A stretch of DNA of 45,833 bases from Rhizobium sp. Q54 (GTDB taxonomy: Bacteria; Pseudomonadota; Alphaproteobacteria; SHVV01): positions 1 to 45,833 of the forward strand of contig CAMDOQ010000003.1 of assembly GCA_945903685.1 (NCBI GenBank). Direction: 5' to 3'. The notes under the pieces were generated by a model, which was given only the letters and a program-made list of their open reading frames with translations, was not told the origin of the DNA and did not search any database. Positions 1 to 45,833 of this stretch are shown here, piece after piece. The translations under genes and the position numbers were made by a program. The stretch's first letter is position 1. Each line of letters begins with the position of its first letter.

Positions 1-599
1 ATCCCTTCGATCACGCCATCGGGGGCCAAGGCGTCGACGATGACGCCGGGGCCGACCTCGCGCGCCGCTTGGTGGTGCGCCGAGTTGACCGCGAGGTCGA
101 GCGCACCGACGACGCGGTGAAGGAGCGTATCGGCCATGATCCGGACCGTATGCCCGGGCTCGTTCCGGGGGTTGGGCTGCTCGTGCGCCAGCGCATCGAC
201 TACCGTGTCGGGGATGTGCTGAATGAGCGTTCCGCCCAGGATCACGTTCAGGAGCTGCTGACCGCCGCAGATACCAAGCACCGGCAGGTTGCGGCCGAGC
301 GCGGCGCGGGTCACCTCGACTTCGAAATCGGTGCGACCCTCCTTGGTTTTGACGGTCGGGTGCTTGGCCGCATCGCCGAACAGCGCCGGATCGACGTCGA
401 AGTCGCCGCCCGAGACGACGAGGCCGTGGATGCGCTCGGCGTAGGCGGCGCCCTGGGCTCCATGCGGCAGCAGCACCGGCATGCCGCCGGCGTCGGCGAC
501 GGCATCGCAGTAGTTCTGGCGGAGCGCGTACCACGGGAACTTGGAGTAACCGCCGGGCGCTTCGCTATCCAGGGTGATGCCGATCAGGGGACGGGACAT
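1..599 (-). CDS. Gamma-glutamyl-GABA hydrolase-like class I glutamine amidotransferase (PuuD/peptidase C26 family), partial
   Basis: The gene begins at ATG 599-597 and runs off the left edge, so only the first 199 residues are present. The N-terminus MSRPLIGITLD is typical of the C26 family. The nucleophile elbow LGICGGQQLLNV carries the predicted catalytic Cys111, and NSAHHQAA further on matches the conserved block before the catalytic His. Family members hydrolyse gamma-glutamyl bonds in the cytoplasm, for example gamma-glutamyl-GABA in putrescine breakdown. No other putrescine gene is visible here, so the substrate is open. It is divergent from tadA across about 106 bp. The family call is firm; PuuD function itself is inferred. 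Confidence 0.85.
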   Translation of the reverse strand, partial: MSRPLIGITLDSEAPGGYSKFPWYALRQNYCDAVADAGGMPVLLPHGAQGAAYAERIHGLVVSGGDFDVDPALFGDAAKHPTVKTKEGRTDFEVEVTRAALGRNLPVLGICGGQQLLNVILGGTLIQHIPDTVVDALAHEQPNPRNEPGHTVRIMADTLLHRVVGALDLAVNSAHHQAAREVGPGVIVDALAPDGVIEG

Positions 600-705
600 G
601 GGAGGGAGAATAGGGAGCGTTTGGGCCGGCGACAACGCGACTTAGCGGATACGGGCAGGCGGGGCAACGCTTGACGCGCTTCGCCCCGGGCCGCATCGTC
701 GGCCG

Positions 706-1161
706 ATGAATGATCGCGCCGGCTATATGGTGCTCGCCTTGACCCAAGCCGAGCTCGCGGCCAAGGCCGGCGAGGTCCCGGTCGGCGCCGTGATCGTCGA
801 GGCCAAGAGCGGCGAAGTCATCGCCGCCGTCCACAACCGGGTCGAGAAAGAGAGCGATCCGACCGCGCACGCCGAACTGCTGGCGATCCGGGCCGCGGCG
901 GCCAAGATCGGTGCCGCGCGGCTCCCGGGCTGCGATCTCTACGTCACGCTCGAACCCTGCCCGATGTGTGCCCAGGCGATTGTGTTCGCGCGGTTGCGCC
1001 GGCTCTATTTCGGCGCTTCCGACGCCAAAGGTGGCGGGGTCGAGCACGGACCGCGCATCTTCGCCCAGCCCACCTGCCATCACCGTCCCGAAATCTACGG
1101 CGGGATCGATGAGCTTCGCGCCGCAAGGCTCCTGCGCGATTTCTTCAAGGCGCGGCGCTGA
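706..1161 (+). CDS. tadA: tRNA-specific adenosine deaminase TadA
   Basis: TadA deaminates the wobble adenosine (A34) of tRNA-Arg(ACG) to inosine in the cytoplasm. The 151-residue product has the usual length for the family. The cytidine-deaminase-fold motifs are clear: HAE, with zinc ligand His55 and proton shuttle Glu57, and PCPMC, with zinc ligands Cys85 and Cys88. The ATG at 706 gives MNDRAGYMVLALTQAE, matching the normal N-terminal helix. It lies divergent from the upstream hydrolase, and the 106-bp gap holds no promoter I would defend. The protein is essential in most bacteria, and nothing looks broken. Confidence 0.95.
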   Translation: MNDRAGYMVLALTQAELAAKAGEVPVGAVIVEAKSGEVIAAVHNRVEKESDPTAHAELLAIRAAAAKIGAARLPGCDLYVTLEPCPMCAQAIVFARLRRLYFGASDAKGGGVEHGPRIFAQPTCHHRPEIYGGIDELRAARLLRDFFKARR

Positions 1162-1260
1162 ACCGCATCGAGGCGCGGCGCTGATTGCAACCCCCAAAGG
1201 CGCGACTTCGGCCGCCTGGCGCGATAGTCTCCGTGCGTCGAACTTGGCAACGGATTGACC

Positions 1261-2463
1261 ATGGATTTTTCCCTCTCGCCGCGCACGATCGAGTACCAGG
1301 AGCGCCTCCAGACGTTCATGGCGGCGCACCTCTATCCCAACGAGGCGGCGATCGAGACCGAGATCGCAACCGGCGAGCGCTGGAAGCCGCTCACGCGGAT
1401 CGAAGAGCTGAAGACGCGGGCCCGCGCCGAGGGCTTGTGGAACCTCTGGCTCCACGACGCCAAGCTGGGTGGCGGCTTTTCCAATGTCGAATACGCGACG
1501 CTCTGTGAGGTGATGGGTCGCTCGCCCCACGCACCCGAGGTCTTCAACTGCGCCGCGCCTGACACCGGAAACATGGAAGTCTTGTGGAAATACGGCACGC
1601 CGGCGCAGAAGGAAAAGTGGCTGACGCCGCTGCTCGACGGAAAAATCCGCTCGGCCTACGTCATGACCGAGCCCGACGTCGCGTCCTCGGATGCCACCAA
1701 TATCGCGGCCGAGGTCAAGCGCGCAGGCGACTCCTACGTCATCAACGGCCGTAAGTGGTGGATTTCCGGGGTCGGCGATCCGCGCTGCGCGATCCTGATT
1801 TTCATGGGCCGGTCGAACCTTGACGCCGCGCGCCACCAGCAGCATTCGATGATCTTGATCCCGATGGCGACTCCGGGGGTCGAGGTGGTGCGCCCGCTCC
1901 CGATCTTCGGCTACGACGACGCGCCGCACGGGCATTGCGAGATGCGCTTTACCGACGTGCGCGTGCCGGCTGCCAACATGCTGCTCGGCGAGGGTCGCGG
2001 TTTCGAGATCGCGCAAGGGCGACTGGGGCCTGGCCGCATCCATCACTGCATGCGGGCGATCGGCCAGGCCGAGCGCGCGCTCGAGGCGCTCTGCAAGCGC
2101 GCCAAGGCGCGGGTCGCGTTCGGCAAGCCGCTGGCCGACCAGGGCGTGGTACGCCAGGCGATTGCCGATTCGCGGATCGAGATCGACCAGGCGCGGCTCT
2201 TGACGCTCCACGCCGCGTGGCGGATCGACACCGTCGGTGCCAAAGAGGCGCGCGCCGAGATTGCCGAAATCAAGGTCGCGGTTCCTAACATGCTGTTGCG
2301 CGTGCTCGACCGCGCGATCGAGGTCCACGGCGCCGCCGGGGTTTCCGACGACTTCGGATTGGGGTGGTCGTGGGCATGGGGGCGGACGCTCCGGATCGTC
2401 GATGGGCCGGATGCCGTGCACCGCGAGGGCATCGCCAAGCTTGAGCTCCGGAAATACAACTGA
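1261..2463 (+). CDS. Acyl-CoA dehydrogenase, ACAD10/11-like
   Basis: FAD-dependent acyl-CoA dehydrogenase of 400 residues, expected to introduce the alpha,beta double bond in an acyl-CoA. The middle-domain motif [14 protein letters not shown] is the family signature for flavin and substrate binding. The C-terminal helical domain contains [14 protein letters not shown] and [11 protein letters not shown] chose ATG 1261 ([13 protein letters not shown]) over an in-frame TTG two codons upstream. The closest architecture I recognise is the dehydrogenase part of ACAD10/ACAD11, because an APH-type kinase gene lies about 0.7 kb away in opposite orientation. In animals the two are fused and act on 4-hydroxy-acyl-CoAs. 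Substrate here is inferred from that pairing only. Confidence 0.9.
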
Positions 2464-2476
2464 ACGGCGCGTTCCG

Positions 2477-3166
2477 ATGACAGTGAGCGGACTGCTCCCC
2501 CGCTGGCTCTGGCTCGACGCCCCGGTCGGCGCGGCGTTGGTGCTGACCGGGATCGCGCTGTTCACCGATTGGCAGGGCCCGTGGCTCTATTCCGAGCAGG
2601 GGCTGCTCGAACTCGGCCACTTCCTGATTTTGGTCGTGGCCGTGGTGTACGGCGTTCGCGTGGCGCTCGCGAAACGCGCCGAGCGCGCGCTCGCCGGGTG
2701 GTACGCGCTCGCGACCGTGGGCGCGCTATTTACCGCCGGCGAGGAGGTTAGCTGGGGCCAGCACCTGGTCGGTTTCGGGACGCCCGAGTGGCTCGCCGCG
2801 ATCAACGATCAAGGCGAGACCAATCTCCACAACGTCACCAACTGGCTCGACCAGAAACCGCGCGCGGTGCTGGAACTCGGCGTCATCGTCGGCGGCATCG
2901 TGCTGCCGCTCCTGGCGTTGGGGTGGCCCAGCCTCGCGGCGGCGGGGTGGTGGGCGGTGGTGCCGCCCTTGCAGCTGCTGCCGACCGCGGCGTTAGCCGA
3001 ACTCGCGCGTCTGGGGAGCGGGACTTGGCGCGACTGGGGCTTGGGCTCAGACCCGGTCCTCTTCTTCCGTGCCAGCGAAGTCCAGGAGACGTTCTTCTAT
3101 TGGTTCGTGCTCGTCTACCTGGTGGCTGCCCACCGGCGACTTCAACGCCCGATCGCCTTGGCGTAG
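2477..3166 (+). CDS. Unrecognised multi-pass membrane protein with GEExSWGQ and ETNLHN motifs
   Basis: This 229-residue protein has about five to six hydrophobic segments (roughly 15-30, 44-64, 75-90, 131-150, 155-175, 205-219). Polar motifs sit between them: GEEVSWGQ (88-95), ETNLHN (114-119) and SEVQETFFYWF (200-210). I recall similar GEE-SWGQ...NLHN strings in uncharacterised bacterial membrane proteins but cannot name a function. Glu, His and Asn placed at membrane boundaries could form a metal or catalytic site; that is inference. ATG 2477 lies 14 bp after the dehydrogenase stop, so the two genes are probably cotranscribed. Its 3' end overlaps the convergent kinase gene by 25 bp. Confidence 0.8.
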   Translation: MTVSGLLPRWLWLDAPVGAALVLTGIALFTDWQGPWLYSEQGLLELGHFLILVVAVVYGVRVALAKRAERALAGWYALATVGALFTAGEEVSWGQHLVGFGTPEWLAAINDQGETNLHNVTNWLDQKPRAVLELGVIVGGIVLPLLALGWPSLAAAGWWAVVPPLQLLPTAALAELARLGSGTWRDWGLGSDPVLFFRASEVQETFFYWFVLVYLVAAHRRLQRPIALA

Positions 3167-4233
3167 TCCCACGCGATTTGGGCGAAGGTGCCGGCCATTG
3201 CCCCCATCTCGCGCGCGTAGTCACTCGCGGCGGTGCCGTCTTTGACCCGGCCCATGATGCCTTGGAGGATCGCGGCCAGGCGAAAGACGTTGTAGGCGAT
3301 ATAGAATTCCCAGTCGGCGGCGGGCGGCGCGGTACGGCCGGTGCGCTCGCAATAGCGCCCGAGATAGGCAGCCTCCGACGGAATCCCGAGCGGCTCCAAA
3401 TCGATGCCGCGTAAACCGCGCCCGGTCTCCGGCGGCAGCCGGTAGGCCAGGCAGTGGTAAGCGAAATCGGCGAACGGGTGGCCGAGGGTCGAAATCTCCC
3501 AATCGAGTATCGCCAAGAGCTTGGGCTCGCTCGCATGGAAGATCACGTTGTCCATCCGGTAGTCGCCGTGGACCAGCGTGGTCGCGTCGTCGGCCGGGAG
3601 GTGCGCCGGGAGCCACGCGATCAGTTCCTCCATCGCCGGGATGGTTTCGGTCGCGGAGGCCCGGTACTGCTTGGTCCAGCGCGCGATTTGGCGGGCGACA
3701 TAGTCGCCGGGCTTGCCGTAGTCGCTCAGCCCCGCCTTGATGTAGTCGACCCGATGTAACGCGGCGATGCCGGCGTTCATAGCGTCGTAGATCGCGCCGC
3801 GTTCGGCGGCGCTCACGCGCGGCAGCGACAGGTCCCAGAACACGCGGCCTTCGACGAACTCCATCACGTAGAACGGGGTGCCAATCACGCGCTCATCGAT
3901 GCAGAGCGCGTAAGCCTTGGGTACCGGGACGCCGGTCCCTTGGAGCGCACGGATGATCCGGTATTCGCGATCGACCGCGTGCGCCGAGGGCAGGAGCTTC
4001 CCGGGTGGCTTGCGCCGCACCACATATTTCCCCGACGGTGCGCTCACGCAGTAGGTCGGGTTCGACTGGCCGCCCTTGAACTGGGCGAGCGTCAACGGTC
4101 CGCGAAAGCCGGCGACGTGGGCCACCATGAACCGTTCGAGCGCGGCCGCATCGATGTCGTGGGCGGCGCGCACCGGCATGGTTCCGGTGAAACGCGCCTC
4201 GCGCTCGGAGAGTTTCTCGCGTCCGTCCGTCAT
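3142..4233 (-). CDS. Phosphotransferase family protein (APH/choline-kinase fold), ACAD10/11 N-domain-like
   Basis: A 363-residue kinase-fold protein with the APH catalytic loop VHGDYRMDNVIF (His222, Asp224, Asn229) and the metal-binding motif ILDWE (Asp244). FKGGQSNPTY and VVRRKP fit the nucleotide-binding lobe. This subfamily corresponds to the kinase half of ACAD10/11, which phosphorylates 4-hydroxyacyl-CoA before elimination. The acyl-CoA dehydrogenase on the opposite strand fits that role. ATG 4233 (MTDGREKLSE) lies inside a 26-bp tandem duplication that also spans the purD stop. The downstream end overlaps the membrane-protein gene by 25 bp. Despite the APH fold it is unlikely to be an antibiotic-resistance enzyme. 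Confidence 0.88.
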   Translation of the reverse strand: MTDGREKLSEREARFTGTMPVRAAHDIDAAALERFMVAHVAGFRGPLTLAQFKGGQSNPTYCVSAPSGKYVVRRKPPGKLLPSAHAVDREYRIIRALQGTGVPVPKAYALCIDERVIGTPFYVMEFVEGRVFWDLSLPRVSAAERGAIYDAMNAGIAALHRVDYIKAGLSDYGKPGDYVARQIARWTKQYRASATETIPAMEELIAWLPAHLPADDATTLVHGDYRMDNVIFHASEPKLLAILDWEISTLGHPFADFAYHCLAYRLPPETGRGLRGIDLEPLGIPSEAAYLGRYCERTGRTAPPAADWEFYIAYNVFRLAAILQGIMGRVKDGTAASDYAREMGAMAGTFAQIAWDYAKAIGR

Positions 4234-4276
4234 GACCGCTCGACCGCTCCGTCCGTCATGACCGTTCGACCGCTCG
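4225..4276. repeat. 26-bp direct tandem duplication at the purD/kinase junction
   Basis: Copy A is 4225-4250 and copy B 4251-4276, identical at 24 of 26 positions. On the minus strand each copy contains ATGACGGACGGA. The copy B ATG (4259-4257) overlaps the purD stop codon as ATGA but now opens a frame of only nine codons, MTDGAVERS. The copy A ATG (4233-4231) starts the kinase proper, again with an ATGA overlap. Duplication of an original ATGA-coupled junction explains this. Confidence 0.85.
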
Positions 4277-5527
4277 CCAGCCGATGTCGCGGCGGCAAAA
4301 TCCTTCCGGCCAACGGATGCGGTCGACCGCGGCATAGGCTTTACGTTGGGCGTCCGCCACCGTCGCGCCCAGCGCAGTGATGCCGAGGACGCGCCCGCCA
4401 TCGGCCAGGATCCGGTTGCCGTCGCGCCGGGTACCGGCGTGGAAGGCAAACACGTCCGGCATCGCGGCCACCGCATCGAGCCCGCCGATCTCGCTCCCGC
4501 GCGCGTACGCGCCCGGGTAGCCCTTGGCCGCCATCACCACACAAAGCGCGGCCTGGTCGTGCCAGCGCAGATCGAAGGTGTCGAGGACGCCGTCGCGGGC
4601 GGCCATGAAGGCGGGGAGCAGGTCGGATTTAAGCTTGGGTATCAGGACCTGGCACTCGGGGTCGCCGAAGCGGACATTGTATTCGAGCAGTTTCGGCCCG
4701 TCGGCGCCGATCATGAGGCCGGCGTAGAGGATGCCCTTGAACGGCCGGCCTTCGGCCGCCATGGCCGCGACCGTCGGTTGCACGATCCGCTCCATCGCGC
4801 TTGCCGCGAGCGCCGGCGTCACGACCGGCGCCGGCGAATAGGCGCCCATGCCACCGGTGTTGGGCCCCCGGTCGCCGTCGTAAGCGGTCTTATGGTCTTG
4901 GGCCGACGCCAACGGGATCGCGGTCTTGCCGTCGACCAGGGCGAAGAAGCTCGCTTCCTCGCCGGTCAGGAACTCTTCAACCACGATCTCGGCGCCAGCT
5001 GCGCCGAACTGCCCGCTCAAGATCGCATCGACCGCCGCTTCGGCCTCGGCGGTCGACTGCGCAACGACGACGCCTTTGCCGGCGGCGAGCCCATCGGCCT
5101 TGACCACGATCGGCGCGCCGCGCGCGGCGATGTAGCGTTTGGCCGCCGCCGCCTCGCGAAAGCGCCCGTAGGCTGCGGTCGGAATCCGGTGGCGGGCGCA
5201 GAGGTCCTTGGTGAACGCCTTCGAGCCTTCGAGCTGGGCGGCGGCGGCGCTCGGACCGAACGCGGCGATGCCGGCGGCTTCGAGTTGGTCGACCAGGCCG
5301 CCGACCAGCGGCCCTTCCGGCCCGACCACCACGAACTCGACCGCCTCGCGCCGGCAAAAGCCGATCACGGCGTGGGCATCGCTGGGATCGAGCGCGACGC
5401 AGGTCGCGAGCTCGGCGATGCCGCCGTTCCCGGGCGCGCAGCTCAACCGTTCGACCAGGGGCGATGCCGAGAGCGCCCATACCAGTGCGTGTTCGCGGCC
5501 GCCCGAACCAATGACGAGGACGTGCAC
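4256..5527 (-). CDS. purD: Phosphoribosylamine--glycine ligase (GARS)
   Basis: PurD joins glycine to phosphoribosylamine with ATP in the second step of purine synthesis. The 423-residue length is normal. The N-terminal [14 protein letters not shown] block, the ATP-grasp region with [16 protein letters not shown], and RFGDPECQ near the C-terminal metal site are all present. I place the start at GTG 5527, giving VHVLVIG, which matches the canonical PurD N-terminus. A GGAAA element sits about 7 bases upstream. The longer frame back to 5569 adds non-homologous residues. The gene is divergent from xseA with an 88-bp gap, and its stop lies in the tandem duplication leading into the kinase gene. Confidence 0.95.
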
Positions 5528-5615
5528 GACGGTTGTTTCCGATAGCGACGGTTTTTTCCTAAGGCGCACCCTTGTATCATGCGCGGATCATGCGAGAAAA
5601 CGGCCCGGACGCCGA

Positions 5616-7088
5616 ATGAGCGATCCTCTGTTCGACGATGATGGCGCTGCGCCGAAGCTGGGCGACGGCCCGACGCCGAATCCGGCGCGCAACCTGCCCG
5701 AATATTCGGTCGGCGAGATTTCGCACGCGCTCAAACGGACGCTCGAGAACGCCTACGAACGCGTCCGCGTGCGTGGCGAAATCTCCAAAGTCACGCGCCA
5801 TGCCTCGGGCCACATCTACTTCACGCTCAAGGATCCCGACGCGGTGCTCGACTCGGTGGTCTGGCGCTCGACTGTGCGCCGGCTCCGCTTCCTGCCGGAA
5901 GAAGGGCTGGAGGTCCTCGCCACTGGCAAGATCACGACCTGGGAGAAGAGTTCGAAGTACCAACTTGTTGTCGACCAGGTCGAACCGGCCGGCGCCGGCG
6001 CGCTCATGGTGCTTCTCGAGCAGCGGCGCAAGAAACTCGCCGCCGAAGGGCTGTTCGATCCCGCCCGCAAGAAGCCGCTCCCCTATCTCCCCGACGTGAT
6101 CGGCGTCGTCACCTCGCCGACCGGGGCGGTGATCCGCGATATCCGCCATCGCCTGGCCGACCGCTTCCCGCGCCACGTGCTGGTCTGGCCGGTCAAGGTC
6201 CAGGGCGACGAAGCGGCGGCGCAGATCGCGGCGGCGATCCAGGGCTTCAACCGTTTGCGCCCGGGCGGGGCGATCCCGCGCCCCGACGTGCTGATCGTCG
6301 CCCGCGGCGGCGGCTCGATCGAAGACCTGTGGCCGTTCAACGAGGAAATCGTCGTCCGCGCCGCTGCTGCGAGCACGATCCCGCTCATTTCCGCGGTCGG
6401 CCACGAAACCGACACGACCTTGATCGACTTCGCCGCCGACAAGCGGGCGCCGACCCCGTCCGCGGCGGCCGAGATGGCGGTTCCGGTCCGCCGCGACCTC
6501 GCGCTCAAACTCGATCAGCACGGCGGCCGTCTCCGCGTCGCCTTGGTGCGCCGGCTCGACGAAGGCCGCACCGCGCTCCTGGCCGCGGTGCGGGGCCTGC
6601 GCCACCCCGGCGAACTGATCGAGCGCGCCGTCGTCCGCCTTGGCGATCTCGAGGATGCGCTCGGGCGCGCGCTCAAGATTGCGCTCGAACGGCGATGGCG
6701 CACTTATGGCGACGTCGCGGCGCGGCTCCGGCCGCAACAGTTGAGCCGCGAGATCGCCGACAAGTCGGGCGAACTCGCGAAATTGGCCGGCCGGCTGGCA
6801 CCGGCGCTCGGCCGGACCTTCGTTCAAACCGAACGCCGGCTTGCGGCGGGGGCGCGGCTTCTCGCTTCGCTTTCGTATGAGCGCGTGCTCGAGCGCGGTT
6901 ACGCCCTGGTTCGCGACCGAACCAGCGGCAAGCTTCTGATGCGGGCGCGTACGACCGGTGACGCCGGGACCGAACTCGCGATCCAGTTCCGCGACGGCCT
7001 GGTGCCGGTGACGGTGGGCGCGGCCGGCGCGCGACGTAAGTCCAAGCGCGATCGCCCCCCGGGCGGGAGCCAGGGCGAACTGCTATAA
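5616..7088 (+). CDS. xseA: Exodeoxyribonuclease VII large subunit
   Basis: XseA is the catalytic large subunit of exonuclease VII, which degrades single-stranded DNA from both ends as a complex with several XseB subunits. The 490-residue product has an N-terminal OB-fold (about 25-125: YSVGEISHALKRTLE, GEISKVTRHASGHIYFTLKD). The nuclease domain follows, with VVTSPTGAVIRDI, ARGGGSIEDLWPFNEE and SAVGHETDTTLIDFAAD, then a long coiled-coil region. ATG 5616 is the first start in register with the OB-fold. xseB is not in the window. It is followed 8 bp later by the DUF2093 gene, so the two are likely cotranscribed. Confidence 0.96.
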   Translation: MSDPLFDDDGAAPKLGDGPTPNPARNLPEYSVGEISHALKRTLENAYERVRVRGEISKVTRHASGHIYFTLKDPDAVLDSVVWRSTVRRLRFLPEEGLEVLATGKITTWEKSSKYQLVVDQVEPAGAGALMVLLEQRRKKLAAEGLFDPARKKPLPYLPDVIGVVTSPTGAVIRDIRHRLADRFPRHVLVWPVKVQGDEAAAQIAAAIQGFNRLRPGGAIPRPDVLIVARGGGSIEDLWPFNEEIVVRAAAASTIPLISAVGHETDTTLIDFAADKRAPTPSAAAEMAVPVRRDLALKLDQHGGRLRVALVRRLDEGRTALLAAVRGLRHPGELIERAVVRLGDLEDALGRALKIALERRWRTYGDVAARLRPQQLSREIADKSGELAKLAGRLAPALGRTFVQTERRLAAGARLLASLSYERVLERGYALVRDRTSGKLLMRARTTGDAGTELAIQFRDGLVPVTVGAAGARRKSKRDRPPGGSQGELL

Positions 7089-7096
7089 GGACGCCG

Positions 7097-7309
7097 ATGG
7101 ATACGCTCTCGCAACGCGAAGCCAAGCTCCGCTACGGCCCGGGCCGGTTCGACGTCCTGGTGCCAGGCACGTACGTCAAGTGCGCGGTCACCGGGGCACG
7201 TATTCCGCTTGAGGATCTACGCTACTGGAGCGTCGAGCGGCAGGAACCGTACGCCACGCCGGACGTCGCGCTCACGGCGACGACAGCCGCGGCCAAAACG
7301 CGGTCGTGA
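7097..7309 (+). CDS. DUF2093 domain protein
   Basis: A small 70-residue cytoplasmic protein with the DUF2093 core: AKLRYGPGRFDVLVPGTYV, CAVTG, IPLEDLRYWSV and RQEPYA. The family is found mainly in Alphaproteobacteria, often beside xseA or lpxK, and has no assigned function. The single Cys in CAVTG and the compact beta-rich pattern suggest a small folded domain; a metal site is possible but not shown. It sits 8 bp after xseA, and its TGA stop overlaps the GTG start of the M23 peptidase gene, implying coupled translation. Confidence 0.88.
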   Translation: MDTLSQREAKLRYGPGRFDVLVPGTYVKCAVTGARIPLEDLRYWSVERQEPYATPDVALTATTAAAKTRS

Positions 7310-8145
7310 TCGCGCGGTTTGCCGCGGTCGTGGCGCTGTTCGCGCTCGGCGTCGTTCTGGCGGCAGCGCTCGGCATGGCCCCGGCGGCGGCGCTCGAACT
7401 CAACGGTTCGTTCGTTCAGGGCGGGCTGATCCGCGGCCAGGCGGCGCCCGGGACCACGCTCGCCCTAGACGGACGCCCGGTGCGGGTCTCGGCGGACGGT
7501 CTGTTTGTGTTCGGATTCGGCCGCGACGCGCCACCGAACGCGACGCTCGCCGTCCGCCACCCCGATGGCCGTAGCGAAGCCCGCACGCTCGGGATCGCCG
7601 CGCGGACATTCCCGACCCAGCGGATCGACGGCTTGCCCGAGCGCTTGGTGACGCCCTCGGAGGCCGATCTCGCCCGCATCAAGCGCGAAGGCGAGTTGAT
7701 CGCCGCCGTCCGACGCGAGGACCACGCCGCGACCGACTTCCGCTATCCGTTCCGCTGGCCGGTGATCGGGCGCGTGAGCGGTGCCTACGGCAACCAGCGG
7801 ATCTTGAACGGTGAACCGCGCCGGCCGCATTTCGGCGTCGACATCGCCGCCGCCACCGGAACCTTGGTGCGAGCGCCCGCGCCCGGCATCGTTGCGCTCG
7901 CCGAACGCGATCTCTTTTTCACCGGTGGCACTGTCATGATCGACCACGGCCACGGTCTCACCACCGTCTATTCGCACCTGGCGGAAGTCCGGGTGAAAGT
8001 CGGCGCCGCGCTCAAAGCCGGTGATCCTCTAGGGACAGTCGGTGCGACCGGACGCGCCACCGGCCCGCACTTGGACTGGCGCATCAACTGGTTCGACGTT
8101 CCGATCGATCCTGAGCTCGTCGCCGGTCCGATGCCGGCGGAGTAG
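7306..8145 (+). CDS. Exported M23-family (LytM-type) peptidoglycan peptidase
   Basis: A 279-residue protein with an N-terminal signal peptide (about 1-29), a beta-rich middle region, and a C-terminal M23 domain (about 147-270). It should act on peptidoglycan cross-bridges or regulate amidases in the periplasm. The HxxxD zinc motif is present (His175, Asp179 in RPHFGVDIA), as is the IDHGHGLTTVYSHL strand. The usual HxH near the C-terminus reads HLD here (His255, Asp257), so one zinc ligand or catalytic His is replaced. Translation starts at GTG 7306, overlapping the DUF2093 stop. It converges on the lipid A operon with a 4-bp gap. Confidence 0.88.
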   Translation: MIARFAAVVALFALGVVLAAALGMAPAAALELNGSFVQGGLIRGQAAPGTTLALDGRPVRVSADGLFVFGFGRDAPPNATLAVRHPDGRSEARTLGIAARTFPTQRIDGLPERLVTPSEADLARIKREGELIAAVRREDHAATDFRYPFRWPVIGRVSGAYGNQRILNGEPRRPHFGVDIAAATGTLVRAPAPGIVALAERDLFFTGGTVMIDHGHGLTTVYSHLAEVRVKVGAALKAGDPLGTVGATGRATGPHLDWRINWFDVPIDPELVAGPMPAE

Positions 8146-8149
8146 CGAT

Positions 8150-9034
8150 CTAGCTCGGCCAGCGCCGGTGGAGCCACAGCCACTCGGCCGGGCGATCGCG
8201 GATCCAGCCCTCGATCAGCGCATTGATGGCGGTCATCGCCGCAACGATGTCGGCTTCGGTATCGCCGCTCTTGGCGAACGCGAGCGGCGGCAAGACGGTC
8301 ATACGGAAGCGGGCGCCGTCGATGCGCTCGATCCGGGCCGGCACCACTGGGCAGTCGTATTTCAAGGCGAGCTGGGCGATCGCCGGCGCCGTCATCGCCG
8401 GTCGGCCGAAGAACGGCACCGCGATGCCGTCGTTCTGTTTCTGATCGATCAGCATCCCCAGATGACCGCCATCCTTGAGCGACTTGATCATCGCGCGCGC
8501 GCCGGCCGAGCCTTTTTTCAAGTGGCGGCCGCGCAAAGCGCGGGCGCGGATCTGCTGAAACAACGATTCGACGTAGGGGTTGTTGGCGGCGCGGTAGACC
8601 TGATCGAGCGGAACGCCGCGCTGGGTCGCGGCGAGCGCCAGGATTTCCCAGTTGGCCTGATGGATGCCGAAGAAGATGCCCGGCTTGCCGTCGTCGCGCA
8701 GGCGGTCGATGAATTCGGCACCGATCACTTCGACCGGACCGTCTGGGGCGTAGCAGTCGAATGCGCCGAGGTGCGCGTATTCGGCGGCGGTGCAGCCCAG
8801 ATTCTCCCACATCGCGCGGACGATCGCGGCAATCGCCGCCGGGGCGAGGCTCGGGAACGCCGCGGCGAGATTCCGCCGTGCCGTTGCCGAAACCGGAAGC
8901 CAGGGGCCGATGGCGCGGGCGATGGCGCCGCCCGCGCTCGAGGCTCTCTCCAAGGGCAGCAGGGCGAAGATCGCGAGCGCGCCGCGAATGAGCGCGGCCT
9001 CGCTGCGGCGGCGGAGATCGCGAAGCGCACTCAC
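8150..9034 (-). CDS. Lipid A late acyltransferase, LpxL/HtrB family
   Basis: A 294-residue member of the LpxL/LpxM family, inner-membrane enzymes that transfer a fatty acyl chain from acyl-ACP to Kdo-lipid A. A hydrophobic N-terminal anchor (about 15-45) precedes the catalytic HX4E motif, His125 to Glu130 in GIHQANWEIL. The later LIDQKQNDGIAVPFFGRPA block is typical of the family. ATG 9034 overlaps the lpxK stop as ATGA, so it is the last gene of the envelope operon msbA-DUF374-waaA-lpxK. I cannot tell from sequence which acyl chain or position it uses, so no exact symbol is given. Confidence 0.88.
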   Translation of the reverse strand: MSALRDLRRRSEAALIRGALAIFALLPLERASSAGGAIARAIGPWLPVSATARRNLAAAFPSLAPAAIAAIVRAMWENLGCTAAEYAHLGAFDCYAPDGPVEVIGAEFIDRLRDDGKPGIFFGIHQANWEILALAATQRGVPLDQVYRAANNPYVESLFQQIRARALRGRHLKKGSAGARAMIKSLKDGGHLGMLIDQKQNDGIAVPFFGRPAMTAPAIAQLALKYDCPVVPARIERIDGARFRMTVLPPLAFAKSGDTEADIVAAMTAINALIEGWIRDRPAEWLWLHRRWPS

Positions 9035-10014
9035 CGCGCGGCCTTGGCGATCGCCGGCGCGAGCAACTGTTCGAGCACGCGGTCGCGTTCGAATTCGAGC
9101 GCGCCGTCGACCACCGCGATCAGCGTCCGCAACGAGGCCTCGAGCCGGACCGCGTCCTTGGCCGTCGTCACCAAGAGCGCGTTCGCGGCGTTGGCGATGT
9201 CGGTCAACGCGACGATCTCTTCGGGCGCGTAGGGGTGGTGATCGGGAAACGCGTGGGCGCCGACGACATGAGCGCCGAGCGCGGTCAGGGTGGCGAAGAA
9301 CTTGGCCGGCCGGCCGATCCCGGCGAAGGCGACGACGCGGCGCTTGGTCAGGGTCTCGGCTGCTGCATTCGGTTTGAAGCGGGCGACGTACCAGGGCGGC
9401 TGCGTTGCCGCGGGCGGCACGATTCCGTTCCGTTCAGGATCGGCGATCAGCACTACCGCATCGGCGCGGGCAAGGCCGGGCCCGAGCGGCTCGCGGAGCG
9501 GCCCGGCCGGTATGAGCCGCGCGTTGCCGAAGCCGACGCCGCCATCGACGACGACGATCTTGAGGTCCTGAACCAGCGCCGGATTCTGCAAGCCATCGTC
9601 CATGACGATGATCTCGGCCCCGGCCGCGACGGCGGCGCGCCCGCCGGCGGCGCGGTCGCGCGCGACCCAGGTCGGAGCGAGCACGGCCAAGAGCAGCGGT
9701 TCATCGCCGACCTCGCGCGCGCTATGCCGCCCGGGCTCGACTTGGATCGGCCCCTTAAGGCGGCCGCCATAGCCCCGCGTTAGAAAGTGAACCGCGAGCC
9801 CGCGCGCGCTCAGATATTGCCCGATCGCGAGCGCGACCGGGGTCTTGCCGGTGCCGCCGGCGGTCAAATTGCCGACGCAGACCACCGGCACCGGCAAACA
9901 GAGCGGGGTCGCGAAGGCTCGGCGGATTGAACCCGCGAGGCCGTAAAGCGCGCCGAGGGGCGCCAGCACGAGCGGGACGAGGCCGTCGGCGGCCCAAAAG
10001 TCAGGCGCGCGCAC
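9031..10014 (-). CDS. lpxK: Tetraacyldisaccharide 4'-kinase
   Basis: LpxK phosphorylates the 4' position of the lipid A disaccharide at the inner face of the cytoplasmic membrane. The 327-residue length fits. The P-loop is clear in VGNLTAGGTGKTPVA, and FLTRGYGG follows as in family members. MRAPDFWAADGL is the usual N-terminus. The start is a GTG at 10014 that overlaps waaA by 14 bp. Its own stop overlaps the start of the next acyltransferase by 4 bp, so translation of the operon is tightly coupled. Confidence 0.95.
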   Translation of the reverse strand: MRAPDFWAADGLVPLVLAPLGALYGLAGSIRRAFATPLCLPVPVVCVGNLTAGGTGKTPVALAIGQYLSARGLAVHFLTRGYGGRLKGPIQVEPGRHSAREVGDEPLLLAVLAPTWVARDRAAGGRAAVAAGAEIIVMDDGLQNPALVQDLKIVVVDGGVGFGNARLIPAGPLREPLGPGLARADAVVLIADPERNGIVPPAATQPPWYVARFKPNAAAETLTKRRVVAFAGIGRPAKFFATLTALGAHVVGAHAFPDHHPYAPEEIVALTDIANAANALLVTTAKDAVRLEASLRTLIAVVDGALEFERDRVLEQLLAPAIAKAAR

Positions 10015-11305
10015 GGTCGGACCCGGCCGGCGGCGCGGCTGCGTTTAAGCGATCGAGGAATGGGGCGAGCGCCGCGAGCACGCGCTCGAGCGCAGCGGCA
10101 CCCGCGGTCGCGACCGCTTCGGCGCGCCCGGCGAGCGCATCCCGCTCGCGCGTATCGCCGAGCAGGCGCACGACGACAGCGGCGAGCGCGGCGGCGTCGT
10201 CCACCGCGATCCCGGCGTTCGCGGCGCTGAGCGCCGCTACCATCGGAGCGAAATTCGTCATCGACGGCCCCCATAGCGGCACCGTTCGAAGCCGCGCCGC
10301 CTCGAACGGGTTCTGGCCGCCGTGCGGTACCAGCGACCCGCCGATGAAGGCGAGCGGTGCCAGGCGAAAAAAGAGGCCGAGTTCGCCGATGGTATCGGCG
10401 ACGTAGACATCGGCATCGCCGATCGCAGCGCCGGCCTGAGACCGGGTAGCGACGCGGCAGCCGGCGTCGACGAAAACGGCCGCGACCGCGGACCCGCGCG
10501 CAGGATGGCGCGGCACGACGATGGTGAGAAGATCGGGGTGGGTGCGGCGAATCCGGGCGAGCACACCGGCGATCGCGGCTTCCTCGCCCGGATGCGTGCT
10601 TGCGGCGAGCCACACCAGGCGCGAGCCCAGCGCTGCGCGCAAGTCGGCGAGCGCGCCCTCGTCGGCGGGAAGCGGCGGCGCCGCTTCCTTGAGATCGGCG
10701 ACCGCAACGGCGCGCGCGCCCAACGCCGCGAAGCGCTCGGCCATGGCCGGGCTCTGGGCGATGACCGGCGCAAAAACGCCGAGCAGGGTGCGCGCTGCGC
10801 CCGGAATCCGGCGCCAGCGCGCGAACGCGCGCTCCGACATTCGGCCTTGAACAAGCGCGAGCGGAATGCCGCGGGCGTGGGCAGCGAGGATCAGGTTGGG
10901 CCACAGCTCGGACTCGACCCAGATCGCAAGATCGGGCCGCCAATGATCGAGAAAACGCGCGACCGCGTCGGGGCGATCGACCGGAACATATTGGTGAAAG
11001 GCGGTCGCCGGCAGGCGCTCGGCCATGAGCGCAGCTGAGGTCACGGTGCCGGTGGTGACGAGGACGGTGAGGTGCGGCCGGTCGCGGCCGATCCGGGTGA
11101 GCGCGGGCAGGACCGAGAGCGCCTCGCCGACGCTCGCGGCATGGACCCACGCCAGCGGCCCGGGCGGTCGGGGGCGGCCGGCATGGCCGAAGCGCTCGCC
11201 GTAGCGGGCGGCGTCTTCTTTGCCGCGCCCGCGCCGGCTCCGAAGATAAAGCGCGATCGCCGGTCCGCCGACCGCGGTGAGGGCGCGGTAGAGCTCGAGT
11301 ATCAT
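10001..11305 (-). CDS. waaA: 3-deoxy-D-manno-octulosonic acid (Kdo) transferase
   Basis: WaaA (KdtA) is the membrane-associated GT-B glycosyltransferase that adds Kdo from CMP-Kdo to lipid IVA. The 434-residue protein has an N-terminal membrane anchor and the conserved HAASVGE motif, with the catalytic-base Glu. The acceptor-domain blocks VTTGTVTSA and WVESELWPN and the nucleotide-domain blocks VPRHPAR, DTIGELGLFF and GGSLVPHGGQNPFE are all visible. I start at ATG 11305 (MILELYRAL); the frame stays open far upstream only because of GC bias. It overlaps the DUF374 gene by 4 bp and lpxK by 14 bp. Confidence 0.95.
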   Translation of the reverse strand: MILELYRALTAVGGPAIALYLRSRRGRGKEDAARYGERFGHAGRPRPPGPLAWVHAASVGEALSVLPALTRIGRDRPHLTVLVTTGTVTSAALMAERLPATAFHQYVPVDRPDAVARFLDHWRPDLAIWVESELWPNLILAAHARGIPLALVQGRMSERAFARWRRIPGAARTLLGVFAPVIAQSPAMAERFAALGARAVAVADLKEAAPPLPADEGALADLRAALGSRLVWLAASTHPGEEAAIAGVLARIRRTHPDLLTIVVPRHPARGSAVAAVFVDAGCRVATRSQAGAAIGDADVYVADTIGELGLFFRLAPLAFIGGSLVPHGGQNPFEAARLRTVPLWGPSMTNFAPMVAALSAANAGIAVDDAAALAAVVVRLLGDTRERDALAGRAEAVATAGAAALERVLAALAPFLDRLNAAAPPAGSDRARA

Positions 11306-12018
11306 CGCGCCGTCCCGTCGCGCGCCGTTGCGTGACCGAGCTCGGCCGGCTCGATCGGGGTCAAACCGCAGCGGCGGTCGGCCTCGTGCGTTAGCGCATT
11401 CAACGCCTGCTCGATCCGGACGCGGGCCGCTTCGGCGTCGTCGTCCCGCATCACCCGGATCGGCTCGCCCCACAAGAACAGGCCGCGCCCGAACGGGCGG
11501 GCGATCAGGAAGCGGTCCCAGCTTTTCAGAAACAACGCCGATGAAATCGAATAGGCGGCCGGGATGACGGGAACGCCCGAGAATTTGGCCAGCGCAACGA
11601 TGCCCTCGGCGGCGCGCATGCGCGGGCCCCGCGGCCCGTCGGGAGTGAGGCCGACGCAGGTGCCGGCTTTGAGCAGGCCGAGCAGCACCCGCAGCGCCTG
11701 GGCGCCGCCCTTGCTCGATGAGCCGCGTACGGTCTCGATCCCGAACGGCACCACGGTGCGGGTGATGAACTCGCCGTCCGGGTGGTTCGACACCAGCATC
11801 TTGATGGTCACGCCGTGGCGCCAGATGTAGGGCATCATCAGCAGGCGGTTGTGCCAGAACACGAGGATAAAGGGTTCGCGTCGGTCCCAGAACGCGTTGG
11901 CCGGGCCGGCGCCCTCGACCGTCCAGCGCGAGGTCGCGCGCACCAGGCGAATGTACTGGGCGCCCAGCCAGTACAGCGCCGTCCGCACCCACAAGAGCCG
12001 CGAGAGCCGCTTGAGCAC
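11302..12018 (-). CDS. DUF374 lysophospholipid acyltransferase-like protein
   Basis: A 238-residue PlsC-like acyltransferase of the DUF374 group. VFWHNRLLMMPY holds the catalytic His region. GSSSKGGAQALR and LTPDGPRGPR match the substrate-binding blocks of this group. The family regularly sits beside waaA in Alphaproteobacteria and is thought to act in lipid A or glycerophospholipid acylation; the exact substrate is not established. Translation appears to start at GTG 12018 (MLKRLSRLLWVR), 15 bp after msbA, and ends overlapping the waaA start. Confidence 0.87.
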   Translation of the reverse strand: MLKRLSRLLWVRTALYWLGAQYIRLVRATSRWTVEGAGPANAFWDRREPFILVFWHNRLLMMPYIWRHGVTIKMLVSNHPDGEFITRTVVPFGIETVRGSSSKGGAQALRVLLGLLKAGTCVGLTPDGPRGPRMRAAEGIVALAKFSGVPVIPAAYSISSALFLKSWDRFLIARPFGRGLFLWGEPIRVMRDDDAEAARVRIEQALNALTHEADRRCGLTPIEPAELGHATARDGTAR

Positions 12019-12033
12019 AACGAGCGCGCGACG

Positions 12034-13827
<1,794 letters not shown>

Positions 13828-13905
13828 GAGTTGTAATGTCGTTGTTGCGCGGGCACGTTAACATGCGTGCGAGTCCCGCGTCCAATAGGCGAGGCAGCGC
13901 AGGCA

Positions 13906-15972
13906 ATGGATACCCGGCCCCACCCCGAGATCGTGCCCTCGGTCTGCCCGCACGACTGCCCGTCGCAGTGCCTGTTGGAGGTCGAGCGCTTGGACGCGCG
14001 CACCATCGGCCGCGTTCACGGCGCCAGGGCCAACAGCTATACCGAGGGCGTCATCTGCGCCAAGGTCGCGCGCTACGCCGAACGCGTCCACCACCCCGAA
14101 CGCCTGAAAACGCCGCTCGAGCGGACCGGTCCCAAGGGGAGCGGTGCATTCCGGCCGATCGGTTGGGACGAGGCGCTCGATCGCGTGGCCGAGGCGTTCA
14201 TCGCCGCCGCCCGCCGCCACGGGCCGGAGGCGGTGTGGCCCTACTACTACGCTGGCACCATGGGGTTCGTGCAGCGGGACGGAATCCATCGGCTGCGCCA
14301 CGCGATGAAGTACTCAGGCCAGGACAACACCATCTGCAGCCGCATTACCGACACCGGCTGGACGGCGGGCGTCGGCCAGGTGCGCGGAGTCGATCCACGC
14401 GAGATGATCGAGTCGGATCTGATCGTGCTCTGGGGCACCAACGCGGTCGCGACCCAGGTCAATGTCATGCACCACGTCACCAAGGCGCGCAAAGCGCGGG
14501 GCGCCAAGGTGGTCGTGGTCGACCCCTACCGCAATGCCACCGCCGAGGCCGCCGACATTCATCTGTGCCTGCGCCCGGGTACCGACGGCGCGCTCGCCTG
14601 CGCCGTCATGCACGTGCTGTTCGCCGAGAGAATGGCCGATTGGGATTACTTACGCCGCTACACCGACGTCCCCGACGAGCTGGCCCAACACCTGAAAACC
14701 AAGACGCCGGCGTGGGCGGCGGCGATCACCGGGCTTGAAGTCGAGGAGATCGTCGCGTTCGCCCGGCTCTACGGCCGTACGCCGCGAAGCTACATTCGCC
14801 TGGGCTATGGTTTCTCGCGCTCACGCAACGGCGCCGCCAACTTCCACGCGGTCACCTGCCTGCCGGCGGTGACGGGGGCGTGGCGCCATCTAGGCGGCGG
14901 CGCGCTCTACCACAACCGCGCCATCTACCACCTCAACAAGACCATGATCGAGGGCCTGGATGTCCGTGACCCCACCGTCCGCACGCTCGATCAATCGCGG
15001 ATCGGCGCGGTGCTGACCGGCGATCCGACCGACCTCGGCGCAGGTCCGCCGGTGACCGCCATGCTGGTTCAGAACACCAACCCGATGATGGTCGCGCCCG
15101 AGCATCTCAAGGTCCGGGCCGGGTTCGCGCGCGACGACCTCTTCGTCTGCGTGCACGAGCAGTTCCTGACCGAGACGGCGGCGATGGCCGACATCGTGCT
15201 CCCGGCGACCACCTTCCTCGAGCACGACGACTTCTATTACGGCGGCGGGCACTCGCACCTGATGATCGGCGCGCGTGCGATCGAGCCCTACGCCGAATCG
15301 CGGGCCAATCATGACGTGGTCTGTGCGCTGGCCGCGCGCGTGGGCGCCCGGCACCCGGGCTTCGATAGGTCGGCGTGGGAGCTGATCGATTGGACGCTCA
15401 CCGCTTCGGGCTGGCCCGATGCGGCAACGGTTAAGGCGGCGCGTTGGATCGACTGCATGCCCGCATTCGAAACCGCGCACTTCCTGGACGGGTTCCCGAC
15501 CGCGACCGGCACGTTCCGGTTCAAGCCTGACTGGCAGGCGCTCGGCACGCGCGGGGCCACGATGCCGCCGCTCCCCGACCACCACGCCATCATCGATGCC
15601 GCCGACCCTGCGCACCCGTTCCGGCTGGTGACGGCGCCGGCCCGCAACTTTTTGAATTCGAGCTTCACCGAGACGCCGTCGTCGCGCGCGCGCGAGGGCC
15701 GGCCGACCGTCCTGATCCGGCCCGACGATGCGGCGCGCCTCGGGATCGTTGAGGCGGCGCCAGTGCGCTTGGGTAACCGGCAGGGGAGCGTCGTCGTCCA
15801 TGCCAAGTTGTTCGCCGGGCTCCAGCCGGGCGTGGTCGTGGTCGAATCGATCTGGCCGAATGGTGCCTACGCCGAAGGCGTCGGCATCAACGCCCTCACC
15901 AGCGCCCAGCCGGCGCCGCCGGCGGGCGGGGCGCCGTTCCACGACACCGCAGTGTGGGTGCGCGCCGCCTGA
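13906..15972 (+). CDS. Molybdopterin (bis-MGD) oxidoreductase with N-terminal [4Fe-4S] site
   Basis: A 688-residue member of the DMSO-reductase superfamily. The N-terminus has a cysteine set for one 4Fe-4S cluster, Cys14, Cys18, Cys22 and Cys51 (SVCPHDCPSQC, GVICAKV). The DLIVLWGTNA, VVVDPYR, LVQNTNPMMVAPE and VLPATTFLEHDD blocks bind the two MGD moieties. The C-terminal domain contains NSSFTETPSSRAREGRP. No twin-arginine signal is visible, so it should be cytoplasmic. No dedicated Fe-S or membrane subunit lies beside it. I chose ATG 13906 over a GTG 13 codons upstream. The substrate is not predictable from sequence. Confidence 0.88.
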   Translation: MDTRPHPEIVPSVCPHDCPSQCLLEVERLDARTIGRVHGARANSYTEGVICAKVARYAERVHHPERLKTPLERTGPKGSGAFRPIGWDEALDRVAEAFIAAARRHGPEAVWPYYYAGTMGFVQRDGIHRLRHAMKYSGQDNTICSRITDTGWTAGVGQVRGVDPREMIESDLIVLWGTNAVATQVNVMHHVTKARKARGAKVVVVDPYRNATAEAADIHLCLRPGTDGALACAVMHVLFAERMADWDYLRRYTDVPDELAQHLKTKTPAWAAAITGLEVEEIVAFARLYGRTPRSYIRLGYGFSRSRNGAANFHAVTCLPAVTGAWRHLGGGALYHNRAIYHLNKTMIEGLDVRDPTVRTLDQSRIGAVLTGDPTDLGAGPPVTAMLVQNTNPMMVAPEHLKVRAGFARDDLFVCVHEQFLTETAAMADIVLPATTFLEHDDFYYGGGHSHLMIGARAIEPYAESRANHDVVCALAARVGARHPGFDRSAWELIDWTLTASGWPDAATVKAARWIDCMPAFETAHFLDGFPTATGTFRFKPDWQALGTRGATMPPLPDHHAIIDAADPAHPFRLVTAPARNFLNSSFTETPSSRAREGRPTVLIRPDDAARLGIVEAAPVRLGNRQGSVVVHAKLFAGLQPGVVVVESIWPNGAYAEGVGINALTSAQPAPPAGGAPFHDTAVWVRAA

Positions 15973-15979
15973 GCGCGGC

Positions 15980-16738
15980 TCAGCCGAACAGCCAGTCCCA
16001 CACCGAGTTGGCGAGAAACAGCGCGACGAAGGCGATCGCGATGAAGGCGAGGCCCATCAGCCAACCCAGGATGATGGTGAGCCCGTCGCGTTCGAGATAG
16101 CCGAGCGAAATCAGGGCGATCGCGAGCGCCGGCATGAAGTTGGCGCCGGCGATCGGCAAGATCAGGATCAGCGCCATCGCCAGCACGAACAAGCCGTGCA
16201 GATTCTCGAACGGCGGGTCGGTCAAGAAGGCGAAGCGTGGTCGGACGTATTTCTCGAACCGCTCGACGTGCGGGATCGACTGGTCGAGCGCCAGGCGCAC
16301 GTAGCTCGCCTTGATCGGGCGCGCGCCGATGAAGGGCAGCCAGACGCGCTTGCGGCCCAAGATCATTGACACCGCCGGGAAGCAGGTGACCAGCCCGCCG
16401 AATGCCGATGCGAACGGGATCAGGTTGAAGAGCGCGAGGAACAGCAGCAGGAGCCCGAAGCCGCGGCCCTTCAAGTTGTCGGCGAGCCAGTCGACGGTGA
16501 CGTAGCTTTCGGGCGCCTCGCGCGAAATCCGGCGCAATAGCTGCGACGTACGTTCGAGCTCGGCCGAGAGCGGCGCCGCATCGTCATCGATCGGCGCGGC
16601 CGGCGGCGGGCGGACCCCGTTCCGGGCCTCGCGGGTCGCGGCGCGGACATCGCTGAAGAAATCGGCGAGGCGGCGGAAAAAACGGGCGAGCCGGGCGGCG
16701 AGATCGTCGGCCGGTTCGGGCGGCAGCGGCGCGGCCAT
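15980..16738 (-). CDS. exoD: ExoD-family membrane protein
   Basis: A 252-residue protein with a polar N-terminal segment (1-90) and a C-terminal region of several membrane helices (about 95-250). RTSQLLRRISREAPESYVTVDWL followed by LKGRGFGLLLLFLALFNLIPF is characteristic of ExoD. ExoD was first linked to exopolysaccharide production and symbiosis in rhizobia, but its molecular role is unknown. ATG 16738 lies 10 bp after cysQ on the same strand, so it is probably the last gene of a pmbA-cysQ-exoD unit. It converges on the molybdopterin oxidoreductase gene with 7 bp between stops. Confidence 0.88.
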   Translation of the reverse strand: MAAPLPPEPADDLAARLARFFRRLADFFSDVRAATREARNGVRPPPAAPIDDDAAPLSAELERTSQLLRRISREAPESYVTVDWLADNLKGRGFGLLLLFLALFNLIPFASAFGGLVTCFPAVSMILGRKRVWLPFIGARPIKASYVRLALDQSIPHVERFEKYVRPRFAFLTDPPFENLHGLFVLAMALILILPIAGANFMPALAIALISLGYLERDGLTIILGWLMGLAFIAIAFVALFLANSVWDWLFG

Positions 16739-16748
16739 CGGCGCGCGG

Positions 16749-17567
16749 CTAGACGGTGTGGCGGAACGCGGCGCAGAGCGCGGCGTGCAGCACCGGATTG
16801 GCAGCGATCACGCTGCGATGCCGCGTGCTCGCGCGGTTATAGCGGTAGAGGTCGTCCGCGACCGTCGTCATGCGGCCGCCGGCCTCGGCGATGATCAAGT
16901 CGGCGGCGGCGACGTCCCAATCGCTCTTGCCGGCGAGCGAGATGACGGCGTCGTAGCGCCCGCACGCGACCAGCGCCAGCCGATAGGCGATCGAGCCGAC
17001 ATCGGCCAGCGTCGCCCGCGCGAACACGGCTGGATCTTGCGCCCGTTTGACGTTGTGCTCGGTGACGAGAAGCCGAGCCTCGGCAATTGCCATGCACGCG
17101 CCGACCTGGATCGGCTGGCCATTGAGCCGGGCGCCGCCGCCTAGGGCGGCGTCGAAAAATTCGTCGCTCGCCGGGTTGTAGACGCAGGCTGCGACCGGCC
17201 GTCCGGCCTCGGTCAGGGCGGCAGCGACCGCGAACTCGGGCACGCCCTCGAGAAAGGGCTGAGTGCCGTCGATCGGGTCGATCACCCAGGTGCGTAGCGC
17301 CGCGAGCCGGCGCGGATCGTCTACGCTCTCTTCCGAGAGCCAGCCATAGTCGGGCCGCGCACCGCCGAGGATGCGATGCAGAAGGTCGTTGACCGCGATA
17401 TCGGCCTCGCTCACCGGATTGTTGGCGCTCTTCTCCCACTGCTTGGGCGCGTTGCCGAAGAAGCCTTGTGCCAGCGCGCCGGCCTCGCGCACGGCGTCGA
17501 CCAGAAGCGCGTGGTCGGCCGCAAGCTCGGGTGCGGCCGGCGCGGGCGGGCGCGGCATCGCGGTCAT
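16749..17567 (-). CDS. cysQ: 3'(2'),5'-bisphosphate nucleotidase, CysQ-like (inositol monophosphatase family)
   Basis: A 272-residue Mg-dependent, Li-sensitive-type phosphatase. The metal motif WVIDPIDGTQPFLEG and the second motif SDWDVAAADLIIAEAGG are intact, as is the upstream LSEE glutamate pair. CysQ removes the 3' phosphate from PAP, a by-product of sulfate activation. Histidinol phosphatase or inositol phosphatase activity cannot be excluded. The call leans on the pmbA neighbour, because in many Alphaproteobacteria pmbA/tldE, cysQ and the waaA/lpxK block are linked. ATG 17567 overlaps the pmbA stop as ATGA. The small DUF4170 gene often found here is absent. Confidence 0.82.
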   Translation of the reverse strand: MTAMPRPPAPAAPELAADHALLVDAVREAGALAQGFFGNAPKQWEKSANNPVSEADIAVNDLLHRILGGARPDYGWLSEESVDDPRRLAALRTWVIDPIDGTQPFLEGVPEFAVAAALTEAGRPVAACVYNPASDEFFDAALGGGARLNGQPIQVGACMAIAEARLLVTEHNVKRAQDPAVFARATLADVGSIAYRLALVACGRYDAVISLAGKSDWDVAAADLIIAEAGGRMTTVADDLYRYNRASTRHRSVIAANPVLHAALCAAFRHTV

Positions 17568-18922
17568 CGTCCGGCGACCGTCATGCCGTTGATCCGGATC
17601 GTCGGCGCATCGACGCCCCAGCGGAACACGAGGTCATCGGCAGGGATGAGCGCCTGGAACATGCCCTTCAGGTTGCCGGCGATCGTGATCTCGCTCACCG
17701 GATAGGCGAGCTCGCCGTTCTCGATCCAGAACCCGGCGGCGCCGCGGCTATAGTCGCCGGTAACGCCGTTGACGCCGAAACCGATCAGGTCGGTGACGTA
17801 GAGCCCGGCTTTGATGTCGCGCATCAGCGCGGCCGGCGTCTGGGTGCCGGCGGCCAGGTAGAAATTGCTGGTCGAGGGCCCGGGCGGGCCCGAGGTGCCG
17901 CGGCTGGCGTTGCCCGTGGTCTTGAGCTTGAGCTGGCGGGCCGACGCCGAATCGAGCAGCCAGGTCGTGAGCACGCCGTCGGCAATCACCTCGCGACGGC
18001 GCGGCGCCACGCCTTCGCCATCGACCGGGCGCGAGCGCGGACCGCGTTTGCGGTGCGGCTCGTCGATCACGACGATGCCGGGGCTAAACACTGCGGTCTG
18101 CATCCTGTCGCGGAGAAAGCTGGTGCCGCGGGCGACCGCGGGTCCGGAAATCGCGCCCGACAGGTGGCCCAAGAAACTGGTCGCGACGCGTGGCTCGAAC
18201 ACGACTGGAACCTTGGCGGTTTCGGCCTTCTTGGGATGCAGGCGGCGGATCGTCCGCTCGGCGGCCAAGTGCCCGATGTCGGCGGGCGCCGGGAGATCGG
18301 CGAGGTGGCGAGCGCTCCCGTACTCGTAGTCGCGCTCCATCGCCGTGCCGGTTCCGGCGATTACCGCCACGCTCACGCTGAAGTGCGAGCTCGAATAGGT
18401 GCCGGCGAAGCCGGTCGAGGTCGCGAGCGCCACCGAAGAGCGCGACCACGCCGCGCCGGCGCCCTCGGAATTGGTGATGCCCTGGACCGCGCGCGCCGCG
18501 TCCTCGGCCTCGGCCGCCTGCGCGAACAAGCGATCGCCCGAAGGTTCGGCGGTATCGACCAGGTCGAGGTCGGGGATATCGCGTGCGAGGTCGGCGGCGT
18601 CAGCGAGGCCGCAATAGGGGTCCTCGGGTGCGGCCCTGGCCATCGCGGCCGCGCGTTCGACCAGCTCGTCCAACGCAGCCGGCGCTTCGGCGCTCGATGA
18701 CACGATCCCCTGGCGCTTGCCCATGAACACGCGCAGGCCGAACTCGCGCGACTCGGCGCGCACCAGATCCTCGCGCTTGCCCATGCGGTAGGAGGCGTTG
18801 AGCGAGGCCGATTCGAAGACGACGGCATCGGCCGATTCGGCGCCGGCGCGCTTGGCGCGCGCCAACAGATCGGTCACGCGATCGAGCAGGCGGGTTTCGG
18901 TGGCCTTGAACGGCGAGGTCAT
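17564..18922 (-). CDS. pmbA: TldE/PmbA metalloprotease-like subunit
   Basis: A 452-residue PmbA (TldE) protein, the non-zinc-binding partner in the TldD-TldE peptidase that trims modified peptides and unfolded leaders in the cytoplasm. The N-terminal domain (about 15-130) contains ASYRMGKREDLVRAESREFG. The C-terminal domain ends with GFWIENGELAYPVSEITIAGNL and RINGMTVAG, both typical. There is no HExxxH motif, as expected for TldE. Its partner tldD is also in this window, about 15 kb away at 33,864-35,309. A promoter-like pair of hexamers lies 43 bp upstream. It heads a unit with cysQ and exoD. Confidence 0.93.
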   Translation of the reverse strand: MTSPFKATETRLLDRVTDLLARAKRAGAESADAVVFESASLNASYRMGKREDLVRAESREFGLRVFMGKRQGIVSSSAEAPAALDELVERAAAMARAAPEDPYCGLADAADLARDIPDLDLVDTAEPSGDRLFAQAAEAEDAARAVQGITNSEGAGAAWSRSSVALATSTGFAGTYSSSHFSVSVAVIAGTGTAMERDYEYGSARHLADLPAPADIGHLAAERTIRRLHPKKAETAKVPVVFEPRVATSFLGHLSGAISGPAVARGTSFLRDRMQTAVFSPGIVVIDEPHRKRGPRSRPVDGEGVAPRRREVIADGVLTTWLLDSASARQLKLKTTGNASRGTSGPPGPSTSNFYLAAGTQTPAALMRDIKAGLYVTDLIGFGVNGVTGDYSRGAAGFWIENGELAYPVSEITIAGNLKGMFQALIPADDLVFRWGVDAPTIRINGMTVAGR

Positions 18923-18939
18923 CGGGCGCTTCGGGGTAT

Positions 18940-18993
18940 GGCGCCGTCACGGCGGCGCCGGTCTTATATAAGCGCGGGGCTTACCTTTGACCA
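18940..18993 (-). promoter_or_regulatory. Candidate sigma70-type promoter and 5' hairpin for pmbA
   Basis: Reading the minus strand, TGGTCA (18993-18988) and TATATA (18970-18965) are spaced by 17 bp, matching -35 at 4 of 6 and -10 at 5 of 6. Just downstream, GGCGCCG and CGGCGCC (18959-18953 and 18946-18940) form a perfect 7-bp inverted repeat with a 6-nt loop. It would fall near the transcript start. A role as operator or mRNA stabiliser is inference. Confidence 0.45.
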
Positions 18994-19004
18994 GCCCGCA
19001 CCGG

Positions 19005-20216
19005 TCAGCCCGCTTCCTCGGGCGGCTTGATCCGGGCGAATTGGCGCAAGAGCGCCAAGTCGTAGACGACCTTGAGCGCGCCTGCGATTACGAGCGGCCA
19101 GCCGAAGCTCGAGAGCGAGAGCAGCGCGCCGGCGAGATAGGGCCCCGGCGTGGTGGCGAGGCTCCGCGGCACTGCGGTCAGGCTCGCTGCCGCCGGCCGC
19201 TCGGGCGGCGTCACGATCGCCATCACGTAGGAGGCGCGCGCCGGCACGTCCATCTGCGAGAGGGCGCTCCGGAGCACGAGGCAGATCGCCGCGCCCCACC
19301 ACGTCGGCATGAACGCCGCCGCGATCAGGAAGAGGTTCGAGGGCAGGTGGGTGAAGACCATGGTGTTGATGAGCCCGATCCTATTGGCGAGCCGTTCGGA
19401 AGCGAGATACGAGACGGCAGCGAACGCGCCGGTGAAAAAGAAGATGGTGCCGGCGGTCGTCGCCGAGACTTGAAATCGCTCGAAGAGCCAGAGCGCGATG
19501 AAGGTATTGAGCGAAAGCCCGCCGGCGAAGGAATCGAGTGAGAACAGCGCGGCCAAGCCGTAGACCCGGCGCTTCGAGGGTCCGAGCGCGGCTTGGGGCG
19601 CCGAGCCGATCCGCTCGATCGCCGGCGAGAGCCGCCAGTAAAGCGCGAAGCTCGCGACGCCGACCAGGGCGAAGAGGACGAACATCGCGCGCATCACCGC
19701 GATCGGCTCGATCCAGACCGCCAGCCAGTCAACGATCCCGCTCGCGAGCGCGCCGATCGCCGAGACGAGCGAACCGACCAGGCTGTAGCGCGCGAAAAGC
19801 GCGGTGCGGTCGCGCTCGGCGACGCTCTCCGCGATCAGGGTTTGCTCGAGCGCGTAAAACACGCTGACGTCGCCGCTCGACGGATTGAGCGTGCCGACGA
19901 AGGCGATCGCCATCAGCGGCCAGAATTCGGTGAGGCCCGCGAAACCCAAGCCGGTCCCCGCCATCAAGAGGGCGGCGCCGAGCACGACGAGGCGGCGCCG
20001 TATGTGGTGGAGCCAGAGCCCGAGGATGAGCGTCAGCAGCGCCGAGCCCAGGAGCGTCGCCGTGCCGATCGCGCCGATCTCGACCGTCGAGAACCCGAGG
20101 GCGGCGAGATAGAGCGGCAGCAGGACGGCCGTGTAGCCGTCGGTGAAGGCGCGCAGACCGCGCACCGCGAGCACCCGGCGCGCATCGGCGGTGGCGGACG
20201 GCGGAACGAGGCGCAT
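19005..20216 (-). CDS. Major facilitator superfamily transporter
   Basis: A 403-residue integral membrane protein with about twelve hydrophobic segments in two halves. The start MRLVPPSATADARRVLAVRG leads into the first helix. The second half begins near residue 220 (YGLAALFSLDSFAGGLSLN) after a cytoplasmic loop rich in Pro and Arg. FSTVEIGAIGTATLLG and PPERPAAASLTAVPRS resemble MFS drug or metabolite exporters. The substrate cannot be read from the sequence. It is on the same strand as pmbA, but a promoter-like element lies between them, so it is probably a separate transcription unit. Confidence 0.85.
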   Translation of the reverse strand: MRLVPPSATADARRVLAVRGLRAFTDGYTAVLLPLYLAALGFSTVEIGAIGTATLLGSALLTLILGLWLHHIRRRLVVLGAALLMAGTGLGFAGLTEFWPLMAIAFVGTLNPSSGDVSVFYALEQTLIAESVAERDRTALFARYSLVGSLVSAIGALASGIVDWLAVWIEPIAVMRAMFVLFALVGVASFALYWRLSPAIERIGSAPQAALGPSKRRVYGLAALFSLDSFAGGLSLNTFIALWLFERFQVSATTAGTIFFFTGAFAAVSYLASERLANRIGLINTMVFTHLPSNLFLIAAAFMPTWWGAAICLVLRSALSQMDVPARASYVMAIVTPPERPAAASLTAVPRSLATTPGPYLAGALLSLSSFGWPLVIAGALKVVYDLALLRQFARIKPPEEAG

Positions 20217-20319
20217 CCCGCTACCGTGGCCGAACAGTCGCAGGCGCGCTAGTACCGGCTATCGCCGAAACGTGGGTCGGGCAGCCGCCCTCTGCCACGC
20301 TCGCCTCATGAACTTATCT

Positions 20320-20351
20320 CTTGGCGCGCCCGCGCCGCGGAGCGCGCCAAG
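20320..20351 (-). terminator. Perfect 10-bp inverted repeat downstream of the small lipoprotein gene
   Basis: CTTGGCGCGC (20320-20329) and GCGCGCCAAG (20342-20351) are exact inverse complements with a 12-nt GC-rich loop. It starts 24 bp beyond the lipoprotein stop codon, in its direction of transcription. No U-tract follows, so it is either a weak intrinsic terminator or a 3' stabilising hairpin. The rest of the 159-bp gap to the MFS gene shows nothing else. Confidence 0.5.
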
Positions 20352-20375
20352 CTGCTTCGACGCCCGCGACCCCAA

Positions 20376-20528
20376 TCAATCGCGCCTCTGGCCGATCCCG
20401 CTGTCGCGATGGCGCTCATAGTAGATCCTCTCCTCGTTGGCCCGCTCCATCCACGTAAGCCTGTCGTACAACTCGCAGGACGTTAGGGCCAGACTGGCCA
20501 GGGCAAGCAGAAAAAGTCGAAACCGCAT
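20376..20528 (-). CDS. Small 50-residue lipoprotein
   Basis: The ORF starts at ATG 20528 with a strong Shine-Dalgarno (AGGAGAT about 8 bases upstream). It encodes MRFRLFLLALASLALTSC, a lipoprotein signal with lipobox LTSC and Cys18 as the predicted acylated residue. The mature part is only 33 residues, charged and predicted helical (DRLTWMERANEERIYYERHR), ending DSGIGQRRD. I do not recognise a family. Size and signal resemble entericidin-like or other tiny envelope lipoproteins, without real sequence similarity. A decayed second copy of this locus lies just upstream (20,700-20,900). Confidence 0.72.
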   Translation of the reverse strand: MRFRLFLLALASLALTSCELYDRLTWMERANEERIYYERHRDSGIGQRRD

Positions 20529-20699
20529 GATTTGATCTCCTGTGAACGAACGCGAGATGGAGACGCGCATGGAAAACGTTACGGGCGAACGCCGATGCAG
20601 CGGTTGATGTAGGTTATTGGCGTCACACCATCACTACACTTGTCCGTGTTCTATTCGAGCGCCGATCCTGCAAGAAAGGACAGCTTACGCTTGCGCCGA

Positions 20700-20900
20700 T
20701 CAGTCGCGCTTCGCGCCGATGCCGGTGTCATGGCAGCGGCGCGTGAAACCCTCGCCATAGATCGCGCGCAATTCGCGCCGCAACGACCGATCGCTCCGAA
20801 ATTCGGCGGATCGCATGGCGCCTTTGAAGCAGCGGCGGAGAAGAGCGCCCGGAACCGTTACGGGCAACAACCCACGTGCAGGCTGATCCGGGTTCTTGGT
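20700..20900 (-). pseudogene. Decayed duplicate of the small lipoprotein locus
   Basis: The 403-bp gap between the lipoprotein and the cyclase contains a degenerate second copy in the same orientation. At its 3' end, 24 of 30 bases from the stop codon match the intact gene, encoding DTGIGAKRD against DSGIGQRRD. At its 5' side, around 20,850-20,900, GTTACGGGC and following bases match the region upstream of the intact gene (20,577-20,625). The middle, including start codon, Shine-Dalgarno and lipobox, is missing, and the copy is about 45 bp shorter. I see no other gene in this gap. Confidence 0.55.
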
Positions 20901-20931
20901 GTTGTGGCGCCGCGGCTCCGACGGGAAGGCA

Positions 20932-22308
20932 TCAGGCGCGATAGGTCCAGAGCGCGATCGGTTCGCTGCGCCCGCGCAAAGTTTGCGACGGCGCTTTGAC
21001 GAGGTCGCGGGCAAGCGCGCGGTCGGGGGCGCTGAGCGCGACGACAAGGGCGTCGCTCGCGATCAGGTCGCACGCGAGCTCGCGAGTCAGCCGTTCGATC
21101 CGGCTGGCGACGTTCACCGTATCGCCGATCACGGTGTATTCGAGTTGCTGCGCGCCGCCGACATCGCCCAGGACCACCGGCCCATAGTGGACACCGACGC
21201 CGATCCGGATCGGCGCCTGGCCAGCCCGCACCCGCGCTCCATTCCATTCGGGGAGGGCGGCCAAGATCGCGCGGGCGCAGCCGAGCGCGTTGGCGGCGTC
21301 GCGCGGGCCGGCGACCGGGGTGCCGAAGGTCGCCAACACGCCATCGCCCAGGTACTTGTCGAGCGTCCCGCCATGCGCGAACACTTCGCGCGCCAGCAGC
21401 CGATGTACCTCGCGAAGTAGCGCCAGCACGCGGTCGGGGGCCAAGCCTTCGGCCAACTTGGTGAAGCCGACCACGTCGGCGAACAGCACGGCCACGTCCT
21501 GGCGGCGGCCGGCGCTGAGTGGCGCGTCGGCGTTGGCGAGCTCCTCGACGATGTTGGGTGAGAAATAGCGCGAAAGGTTGGCGCGGGCGCGTTCGGCCAC
21601 GGCATTGCGGCGCACTAGCGCGCGCACCCGCCACACACCGGCCGCCAACACACAAGCAACCGTAATGTAGAGAAGTCCGGCCTGGATCGCGGTGCTGACG
21701 TCAATGCGATTGAAATCTTGGAGGTGGGCGATGAGGCGGTCGGGCGAGATCGTGAAGGTCATGTTGGCGAGTTCGGCATAGGAGCCCGGCTGCAGCGTTA
21801 GCCACCACACGCCGGTGCCATATGCGAGCGCCGCCGAAACTCCTGCCCAGACGACGACGCGCGGCGAATAGGAGAACACCGCGGCGCAGATGAAGATGAA
21901 GAAGTAGAGCTCGTTGCCAAAATGGAGCTGCGCGCCGGCCGGAAGAATGCCGCGGGCGTGCGGGTTGGGGACGATCAACGTGAAGGCAAGGAGCGCGTTG
22001 TCGAGCAATACGAAAAGGTAGGGCGCCCACGCGGCGTCGAGGGCGCGGCGCCGGACCTCGTAATGCGCGACCGCGAGCGCAACGAAGCCGACCATCAAGA
22101 GGTAGTAATACCAAAGCGCTTGCGTTGGGGTCAGGAACGGGAGCCACAGTGCGATCGCGAGGATGACGGCGAATCGGACCCAGGTCCCGACCCGGAGGCC
22201 GCGAAGTTCTTCGGCTTCGAACGCACGCTGGATGCGATCGGCGGCCGGCTCGGCCGCAGCGGGCGGCGCGAGCGCACCCGCTGGGGTTTCGATAGCAGTG
22301 GTCGTCAT
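20932..22308 (-). CDS. Membrane-anchored class III adenylate/guanylate cyclase
   Basis: A 458-residue protein with five to six predicted transmembrane helices (about 43-232), a short linker, and a C-terminal class III cyclase domain (about 270-445). Metal-binding Asp278 (LFADVVGFTKL) and Asp322 (KYLGDGVLATFG) are present. So are Lys318 and Thr392 (purine recognition) and Asn399 and Arg403 (NVASR, transition state). All needed residues are intact, and Lys/Thr favours ATP as substrate, so it should make cAMP. The linker RANLSRYFSPNIVEEL is the usual cyclase transducer. What the membrane domain senses is unknown. Confidence 0.9.
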   Translation of the reverse strand: MTTTAIETPAGALAPPAAAEPAADRIQRAFEAEELRGLRVGTWVRFAVILAIALWLPFLTPTQALWYYYLLMVGFVALAVAHYEVRRRALDAAWAPYLFVLLDNALLAFTLIVPNPHARGILPAGAQLHFGNELYFFIFICAAVFSYSPRVVVWAGVSAALAYGTGVWWLTLQPGSYAELANMTFTISPDRLIAHLQDFNRIDVSTAIQAGLLYITVACVLAAGVWRVRALVRRNAVAERARANLSRYFSPNIVEELANADAPLSAGRRQDVAVLFADVVGFTKLAEGLAPDRVLALLREVHRLLAREVFAHGGTLDKYLGDGVLATFGTPVAGPRDAANALGCARAILAALPEWNGARVRAGQAPIRIGVGVHYGPVVLGDVGGAQQLEYTVIGDTVNVASRIERLTRELACDLIASDALVVALSAPDRALARDLVKAPSQTLRGRSEPIALWTYRA

Positions 22309-22360
22309 CGTTTCGAGACTATCCCGTTCGGCCTCGGGAGTATGTGGGCCGAGGCGGCCG

Positions 22361-23872
22361 CTATTTCCAGATCGGCTTGCCCGACCCGGGGAGACCGAGC
22401 CGCGGCCACCTCTCGGTCACCGTCTTCACGACCGCATCGCTCATCCGGATCTGCGTCCCCCAGGTGCGGCTCGTCTCGGGCGCGATCTTGGTGGTGGCGT
22501 CGAGCCCGATCTTCGAGCCCAGGCCCGACTCCGGGCTCGCGAAATCGAGATAGTCGATCGGCGTCGCCTCGATCAGCGTGATGTCGCGGGCCGGATCCAT
22601 CCGGGTCGAGACCGCCCACATCACGTCCTTCCAGTTGCGGACGTCGATGTCGTCGTCCACGACGATCACCCACTTCGTGTACATGAACTGCGTCAGGTAC
22701 GACCACACCGCCATCATCACGCGCTTGGCATGGCCGGGGTAACGCTTCTTCATTGCCACCACCGCGACCCGGTAGGAGCAAGCTTCGGGCGGGAGATAGA
22801 AGTCGACGATCTCCGGGAACTGCTGGGTGAGCAGCGGCACGAACAGCTCGTTCAGCGCTTCGCCCAGGATCGAGGGCTCATCCGGCGGCCGCCCGGTGAA
22901 GGTCGAGAGGTAGATCGGATCGCGCCGCATCGTGATCGCGCTCACGGTGAAGACCGGGAACTGCTCCACCGCGTTGTAGTAGCCGGTGTGATCGCCGTAG
23001 GGGCCCTCGTCGCGATAGTCGTCGAGCGAAACGTAGCCCTCGATCACGATCTCGGCTTCGGCCGGCACCTTCAACGGCACGGTCTTGCAGTCGACCAGCT
23101 CGACCCGTTTGCCGCGCAGGAGCCCTGCGAACTGATATTCCGACAAGGTCTCCGGCACCGGCGTCACTGCGGCGATGATGGTGCCGGGATCGGCGCCGAT
23201 CACAGCCGCGGCCGGCAGGGGATCCCGCCGCGACGCGCCCCAGGCGCGGTGGTGCTGGGCGCCGCCCCGGTGCTTCAACCACCGCATCAGGGTCTGGTTC
23301 TTGCCAATCACCTGGAGGCGGTAGATGCCTAGATTATAGCGGTCCTCCGCTTCCGACCCCGGCGGGCCTTTGGTGACGATCAAGGGCCACGTGATCAACG
23401 GCGCCGGCTCGTTTGGCCAGCAGGTTTGGATCGGGAGTCGATTGAGGTCGATGTCGGCGCCGGTCAGGACGATCTCCTGCGCCGGTCCGCTGCCGAGGGT
23501 CTTGGGCTTCATCGCGAGCAGCGTCTTCAGAAGTGGCGCGAGCTCCAAGGCATCGCGCAACCCCTTGGGCGGCTCGGGCTGGCGCAGGAATGCCAAGGTG
23601 TCGCCGAGCGCGCGCAAGGTCGCCGGCTCGCGGTCCATGCCCCAGGCGACCCGTTCGACCGAACCGAACAGGTTGACGAGGACCGGCATCGCGCTCCGGC
23701 TGCCGTCGGCCTTGATCGCGTTCTCGAACAAGACCGCCGGCCCGCGCTCGGCCAGAAGCCGGGTCTGGATCTCGGTCATCTCCAAGACGGTCGAGACCGG
23801 CTCGGCGACGCGCACGAGCTGGCCCGCCGCTTCGAGGCGGCTCAGGAATTCGCGGAGGTTGGCATAAGGCAT
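22361..23872 (-). CDS. ubiD: UbiD-family prenylated-FMN decarboxylase (4-hydroxy-3-polyprenylbenzoate decarboxylase)
   Basis: A 503-residue UbiD, which uses prenylated FMN to decarboxylate 4-hydroxy-3-polyprenylbenzoate in ubiquinone synthesis. The N-terminal [18 protein letters not shown], the cofactor-binding [26 protein letters not shown], and the acidic catalytic region [13 protein letters not shown] are all canonical. ubiA lies on the same strand just upstream, supporting the ubiquinone role over degradation of aromatic acids. The two are separated by the toxin-antitoxin module. A TATACT -10-like box lies 11 bp before the ATG at 23872, but I see no good -35. UbiX is not in the window. 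Confidence 0.93.
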
Positions 23873-23897
23873 GGCGCGCGGGAGTATATACGGGGCC

Positions 23898-23938
23898 GGC
23901 GCGGAGCGCCGCGCGGTCGCCGCATCCGCGGACCGCGC
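23898..23938 (-). terminator. Tandem hairpins between hepT and ubiD
   Basis: Immediately after the hepT stop, GCGCGGTC and GACCGCGC (23911-23918 and 23931-23938) form a perfect 8-bp stem with a 12-nt loop. A second small stem, GGCGC and GCGCC (23898-23902 and 23906-23910), follows. There is no U-tract. The hairpins may end or slow transcription of the toxin-antitoxin unit before ubiD. Confidence 0.38.
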
Positions 23939-24292
23939 CTAACGGCGCGGCCGCTCGGTCTCCCTTTTCATCGCGCGTACCGCTCGCGCAAGCTCCGCCA
24001 GATGCGATCGAGCGACCTGCCAAATGGCATCGATCGATACGGAACGATATTCGTGGCGGAGGATGTTCCCGATCCCGGCGATCTTGGCCCACGGAATCTC
24101 GGGATACTTCGATTTCATCGAATCCGGCACCCGGCGGCTCGCTTCGGAGACGATTTCGAGGCAGCGCGTCACCGCGTCTTGGGTTCGTTTATCGCGGCCG
24201 AAGCCAGCGCGGGTCATGCCTTTGGTATAGCTCTCGATCCGCCGGATCGCGTCGAGAATGTCGTTGACGTAGATCGTCGGCGTCTTGGCCAT
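23939..24292 (-). CDS. hepT: HepT-like toxin (DUF86 family HEPN protein)
   Basis: A 117-residue all-helical HEPN protein of the HepT/DUF86 family, toxin partner of MNT nucleotidyltransferases and expected to act on RNA in the cytoplasm. The start TPTIYVNDILDAIRRIESYT, the central QDAVTRCLEIVSEAS, and the C-terminal IAGIGNILRHEYRSV are diagnostic. The usual RX4-6HXY motif is modified: Arg79 lies directly before His80 (RHEY, Tyr82), and the canonical upstream Arg position is Gly. Tyr82 would be the residue AMPylated by MNT in characterised pairs. ATG 24292 overlaps the antitoxin stop as ATGA, the usual antitoxin-first order. Confidence 0.88.
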   Translation of the reverse strand: MAKTPTIYVNDILDAIRRIESYTKGMTRAGFGRDKRTQDAVTRCLEIVSEASRRVPDSMKSKYPEIPWAKIAGIGNILRHEYRSVSIDAIWQVARSHLAELARAVRAMKRETERPRR

Positions 24293-24723
24293 CAGAAGAC
24301 GCGCTTGGCTTCGGCCAGGACTTTGCCGCGGAGCTCCTTGCGCAGACTCTTTTTCACGATGACGTCGACGGCATGTCCGACCGCGTTCGACAAATCGGTT
24401 TGAATGCCGGCCTGATCGAGCAGGCTGAACCGGCTGTTCGGCGCGACCTCGATCAAGACATCGATGTCGCTGTCTGGCCCGGCCTCGCCGCGTGCGACCG
24501 ACCCGAACAAATAAAGCGCATCGACCCCTTTGGCGCGGAGGTCGGTCTCGATCCGTCGGATCGCTTTCTCGACCGTCGTTCGATCGGGCGCGAGTCGTTT
24601 CCCGGCCGTCTGGTGAAGCAAACGCAACGCTTCGCGCACCACCTCGCTCGCGTTGTTGTAAAAGCCCGAAGCGACCCGGTCGCGGATGAACTTCTCGAGT
24701 TCCGGGGTGAGCGATACGTTCAT
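24292..24723 (-). CDS. Fusion antitoxin: ParD-like ribbon-helix-helix domain plus MNT nucleotidyltransferase domain
   Basis: A 143-residue protein with two recognisable parts. Residues 1-38 (MNVSLTPELEKFIRDRV, NNASEVVREALRLL) are a ParD-type RHH DNA-binding domain. Residues 66-143 are a minimal nucleotidyltransferase with GSX10DXD: Gly74-Ser75, Asp86 and Asp88 in LFGSVARGEAGPDSDIDV, plus a third Asp120 in HAVDVIV. MNT antitoxins neutralise HepT by adding AMP to it; ParD domains autoregulate and can bind ParE toxins. The next gene is hepT with an ATGA overlap. The fusion suggests one protein that both represses the operon and modifies the toxin. I chose ATG 24723; the frame stays open upstream through ubiA only by GC bias. 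Confidence 0.87.
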   Translation of the reverse strand: MNVSLTPELEKFIRDRVASGFYNNASEVVREALRLLHQTAGKRLAPDRTTVEKAIRRIETDLRAKGVDALYLFGSVARGEAGPDSDIDVLIEVAPNSRFSLLDQAGIQTDLSNAVGHAVDVIVKKSLRKELRGKVLAEAKRVF

Positions 24724-24750
24724 TAAGCTAGTATAACAAACTTTGCTATA
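24721..24750 (-). promoter_or_regulatory. Promoter, palindromic operator and leaderless start of the toxin-antitoxin operon
   Basis: The AT-rich gap between ubiA and the antitoxin holds TATAGCAAA-G-TTTGTTATA (minus strand, 24750-24732), an inverted repeat with 8 of 9 arm positions matching. A -10-like TATACT (24735-24730) overlaps its right arm. The ATG follows only six bases after that hexamer, so transcription would start at or next to the A of the ATG and the mRNA would lack a leader. No Shine-Dalgarno is visible. This is a natural operator for the RHH domain. Confidence 0.6.
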
Positions 24751-24755
24751 TGTTG

Positions 24756-25736
24756 CTATCCGACCAAGTTCCCGGCGACGATCGCGGCGAGCACGATCCA
24801 GCCGAGATCGCGGTTCGAGCGGAACACCTTGAGGCAGTTGGCGGCATCGTCGAAGCGGACCCGCCGGACCTGCCAGGCGAAATGGAGCCCGACAGCGAGG
24901 AGGCCGGCGTAGAACGGCCAGCCGATTCCGCTCATCGCGCCGGCGGCCGTCAGCCCGACCATGAACGCGCCATAGAAGACGACGAGCCAAGGGCGCGTGG
25001 TCGTGCGCAGGGCGATCGCCGCCGAACCGACGCCAAAGACGGCATCGTCCTCCTTGTCCTGGTGTCCGTAGATGGTGTCGTAGCCCAAGGTCCAGGCGAT
25101 TCCGCCCACGTAAAGGGCGAGCGCGGGCCAGTCGAGCGTTCCGGTGACCGCCGCCCAGCCGAGGAGCGCGCCCCAGTTGAAGGCGAGGCCCAAAAAAAAC
25201 TGCGGCCAGCGGGTGAAGCGCTTGGCGAGCGGATAGATGCAGGCCGGGATGAGAGAAATGAGTCCGAGCCCGACCGCAGCCTGGTCGAAGGCGAGGAGCA
25301 CGCCGAGGCCGGTAAGCCCGAGCACTACCATGAAGACATAGGCCGCGCCGACCGAGACCTCTCCGGTCACGAGCGGGCGCGAGCGCGTGCGCGCGACCTG
25401 GGCATCGAGATCGCGGTCGCGGATGTCGTTCCAGACGCAGCCCGCGCCGCGCATGACCAGCGCGCCCAGACCCAAGAGCGCGAACAGGACCGGATCCGGC
25501 CAGCTGCCGCCGAGCCAGCCGGTCGGGGCCCAGCCTGGAAGGGTGCCGCCCGGATGCGGCGCGCCCGCGAATGGCGCGGCCAGCGCCAGGCTCCACCAGC
25601 ACGGCCATAAAAGGAGCCAGGTGCCGATCGGGCGATCGATCCGCGCGAGCTTGAAGTAGGGGCGCCACGCGACCGGCACCCAACGGTCGATCCAGTGGCC
25701 GGCCGGCATGTCGCCGGTGACGAAGGGCCCCCCCAT
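24756..25736 (-). CDS. ubiA: 4-hydroxybenzoate polyprenyltransferase
   Basis: UbiA is the inner-membrane prenyltransferase that attaches the polyprenyl tail to 4-hydroxybenzoate in ubiquinone synthesis. The 326-residue protein has about eight or nine transmembrane helices. Both Asp-rich Mg-diphosphate motifs are present: NDIRDRDLD, and DTIYGHQDKEDD with YGHQD typical of UbiA. RIDRPIGTWLLLWPCWW is the usual first helix. I favour ATG 25736; a TTG two codons earlier is possible. The stop lies 33 bp before the antitoxin ATG, so the ubiA 3' end abuts the toxin-antitoxin promoter. It is divergent from rsmE. Confidence 0.94.
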   Translation of the reverse strand: MGGPFVTGDMPAGHWIDRWVPVAWRPYFKLARIDRPIGTWLLLWPCWWSLALAAPFAGAPHPGGTLPGWAPTGWLGGSWPDPVLFALLGLGALVMRGAGCVWNDIRDRDLDAQVARTRSRPLVTGEVSVGAAYVFMVVLGLTGLGVLLAFDQAAVGLGLISLIPACIYPLAKRFTRWPQFFLGLAFNWGALLGWAAVTGTLDWPALALYVGGIAWTLGYDTIYGHQDKEDDAVFGVGSAAIALRTTTRPWLVVFYGAFMVGLTAAGAMSGIGWPFYAGLLAVGLHFAWQVRRVRFDDAANCLKVFRSNRDLGWIVLAAIVAGNLVG

Positions 25737-25821
25737 CGCCAACGCTTAGCGCGGGCGTCGGCGCGGCTCAAGCGCCGGAGCGTTCTTGTGCGCGGACGCT
25801 GCGCCCGCCTAACCTCCGCCG

Positions 25822-26556
25822 ATGCGCTCCGCCGCCATTCGACTCTATGTCACCGCGCCGCTCGGACCCGGCGCTACCGTCGCGCTCGACGCCCAGCAAG
25901 CGCACTACGTGACGAGCGTAATGCGGCTCAAGGTCGGCGCCGCGCTCGCCGTGTTCAACGGCCGGGACGGCGAGTGGTCGGCGACGCTCGCCGACGCCGC
26001 AAAGAAAAAAGCGGCGCTCCGGATCGGAGCGCGGCTTCGCGACCAGGACCACCCGCCCGAGCTCACCCTCGCCTTCGCACCGCCCAAGGGCCCGCGCCTC
26101 GCCGCGATCGTCGAAAAAGCGACCGAACTCGGCGCCACCGCGCTCGCGCCGGTGGTTGCGGCGCGGAGCGTCGTCCGAAGCGTCAACGTCGCGCGTCTTG
26201 GCGCGATTGCGACCGAAGCGGCCGAGCAGTGCGGGCGGCTCTCGTTGCCGGCGATCGCCGATGCGGTTCCGCTCGCGGCCTTCTTGAGCGCGTGGCCGGC
26301 GGACCGGCGGCTGGTCTTTTGCGACGAGAGTGGCGGCGGCGCGCCGCTCGCGCAGATGGCGCTGCTGGTGCCGGGCGAGCGCATCGGCATCCTGGTCGGC
26401 CCCGAGGGCGGCTTCAGCGCCGACGAGCGCGCCGCTGTCCGGCGCACCCCCGGCGTTGCCGCCGCGAGCCTCGGCCCCCGCATCTTGCGCGTCGATACCG
26501 CCGCGATCGGCGCGCTCGCGGTCTGGCAGGCGATCGCCGGCGACTGGCAGTCTTGA
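25822..26556 (+). CDS. rsmE: 16S rRNA (uracil(1498)-N3)-methyltransferase RsmE
   Basis: RsmE is a SPOUT-fold methyltransferase that uses S-adenosylmethionine to make m3U1498 in 16S rRNA. The 244-residue length is normal. An N-terminal PUA-like RNA-binding part (about 5-70, HYVTSVMRLKVG) precedes the catalytic SPOUT domain. That domain carries VEKATELGATALAPV, ILVGPEGGFSADE and LGPRILRVDTA, which form the knotted SAM-binding loop. ATG 25822 is the only sensible start. It lies divergent from ubiA and upstream of gshA, an arrangement common in Alphaproteobacteria. The 124-bp gap before gshA shows no secure promoter. Confidence 0.95.
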   Translation: MRSAAIRLYVTAPLGPGATVALDAQQAHYVTSVMRLKVGAALAVFNGRDGEWSATLADAAKKKAALRIGARLRDQDHPPELTLAFAPPKGPRLAAIVEKATELGATALAPVVAARSVVRSVNVARLGAIATEAAEQCGRLSLPAIADAVPLAAFLSAWPADRRLVFCDESGGGAPLAQMALLVPGERIGILVGPEGGFSADERAAVRRTPGVAAASLGPRILRVDTAAIGALAVWQAIAGDWQS

Positions 26557-26680
26557 TCGCGGAAAGAGACGGTTGCGGCCCGCGCCGTCTTCCCGGAAAC
26601 TCGCCCGTCGCTCGAGCGAGGGCGTGGCCGTCCGCCGCGGACGACCTACATAAACGTAAGAACGTTGTTTCGGGGGTTGC

Positions 26681-28048
26681 ATGTCAGGTCCCGGCACGGC
26701 ATCCGCCGAGCCCATCACCGCCTATACCCAGCTCGTCGAGTACGTGGCGGGCGGCGCCAAGCCGCCGGCCGACTGGCGGATCGGCACCGAGCACGAGAAG
26801 TTCGGCTTTCGCCTGGCCGACCGCCGCCCGCTTCCCTACGAGGGACCCGACGGCATCCGCGCGATTTTCGCCAAGCTCGAGTCCGAGTTCGGCTGGAAGC
26901 CGTTTGTCGAGAACGGCAACCCGGTGGCGATGAACCAGGACGGCCAGGCGGTGACGCTCGAGCCCGGCGGCCAGTTCGAGCTCTCGGGCGCGCCCTTGAA
27001 GACCGTCCACGAAACCTGTGCCGAAGTGACCAACCACTTGGCCCAACTCCGCAAGATCGGCCGCGACCTCGGCATCGCCTTCATGGGCCAGGGCTTCGCG
27101 CCCGAGTGGCGGCGGGCCGAGATGCCGGTCATGCCCAAGGGCCGCTACGGCATCATGCGCGCCTATATGCCCAAGCGCGGCAAGCTCGGCCTCGACATGA
27201 TGTTCCGGACCTGCACCGTCCAGGTCAATTTGGACTTCGCCAGCGAAGCCGACATGGTGAAGAAATTTCGGGTCGGCTTGGCGCTGCAGCCGATCGCGAC
27301 CGCGCTGTTCGCGAACTCGCCCTTCACCCACGGCAAGCCCAACGGGTTCCTCACCTACCGCAGCCACATCTGGACCGACACCGATCGCGACCGCACCGGC
27401 ATGCTGCCGTTCGTGTTCGAACCGGGCATGAGCTACGCCCGCTACGTCGACTACGCCCTGGATGTGCCGATGTATTTCGCCTACCGCGACGGCACCTACG
27501 TCGACGCCTCCGGCCAGTCGTTCCGCGACTTCATGGCCGGTAAGCTGCCGGCGCTGCCCGGGCAGATCCCGACCTTCCGCGACTGGCAGGATCACCTGAC
27601 GACGCTCTTTCCCGAAGTGCGCCTGAAGACCTACCTCGAAATGCGCGGCGCCGACGGCGGACCGTGGCGGCGGATCTGCGCGCTCCCCGCCCTCTGGGTC
27701 GGGCTCTTGTACGATGCAAGTGCGCTCGACGCCGCGTGGGATTTGGCCAAGCATTGGTCGGTTGCCGAAATGGCGGCGGTCCGGCGCACGGTGCCGAAGC
27801 AAGGCCTCAACGCCAAGATCCGGAACCGCACGGTCGGCGAGCTCGCACGCGAAGTACTGGCGATCGCCGAGGGCGGCTTGAAGCGGCGCGCGCAAGCGAC
27901 GGTCGACGTCGGCGACGAAGTCGCGTTCCTCGATCCCCTGAAGGCGATCGTCGAATCCGGCAAGACGCCGGCCGAGGAGATGCTCGAGGCGTATCACGGA
28001 CGCTGGAAGCGTTCGGTCGAGCCGGTCTACGCGGAATACGCTTATTGA
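26681..28048 (+). CDS. gshA: Glutamate--cysteine ligase (alphaproteobacterial/plant type)
   Basis: GshA makes gamma-glutamylcysteine from glutamate, cysteine and ATP, the first step of glutathione synthesis. The 455-residue protein belongs to the group shared by Alphaproteobacteria and plants. RIGTEHEKFGF (33-43) starts the ATP/Mg site. GGQFELSGAP, MPKRGKLGLDMMFRTCTVQVNLD and NSPFTHGKPNG are conserved core blocks. A GGGGG element lies seven bases before ATG 26681. The final 44 codons (EVAFLDPLK to EYAY) have a decayed copy further downstream at 28,711-28,839. The stop codon is embedded in a 15-bp tandem repeat. Confidence 0.96.
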   Translation: MSGPGTASAEPITAYTQLVEYVAGGAKPPADWRIGTEHEKFGFRLADRRPLPYEGPDGIRAIFAKLESEFGWKPFVENGNPVAMNQDGQAVTLEPGGQFELSGAPLKTVHETCAEVTNHLAQLRKIGRDLGIAFMGQGFAPEWRRAEMPVMPKGRYGIMRAYMPKRGKLGLDMMFRTCTVQVNLDFASEADMVKKFRVGLALQPIATALFANSPFTHGKPNGFLTYRSHIWTDTDRDRTGMLPFVFEPGMSYARYVDYALDVPMYFAYRDGTYVDASGQSFRDFMAGKLPALPGQIPTFRDWQDHLTTLFPEVRLKTYLEMRGADGGPWRRICALPALWVGLLYDASALDAAWDLAKHWSVAEMAAVRRTVPKQGLNAKIRNRTVGELAREVLAIAEGGLKRRAQATVDVGDEVAFLDPLKAIVESGKTPAEEMLEAYHGRWKRSVEPVYAEYAY

Positions 28049-28074
28049 AGGCTTGAAGGTTGAAGGCTTGAAGG
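28045..28074. repeat. Two perfect 15-bp tandem copies spanning the gshA stop codon
   Basis: TTGAAGGCTTGAAGG occurs at 28045-28059 and again at 28060-28074 with no mismatch. Each unit is itself nearly two copies of TTGAAGG(C), giving four TTGAAGG heptamers in 30 bp. The gshA TGA stop is in the first heptamer. Slipped-strand duplication is the simplest origin. Confidence 0.95.
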
Positions 28075-28121
28075 CGGCGGTTTCGGCCACGCCCGGCAGC
28101 AGCGCAAACGAGAGCCAGCCG

Positions 28122-28529
28122 ATGGCGATCATCGATCACCTCAACCTGAACGTCACCGACTACGCGCGCGCCAAGCGCTTCTACGAGCGGGCGCTGGCAC
28201 CGCTTGGCATCCGCCTGGTGATGGAGTTCGCCAAGTCCGGCGGCTTCGGCCGCGACCGGCCCGAGTTCTGGATCGCGGCCGGCGCGACCAGCTACCAGAC
28301 GCCCGCGCAGCTCAAGCCGATCACGCCGGTGCACATCGCCTTCGTCGCGCGCGACCGCGGCGAGGTCGACGCGTTCCATGCCGCCGCTCTGGCGGCCGGC
28401 GGCACCGACTTCGGCGCGCCGGGCTTGCGGCCGGAGTATCACCCGAACTACTACGGCGCGTTCGTCCGCGACCCCGATGGCCACAACGTCGAGGCGGTCT
28501 GCCGCCAACCGTTGCCGCCGAGGCTCTAG
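28122..28529 (+). CDS. VOC (glyoxalase/bleomycin-resistance fold) family protein
   Basis: A 135-residue vicinal-oxygen-chelate protein. Residues AIIDHLNLNVTDYARAKRFYERAL form the first beta-alpha-beta unit with a putative metal His6. TPVHIAFVARDRGEVDAFH begins the second unit with another His. FVRDPDGHNVEAVCR supplies the usual terminal Glu. VOC proteins of this size are dimeric metal enzymes or binding proteins with very varied substrates, so no reaction is assigned. I chose ATG 28122 (MAIIDHLN) over an open frame starting 23 codons earlier, because that stretch is the gshA tail repeat. It lies between gshA and its decayed fragment. Confidence 0.85.
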   Translation: MAIIDHLNLNVTDYARAKRFYERALAPLGIRLVMEFAKSGGFGRDRPEFWIAAGATSYQTPAQLKPITPVHIAFVARDRGEVDAFHAAALAAGGTDFGAPGLRPEYHPNYYGAFVRDPDGHNVEAVCRQPLPPRL

Positions 28530-28710
28530 TCTAGACAGTCGGCGTGCAGTGCGGGGTCAGCGCGGCGGTTGGCCGCCCGCGCCGCCCGCCGAGTGGCGCG
28601 GCGAATGGGTGCAGGAGTCGAAATAATGTCACCGGCGCCGCCGACGCGCCTGTTCAGATGCCGACCACAGTCATCCAAACGTAGCCGCAGGCCCGATTTC
28701 GCCCCGCCCC

Positions 28711-28839
28711 GAGGTCACGTTCCTCGAGCCGTTGAAAGTGACTGCCGAACTAGGCAAACTCGGGCCGAAGCGTTGCTCGACACCTGCCGTGGGCGTTGGA
28801 AGCGCTCGCACGCCCCAGTCTCCGAGAAGTGCGCTCATG
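28711..28839 (+). pseudogene. Decayed fragment of the gshA 3' end
   Basis: About 129 bp align with the last 44 codons of the intact gshA 0.8 kb upstream. In one frame the fragment reads EVTFLEPLKVTAELGKLG (gshA: EVAFLDPLKAIVESGKTP). After a 1-bp deletion the next frame reads AEALLDTCRGRWKRSHAPV (gshA: AEEMLEAYHGRWKRSVEPV). The stop is also lost by a second 1-bp change. Nothing of the N-terminal 410 codons is seen. The rest of the 307-bp gap (28,530-28,710) shows no gene or clear signal. The ATG of the next gene lies in the last bases of the fragment. Confidence 0.8.
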
Positions 28840-29643
28840 AAGCTCCCCGTTTTCGTTGTTGCGGTCGCGACCGCGGCCAGCGCGCTAGCGCTGGCCGAAA
28901 CTCCGCCGCGTGCGATCTTTCCGCCCGACTTGGCGCCGGCACTCGCCGAAGTCGAACGAAGCTTGGTCGGAAGCTGGCTCGTCGAAGCGGGTAAGGGTGC
29001 CAAGCAACGTGTCCTGGTGGTGCAGGAAGTCGTGACCCAGGCGAACGGTTTCTCCGCACGAGCCGACTACGGCGGCATCGATGCGGCGGCCGAGCCGGTC
29101 TCGGTCGGGGTCAAGGTCGCTGCCGGCATTGCGACCCTCGATTTTCGATTGCCGACCGGGGCCGTCGCCCGCGCGGTGAGTGTCGGTCGCGGTCGCTTCG
29201 CGGGCGACGTGACCGATCCCGCCGGCAAGGCGCGCCCGATCGCGCTCAGGCTCGCCGGCGATGTCACACCCGGCGCCATGACCGGGAAGCGTCCCAAGGA
29301 GATGACGGTCGTCTACGTGAGCGCCGCCAACTGCCCATATTGCAGCGTCTACGAAACCGGCGCGACGTCCAACGGCTATAAGTCGAAGAGCGGTTTTCTC
29401 GCCGCACCCGAAGGCAAGCTCGTCACGTTCCGGCAGATCAATACCGGCAACTTCATGCATACCGGCGATCCAAAATTTTGGCCGGACGATCTCCAGTGGA
29501 TTCTCGGCGCGACCTACGTCGCCTCAGGCACGCCGCGCTTCGTGTTCGTCGCGGACGGCAAGGTGCTCGCCAACGTCCGCCTCGGCGCTTTCGTGAGCGA
29601 GGTCGTGCCGCGCATCCGCCAGCTCGCGGCGGCCCCGCCGTGA
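28837..29643 (+). CDS. Exported thioredoxin-like protein with CPYC motif
   Basis: A 268-residue protein with a clean signal peptide (MKLPVFVVAVATAASALALA, cleavage near 20). A beta-rich N-terminal half (about 30-150) precedes a thioredoxin-like C-terminal domain. The redox motif is Cys166-Pro-Tyr-Cys169 in AANCPYCSVYE, a CPYC glutaredoxin-type active site. The cis-Pro region is probably SGTPRFVFVADGKV. It is expected in the periplasm as an oxidoreductase or redox-sensitive binding protein. The TGA stop overlaps the GTG start of the CHAT gene, so the two are translationally coupled. Its ATG lies on the end of the gshA fragment. Family name and substrate are unknown to me. Confidence 0.8.
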   Translation: MKLPVFVVAVATAASALALAETPPRAIFPPDLAPALAEVERSLVGSWLVEAGKGAKQRVLVVQEVVTQANGFSARADYGGIDAAAEPVSVGVKVAAGIATLDFRLPTGAVARAVSVGRGRFAGDVTDPAGKARPIALRLAGDVTPGAMTGKRPKEMTVVYVSAANCPYCSVYETGATSNGYKSKSGFLAAPEGKLVTFRQINTGNFMHTGDPKFWPDDLQWILGATYVASGTPRFVFVADGKVLANVRLGAFVSEVVPRIRQLAAAPP

Positions 29644-32555
29644 GCCGGCGGCGCTGGGCGGCGGGCTTAAGCCTTGTTGCCGCCCTGGTTCTCGCGCTGC
29701 CGGGCGCAGCGCTCGGCGCGAGCGAACTTCCCGACAAGGTCGGAGCCGAGGTCGCGCTCGGCAAGAACGCGACTGGCGACGTGTGCGTGCTCCGGCGTAG
29801 GAACCCCACGGGGTGGAACGAAAAGGCGCAGCGATTCGTCATCTTCTGCGAAGGTTGGTCGCAACCGAGCGGGCAGCTCGTGCGGCTTCCCGGCGAGAAA
29901 CGTCCGCCCGCGTGGTGGATGCGGGAAAGCGAATGGGCGACCAGCCTCGAGAATGGCGGCGAGTGCGAGGAGCCACAGGCCGAGAAGCGCATCGATGGGT
30001 TCGAGGCGATGACGCGGCGCTGCCTCGATCGCGGCGGCTGGCGGCGATTGTTGCTGGTCGCGCGTCGCGACAAGGACGCGTTCGTCGCCGACTTTCTCCC
30101 CAACAACGTTTCCCTGGTCGAGCGCGTGTTGGCAGCGGTCGCAGGCAAAGGCGACCTCGATCCCGGCCAGCCCCAAGGCAACCGCGTCGCCACACTGCGG
30201 GCGATGGAAGAACTGCTTGGCAAGGACGTCGCGCTCGTCTCGATCAAGGAGATCGGTGAGCTCCAAGGCTTGCGCGACCTTGCCACCAAACTCCAGGAAG
30301 CGCGCGAATACGAGCCGTCGGCGAAAGCTTGGTTGCAGGTGCTAACCCAGCACGAGCGGCTGTCAGGGCCGAATAACCCGAGCCTCGCCCGAACGCTCCA
30401 ACACATGGCTGACCTGGCTAGGCTGCGGCGGCGGATCGATGAGGCCGAACGTCATAACGAGCGTGCCGGGGAACTCCTGAAACGGTCGAGCGACCCGGTC
30501 ACCAAGGCCTACCAACTATGGGGCCTTGCCCAAAATGCGGGCGCTCGCGGCGATGCAACCGCGGCCCTCGGTTACGCCGAGCAAATGGTCGATCTGATCG
30601 GACCGGAAGCGCACAAACACCGCCGGACGGCGGCCACCGCCTATTATGCCGTCGCAGTACGGAAGTACCGTCAAGACGCGGTCGCCGGCGAGGCGGCGGC
30701 GCGGCGCGCCTACCAACTCCAATACGAAGTCCAGGGCGAGCACGGCTCTTGGACCAATCGCGCCCGTATCCTGCTAGCCAAGATCTTCGTTCGCCAAAAC
30801 AAGATGGCCGAAGCCAAGCCTTTGATCGCCAATGCGATCGCTTCGGCCGAACTCATGTACGGGCGGACGATCTGGTGGGCGAACGCCAAGATCGCAGAGG
30901 CCGAATATCACCTCGGCGTGGGCGATGCCGCTGCCGCGCTCGACTCCTATCGCGCCTATGCAGGGGTCGCGGCCAGGATCTCGAACGCGTGCTACTTCGG
31001 CGCCTGCCTCGGGCCCTACCTCGACCTTCTCGGACGCTTCGCCGCCGAAAGCCCGGCTACCGCCCCGGCATATTTGGCCGAGGCATTTCGGGCGGCCCAG
31101 CTGGTCGAGTCACCCGTCGTCGGCGCCGCGATCGCCCGGGTCGCCGCGCGTATCCAGGCCGATCAACCCGAGATCGCGGCGCTGGCGCGCCAGCAACAGG
31201 ATATCGAGGAAAAGAAAATCCGGATTCGCGCTCAGCTCACGACCGAGCTGACACGTCCGGCCGGTAAGCGCGACGCCGCCAAGGAAACCGAGCTGTCTGC
31301 AGCCCTTCGCGCGCTCGAAGCCGAGGGCGGCGAGCGCGAGCTCGCGCTCCAAGATCGCTTTCCGCGCTACGCGCAGCTCTTGTCGCGGGCCCCGGTCGAG
31401 GCCGAACGGATCGCCGCGTTGCTCGCACCCAACGAGGCGCTGTTGCTGACTGCCCATTTCGGCGACCGGGGCTACACGCTCCTGCTCCACCGCGGCCGCC
31501 ATTCCCTGCATCCGATTGCGCTCTCCAGCGCCGCGCTGGCGCGCAAGGTGGCGCGGCTGCGGCGCGGACTCGAGCCGGTCGCCAACGGACTGCCCAATTT
31601 CGACGTCGGGCTCGCCCACGAGCTTTACCGCGACGTTATCGGTCCGCTCCTGGACGATGGGCGCTCGATCGAGCGCTTGATCGTCGTCCCGACCGGCGCG
31701 CTCTTGAGCTTGCCACCCGATGTTCTGGTTGCGGCGCCGCCCGGCCCCGGCCTCGCGGTCGAATGGCTGGTGAAGCGCCACGCGCTGGTAGTGGCGCCAA
31801 GCGTCAAGGCTTTTGCCGATCTGCGCGCGGCGCCGACGCGTGATCGCGCGGGCCCGCCACGGTTCGTCGGAGTCGGCGATCCGGCCTACGCGCGAGGCCA
31901 GGTTCGAAGCGCCGGCGGAGGCGACAACCCGTGCGGCGAGGGCTACGACGCGCGGGCCCAGGTCGCGCGATTTGCGCCGTTACCGGAAACGGCGGACGAA
32001 GTTCGCGCCATGGCTGCGGCAGTGGGCGTCAATACAGCGACGCTCTTCCTCGGCGACGCTGCGACCAAGTCCGCGCTTCGCGCTGCACCGTTGGCCGAGG
32101 CCGATGTTCTCGTGTTCGCGACCCACGGCGTTCTCCCGTCCGACCTCGCGTGCGAAGCCGAACCGGGACTCGTCCTGACGCCGCGACCGGGGACCGGCAC
32201 CGACGACGATGGTCTGTTGCGGGCGAGTGAAGTCGCGGCGCTCAAGCTCAATGCGGCGTTGGTTATCCTCTCGGCGTGCTCGACCGCCGGCGCCGATGGT
32301 CAATTGAGCGGCGAAAGCCTATCGGGACTCGTGCGAGCGTTCTTTTTTGCCGGCGCCCGCAATGTGCTGGCGACGCACTGGCCGATCGCCTCTGAACCGA
32401 CGGTTGCACTGACGACCGGCATGGTCCGGGTTGCTGCGTCGGCGAAGGGAAACGCTTGGCCCGAAGCGCTGCGCCAAGCCAAGCTTCGCATGCTCAGCCA
32501 ACCCGACACCGCGCATCCGCTTTTTTGGGGTGCCTTCAGCGTGATCGGCGGATAG
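29640..32555 (+). CDS. Exported TPR-CHAT domain protein (caspase-like peptidase family)
   Basis: A 971-residue protein with a signal peptide (about 1-26, RRRWAAGLSLVAALVLALPGAALG). A unique N-terminal region with several Cys and Trp (30-170) comes next, then helical TPR-like repeats (about 220-540). The C-terminal CHAT domain (about 640-971) carries a caspase-type dyad: His829 in VFATHG and Cys880 in ILSACSTAG, both intact. The ending HPLFWGAFSVIG is the usual CHAT C-terminus. CHAT proteins are peptidases or inactive relatives, often in signalling or defence. Translation starts at GTG 29640, overlapping the thioredoxin-like gene. The exported location makes it unlike cytoplasmic CHAT effectors such as TPR-CHAT of type III-E CRISPR. 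Confidence 0.88.
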   Translation: MSRRRWAAGLSLVAALVLALPGAALGASELPDKVGAEVALGKNATGDVCVLRRRNPTGWNEKAQRFVIFCEGWSQPSGQLVRLPGEKRPPAWWMRESEWATSLENGGECEEPQAEKRIDGFEAMTRRCLDRGGWRRLLLVARRDKDAFVADFLPNNVSLVERVLAAVAGKGDLDPGQPQGNRVATLRAMEELLGKDVALVSIKEIGELQGLRDLATKLQEAREYEPSAKAWLQVLTQHERLSGPNNPSLARTLQHMADLARLRRRIDEAERHNERAGELLKRSSDPVTKAYQLWGLAQNAGARGDATAALGYAEQMVDLIGPEAHKHRRTAATAYYAVAVRKYRQDAVAGEAAARRAYQLQYEVQGEHGSWTNRARILLAKIFVRQNKMAEAKPLIANAIASAELMYGRTIWWANAKIAEAEYHLGVGDAAAALDSYRAYAGVAARISNACYFGACLGPYLDLLGRFAAESPATAPAYLAEAFRAAQLVESPVVGAAIARVAARIQADQPEIAALARQQQDIEEKKIRIRAQLTTELTRPAGKRDAAKETELSAALRALEAEGGERELALQDRFPRYAQLLSRAPVEAERIAALLAPNEALLLTAHFGDRGYTLLLHRGRHSLHPIALSSAALARKVARLRRGLEPVANGLPNFDVGLAHELYRDVIGPLLDDGRSIERLIVVPTGALLSLPPDVLVAAPPGPGLAVEWLVKRHALVVAPSVKAFADLRAAPTRDRAGPPRFVGVGDPAYARGQVRSAGGGDNPCGEGYDARAQVARFAPLPETADEVRAMAAAVGVNTATLFLGDAATKSALRAAPLAEADVLVFATHGVLPSDLACEAEPGLVLTPRPGTGTDDDGLLRASEVAALKLNAALVILSACSTAGADGQLSGESLSGLVRAFFFAGARNVLATHWPIASEPTVALTTGMVRVAASAKGNAWPEALRQAKLRMLSQPDTAHPLFWGAFSVIGG

Positions 32556-32565
32556 CCCACCGTTG

Positions 32566-33852
32566 TCAACGCGCCGGCGCGAACCGCGCCGACGACCGGT
32601 CCTGATCGAGGAACGGGCCAAGCATAGCGGCCTCAGCGCTGTAAGCGGCGAGGCGCTCGGCGGCCGGATTCCAAGCTTCCGTCTCGAGTGCGGTCGCCAG
32701 CTCTTGCAGTAGACGCGAGAGCGTGATGAGGCGCGCGCGCGCCGTTTCGTGGGTCGGCTCGGGGAAGCGTTCGTAGAGCGTGCCCAGTTCGCGCCGCGAT
32801 ACCGCGACCACGGCGGCGGCGACCGCTGCGTCGCGCGCTCTGAACGCGACCTCAAGCCCTTCCGCGAAGCGGTCGAGGCGCGCGAGTTCGCCGGCGAGCG
32901 TGACCGGCTCGGTCCGCGCGTCCCCGCCGCCGACGGCGCCGAGGTAGGCGAGGAGATCGGCGCGCTCGGCTTCGCCGAGACCCAGACCGTAGTGGCGGTC
33001 GAAATGCGCGACCGTCGCGGCGACATTCGCTGCGCGGCCGTCGTGAAAGTAGGGCGCGGTCGCGGCAGCGCCCAAGAGGCTCGGGGTGTCGAAGACGCCG
33101 CCGGTGCCAACGTCGTGGCGGCGGCGGTCGGTGAAGGCCTGCGCCGGCGGGTGGCACGCGGCGCACGAAAGCTGAGGCCGGCCGGGGAACGGCCGCGCAA
33201 ACAGCGCTTCACCGCGCTTCGCCGCGGCGCTCGCGCCGGCTACCAGCCGCCCGGCGCCGTCGAGATTGCGATTTACGGGGAAGTCGAGCTGGCGCTGGAA
33301 CAGGACCAGCGCTTCGAGCGCAAGCGGCGACGGCTCCTCGCCGTCGAACTCATCGACGATCGCGTGGCGGGTGAAATCGGCGAGCGTCGGAAACTTCCCG
33401 GCACGGCCATAGGGGGCGGTCGCGGCGGCCCCGGCCAGGCTCGGGATGTCGCGGTGGTTGACGATGCCGTCGTCGGCGCGGCGATTGAAGAGCCGGCCGG
33501 TGACGTCGAGCCCGCCCGGCCGGGCCGAGAGCCCGCGGATGAAAAACTGCGGGTTGTTGGTACCCTCGATGTGGCAGGCTTGGCAGGAGAGCCCGCTCCG
33601 GCGCGCGAGCGTGCCCAGGAGTTCCGGCGCGCGGAACAGGGCTTCGCCCAAGGCGGCGCGCGCGGCATCGTCGGGATCGGCGGGCGGGCGGCGCGGGAGC
33701 GCGGGCCGCGTCAGTGCGGGCGGAACCGCTGTGCTTTCGAGCTGCCAGACGACCGGCGGCGGCGGCGAGTCGATCTCGGCCGCGTACGATGCCCCAACGA
33801 CCGTACAGGCCACGACGCCGGCGAATAGCGCGCGCGGCACCGGCCGCCGCAT
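32566..33852 (-). CDS. Di-haem cytochrome c peroxidase/MauG-like protein
   Basis: A 428-residue exported protein with a signal peptide (about 1-25) and two haem c sites, CQACH (Cys90, Cys93, His94) and CAACH (Cys230, Cys233, His234), spaced as in the CcpA/MauG family. It should reduce hydrogen peroxide or carry out a MauG-type oxidation in the periplasm. The haem domains end near residue 315. The last ~110 residues form an extra helical region not needed for the peroxidase fold. ATG 33852 lies 11 bp after tldD, suggesting cotranscription. Its stop is 10 bp from the convergent CHAT gene. The electron donor is not evident. Confidence 0.87.
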   Translation of the reverse strand: MRRPVPRALFAGVVACTVVGASYAAEIDSPPPPVVWQLESTAVPPALTRPALPRRPPADPDDAARAALGEALFRAPELLGTLARRSGLSCQACHIEGTNNPQFFIRGLSARPGGLDVTGRLFNRRADDGIVNHRDIPSLAGAAATAPYGRAGKFPTLADFTRHAIVDEFDGEEPSPLALEALVLFQRQLDFPVNRNLDGAGRLVAGASAAAKRGEALFARPFPGRPQLSCAACHPPAQAFTDRRRHDVGTGGVFDTPSLLGAAATAPYFHDGRAANVAATVAHFDRHYGLGLGEAERADLLAYLGAVGGGDARTEPVTLAGELARLDRFAEGLEVAFRARDAAVAAAVVAVSRRELGTLYERFPEPTHETARARLITLSRLLQELATALETEAWNPAAERLAAYSAEAAMLGPFLDQDRSSARFAPAR

Positions 33853-33863
33853 CGCCGTTGCCG

Positions 33864-35309
33864 TCAGGCGGCTTCGGTACCGCCGACGGTCAGTCCATCG
33901 ACTCGCATGGTCGGCTGGCCGACGCCGCACGGTACGCCCTGGCCGTCCTTGCCGCAGGTACCGACGCCGGCATCGAGCGCGAGATCGTTCCCGATCATCG
34001 CCACCTTGGTGAGGACGTCGGGGCCGTTGCCGATCAGGGTCGCACCCTTGACCGGCTGGCCGATCTTGCCGTTCTCGATCCGGTAGGCCTCGGTGCAGGT
34101 GAAGACGAACTTGCCCGAGGTGATGTCGACCTGGCCGCCGCCGAAATTGACGGCGTAGAGGCCCTTATCGACCGTGGCCAGGATTTCCTCGGGCGCGCGC
34201 GTGCCGGCCAGCATGAACGTATTGCGCATCCGTGGCATCGGCGAATGCGCGTAGCTCTCGCGCCGGCCGCTCCCGGTCGAGCGGCTCCCCATCAAGCGCG
34301 CGTTAAGACGATCCTGGAGATATCCGACCAACACGCCGTCCTCGATCAACACCGTGCGCTCGGTCGGGGTGCCTTCGTCATCGATCGTGAGCGAGCCGCG
34401 CCGGTCGGGAAGGGTGCCGTCGTCGACCACGGTGACGCCGGGGGCGGCGACGCGCTGGCCCATCAGGCCGGCAAAGGCCGAGGTCTTCTTCCGGTTGAAG
34501 TCGCCCTCGAGGCCGTGGCCGATCGCCTCGTGGAGGAGGACGCCCGGCCAGCCCGGCCCCAGCACGACCGTCATTTCGCCGGCCGGCGCCGGCTTCGACT
34601 CGAGGTTGACCAGCGCCTGGCGAAGCGCCTCGTCGACCTGGGCGCGCCAAGCGGTGCCGCCGATATAGGGGTCGTAGAGGGTGCGGCCGCCGACCCCGTG
34701 GGTGCCGGTTTCGCGCCGGTCGCCCTTGCCAACCACGACCGAGACATTGATACGGACCAGCGGCCGGATGTCGTGGGCACGCGCGCCGTCGGCACGGACG
34801 ATCTCGACCGCTTGCCACGATGCGGCGAGGCTCGCGCTCACCTGGCGGACGCGCGGGTCCTTGGCGCGGGCGTAGGCGTCGATCTCGGCCAGGAGCTTGA
34901 CCTTGGTCTCGAAGCTAAGCGCGGCAAGCGGATTGACGTCGTCGTAGAGGCGCCGGTTGGTTGCCGACGGATCGAGCGCCATGGTGCCGGCGGTGCCGGT
35001 CTTGATCGCGCGGACGGCGGTGGCGGCGCGCTTGAGCGCGGCCTCAGACAATTCGGAGGCATGGGCGTAACCGGTCGATTCCCCGGCGACGGCGCGAAGG
35101 CCGAAGCCTTGCGCCGAATCGAAGCTCGCGCTCTTCAAGCGGCCATCGTCGAACACCAGGCTCTCGGATTGGCGGTATTCGAGGTAGAGCTCGCCATCGT
35201 CCATCCCGGCCAAGGCTTCGGCGACGATGCGGTCGACGCGGCGGCGGTCGAGCCCGACGCGGCCATAAAAAAGCTCGGCGGCGGTGGGCGGGACGACGGC
35301 TGGGGGCAT
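33864..35309 (-). CDS. tldD: Metalloprotease TldD
   Basis: TldD is the zinc-binding subunit of the TldD-TldE heterodimer, which digests modified or unfolded peptides such as antibiotic-precursor leaders and CcdA. The 481-residue length is normal. The zinc motif HEAIGH (260-265) lies in LLHEAIGHGLEGD. The C-terminal blocks FGGGQVDITSG and the closing GVGQPTMRVDGLTVGG are typical. I start at ATG 35309 (MPPAVVPPTAAELF), in register with the family. Its partner pmbA/tldE is about 15 kb away on the same strand. It is divergent from the cox operon and followed closely by the di-haem protein. Confidence 0.95.
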   Translation of the reverse strand: MPPAVVPPTAAELFYGRVGLDRRRVDRIVAEALAGMDDGELYLEYRQSESLVFDDGRLKSASFDSAQGFGLRAVAGESTGYAHASELSEAALKRAATAVRAIKTGTAGTMALDPSATNRRLYDDVNPLAALSFETKVKLLAEIDAYARAKDPRVRQVSASLAASWQAVEIVRADGARAHDIRPLVRINVSVVVGKGDRRETGTHGVGGRTLYDPYIGGTAWRAQVDEALRQALVNLESKPAPAGEMTVVLGPGWPGVLLHEAIGHGLEGDFNRKKTSAFAGLMGQRVAAPGVTVVDDGTLPDRRGSLTIDDEGTPTERTVLIEDGVLVGYLQDRLNARLMGSRSTGSGRRESYAHSPMPRMRNTFMLAGTRAPEEILATVDKGLYAVNFGGGQVDITSGKFVFTCTEAYRIENGKIGQPVKGATLIGNGPDVLTKVAMIGNDLALDAGVGTCGKDGQGVPCGVGQPTMRVDGLTVGGTEAA

Positions 35310-35413
35310 GGCGGCAATCCTGAGCAGCGTGGTTGCGACGCGTCCTCGTAATATGGGCGCTCTGCGAACGGTTGTCATCTTGCCGGCCGGGCGCCGGCTC
35401 GGCCGTTTCCGGG

Positions 35414-35485
35414 TTGTTCGGGTAGGCGGCCTTGCGTATAAGTCGGCGCAAGTATTTGCCGTTCCGTGCGCACTCCGACTACAAT
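35414..35485 (+). promoter_or_regulatory. Two candidate promoters upstream of the cox operon, with an inverted repeat
   Basis: P1 has TTGTTC (35414-35419), a 17-bp spacer and TATAAG (35437-35442). P2 has TTGCCG (35456-35461), an 18-bp spacer and TACAAT (35480-35485). Both -10 boxes match consensus at 5 of 6 positions. CTTGCG and CGCAAG (35431-35436 and 35447-35452) are perfect inverse arms flanking the P1 -10, a possible operator. The coxB ATG is 63 bp downstream of P2. The 239-bp tldD-coxB gap holds no gene. Confidence 0.45.
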
Positions 35486-35548
35486 CCATGACCGCCTCGG
35501 GTCGATCGGCCCGGCGGCGGTTTTCGCGGGCAGGGGAGCCGAGTCTCA

Positions 35549-36373
35549 ATGCGGATTGGTCGTTCTGTTTTCTCGATTATTGGTGCACCGGCGCTGGTCA
35601 TGACCGCGGCCGGCACCGCCTTCGCGGCCCAACCGCTGCCGTGGCAGACCGGTTTCCAGCCGGCGGTAACGCCGATCGCCGAGCGCGTTGCCGCGTTCAA
35701 CGATCTCCTGGTGCCGCTGATCGTCGCGGTCACGATCTTCGTGATGATTTTGCTCGGCTACGTGATGGTCAAGTTCCGGCGGAGCGCCAACCCCAACCCG
35801 TCCAAGACCACGCACAACGCGCTGCTCGAAGTGGTGTGGACGGTGATCCCGATCATAATCCTGATCGTGATCGCGATCCCCTCGTTCCGGCTGCTCTATT
35901 TCATCGACAAGGTGCCCGACGACGTCGGCTTGACCGTCAAGGTGGTCGGCCACCAGTGGTATTGGACCTACGAGTACCAGGACCACAAATTCTCGTTCGA
36001 TGCCAACCTGGACGAGAAAGCCAAGCCGCGCCTGCTCGAGACCGACAACCGGGTGGTGCTGCCGGTCAACACCACCGTCCGCCTGCTGCTCACGGCCGAT
36101 GACGTGATCCACGCCTGGACAGTGCCGGCATTCGGCATGAAGTTCGATACCGTCCCCGGGCGGCTGGTCGAGACTTGGGTCAACGTCAAGAAGGAAGGTG
36201 TCTACTACGGCCAGTGCTCGGAGCTGTGCGGCGCCCGCCACAGCAAGATGCCGATCGCGGTCGAAGTGGTGTCGAAGGAGAAGTTCACGGCGTGGGTGGC
36301 CGACGCGAAAAAGAAGTTCGCGACTGGACCCGATACGACGCCGGCGATCGCCACCGCCGCCGTCAGCGAATAA
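35549..36373 (+). CDS. coxB: Cytochrome c oxidase subunit II
   Basis: Subunit II of the aa3 oxidase accepts electrons from cytochrome c at its binuclear CuA site in the periplasm. The 274-residue precursor has a signal-like N-terminus (about 1-27) and two transmembrane helices (about 50-72 and 93-115). The CuA domain contains the aromatic electron-entry block GHQWYWTYEY. CuA ligands are His188, Cys223, Cys227, His231 and Met234 in GQCSELCGARHSKMP. It is first in the cox operon, 50 bp before coxA. No cytochrome c domain is fused at the C-terminus. Confidence 0.97.
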   Translation: MRIGRSVFSIIGAPALVMTAAGTAFAAQPLPWQTGFQPAVTPIAERVAAFNDLLVPLIVAVTIFVMILLGYVMVKFRRSANPNPSKTTHNALLEVVWTVIPIIILIVIAIPSFRLLYFIDKVPDDVGLTVKVVGHQWYWTYEYQDHKFSFDANLDEKAKPRLLETDNRVVLPVNTTVRLLLTADDVIHAWTVPAFGMKFDTVPGRLVETWVNVKKEGVYYGQCSELCGARHSKMPIAVEVVSKEKFTAWVADAKKKFATGPDTTPAIATAAVSE

Positions 36374-36423
36374 CGAACCGCACGCCGCCGCATACCCGGC
36401 GCGAAGAAAAAGGACCCTAAGCG

Positions 36424-38031
36424 ATGAACGCTCAAAGCCACGCCCACGGAGCCCACGACCACACCCCGTCCGGTTGGCGCCGCTACGTCTATTCGACCAA
36501 CCACAAAGACATCGGCACGATGTACATCGTGTTCGGGTTGATCGGCGGACTCGCCGGCGGCATCCTGTCGATGCTGATGCGGATTGAGCTGGCCGAACCG
36601 GGCCCGGGCATCCTGGGCGGCGACGACCAGATCTTCAACGTGTTCGTCTCGGCGCACGGCCTGATCATGGTGTTCTTCCTGGTCATGCCGACCTTCATCG
36701 GCGGCTTCGGCAACTGGATGATCCCGATGATGATCGGGGCCCCCGATATGGCGTTCCCGCGCATGAACAACATCTCGTTCTGGCTGCTGATCCCGTCGGC
36801 GATCCTGCTCTACGCCTCGCCGTTCGTGGGCGACGGACCCGGCACCGGTTGGACGGTTTATGCCCCGCTTTCGACCTCGGGCCATCCCGGGCCTGCGGTC
36901 GACATGGTGATCTTCGCGCTGCATCTGGCCGGCGCGTCCTCGATCCTCGGCGCGATCAATTTCATCACCACCATCTTCAACATGCGCGCGCCCGGCATGA
37001 CGCTCCACAAGATGCCGTTGTTCGTGTGGGCGCTTCTGATCACCGCGTTCCTGCTGCTGCTCTCGCTCCCGGTGCTGGCCGGCGCCATCACCATGCTCCT
37101 GACCGATCGCAATTTCGGCACCGCGTTCTTCGACGCAGCCAAGGGCGGCGATCCGGTGCTCTACCAGCACCTGTTTTGGTTCTTCGGCCACCCCGAAGTT
37201 TACATTCTGATTTTGCCGGCGTTCGGCGTGATCAGCATGGTCATCCCAACCTTCTGCCACAAGCCGATCTTCGGCTATCTCGGCATGGTCTACGCCATGA
37301 TCGCGATCGGCGTGATCGGCTTCGTGGTGTGGGCGCACCACATGTACACCGCCGGCATGCCGATCAATGCGCGCGCCTACTTCGTCGCCGCGACGATGGT
37401 GATCGCGGTGCCGACCGGCATCAAGATCTTCTCGTGGATCGCGACCATGTGGGGCGGCTCGATCGAGTTCAAGGTGCCGATGCTGTGGTCGATCGGCCTG
37501 ATCTTCCTGTTCACCGTCGGCGGCGTCACCGGCGTCGTGCTCGCCAATGCCGGCATCGACTATGCGCTCCACGACACCTATTACGTGGTCGCGCACTTCC
37601 ACTACGTGCTGTCGATGGGCGCGCTATTCGGCATCTTCGCCGGCTTCTACTACTGGATCGGCAAGATGTGCGGCCGCCAGTACAACGAGGCGTTCGGCCA
37701 GATCCACTTCTGGCTCACCTTCATCGGCGTCAACATCACGTTCTTCCCGCAGCACTTCCTCGGCGTTGCCGGCATGCCGCGCCGGATCGCCGACTACCCG
37801 GATGCCTTGGCGGGTTGGAACCTGGTGTCGTCGCTCGGCTCCTACCTTTCGGGTGTCGCGGCGCTGTGGTTCCTGTTCGTGCTGTGGCACACCATGACCC
37901 GCGGCGAGAAATGCGCCGACAATCCGTGGGGCGAAGGCGCGAACTCGCTCGAATGGACCGTGCCCTCGCCGGCGCCGTTCCACACCTTCGAACACGTGCC
38001 GACGATCCGGTCGTCGGCCGGCGGGCACTAA
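36424..38031 (+). CDS. coxA: Cytochrome c oxidase subunit I
   Basis: The catalytic subunit, with haem a, haem a3 and CuB in twelve transmembrane helices, reduces oxygen to water while pumping protons. The 535-residue protein has the low-spin haem His in [12 protein letters not shown]. CuB/cross-linked Tyr motif [16 protein letters not shown] is present, as are the CuB His pair in [10 protein letters not shown] and the haem ligands in [12 protein letters not shown]. These residues make it an A-type haem-copper oxidase. An AAGGA Shine-Dalgarno precedes ATG 36424. It follows coxB and precedes ctaB. Confidence 0.98.
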
Positions 38032-38068
38032 CCGGGCGCCGCCCGGCGCGGCGGCGGAAGGGTAACGC

Positions 38069-38989
38069 GTGGCAAGTCCTTCGGCGGTAGGAATCGGGCC
38101 GGACGCGCCGGACATCAGGCTCGGCGAAGAGGCGCGTGTTGCCGACTTCTTTGCGCTTCTCAAGCCGCGGGTCACCGCGCTGGTTGCCTTCACCGGCTTC
38201 GTCGGATTGTGGCTCGCCGGCGGAACGGCGCACCCGTTCCTCGCCGCGGTCGCGGTCCTCGCGATCGCGCTCGGCTCAGGCGGCGCCGGCGCCATCAACA
38301 TGTGGTACGAAGCCGATATCGATGCGCGGATGACGCGGACGCGCTCGCGGCCGATCCCGGCCGGCCGCATGAGCCCGAGCGCCGCGCTCGGCTTCGGCGT
38401 CGTAACCGCGACCTTCGCGGTGATGACGCTCGCACTTGCGACCAACTATCTGGCCGCCGGGCTGCTCGCCAGCGCGGTACTGTTCTACGTGTTCGTCTAC
38501 ACGATCTGGCTCAAGCGCCGGACGCCGCAGAACATCGTGATCGGTGGCGCGGCGGGCGCGTTGCCGCCCGTCATCGGGTGGGCGGCAGCGACCGGCACGA
38601 TCGATCTCTTTCCACTTCTATTGTTCGGGCTGATTTTCATGTGGACGCCGGCCCATTTCTGGGCCCTCGCGCTCTACAAGACCGAGGACTATGCCCGCGC
38701 CGGCGTGCCGATGCTCCCGGTGGTGGCGGGGCTGGCCGAGACCCGCCGCCAGATCGCGATCTACGCGCTCGCGCTGCAAGGGTTCGCGCTGGCGCCGTGG
38801 GCGGTCGGCCTGAGCGGCACGATCTATGGGACCGGAGCGGTCGCACTCGGCGCTGGCTTCGTCGCGCTCGCGCTCGCGCTGTGGCGGCGCGGCACCGTCA
38901 GCCTGGCGCGCGCAACCTTCGCCTACTCGATCCTTTATCTCTTCCTGCTGTTCGCGCTGCTGATCGTCGACCGCGCTATTGGCCGCTAG
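38069..38989 (+). CDS. ctaB: Protohaem IX farnesyltransferase (haem O synthase)
   Basis: CtaB (CyoE) farnesylates haem b to haem O, precursor of haem A for subunit I. The 306-residue membrane protein has about eight or nine helices of the UbiA superfamily. LLKPRVTALVAFTGFVG marks the start. The Asp-rich motif is NMWYEADIDARMTRTRSRP, and LKRRTPQNIVIGGAAGALPPVIGW is characteristic. The start is GTG 38069, with GGAAGGG about eight bases upstream. It lies between coxA and coxF in the oxidase operon. CtaA (haem A synthase) is not in the window. Confidence 0.96.
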   Translation: MASPSAVGIGPDAPDIRLGEEARVADFFALLKPRVTALVAFTGFVGLWLAGGTAHPFLAAVAVLAIALGSGGAGAINMWYEADIDARMTRTRSRPIPAGRMSPSAALGFGVVTATFAVMTLALATNYLAAGLLASAVLFYVFVYTIWLKRRTPQNIVIGGAAGALPPVIGWAAATGTIDLFPLLLFGLIFMWTPAHFWALALYKTEDYARAGVPMLPVVAGLAETRRQIAIYALALQGFALAPWAVGLSGTIYGTGAVALGAGFVALALALWRRGTVSLARATFAYSILYLFLLFALLIVDRAIGR

Positions 38990-38996
38990 GACCGCG

Positions 38997-39122
38997 ATGC
39001 CGATCACCGATCAACATCGTCGCAAGCGTGGCCGCAACCTGGCCCTGGCCGGTGTGCTGGTCGCACTCGTGATCCTGTTCTATTTCATGACGCTTGCGCG
39101 CATGGGCGGAGGCGGCTCATGA
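38997..39122 (+). CDS. coxF: CoxF-like small membrane protein
   Basis: A 41-residue protein, MPITDQHRRKRGRN followed by one transmembrane helix (about 15-34) and ending ARMGGGGS. Its size, basic N-terminus and single helix match the small CoxF ORFs found between ctaB and ctaG in alphaproteobacterial oxidase operons. A role in oxidase assembly is presumed from position only. ATG 38997 is 7 bp after ctaB. Its TGA overlaps the ctaG ATG as ATGA, giving coupled translation. It is easily missed because of its length. Confidence 0.8.
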   Translation: MPITDQHRRKRGRNLALAGVLVALVILFYFMTLARMGGGGS

Positions 39123-39706
39123 CGACGCGGCCGATGAGCCACCGCGCTACCGCGCTTGTCTTGGGCGTCGTCGCGCTGGCCATGGTCGGGGCGTCGTTTG
39201 CCGCGGTGCCGCTTTATCGCTTGTTTTGCCAGGTCACCGGCTACGGCGGCACCACGCAAGTGGCGGTGCAAGCGCCGGGCGTAAGCGGCGAACGGATCGT
39301 GACGGTGCGTTTCAACACGCATGTCGCGCCCGATTTGCCGTGGTCGTTCGAGCCCCCGGCGGCGCCGGTCAAGGTTCGGCTCGGCGAGGAAACCGTGGTC
39401 GCATACCGCGCGACCAATCGATCGAATAAAACCATGACGGCGCAAGCGTCGTTCAACGTGACCCCGTTCAAGGCCGGGCCCTATTTCACCAAAATCGAAT
39501 GCTTCTGCTTCACCGAGCAGGAGCTTGAACCCGGTCAATCGATCGAGATGCCGGTCACGTTTTTCGTCGATCCCGAGATCGTCGCGAACCGGCATCTCGA
39601 CGACATCAAGACGGTGACGCTGTCCTACACGTTGTACCGGGTCGACGAAGCGGATAAAAAGAAGCGGCCGGCCAAGGTTGCGGCGGTACCGCAGGCCAAC
39701 CAGTGA
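39119..39706 (+). CDS. ctaG: Cytochrome c oxidase assembly protein CtaG (Cox11)
   Basis: CtaG/Cox11 is a membrane-anchored copper chaperone that delivers copper to the CuB site of subunit I. The 195-residue protein has one N-terminal transmembrane helix (about 10-32) and a periplasmic beta-sandwich. Copper-binding Cys residues lie in KIECFCFTEQEL. The conserved VPLYRLFCQVTGYGGTT contributes a further Cys near the membrane. The terminal FVDPEIV and VTLSYTLY blocks are typical. The start overlaps coxF by 4 bp. Confidence 0.96.
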   Translation: MTTRPMSHRATALVLGVVALAMVGASFAAVPLYRLFCQVTGYGGTTQVAVQAPGVSGERIVTVRFNTHVAPDLPWSFEPPAAPVKVRLGEETVVAYRATNRSNKTMTAQASFNVTPFKAGPYFTKIECFCFTEQELEPGQSIEMPVTFFVDPEIVANRHLDDIKTVTLSYTLYRVDEADKKKRPAKVAAVPQANQ

Positions 39707-39718
39707 CGGAGACGAGCG

Positions 39719-40531
39719 ATGGCTGACGCCCACACCAGGAATCACGACTACCACATGGTCGAACCGAGCCCGTGGCCGGCGCTGGGCGCGCTCGCGGCCG
39801 GCCTGCTCCTGATCGGCACGGTGCTCGGGATGCACGGCTACACCTGGGTGGTCGCGGCGCTCGGCCTGCTTCTCGTGCTGTACACCATGTTCGTGTGGTG
39901 GCGGGACGTGGTGCGCGAAGCCGAAACCGGCTCGCACACCAAGGTGGTTCAGCTCGGCCTCCGCTACGGCATGGTGCTGTTCATCGCCTCCGAGGTGATG
40001 TTTTTCGTCGCCTGGTTCTGGGCGTTCTTCAATTCGAGCCTGTTTCCGACCGCGGAGATGGGCGGGACGTGGCCGCCCGAAGGCGTTCAAGTATTCCGCA
40101 CCTGGGATCTCCCGTTCCTGAACACGCTCATTCTCTTGACCTCGGGCACCACCGTGACCTGGGCCCACCATGCGCTCAAGGAAGGCAACCGCAAGGGCCT
40201 GATTCAAGGCCTCTGGCTCACCATCATTTTGGGCGCGATCTTTACGTGCATCCAGGCCTACGAGTACAGCCACGCGGCGTTCGCCTTCAACGGCGGCATC
40301 TACGGCTCGACCTTCTTCATGGCGACCGGATTCCACGGCCTGCACGTCATCATCGGGACGATCTTCCTTACCGTCTGTCTGATCCGCGCCTACCAGGGCC
40401 ACTTCACGCCCGACCAGCATTTCGGCTTCGAGGCTGCGGCGTGGTACTGGCATTTCGTCGACGTGGTGTGGCTGTTCCTGTTCAGCTGCATCTACTGGTG
40501 GGGCTCGGGCGCAGCGCCGGTCGCCGGCTGA
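39719..40531 (+). CDS. coxC: Cytochrome c oxidase subunit III
   Basis: Subunit III is an integral membrane protein of seven helices that stabilises the catalytic core and bound lipids. The 270-residue protein shows [15 protein letters not shown] at the N-terminus. Core blocks are [49 protein letters not shown] and the ending [16 protein letters not shown]. The lipid-binding HH and the conserved Glu in the second helix set are intact. It follows ctaG by 12 bp. Confidence 0.97.
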
Positions 40532-40559
40532 GCCACCCGCTCCCCGACCGGCGCCGCCG

Positions 40560-40931
40560 ATGACGCCGCCGGTCGCGGGCCCGTCCGCGATCGTCGCCGG
40601 TTTACGCTGCCGCTGCCCGCGCTGCGGGATCGGCCCACTCTATGCCGGCTATTTGACGGTCGCCGCGACTTGCCGCCATTGCGGTCTCGACCTCTCGAGC
40701 CACGATTCGGGCGACGGCCCGGCCGTGTTCGTGGTCCTGATTGTCGGTATTGTCGTGATCGGCGCCGCGCTCGTCGTCGAGGTGCTGTGGAGCCCGCCGC
40801 TCTGGATCCATCTGGTCGCTTGGATCACGCTCGCGACCGGCCTCGCGCTCGCGCTGCTGCCGCCCTTCAAGGGCGTCCTGATCGCGATCAAGATCAAGCA
40901 CGATGCCGGCGAGGGCGAGCGCGATCGCTAG
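40560..40931 (+). CDS. DUF983 protein
   Basis: A 123-residue protein with a short N-terminal zinc-ribbon-like region (CRCPRCGIGPLYAGYL and CRHCGLDLSSHDSGDGPA) followed by two transmembrane helices (about 57-78 and 82-102). DUF983 proteins occur regularly between coxC and surf1 in Alphaproteobacteria, which suggests a role in oxidase assembly, but no biochemical role is established to my knowledge. The two CxxC pairs could bind zinc or copper. It lies 28 bp after coxC. Confidence 0.9.
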   Translation: MTPPVAGPSAIVAGLRCRCPRCGIGPLYAGYLTVAATCRHCGLDLSSHDSGDGPAVFVVLIVGIVVIGAALVVEVLWSPPLWIHLVAWITLATGLALALLPPFKGVLIAIKIKHDAGEGERDR

Positions 40932-41040
40932 ATTGGTTTTGAAGCGCTACCGGTCCCGTGGCCGCGACCGCGATCAAAGTCCCGAGGCGGATGGTGATGC
41001 GGTCGGGAAGCCGGTCGATCTTGTTGGGGGGTTCGGGGAC

Positions 41041-41742
41041 GTGAGCCGCTTTCGTCGGATGCTGTGGCCAACGCTGGTGGCAGTACCGATGCTTGCCGTT
41101 CTCTTGGGGCTCGGGTTCTGGCAACTCGCGCGCGGCGAGTGGAAGACCGCCCTGATCGCCGCCCGCGAGCGCGCGCTCGCCGCCGCGCCGGTCGCGATCC
41201 CCAACCAGGCGGCGGCGATCGCGGCACTCGATCAGGTTCGGGTCACCCTCATCGGCACATTCCGCCACGAGCACGAGTTTCACCTGATCGCCCCGCCCAA
41301 GACCGGGCGCAATGGCTTTCACATCGTGACCCCGCTCGCGCCCGAGGGGGACGCTGCCTGGGTCCTGGTCGACCGCGGCTTCGTTCCGGTCGAGGCCAAG
41401 GCCCCGCAGAGCCGTGCGGTCGGGCAGATCGAGGGGCCGGTCACCGTCGTCGGGATCGCGCGCCGGCCGCCCGAACGCCGCGCCTTCATGGGCGCCAACG
41501 ACCCCGCCGGCAATGTGTGGACGTACGTCGATCTCGCGGCCATGGCAGCGCTGGCCGGCCGCCCGCTCGCGCCGACCTTAATCGTTGCTGAGCCGGCGTC
41601 AGGCGCGCGCGGCTGGCCGCGCCCCGAGCCGCTCGCGACCGATCTCGCCAACCCGCACTTGGGCTATGCGCTCACCTGGTTCGGGTTAGCGGCGGCGCTG
41701 GCCGTGATCTACAGTCTGCTTTTTCGCAGCCCTTCCCGATGA
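41041..41742 (+). CDS. SURF1-family oxidase assembly protein
   Basis: SURF1 (Shy1) helps haem A insertion into oxidase subunit I. The 233-residue protein has one transmembrane helix at each end (about 9-27 and 207-227) around a periplasmic domain. GFWQLARGEWKTALI is the N-terminal signature, and WVLVDRGFVP marks the central block. I favour GTG 41041 (VSRFRRMLWPTLV), preceded by GGGG; ATG 41059 is also possible. A longer frame opening at 40903 would overlap DUF983. Its stop overlaps the start of the carboxypeptidase gene as ATGA. Confidence 0.92.
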   Translation: MSRFRRMLWPTLVAVPMLAVLLGLGFWQLARGEWKTALIAARERALAAAPVAIPNQAAAIAALDQVRVTLIGTFRHEHEFHLIAPPKTGRNGFHIVTPLAPEGDAAWVLVDRGFVPVEAKAPQSRAVGQIEGPVTVVGIARRPPERRAFMGANDPAGNVWTYVDLAAMAALAGRPLAPTLIVAEPASGARGWPRPEPLATDLANPHLGYALTWFGLAAALAVIYSLLFRSPSR

Positions 41743-43238
41743 CCGATACCGCCTATCGCGCGCTCGAAGCCAAGTTCCGCAAGATCGCCAGCCTCGACGG
41801 GGCGATGGCGGTGCTGCACTGGGACAGCGCGACGATGATGCCTGCAGGCGGCGCCGAGACCCGGGCCGAGCAACTCGCGACCTTGGCTGAGATCCGTCAT
41901 CAGGCGATGACCGACCCGGCGATACCCGATCTCGCCGCCGCGGCCGCGAATGCGGTCGATGTCGCCGACGGCTGGCGCCACGGCAACCTGCGCGAGGCGC
42001 TCCGGCAGTGGCGGCACGCCAACGCGCTGCCGCCCGATCTGGTGGTGCGGCGCTCGAAGGCGAACTCGGCGTGCGAGATGGCCTGGCGAAGCGCGCGCGG
42101 CAACAACGACTTCACGGCGGTCGCTCCGCTCCTCGAAACCGTGACCGCGATCGCGGTCGAGGTTGCCGCCGCCAAGGCGAGCGCGCTGGGGCTCGCGCCC
42201 TATGACGCGCTGCTCGATTCCTACGACCCCGACCTCCGCGGCGTCGAGGTGGATCGCTTATTCGCCGATCTCAAGAACTTCCTGCCCGGGTTCCTGGATC
42301 GCGTGCTGGCCGAGCAAGCGAAAGCCCCGGCCGCGATCGTTCCGCCGGGCCCGTTCGACCAAGCCGACCAGCGGGCGTTGGCGGAGCGGCTCCTCGATGC
42401 GCTCGGGTTCGATCGCCGCCATGGCCGGCTCGACGTCAGCCACCATCCCTTTACCGGCGGCGTCCCGGCCGACGTCCGTATCACCACCCGTTACGATGAG
42501 ACCAACTTCACGCGCTCGCTGATGGCGGTGATTCATGAGACGGGACATGCGCTCTACGAGATGGGGCTGCCCGCCGAATGGCGCGAACAACCGGTCGGCG
42601 GTGCCCGCGGCATGACCATGCACGAGAGCCAGTCGCTCTTGATGGAAATGCATGCCTGCCGCTCGCTCGAGTTCTTGGGTTACCTCGCGCCCCATGCGCG
42701 CGCTGCCTTCGCCGGTACCGGCGCCGCATGGGAGATCGCGAACCTGAAGCGCGTCTACCTCAAGGTCGAGCGCGGCCTGATCCGGGTCGATGCCGACGAG
42801 GTCACCTATCCGCTTCACGTCATCTTGCGCTACGACCTCGAGCGGGCGCTGCTCGCCGGATCGCTCAAGGTCGCCGAACTACCCCAAGCCTGGCGCGAAG
42901 GCTTACGCCGTCTGGTCGGGGTCGCTCCGCCTGACGACAAGGATGGGTGCTTGCAGGACATCCATTGGTACGGCGGCGATTTCGGCTATTTCCCGACCTA
43001 CACATTAGGTGCGCTCGCCGCGGCCCAGCTCTTCGCCGCCGCCAAGCGCGCGGTACCCGACGTTCCGGCCGCGATCGGCGCCGGGCGGTTCGCACCCCTG
43101 GTCAGCTGGCTCCGCGCCAACGTCCACGGCGTCGGCTCGCGTCTTTCAACCCAGGAAATCCTCGCCGCTGCGACCGGCGCCCCGCTCGGCACCGAGGCGT
43201 TCAAGCGGCACCTGAACGCGCGCTATCTCGGCGAATAG
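41739..43238 (+). CDS. M32-family metallocarboxypeptidase
   Basis: A 499-residue zinc carboxypeptidase related to Taq and Pfu carboxypeptidases, cytoplasmic, removing C-terminal residues from peptides with broad specificity. The active site HETGH (266-270) is intact. The DVRITTRYDE block just before it and MTMHESQSLLMEM after it, which supplies the third zinc ligand Glu, are diagnostic for M32. VLHWDSATMMPAGGAE near the start is also conserved. The ATG overlaps the surf1 stop as ATGA, so it appears attached to the 3' end of the oxidase operon, though a functional link is not obvious. Confidence 0.94.
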   Translation: MTDTAYRALEAKFRKIASLDGAMAVLHWDSATMMPAGGAETRAEQLATLAEIRHQAMTDPAIPDLAAAAANAVDVADGWRHGNLREALRQWRHANALPPDLVVRRSKANSACEMAWRSARGNNDFTAVAPLLETVTAIAVEVAAAKASALGLAPYDALLDSYDPDLRGVEVDRLFADLKNFLPGFLDRVLAEQAKAPAAIVPPGPFDQADQRALAERLLDALGFDRRHGRLDVSHHPFTGGVPADVRITTRYDETNFTRSLMAVIHETGHALYEMGLPAEWREQPVGGARGMTMHESQSLLMEMHACRSLEFLGYLAPHARAAFAGTGAAWEIANLKRVYLKVERGLIRVDADEVTYPLHVILRYDLERALLAGSLKVAELPQAWREGLRRLVGVAPPDDKDGCLQDIHWYGGDFGYFPTYTLGALAAAQLFAAAKRAVPDVPAAIGAGRFAPLVSWLRANVHGVGSRLSTQEILAAATGAPLGTEAFKRHLNARYLGE

Positions 43239-43248
43239 CGCGCTTTGA

Positions 43249-43300
43249 CCCCCTCCCCAACCCCTCCCCTCGGAACCGGTGGGAGGGAAGGGTGGGGTGG
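43249..43300. repeat. C/G-tract hairpin between convergent carboxypeptidase and dCTP deaminase genes
   Basis: CCCCTCCCCAACCCCTCCC (from 43250) faces GGGAGGGAAGGGTGGGG (43281-43297) across an 11-12 nt spacer, forming an imperfect stem of about 17 bp. It fills the 67-bp gap between two convergent stops, so it could act as a bidirectional terminator. Strings of this CCCTCCCCAACCCCTCCC kind are a familiar dispersed intergenic motif in Alphaproteobacteria; copy number in this genome cannot be judged here. Confidence 0.6.
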
Positions 43301-43305
43301 CGGGA

Positions 43306-44466
43306 TCAGCGCTTGAAGTGCTTGGACAGCGCCAGGCCCTGGCGCTGGTAGGACGAGCCGATCCCCGACCCGTAGAGCCGATCAGGGATCATGGTGAGGC
43401 GCTCGTAGGTGAGGCGCGCCACCACCTGGCCGTGCTCCAAGAGGAACGGGACTTCGTAGGAGCGGACTTCGAGCACCGCGCGCGATCCTTCGCCGCCGGC
43501 GTCGGAAAAGCCGAAGCCGGGGTCGAAGAAGCCGGCATAGTGGGCGCGGAACTCGCCTTGGAGCGGGTTGAAGGCGGCCATTTCGGCGGCATGGTCGGGC
43601 GGCACCGTGACCGCTTCCTTCGACACCAAGATGTAGAACGCGTCCGGATCGAGGATCAGGTTGCCATCGCGGTTGGCGAGGATCGGCTCCCAATAGTCGG
43701 AAGGGTCATAGTGGTTGTGGCGGTCGACATCGACGATGTCGGTGTTGGCCTTCGCCTTATAGCCGATAAGGCCGCCCAGGGTTTCGCCGCGAAGGTCGAC
43801 CGTGACCGGGACGCCGCCGGCGATCCGGTGTGCCGCCTCGCCCTCGCCGTGAACGAGCCGGGTTTCCTCGTGGAGCCGCTGCATACCGGTATCGGTCGGC
43901 CGGGGCGAGCCGCGCCGAAGGCGGAGTTGGCTCAAGCGCGAGCCGCGCCGCACCAGCACGCTGAAGGTGCGGGGCGAAATCTCGGCGTAGAGCGGGCCCT
44001 TGTACGCCTCGCGCACGCGGTCGAATTCGCTGCCATTGTCGGTGATGAGGCGCGTGAAAATGTCGAGACGGCCGGTCGAGCTCTTGGGATTGGCGACGCC
44101 GGAGAGTCGCTTGCCGAGCCGGACGTGCTCGAGCAGCGGTACGATGTAAACGCAGCCGCGTTCGAGCACCGCGCCGCTGGTGAGGTCGATCTTGTGGGTG
44201 GCGAGCGCCTCGAGCTTGTCCTCTACCCGGAAGTGCCGACCCGGCAGAAAGCTCGCGCGCACGCGATAGGCAATCGGGCCCAAGCGCAGGTCGATCGAAG
44301 ACGGCTGGATCTGTTCCTCGCTGATCGGCGCCGAGGTCGAGAACAGCACCTTCTCGCGGATGAGGGCGCGCATCTCCTGCGCCGGCAGAATGCCGGTGCT
44401 GCGGAGTGGCGCCGCCGCTTCCTCGGCGCCGGGCGGGAAATGGATCGAGACCTGCTCGCCTGTCAC
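43306..44466 (-). CDS. dcd: Two-domain 2'-deoxycytidine 5'-triphosphate deaminase
   Basis: A 386-residue protein of the dCTP deaminase/dUTPase superfamily that supplies dUTP (or dUMP) for thymidylate synthesis. Two related domains are fused. The first (about 25-185) has IQPSSIDLRLGPIAYRVR and ANPKSSTGRLDIFTRLI, and the second (about 210-386) has LILDPDAFYILVSKEAV and HYAGFFDPGFGF. This long form, about twice ordinary Dcd, is typical of Alphaproteobacteria. I start at GTG 44466 (VTGEQVSIHFPPG) with GAGGA about nine bases upstream. The frame extends to TTG 44529, but that part is AT-rich promoter-like DNA. Confidence 0.88.
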   Translation of the reverse strand: MTGEQVSIHFPPGAEEAAAPLRSTGILPAQEMRALIREKVLFSTSAPISEEQIQPSSIDLRLGPIAYRVRASFLPGRHFRVEDKLEALATHKIDLTSGAVLERGCVYIVPLLEHVRLGKRLSGVANPKSSTGRLDIFTRLITDNGSEFDRVREAYKGPLYAEISPRTFSVLVRRGSRLSQLRLRRGSPRPTDTGMQRLHEETRLVHGEGEAAHRIAGGVPVTVDLRGETLGGLIGYKAKANTDIVDVDRHNHYDPSDYWEPILANRDGNLILDPDAFYILVSKEAVTVPPDHAAEMAAFNPLQGEFRAHYAGFFDPGFGFSDAGGEGSRAVLEVRSYEVPFLLEHGQVVARLTYERLTMIPDRLYGSGIGSSYQRQGLALSKHFKR

Positions 44467-44485
44467 GGCTCTGGTTCCTCGTCTG

Positions 44486-44514
44486 TTGATAGAGGTTTTT
44501 TGCTTATTTTTCAA
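44486..44514 (-). promoter_or_regulatory. Candidate promoter of the dCTP deaminase gene
   Basis: On the minus strand TTGAAA (44514-44509) and TATCAA (44491-44486) are separated by 17 bp in the most AT-rich stretch of this intergenic region. The start codon at 44466 lies 19 bp past the -10, leaving a very short leader that begins near the Shine-Dalgarno. That tight geometry lowers confidence. Confidence 0.35.
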
Positions 44515-44658
44515 TGGTTTATTAGCCAAGTTTACACCCTCCTCATGCCCCGAACGATCCCCCGGACGGGGCCGGCTAAGTCATTGATGCGACGTGGTCC
44601 GGTGGCCTATCCCCGCTATGCACCGGCTGGGGACCGAAGTTATTCAGGTCGCCTTTCT

Positions 44659-44686
44659 TTGCCCGACCGCGGCGCCACCTTATAGT
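44659..44686 (+). promoter_or_regulatory. Candidate thrC promoter
   Basis: TTGCCC (44659-44664), a 16-bp spacer and TATAGT (44681-44686) precede the thrC ATG by 19 bp. The -10 matches consensus at 5 of 6 positions and the -35 at 4 of 6. GCGAGG lies just before the ATG as Shine-Dalgarno. The remaining 239-bp dcd-thrC gap shows no other gene. Confidence 0.45.
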
Positions 44687-44705
44687 CTGGCCGCGATCGC
44701 GAGGC

Positions 44706-45833
44706 ATGTCGTTGCGTTACGTGAGTACCCGGGGCACCGCCCCCGTCCTGGATTTCAAGGGGGTGGTCCTCGCCGGCCTCGCCGCCGATGGCGGACTCTA
44801 TGTGCCCGAATCATGGCCGGCGTTCGCGCCGACCGATTTCGCGTCGTTCCGCGGCGCCCGCTACCAGGAGGTCGCGCTCCGCGTTCTGGAGCCGTTCGTG
44901 GGCGATGCCCTCGACCGCGCGACGCTTGCGCGGCTGATCGAGGAGTCCTACGCCACCTTCACGCACGCCGCGGTCGCGCCGCTCCGCCAGATCGCCGCCG
45001 ACGAATGGCTGCTCGAGTTGTTCCACGGCCCGACGCTGGCGTTCAAGGACATCGCGCTCCAATTGCTCGGCCGCCTGATGGATTATTTCCTCGCGCAGGC
45101 CCGGACCCGGCTCGTAGTCGTCGGCGCGACCTCGGGCGACACCGGCTCGGCGGCGATAGCCGCCTGCCAAGACCGCGCCGCGATCGAGATCTTCATTCTC
45201 CATCCCAAGGGCCGGGTCTCGGACGTGCAGCGCCGGCAAATGACGACGGTGACGGCAACGAATGTCCACAACCTCGCGGTCGAAGGCACGTTCGACGACT
45301 GCCAGGCGCTGGTGAAGCGGCTGTTCGCCGATCGCGCTTTCGCCCAGCGCTACAATCTGGGGGCGGTCAATTCGATCAATTGGGCGCGCATCGTCGCTCA
45401 GACGGTCTACTACGTGACGGCGGCAGTGGCGCTGGGCGCACCCGAGCGAGGCATCACCTTCGCGGTGCCGACCGGTAACTTCGGCGACGTCTATGCCGGG
45501 TATTGTGCACATCGGATCGGATTGCCGATCCAACGCCTGGTAATCGCGACCAACCGGAACGATATCCTGGCGCGGCTGCTCGCGACCGGGGAATACCGGC
45601 CGGCCGGCGTGATCCCGACCTTGAGTCCGAGCATGGATATCCAGGTTGCGAGCAATTTCGAGCGGCTCCTGTTCGAGCTCTACGACCGCGACGGCGCCCG
45701 CGTCGCGGCCACGATGAACGGGCTCGCCCAGTCGGGCTCGTTCGCGCTCGATGGCGCCTGTCGCGGGCGCGCCCAGGCGATTTTTTCGGCGGCGGCGACC
45801 GACGAAGAGTCGACGCTCGCCACGATCCGCGCC
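44706..45833 (+). CDS. thrC: Threonine synthase, partial (runs off the right edge)
   Basis: ThrC converts O-phosphohomoserine to threonine with pyridoxal phosphate. The first 376 residues are present, and the frame is open to the last base. MSLRYVSTRGTAPVLDF is the standard N-terminus. The PLP lysine is Lys114 in FHGPTLAFKDIALQ. The phosphate-binding GATSGDTGSAA and the FAVPTGNFGDVYAGY block are intact. This is the long, yeast/E. coli-like form. thrC often lies downstream of surf1 in Alphaproteobacteria; here the carboxypeptidase and dCTP deaminase genes sit between them. Confidence 0.97.
   Translation, partial: MSLRYVSTRGTAPVLDFKGVVLAGLAADGGLYVPESWPAFAPTDFASFRGARYQEVALRVLEPFVGDALDRATLARLIEESYATFTHAAVAPLRQIAADEWLLELFHGPTLAFKDIALQLLGRLMDYFLAQARTRLVVVGATSGDTGSAAIAACQDRAAIEIFILHPKGRVSDVQRRQMTTVTATNVHNLAVEGTFDDCQALVKRLFADRAFAQRYNLGAVNSINWARIVAQTVYYVTAAVALGAPERGITFAVPTGNFGDVYAGYCAHRIGLPIQRLVIATNRNDILARLLATGEYRPAGVIPTLSPSMDIQVASNFERLLFELYDRDGARVAATMNGLAQSGSFALDGACRGRAQAIFSAAATDEESTLATIRA

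Follow-up and report, generated by a model that had tools for sequence, protein, structure and literature searches.

A ParD-type DNA-binding domain and a predicted parD operator on a HepT/MntA-like gene pair

The closest described counterpart of the gene pair analyzed here is the HepT/MntA system (HEPN/MNT, type VII; SO_3166/SO_3165), for which AMPylation has been established in Shewanella, and in which the MntA known so far lacks any DNA-binding domain (PMC7641770). An autoregulated operon that brings together a DNA-binding protein and an MNT is known from Xress-MNTss of Streptococcus suis, but there the two are separate polypeptides, and the role of toxin is ascribed to the MNT (PMC8406773). 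The available part of Makarova 2009 (PMC2701414) reports paREP1 RHH-HEPN fusions, in which a ribbon-helix-helix (RHH) domain is likewise attached to one of the components of HEPN-MNT systems; these are archaeal, however, with the RHH on the HEPN protein and no operon with an MNT. The same part of that article suggests a DNA-binding component acting in trans and describes fusions of HicB antitoxins with RHH or Xre domains, where a non-DNA-binding antitoxin domain has acquired a DNA-binding one, although this antitoxin domain and its toxin (HicA) are unrelated to our pair. It makes no mention of an RHH-MNT fusion, and the term RHH occurs nowhere in the text of Anantharaman 2013 (PMC3710099). The preliminary description of the locus knew of no account of a ParD-MNT fusion, and we too found no precedent in the open-access literature; a subscription paper could hold one.

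A nucleotidyltransferase antitoxin with a ParD-type N-terminus

The module lies on the reverse strand of a 45,833-nucleotide stretch of DNA from Rhizobium sp. Q54, hereafter the window. It consists of a fusion antitoxin gene (24292..24723, 143 aa) followed by a hepT-like toxin gene (23939..24292, 117 aa), both open reading frames being where the preliminary description had placed them. The partner was rightly named HepT/DUF86, as it matches the HepT-like family PF01934 (E 9e-27); the ATGA overlap reported for the pair proved to be a single common base at the fusion stop codon (TGATG, base 24292). The neighbors are ubiA (24756-25742) and ubiD (22361-23872), both also on the reverse strand, and no parE is adjacent.

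Like SO_3166/SO_3165, this is a two-gene operon combining PF01909 with PF01934, with a GSX10DXD motif and a third Asp in the nucleotidyltransferase and a Tyr by the HEPN His. It differs in the N-terminal RHH and parD operator of its antitoxin, in a HepT without the Arg of RX4HXY, and in that both proteins score below the NCBIfam equivalog cut-offs. With ParDE type II systems (TIGR02606/CC2985-type ParD) it shares the RHH and an upstream operator (ATAACAAA...TTTGTTA), but ParE is missing and a nucleotidyltransferase replaces the ParE-binding C-terminal part of ParD.

Profile searches bear out the joining of a ParD-like RHH to an MNT. TIGR02606, a model of ParD-family antitoxins, matches residues 1-56 (61.1 bits against a cut-off of 46.2, E 7.7e-17), and PF03693 matches residues 5-42 (30 bits against a cut-off of 21, E 7.4e-7); on these matches, and with PDB ParD entries 7ycs and 3kxe, we assign residues 1 to about 45 (24589..24723, reverse strand) to a predicted ParD-type RHH domain. 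The PF03693 match stops at profile position 46 of 81, so the C-terminal segment with which ParD binds ParE is gone from the fusion. A linker at about residues 41-48 leads into the MNT part, which begins at about residue 48. The minimal nucleotidyltransferase domain itself (residues about 49-143; 24295..24579, reverse strand) is matched by PF01909 (NTP_transf_2; residues 55-139, E 6.3e-16) and by the NCBIfam MntA model NF047752 (residues 66-142, E 2.6e-14, 53 bits, below the equivalog cut-off of 60). The GSX10DXD motif and third Asp noted earlier are present as G74-S75, D86 and D88, and D120, and the catalytic residues S75, D86, D88 and D120 are invariant across 19 aligned fusions.

Structure prediction of the 143-residue protein gave an AlphaFold2 model (mean pLDDT 84) with RHH helices at residues 7-18 and 25-40 and with an MNT fold. 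The best PDB matches of the model in Foldseek are to MntA (7bxo, E 1.8e-6) and to 1wot; its RHH part found no independent fold match there. Within the fusion, the strongest constraint is on the RHH, with dN/dS of 0.03-0.12 against 0.15-0.28 for the MNT, and purifying selection on the RHH is strong.

The predicted operator and the recurrence of the fusion

We modeled the parD operator with a 26-base weight matrix trained only on ParD-domain genes without an MNT, using 65 of 69 upstream regions; the consensus from these 65 genes is ATAACAAActTTGACAAAgTTTGTTA. The parD genes that have this operator mostly precede ParE-like genes directly, and all those tested (6/6) belonged to PF05016. Across the whole 45.8-kb window, the matrix finds a single strong site together with its overlapping registers (score 26.0), the next unrelated site scoring 0.5. 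This near-palindromic predicted operator (24733..24758, no strand assigned; plus strand ATAACAAACTTTGCTATATGTTGCTA) is separated from the ATG of the fusion by about 10 bp, and the near palindrome upstream of the gene reads TATAGCAAAGTTTGTTATA.

Matches to the parD operator model precede 22 of the 23 fusion genes, each site scoring above all 300 Markov shuffles, and the sole fusion without a match (L042) also has a broken hepT. The fusions have a median score of 24, against none of 18 MNT-only genes scoring above zero (Mann-Whitney p 7e-8); when upstream stretches of 500 bp were scanned for 32 MNT genes that lack a ParD domain, one of them a degenerate fusion remnant (L114), the best score was 4.0. 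The new element is the promoter: the parD operator is shared by the fusions and absent from MNT genes without a ParD domain. Given this distribution, the RHH travels with its operator, which is our main reason for believing that the RHH, as predicted, binds DNA. These sequence patterns indicate that the DNA-binding domain of ParD was acquired together with its operator and that the ParE-binding tail was lost.

In most relatives, the operator lies 30-47 bp before the start codon, 5' of the RHH. In the window, a putative -10-like hexamer, TATACT (24730..24735, reverse strand), adjoins it. The window has no sigma-70 consensus pair of 9/12 and no good -35 box, and no Shine-Dalgarno sequence lies between its operator and the ATG. 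With the operator so close to the ATG, the hexamer adjoining it and no good -35 box, the mRNA may be nearly leaderless. The operator also overlaps the ubiA stop codon, an arrangement that may tie control of the module to read-through from ubiA.

Searches for proteins with a ParD-type RHH followed by an MNT recovered 22 full-length fusions in distinct genomes, and one truncated copy (L051); beside 16 of the 22, an intact hepT lies directly downstream by profile match. The hosts are Alpha- and Gammaproteobacteria and Dadabacteria MAGs. One fusion carries a Poribacteria label that may reflect a binning error; a copy from Dadabacteria is nearly identical to it. The fusion of a genome of the same genus (G002; 91%) occupies the same site as that of the window, and other full-length relatives are found in G013 (69%) and G123 (54%). 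The species-level genome collection contributed L032-L050, and two further genomes of the class contributed L112 and L113; because the patterns used on this collection demanded near-exact RHH peptides, more divergent fusions may be missed. The fusion is rare, as in a phylum-wide sample of 399 genomes the full fusion occurred only in the genome to which the window belongs. Phage-borne spread found no support, a viral scan yielding four RHH-only matches and zero fusions, and in the plasmid collection no place spanned 80% of the query. In the congener G001, whose site was inspected for an empty insertion, the contig ends soon after ubiA and other sequence stands there. The degenerate remnant L114 (G185, 1501-1875) has an intact MNT and an RHH that is out of frame, with no hepT.

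The HepT partner and competing readings of the module

The window hepT is intact, with a dN/dS of 0.07 against its G294 orthologue, and its product scores 33.3 bits with the NCBIfam HepT model NF047751, short of the cut-off of 60. Where S. oneidensis HepT (5yep_B) has GLRNIAVHDY, the window protein has GIGNILRHEY: Gly75 stands at the Arg position of RX4HXY and Arg79 directly precedes His80, while H80-E81-Y82 is kept and with it the Tyr82 to which the preliminary description had pointed. Without the Arg of this motif, RNase activity is in doubt. The GIGN...RH form occurs in every fusion-partner HepT with a readable motif, and in that of L035 a His replaces the acceptor Tyr. Several HepTs beside MNT genes without ParD also have GxGNxxRHxY, and others keep MRNxLxHxY; the former, present beside ordinary MNT genes too, is thus characteristic of a HepT subfamily and either predates the fusion or arose independently of it, and it is possibly an alternative HEPN active site. 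We observed this subfamily, with and without the ParD fusion, in the window (23939-24292), L031, L118, L122 and L132.

The module is probably a variant HepT/MntA toxin-antitoxin system with autoregulation. An mnt-hepT pair would have gained, at its front, the 5' half of parD: promoter, operator and RHH, without the ParE-binding tail. The RHH would dimerize, bind the operator half-sites and repress the operon, as the co-inherited operator suggests, and the MNT domain would transfer AMP from ATP to Tyr82 of HepT, keeping it inactive, a step suggested by what is established for MntA and by the conservation of the catalytic residues. More speculatively, HepT bound to the MNT domain would probably alter how tightly the RHH dimer holds DNA, and repression would then follow the ratio of toxin to antitoxin, as it does in type II systems. 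The sequences themselves show the architecture, recurrence and gene order of the module, the shared inheritance of the operator and the purifying selection, while repression, AMPylation and the toxicity of HepT are predictions. The combination of operon autorepression with an MNT antitoxin, one of two possibilities raised in the preliminary description, is strongly supported by the contrast in operators between fusions and MNT-only genes and by the strong purifying selection on the RHH. Since the catalytic residues are intact, we infer that the fusion retains the antitoxin chemistry, and AMPylation of HepT is plausible, considering an intact MNT active site and an available acceptor Tyr, although the HepT RNase motif is atypical. 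Against the autoregulated HepT/MntA reading we count the absent HepT Arg, the Tyr-to-His change in L035, the six broken or absent hepT genes described below, the missed NF047752 and NF047751 cut-offs, and the want of a good -35 box in the window.

Beside six of the 22 fusions, hepT is broken or absent while the fusion frame is intact: it is frameshifted in L032 (G002), internally deleted in L033 (G013), interrupted in L049 (G123), truncated in L039 and L042, and absent in L044, where G74 of the GS motif is missing too. Together with the stronger conservation of the RHH than of the MNT, these cases could mean that the fusion acts chiefly as a repressor of transcription and outlives its toxin, as an orphan regulator or anti-addiction gene left after hepT decay, with nucleotidyltransferase activity secondary. 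We regard this as unlikely, since 16 of the 22 retain an intact hepT, the gene evolves at the low dN/dS given above in the window lineage, and the MNT active site is otherwise invariant; moreover, some of the broken or absent cases may be MAG errors, and the MAG frameshifts in hepT may be sequencing errors. The Gly in place of the catalytic Arg raises a different doubt, namely that HepT, rather than acting as an RNase toxin, serves the MNT as a substrate or a regulatory partner, which would make the pair a regulatory module instead of a toxin-antitoxin system. However, GxGNxxRHxY also occurs beside MNT genes without ParD, in a regular two-gene module, and HEPN proteins without RX4HXY have been reported as toxic (Anantharaman 2013, PMC3710099), which makes this reading distinctly unlikely.

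The other possibility raised in the preliminary description, binding of both toxin classes, would have the fusion neutralize a ParE toxin elsewhere in the genome in addition to HepT. The N-terminus does match the ParD family above cut-off, but dual binding is most improbable, as the ParE-binding tail beyond position 46 of 81 is missing; no parE adjoins the fusions examined, and a ParD-like search of the genome that contains the window (86% complete) gave no second match. Similarly, the missing Shine-Dalgarno sequence in the window, and the ATA that replaces the ATG start codon of the G002 fusion, might indicate that translation starts further downstream and leaves out the RHH, or that the fusion arose as an artefact of assembly or frame. 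We give this very little credence: the MNVSLTP start, the frame and the linker recur across 22 genomes, the operator keeps its place 5' of the RHH, and the RHH has the lowest dN/dS of the protein. A start after the RHH was rejected on conservation, frame and dN/dS, and an assembly artefact on the 22 recurrences.

Origin of the fusion and its meaning

In the MNT and HepT trees, the window type (the window, L032 and L112, and for MNT also L033) stands apart from the main group. A single fusion clade was not rejected (p-AU 0.42 for MNT, 0.40 for HepT and 0.63 for RHH), and one or two origins of the fusion are possible. Stand-alone ParD-RHH proteins of 62-65 aa, with a parD operator, were also observed directly before a DNA methylase gene (L056, 134-331; L136, reverse strand, about 1452-1686). 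The L056 methylase belongs to PF01555 and has an overlapping start, and that of L136 is a methylase-like reading, apparently frameshifted. The L056 RHH is 84% identical to that of the G123 fusion over 51 residues.

A broader reading, which we put forward tentatively, is that the parD promoter, operator and RHH together make up a portable cassette for self-regulation, which has been transferred to unrelated payloads, namely parE, the fused mnt-hepT, and the DNA methylase gene of restriction-modification type in L056 and L136. In the fusion, such a cassette would join AMPylation and operon repression in one polypeptide.

The MntA described so far lacks a DNA-binding domain, and a natural fusion with a recognizable operator makes autoregulation of a HepT/MntA-type module directly testable. 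Regulatory DNA and its cognate DNA-binding domain appear to move as one unit between toxin-antitoxin systems, the control being the MNT genes that have neither the domain nor the operator. That an enzyme of the MntA kind carries the DNA-binding half of ParD and the ParD promoter switch suggests that a ready-made self-regulation unit was transferred from one toxin-antitoxin system to another. If the cassette reading is true, covalent modification of a toxin would be linked to repression of its operon, bringing together type II-style autoregulation and a type VII mechanism.
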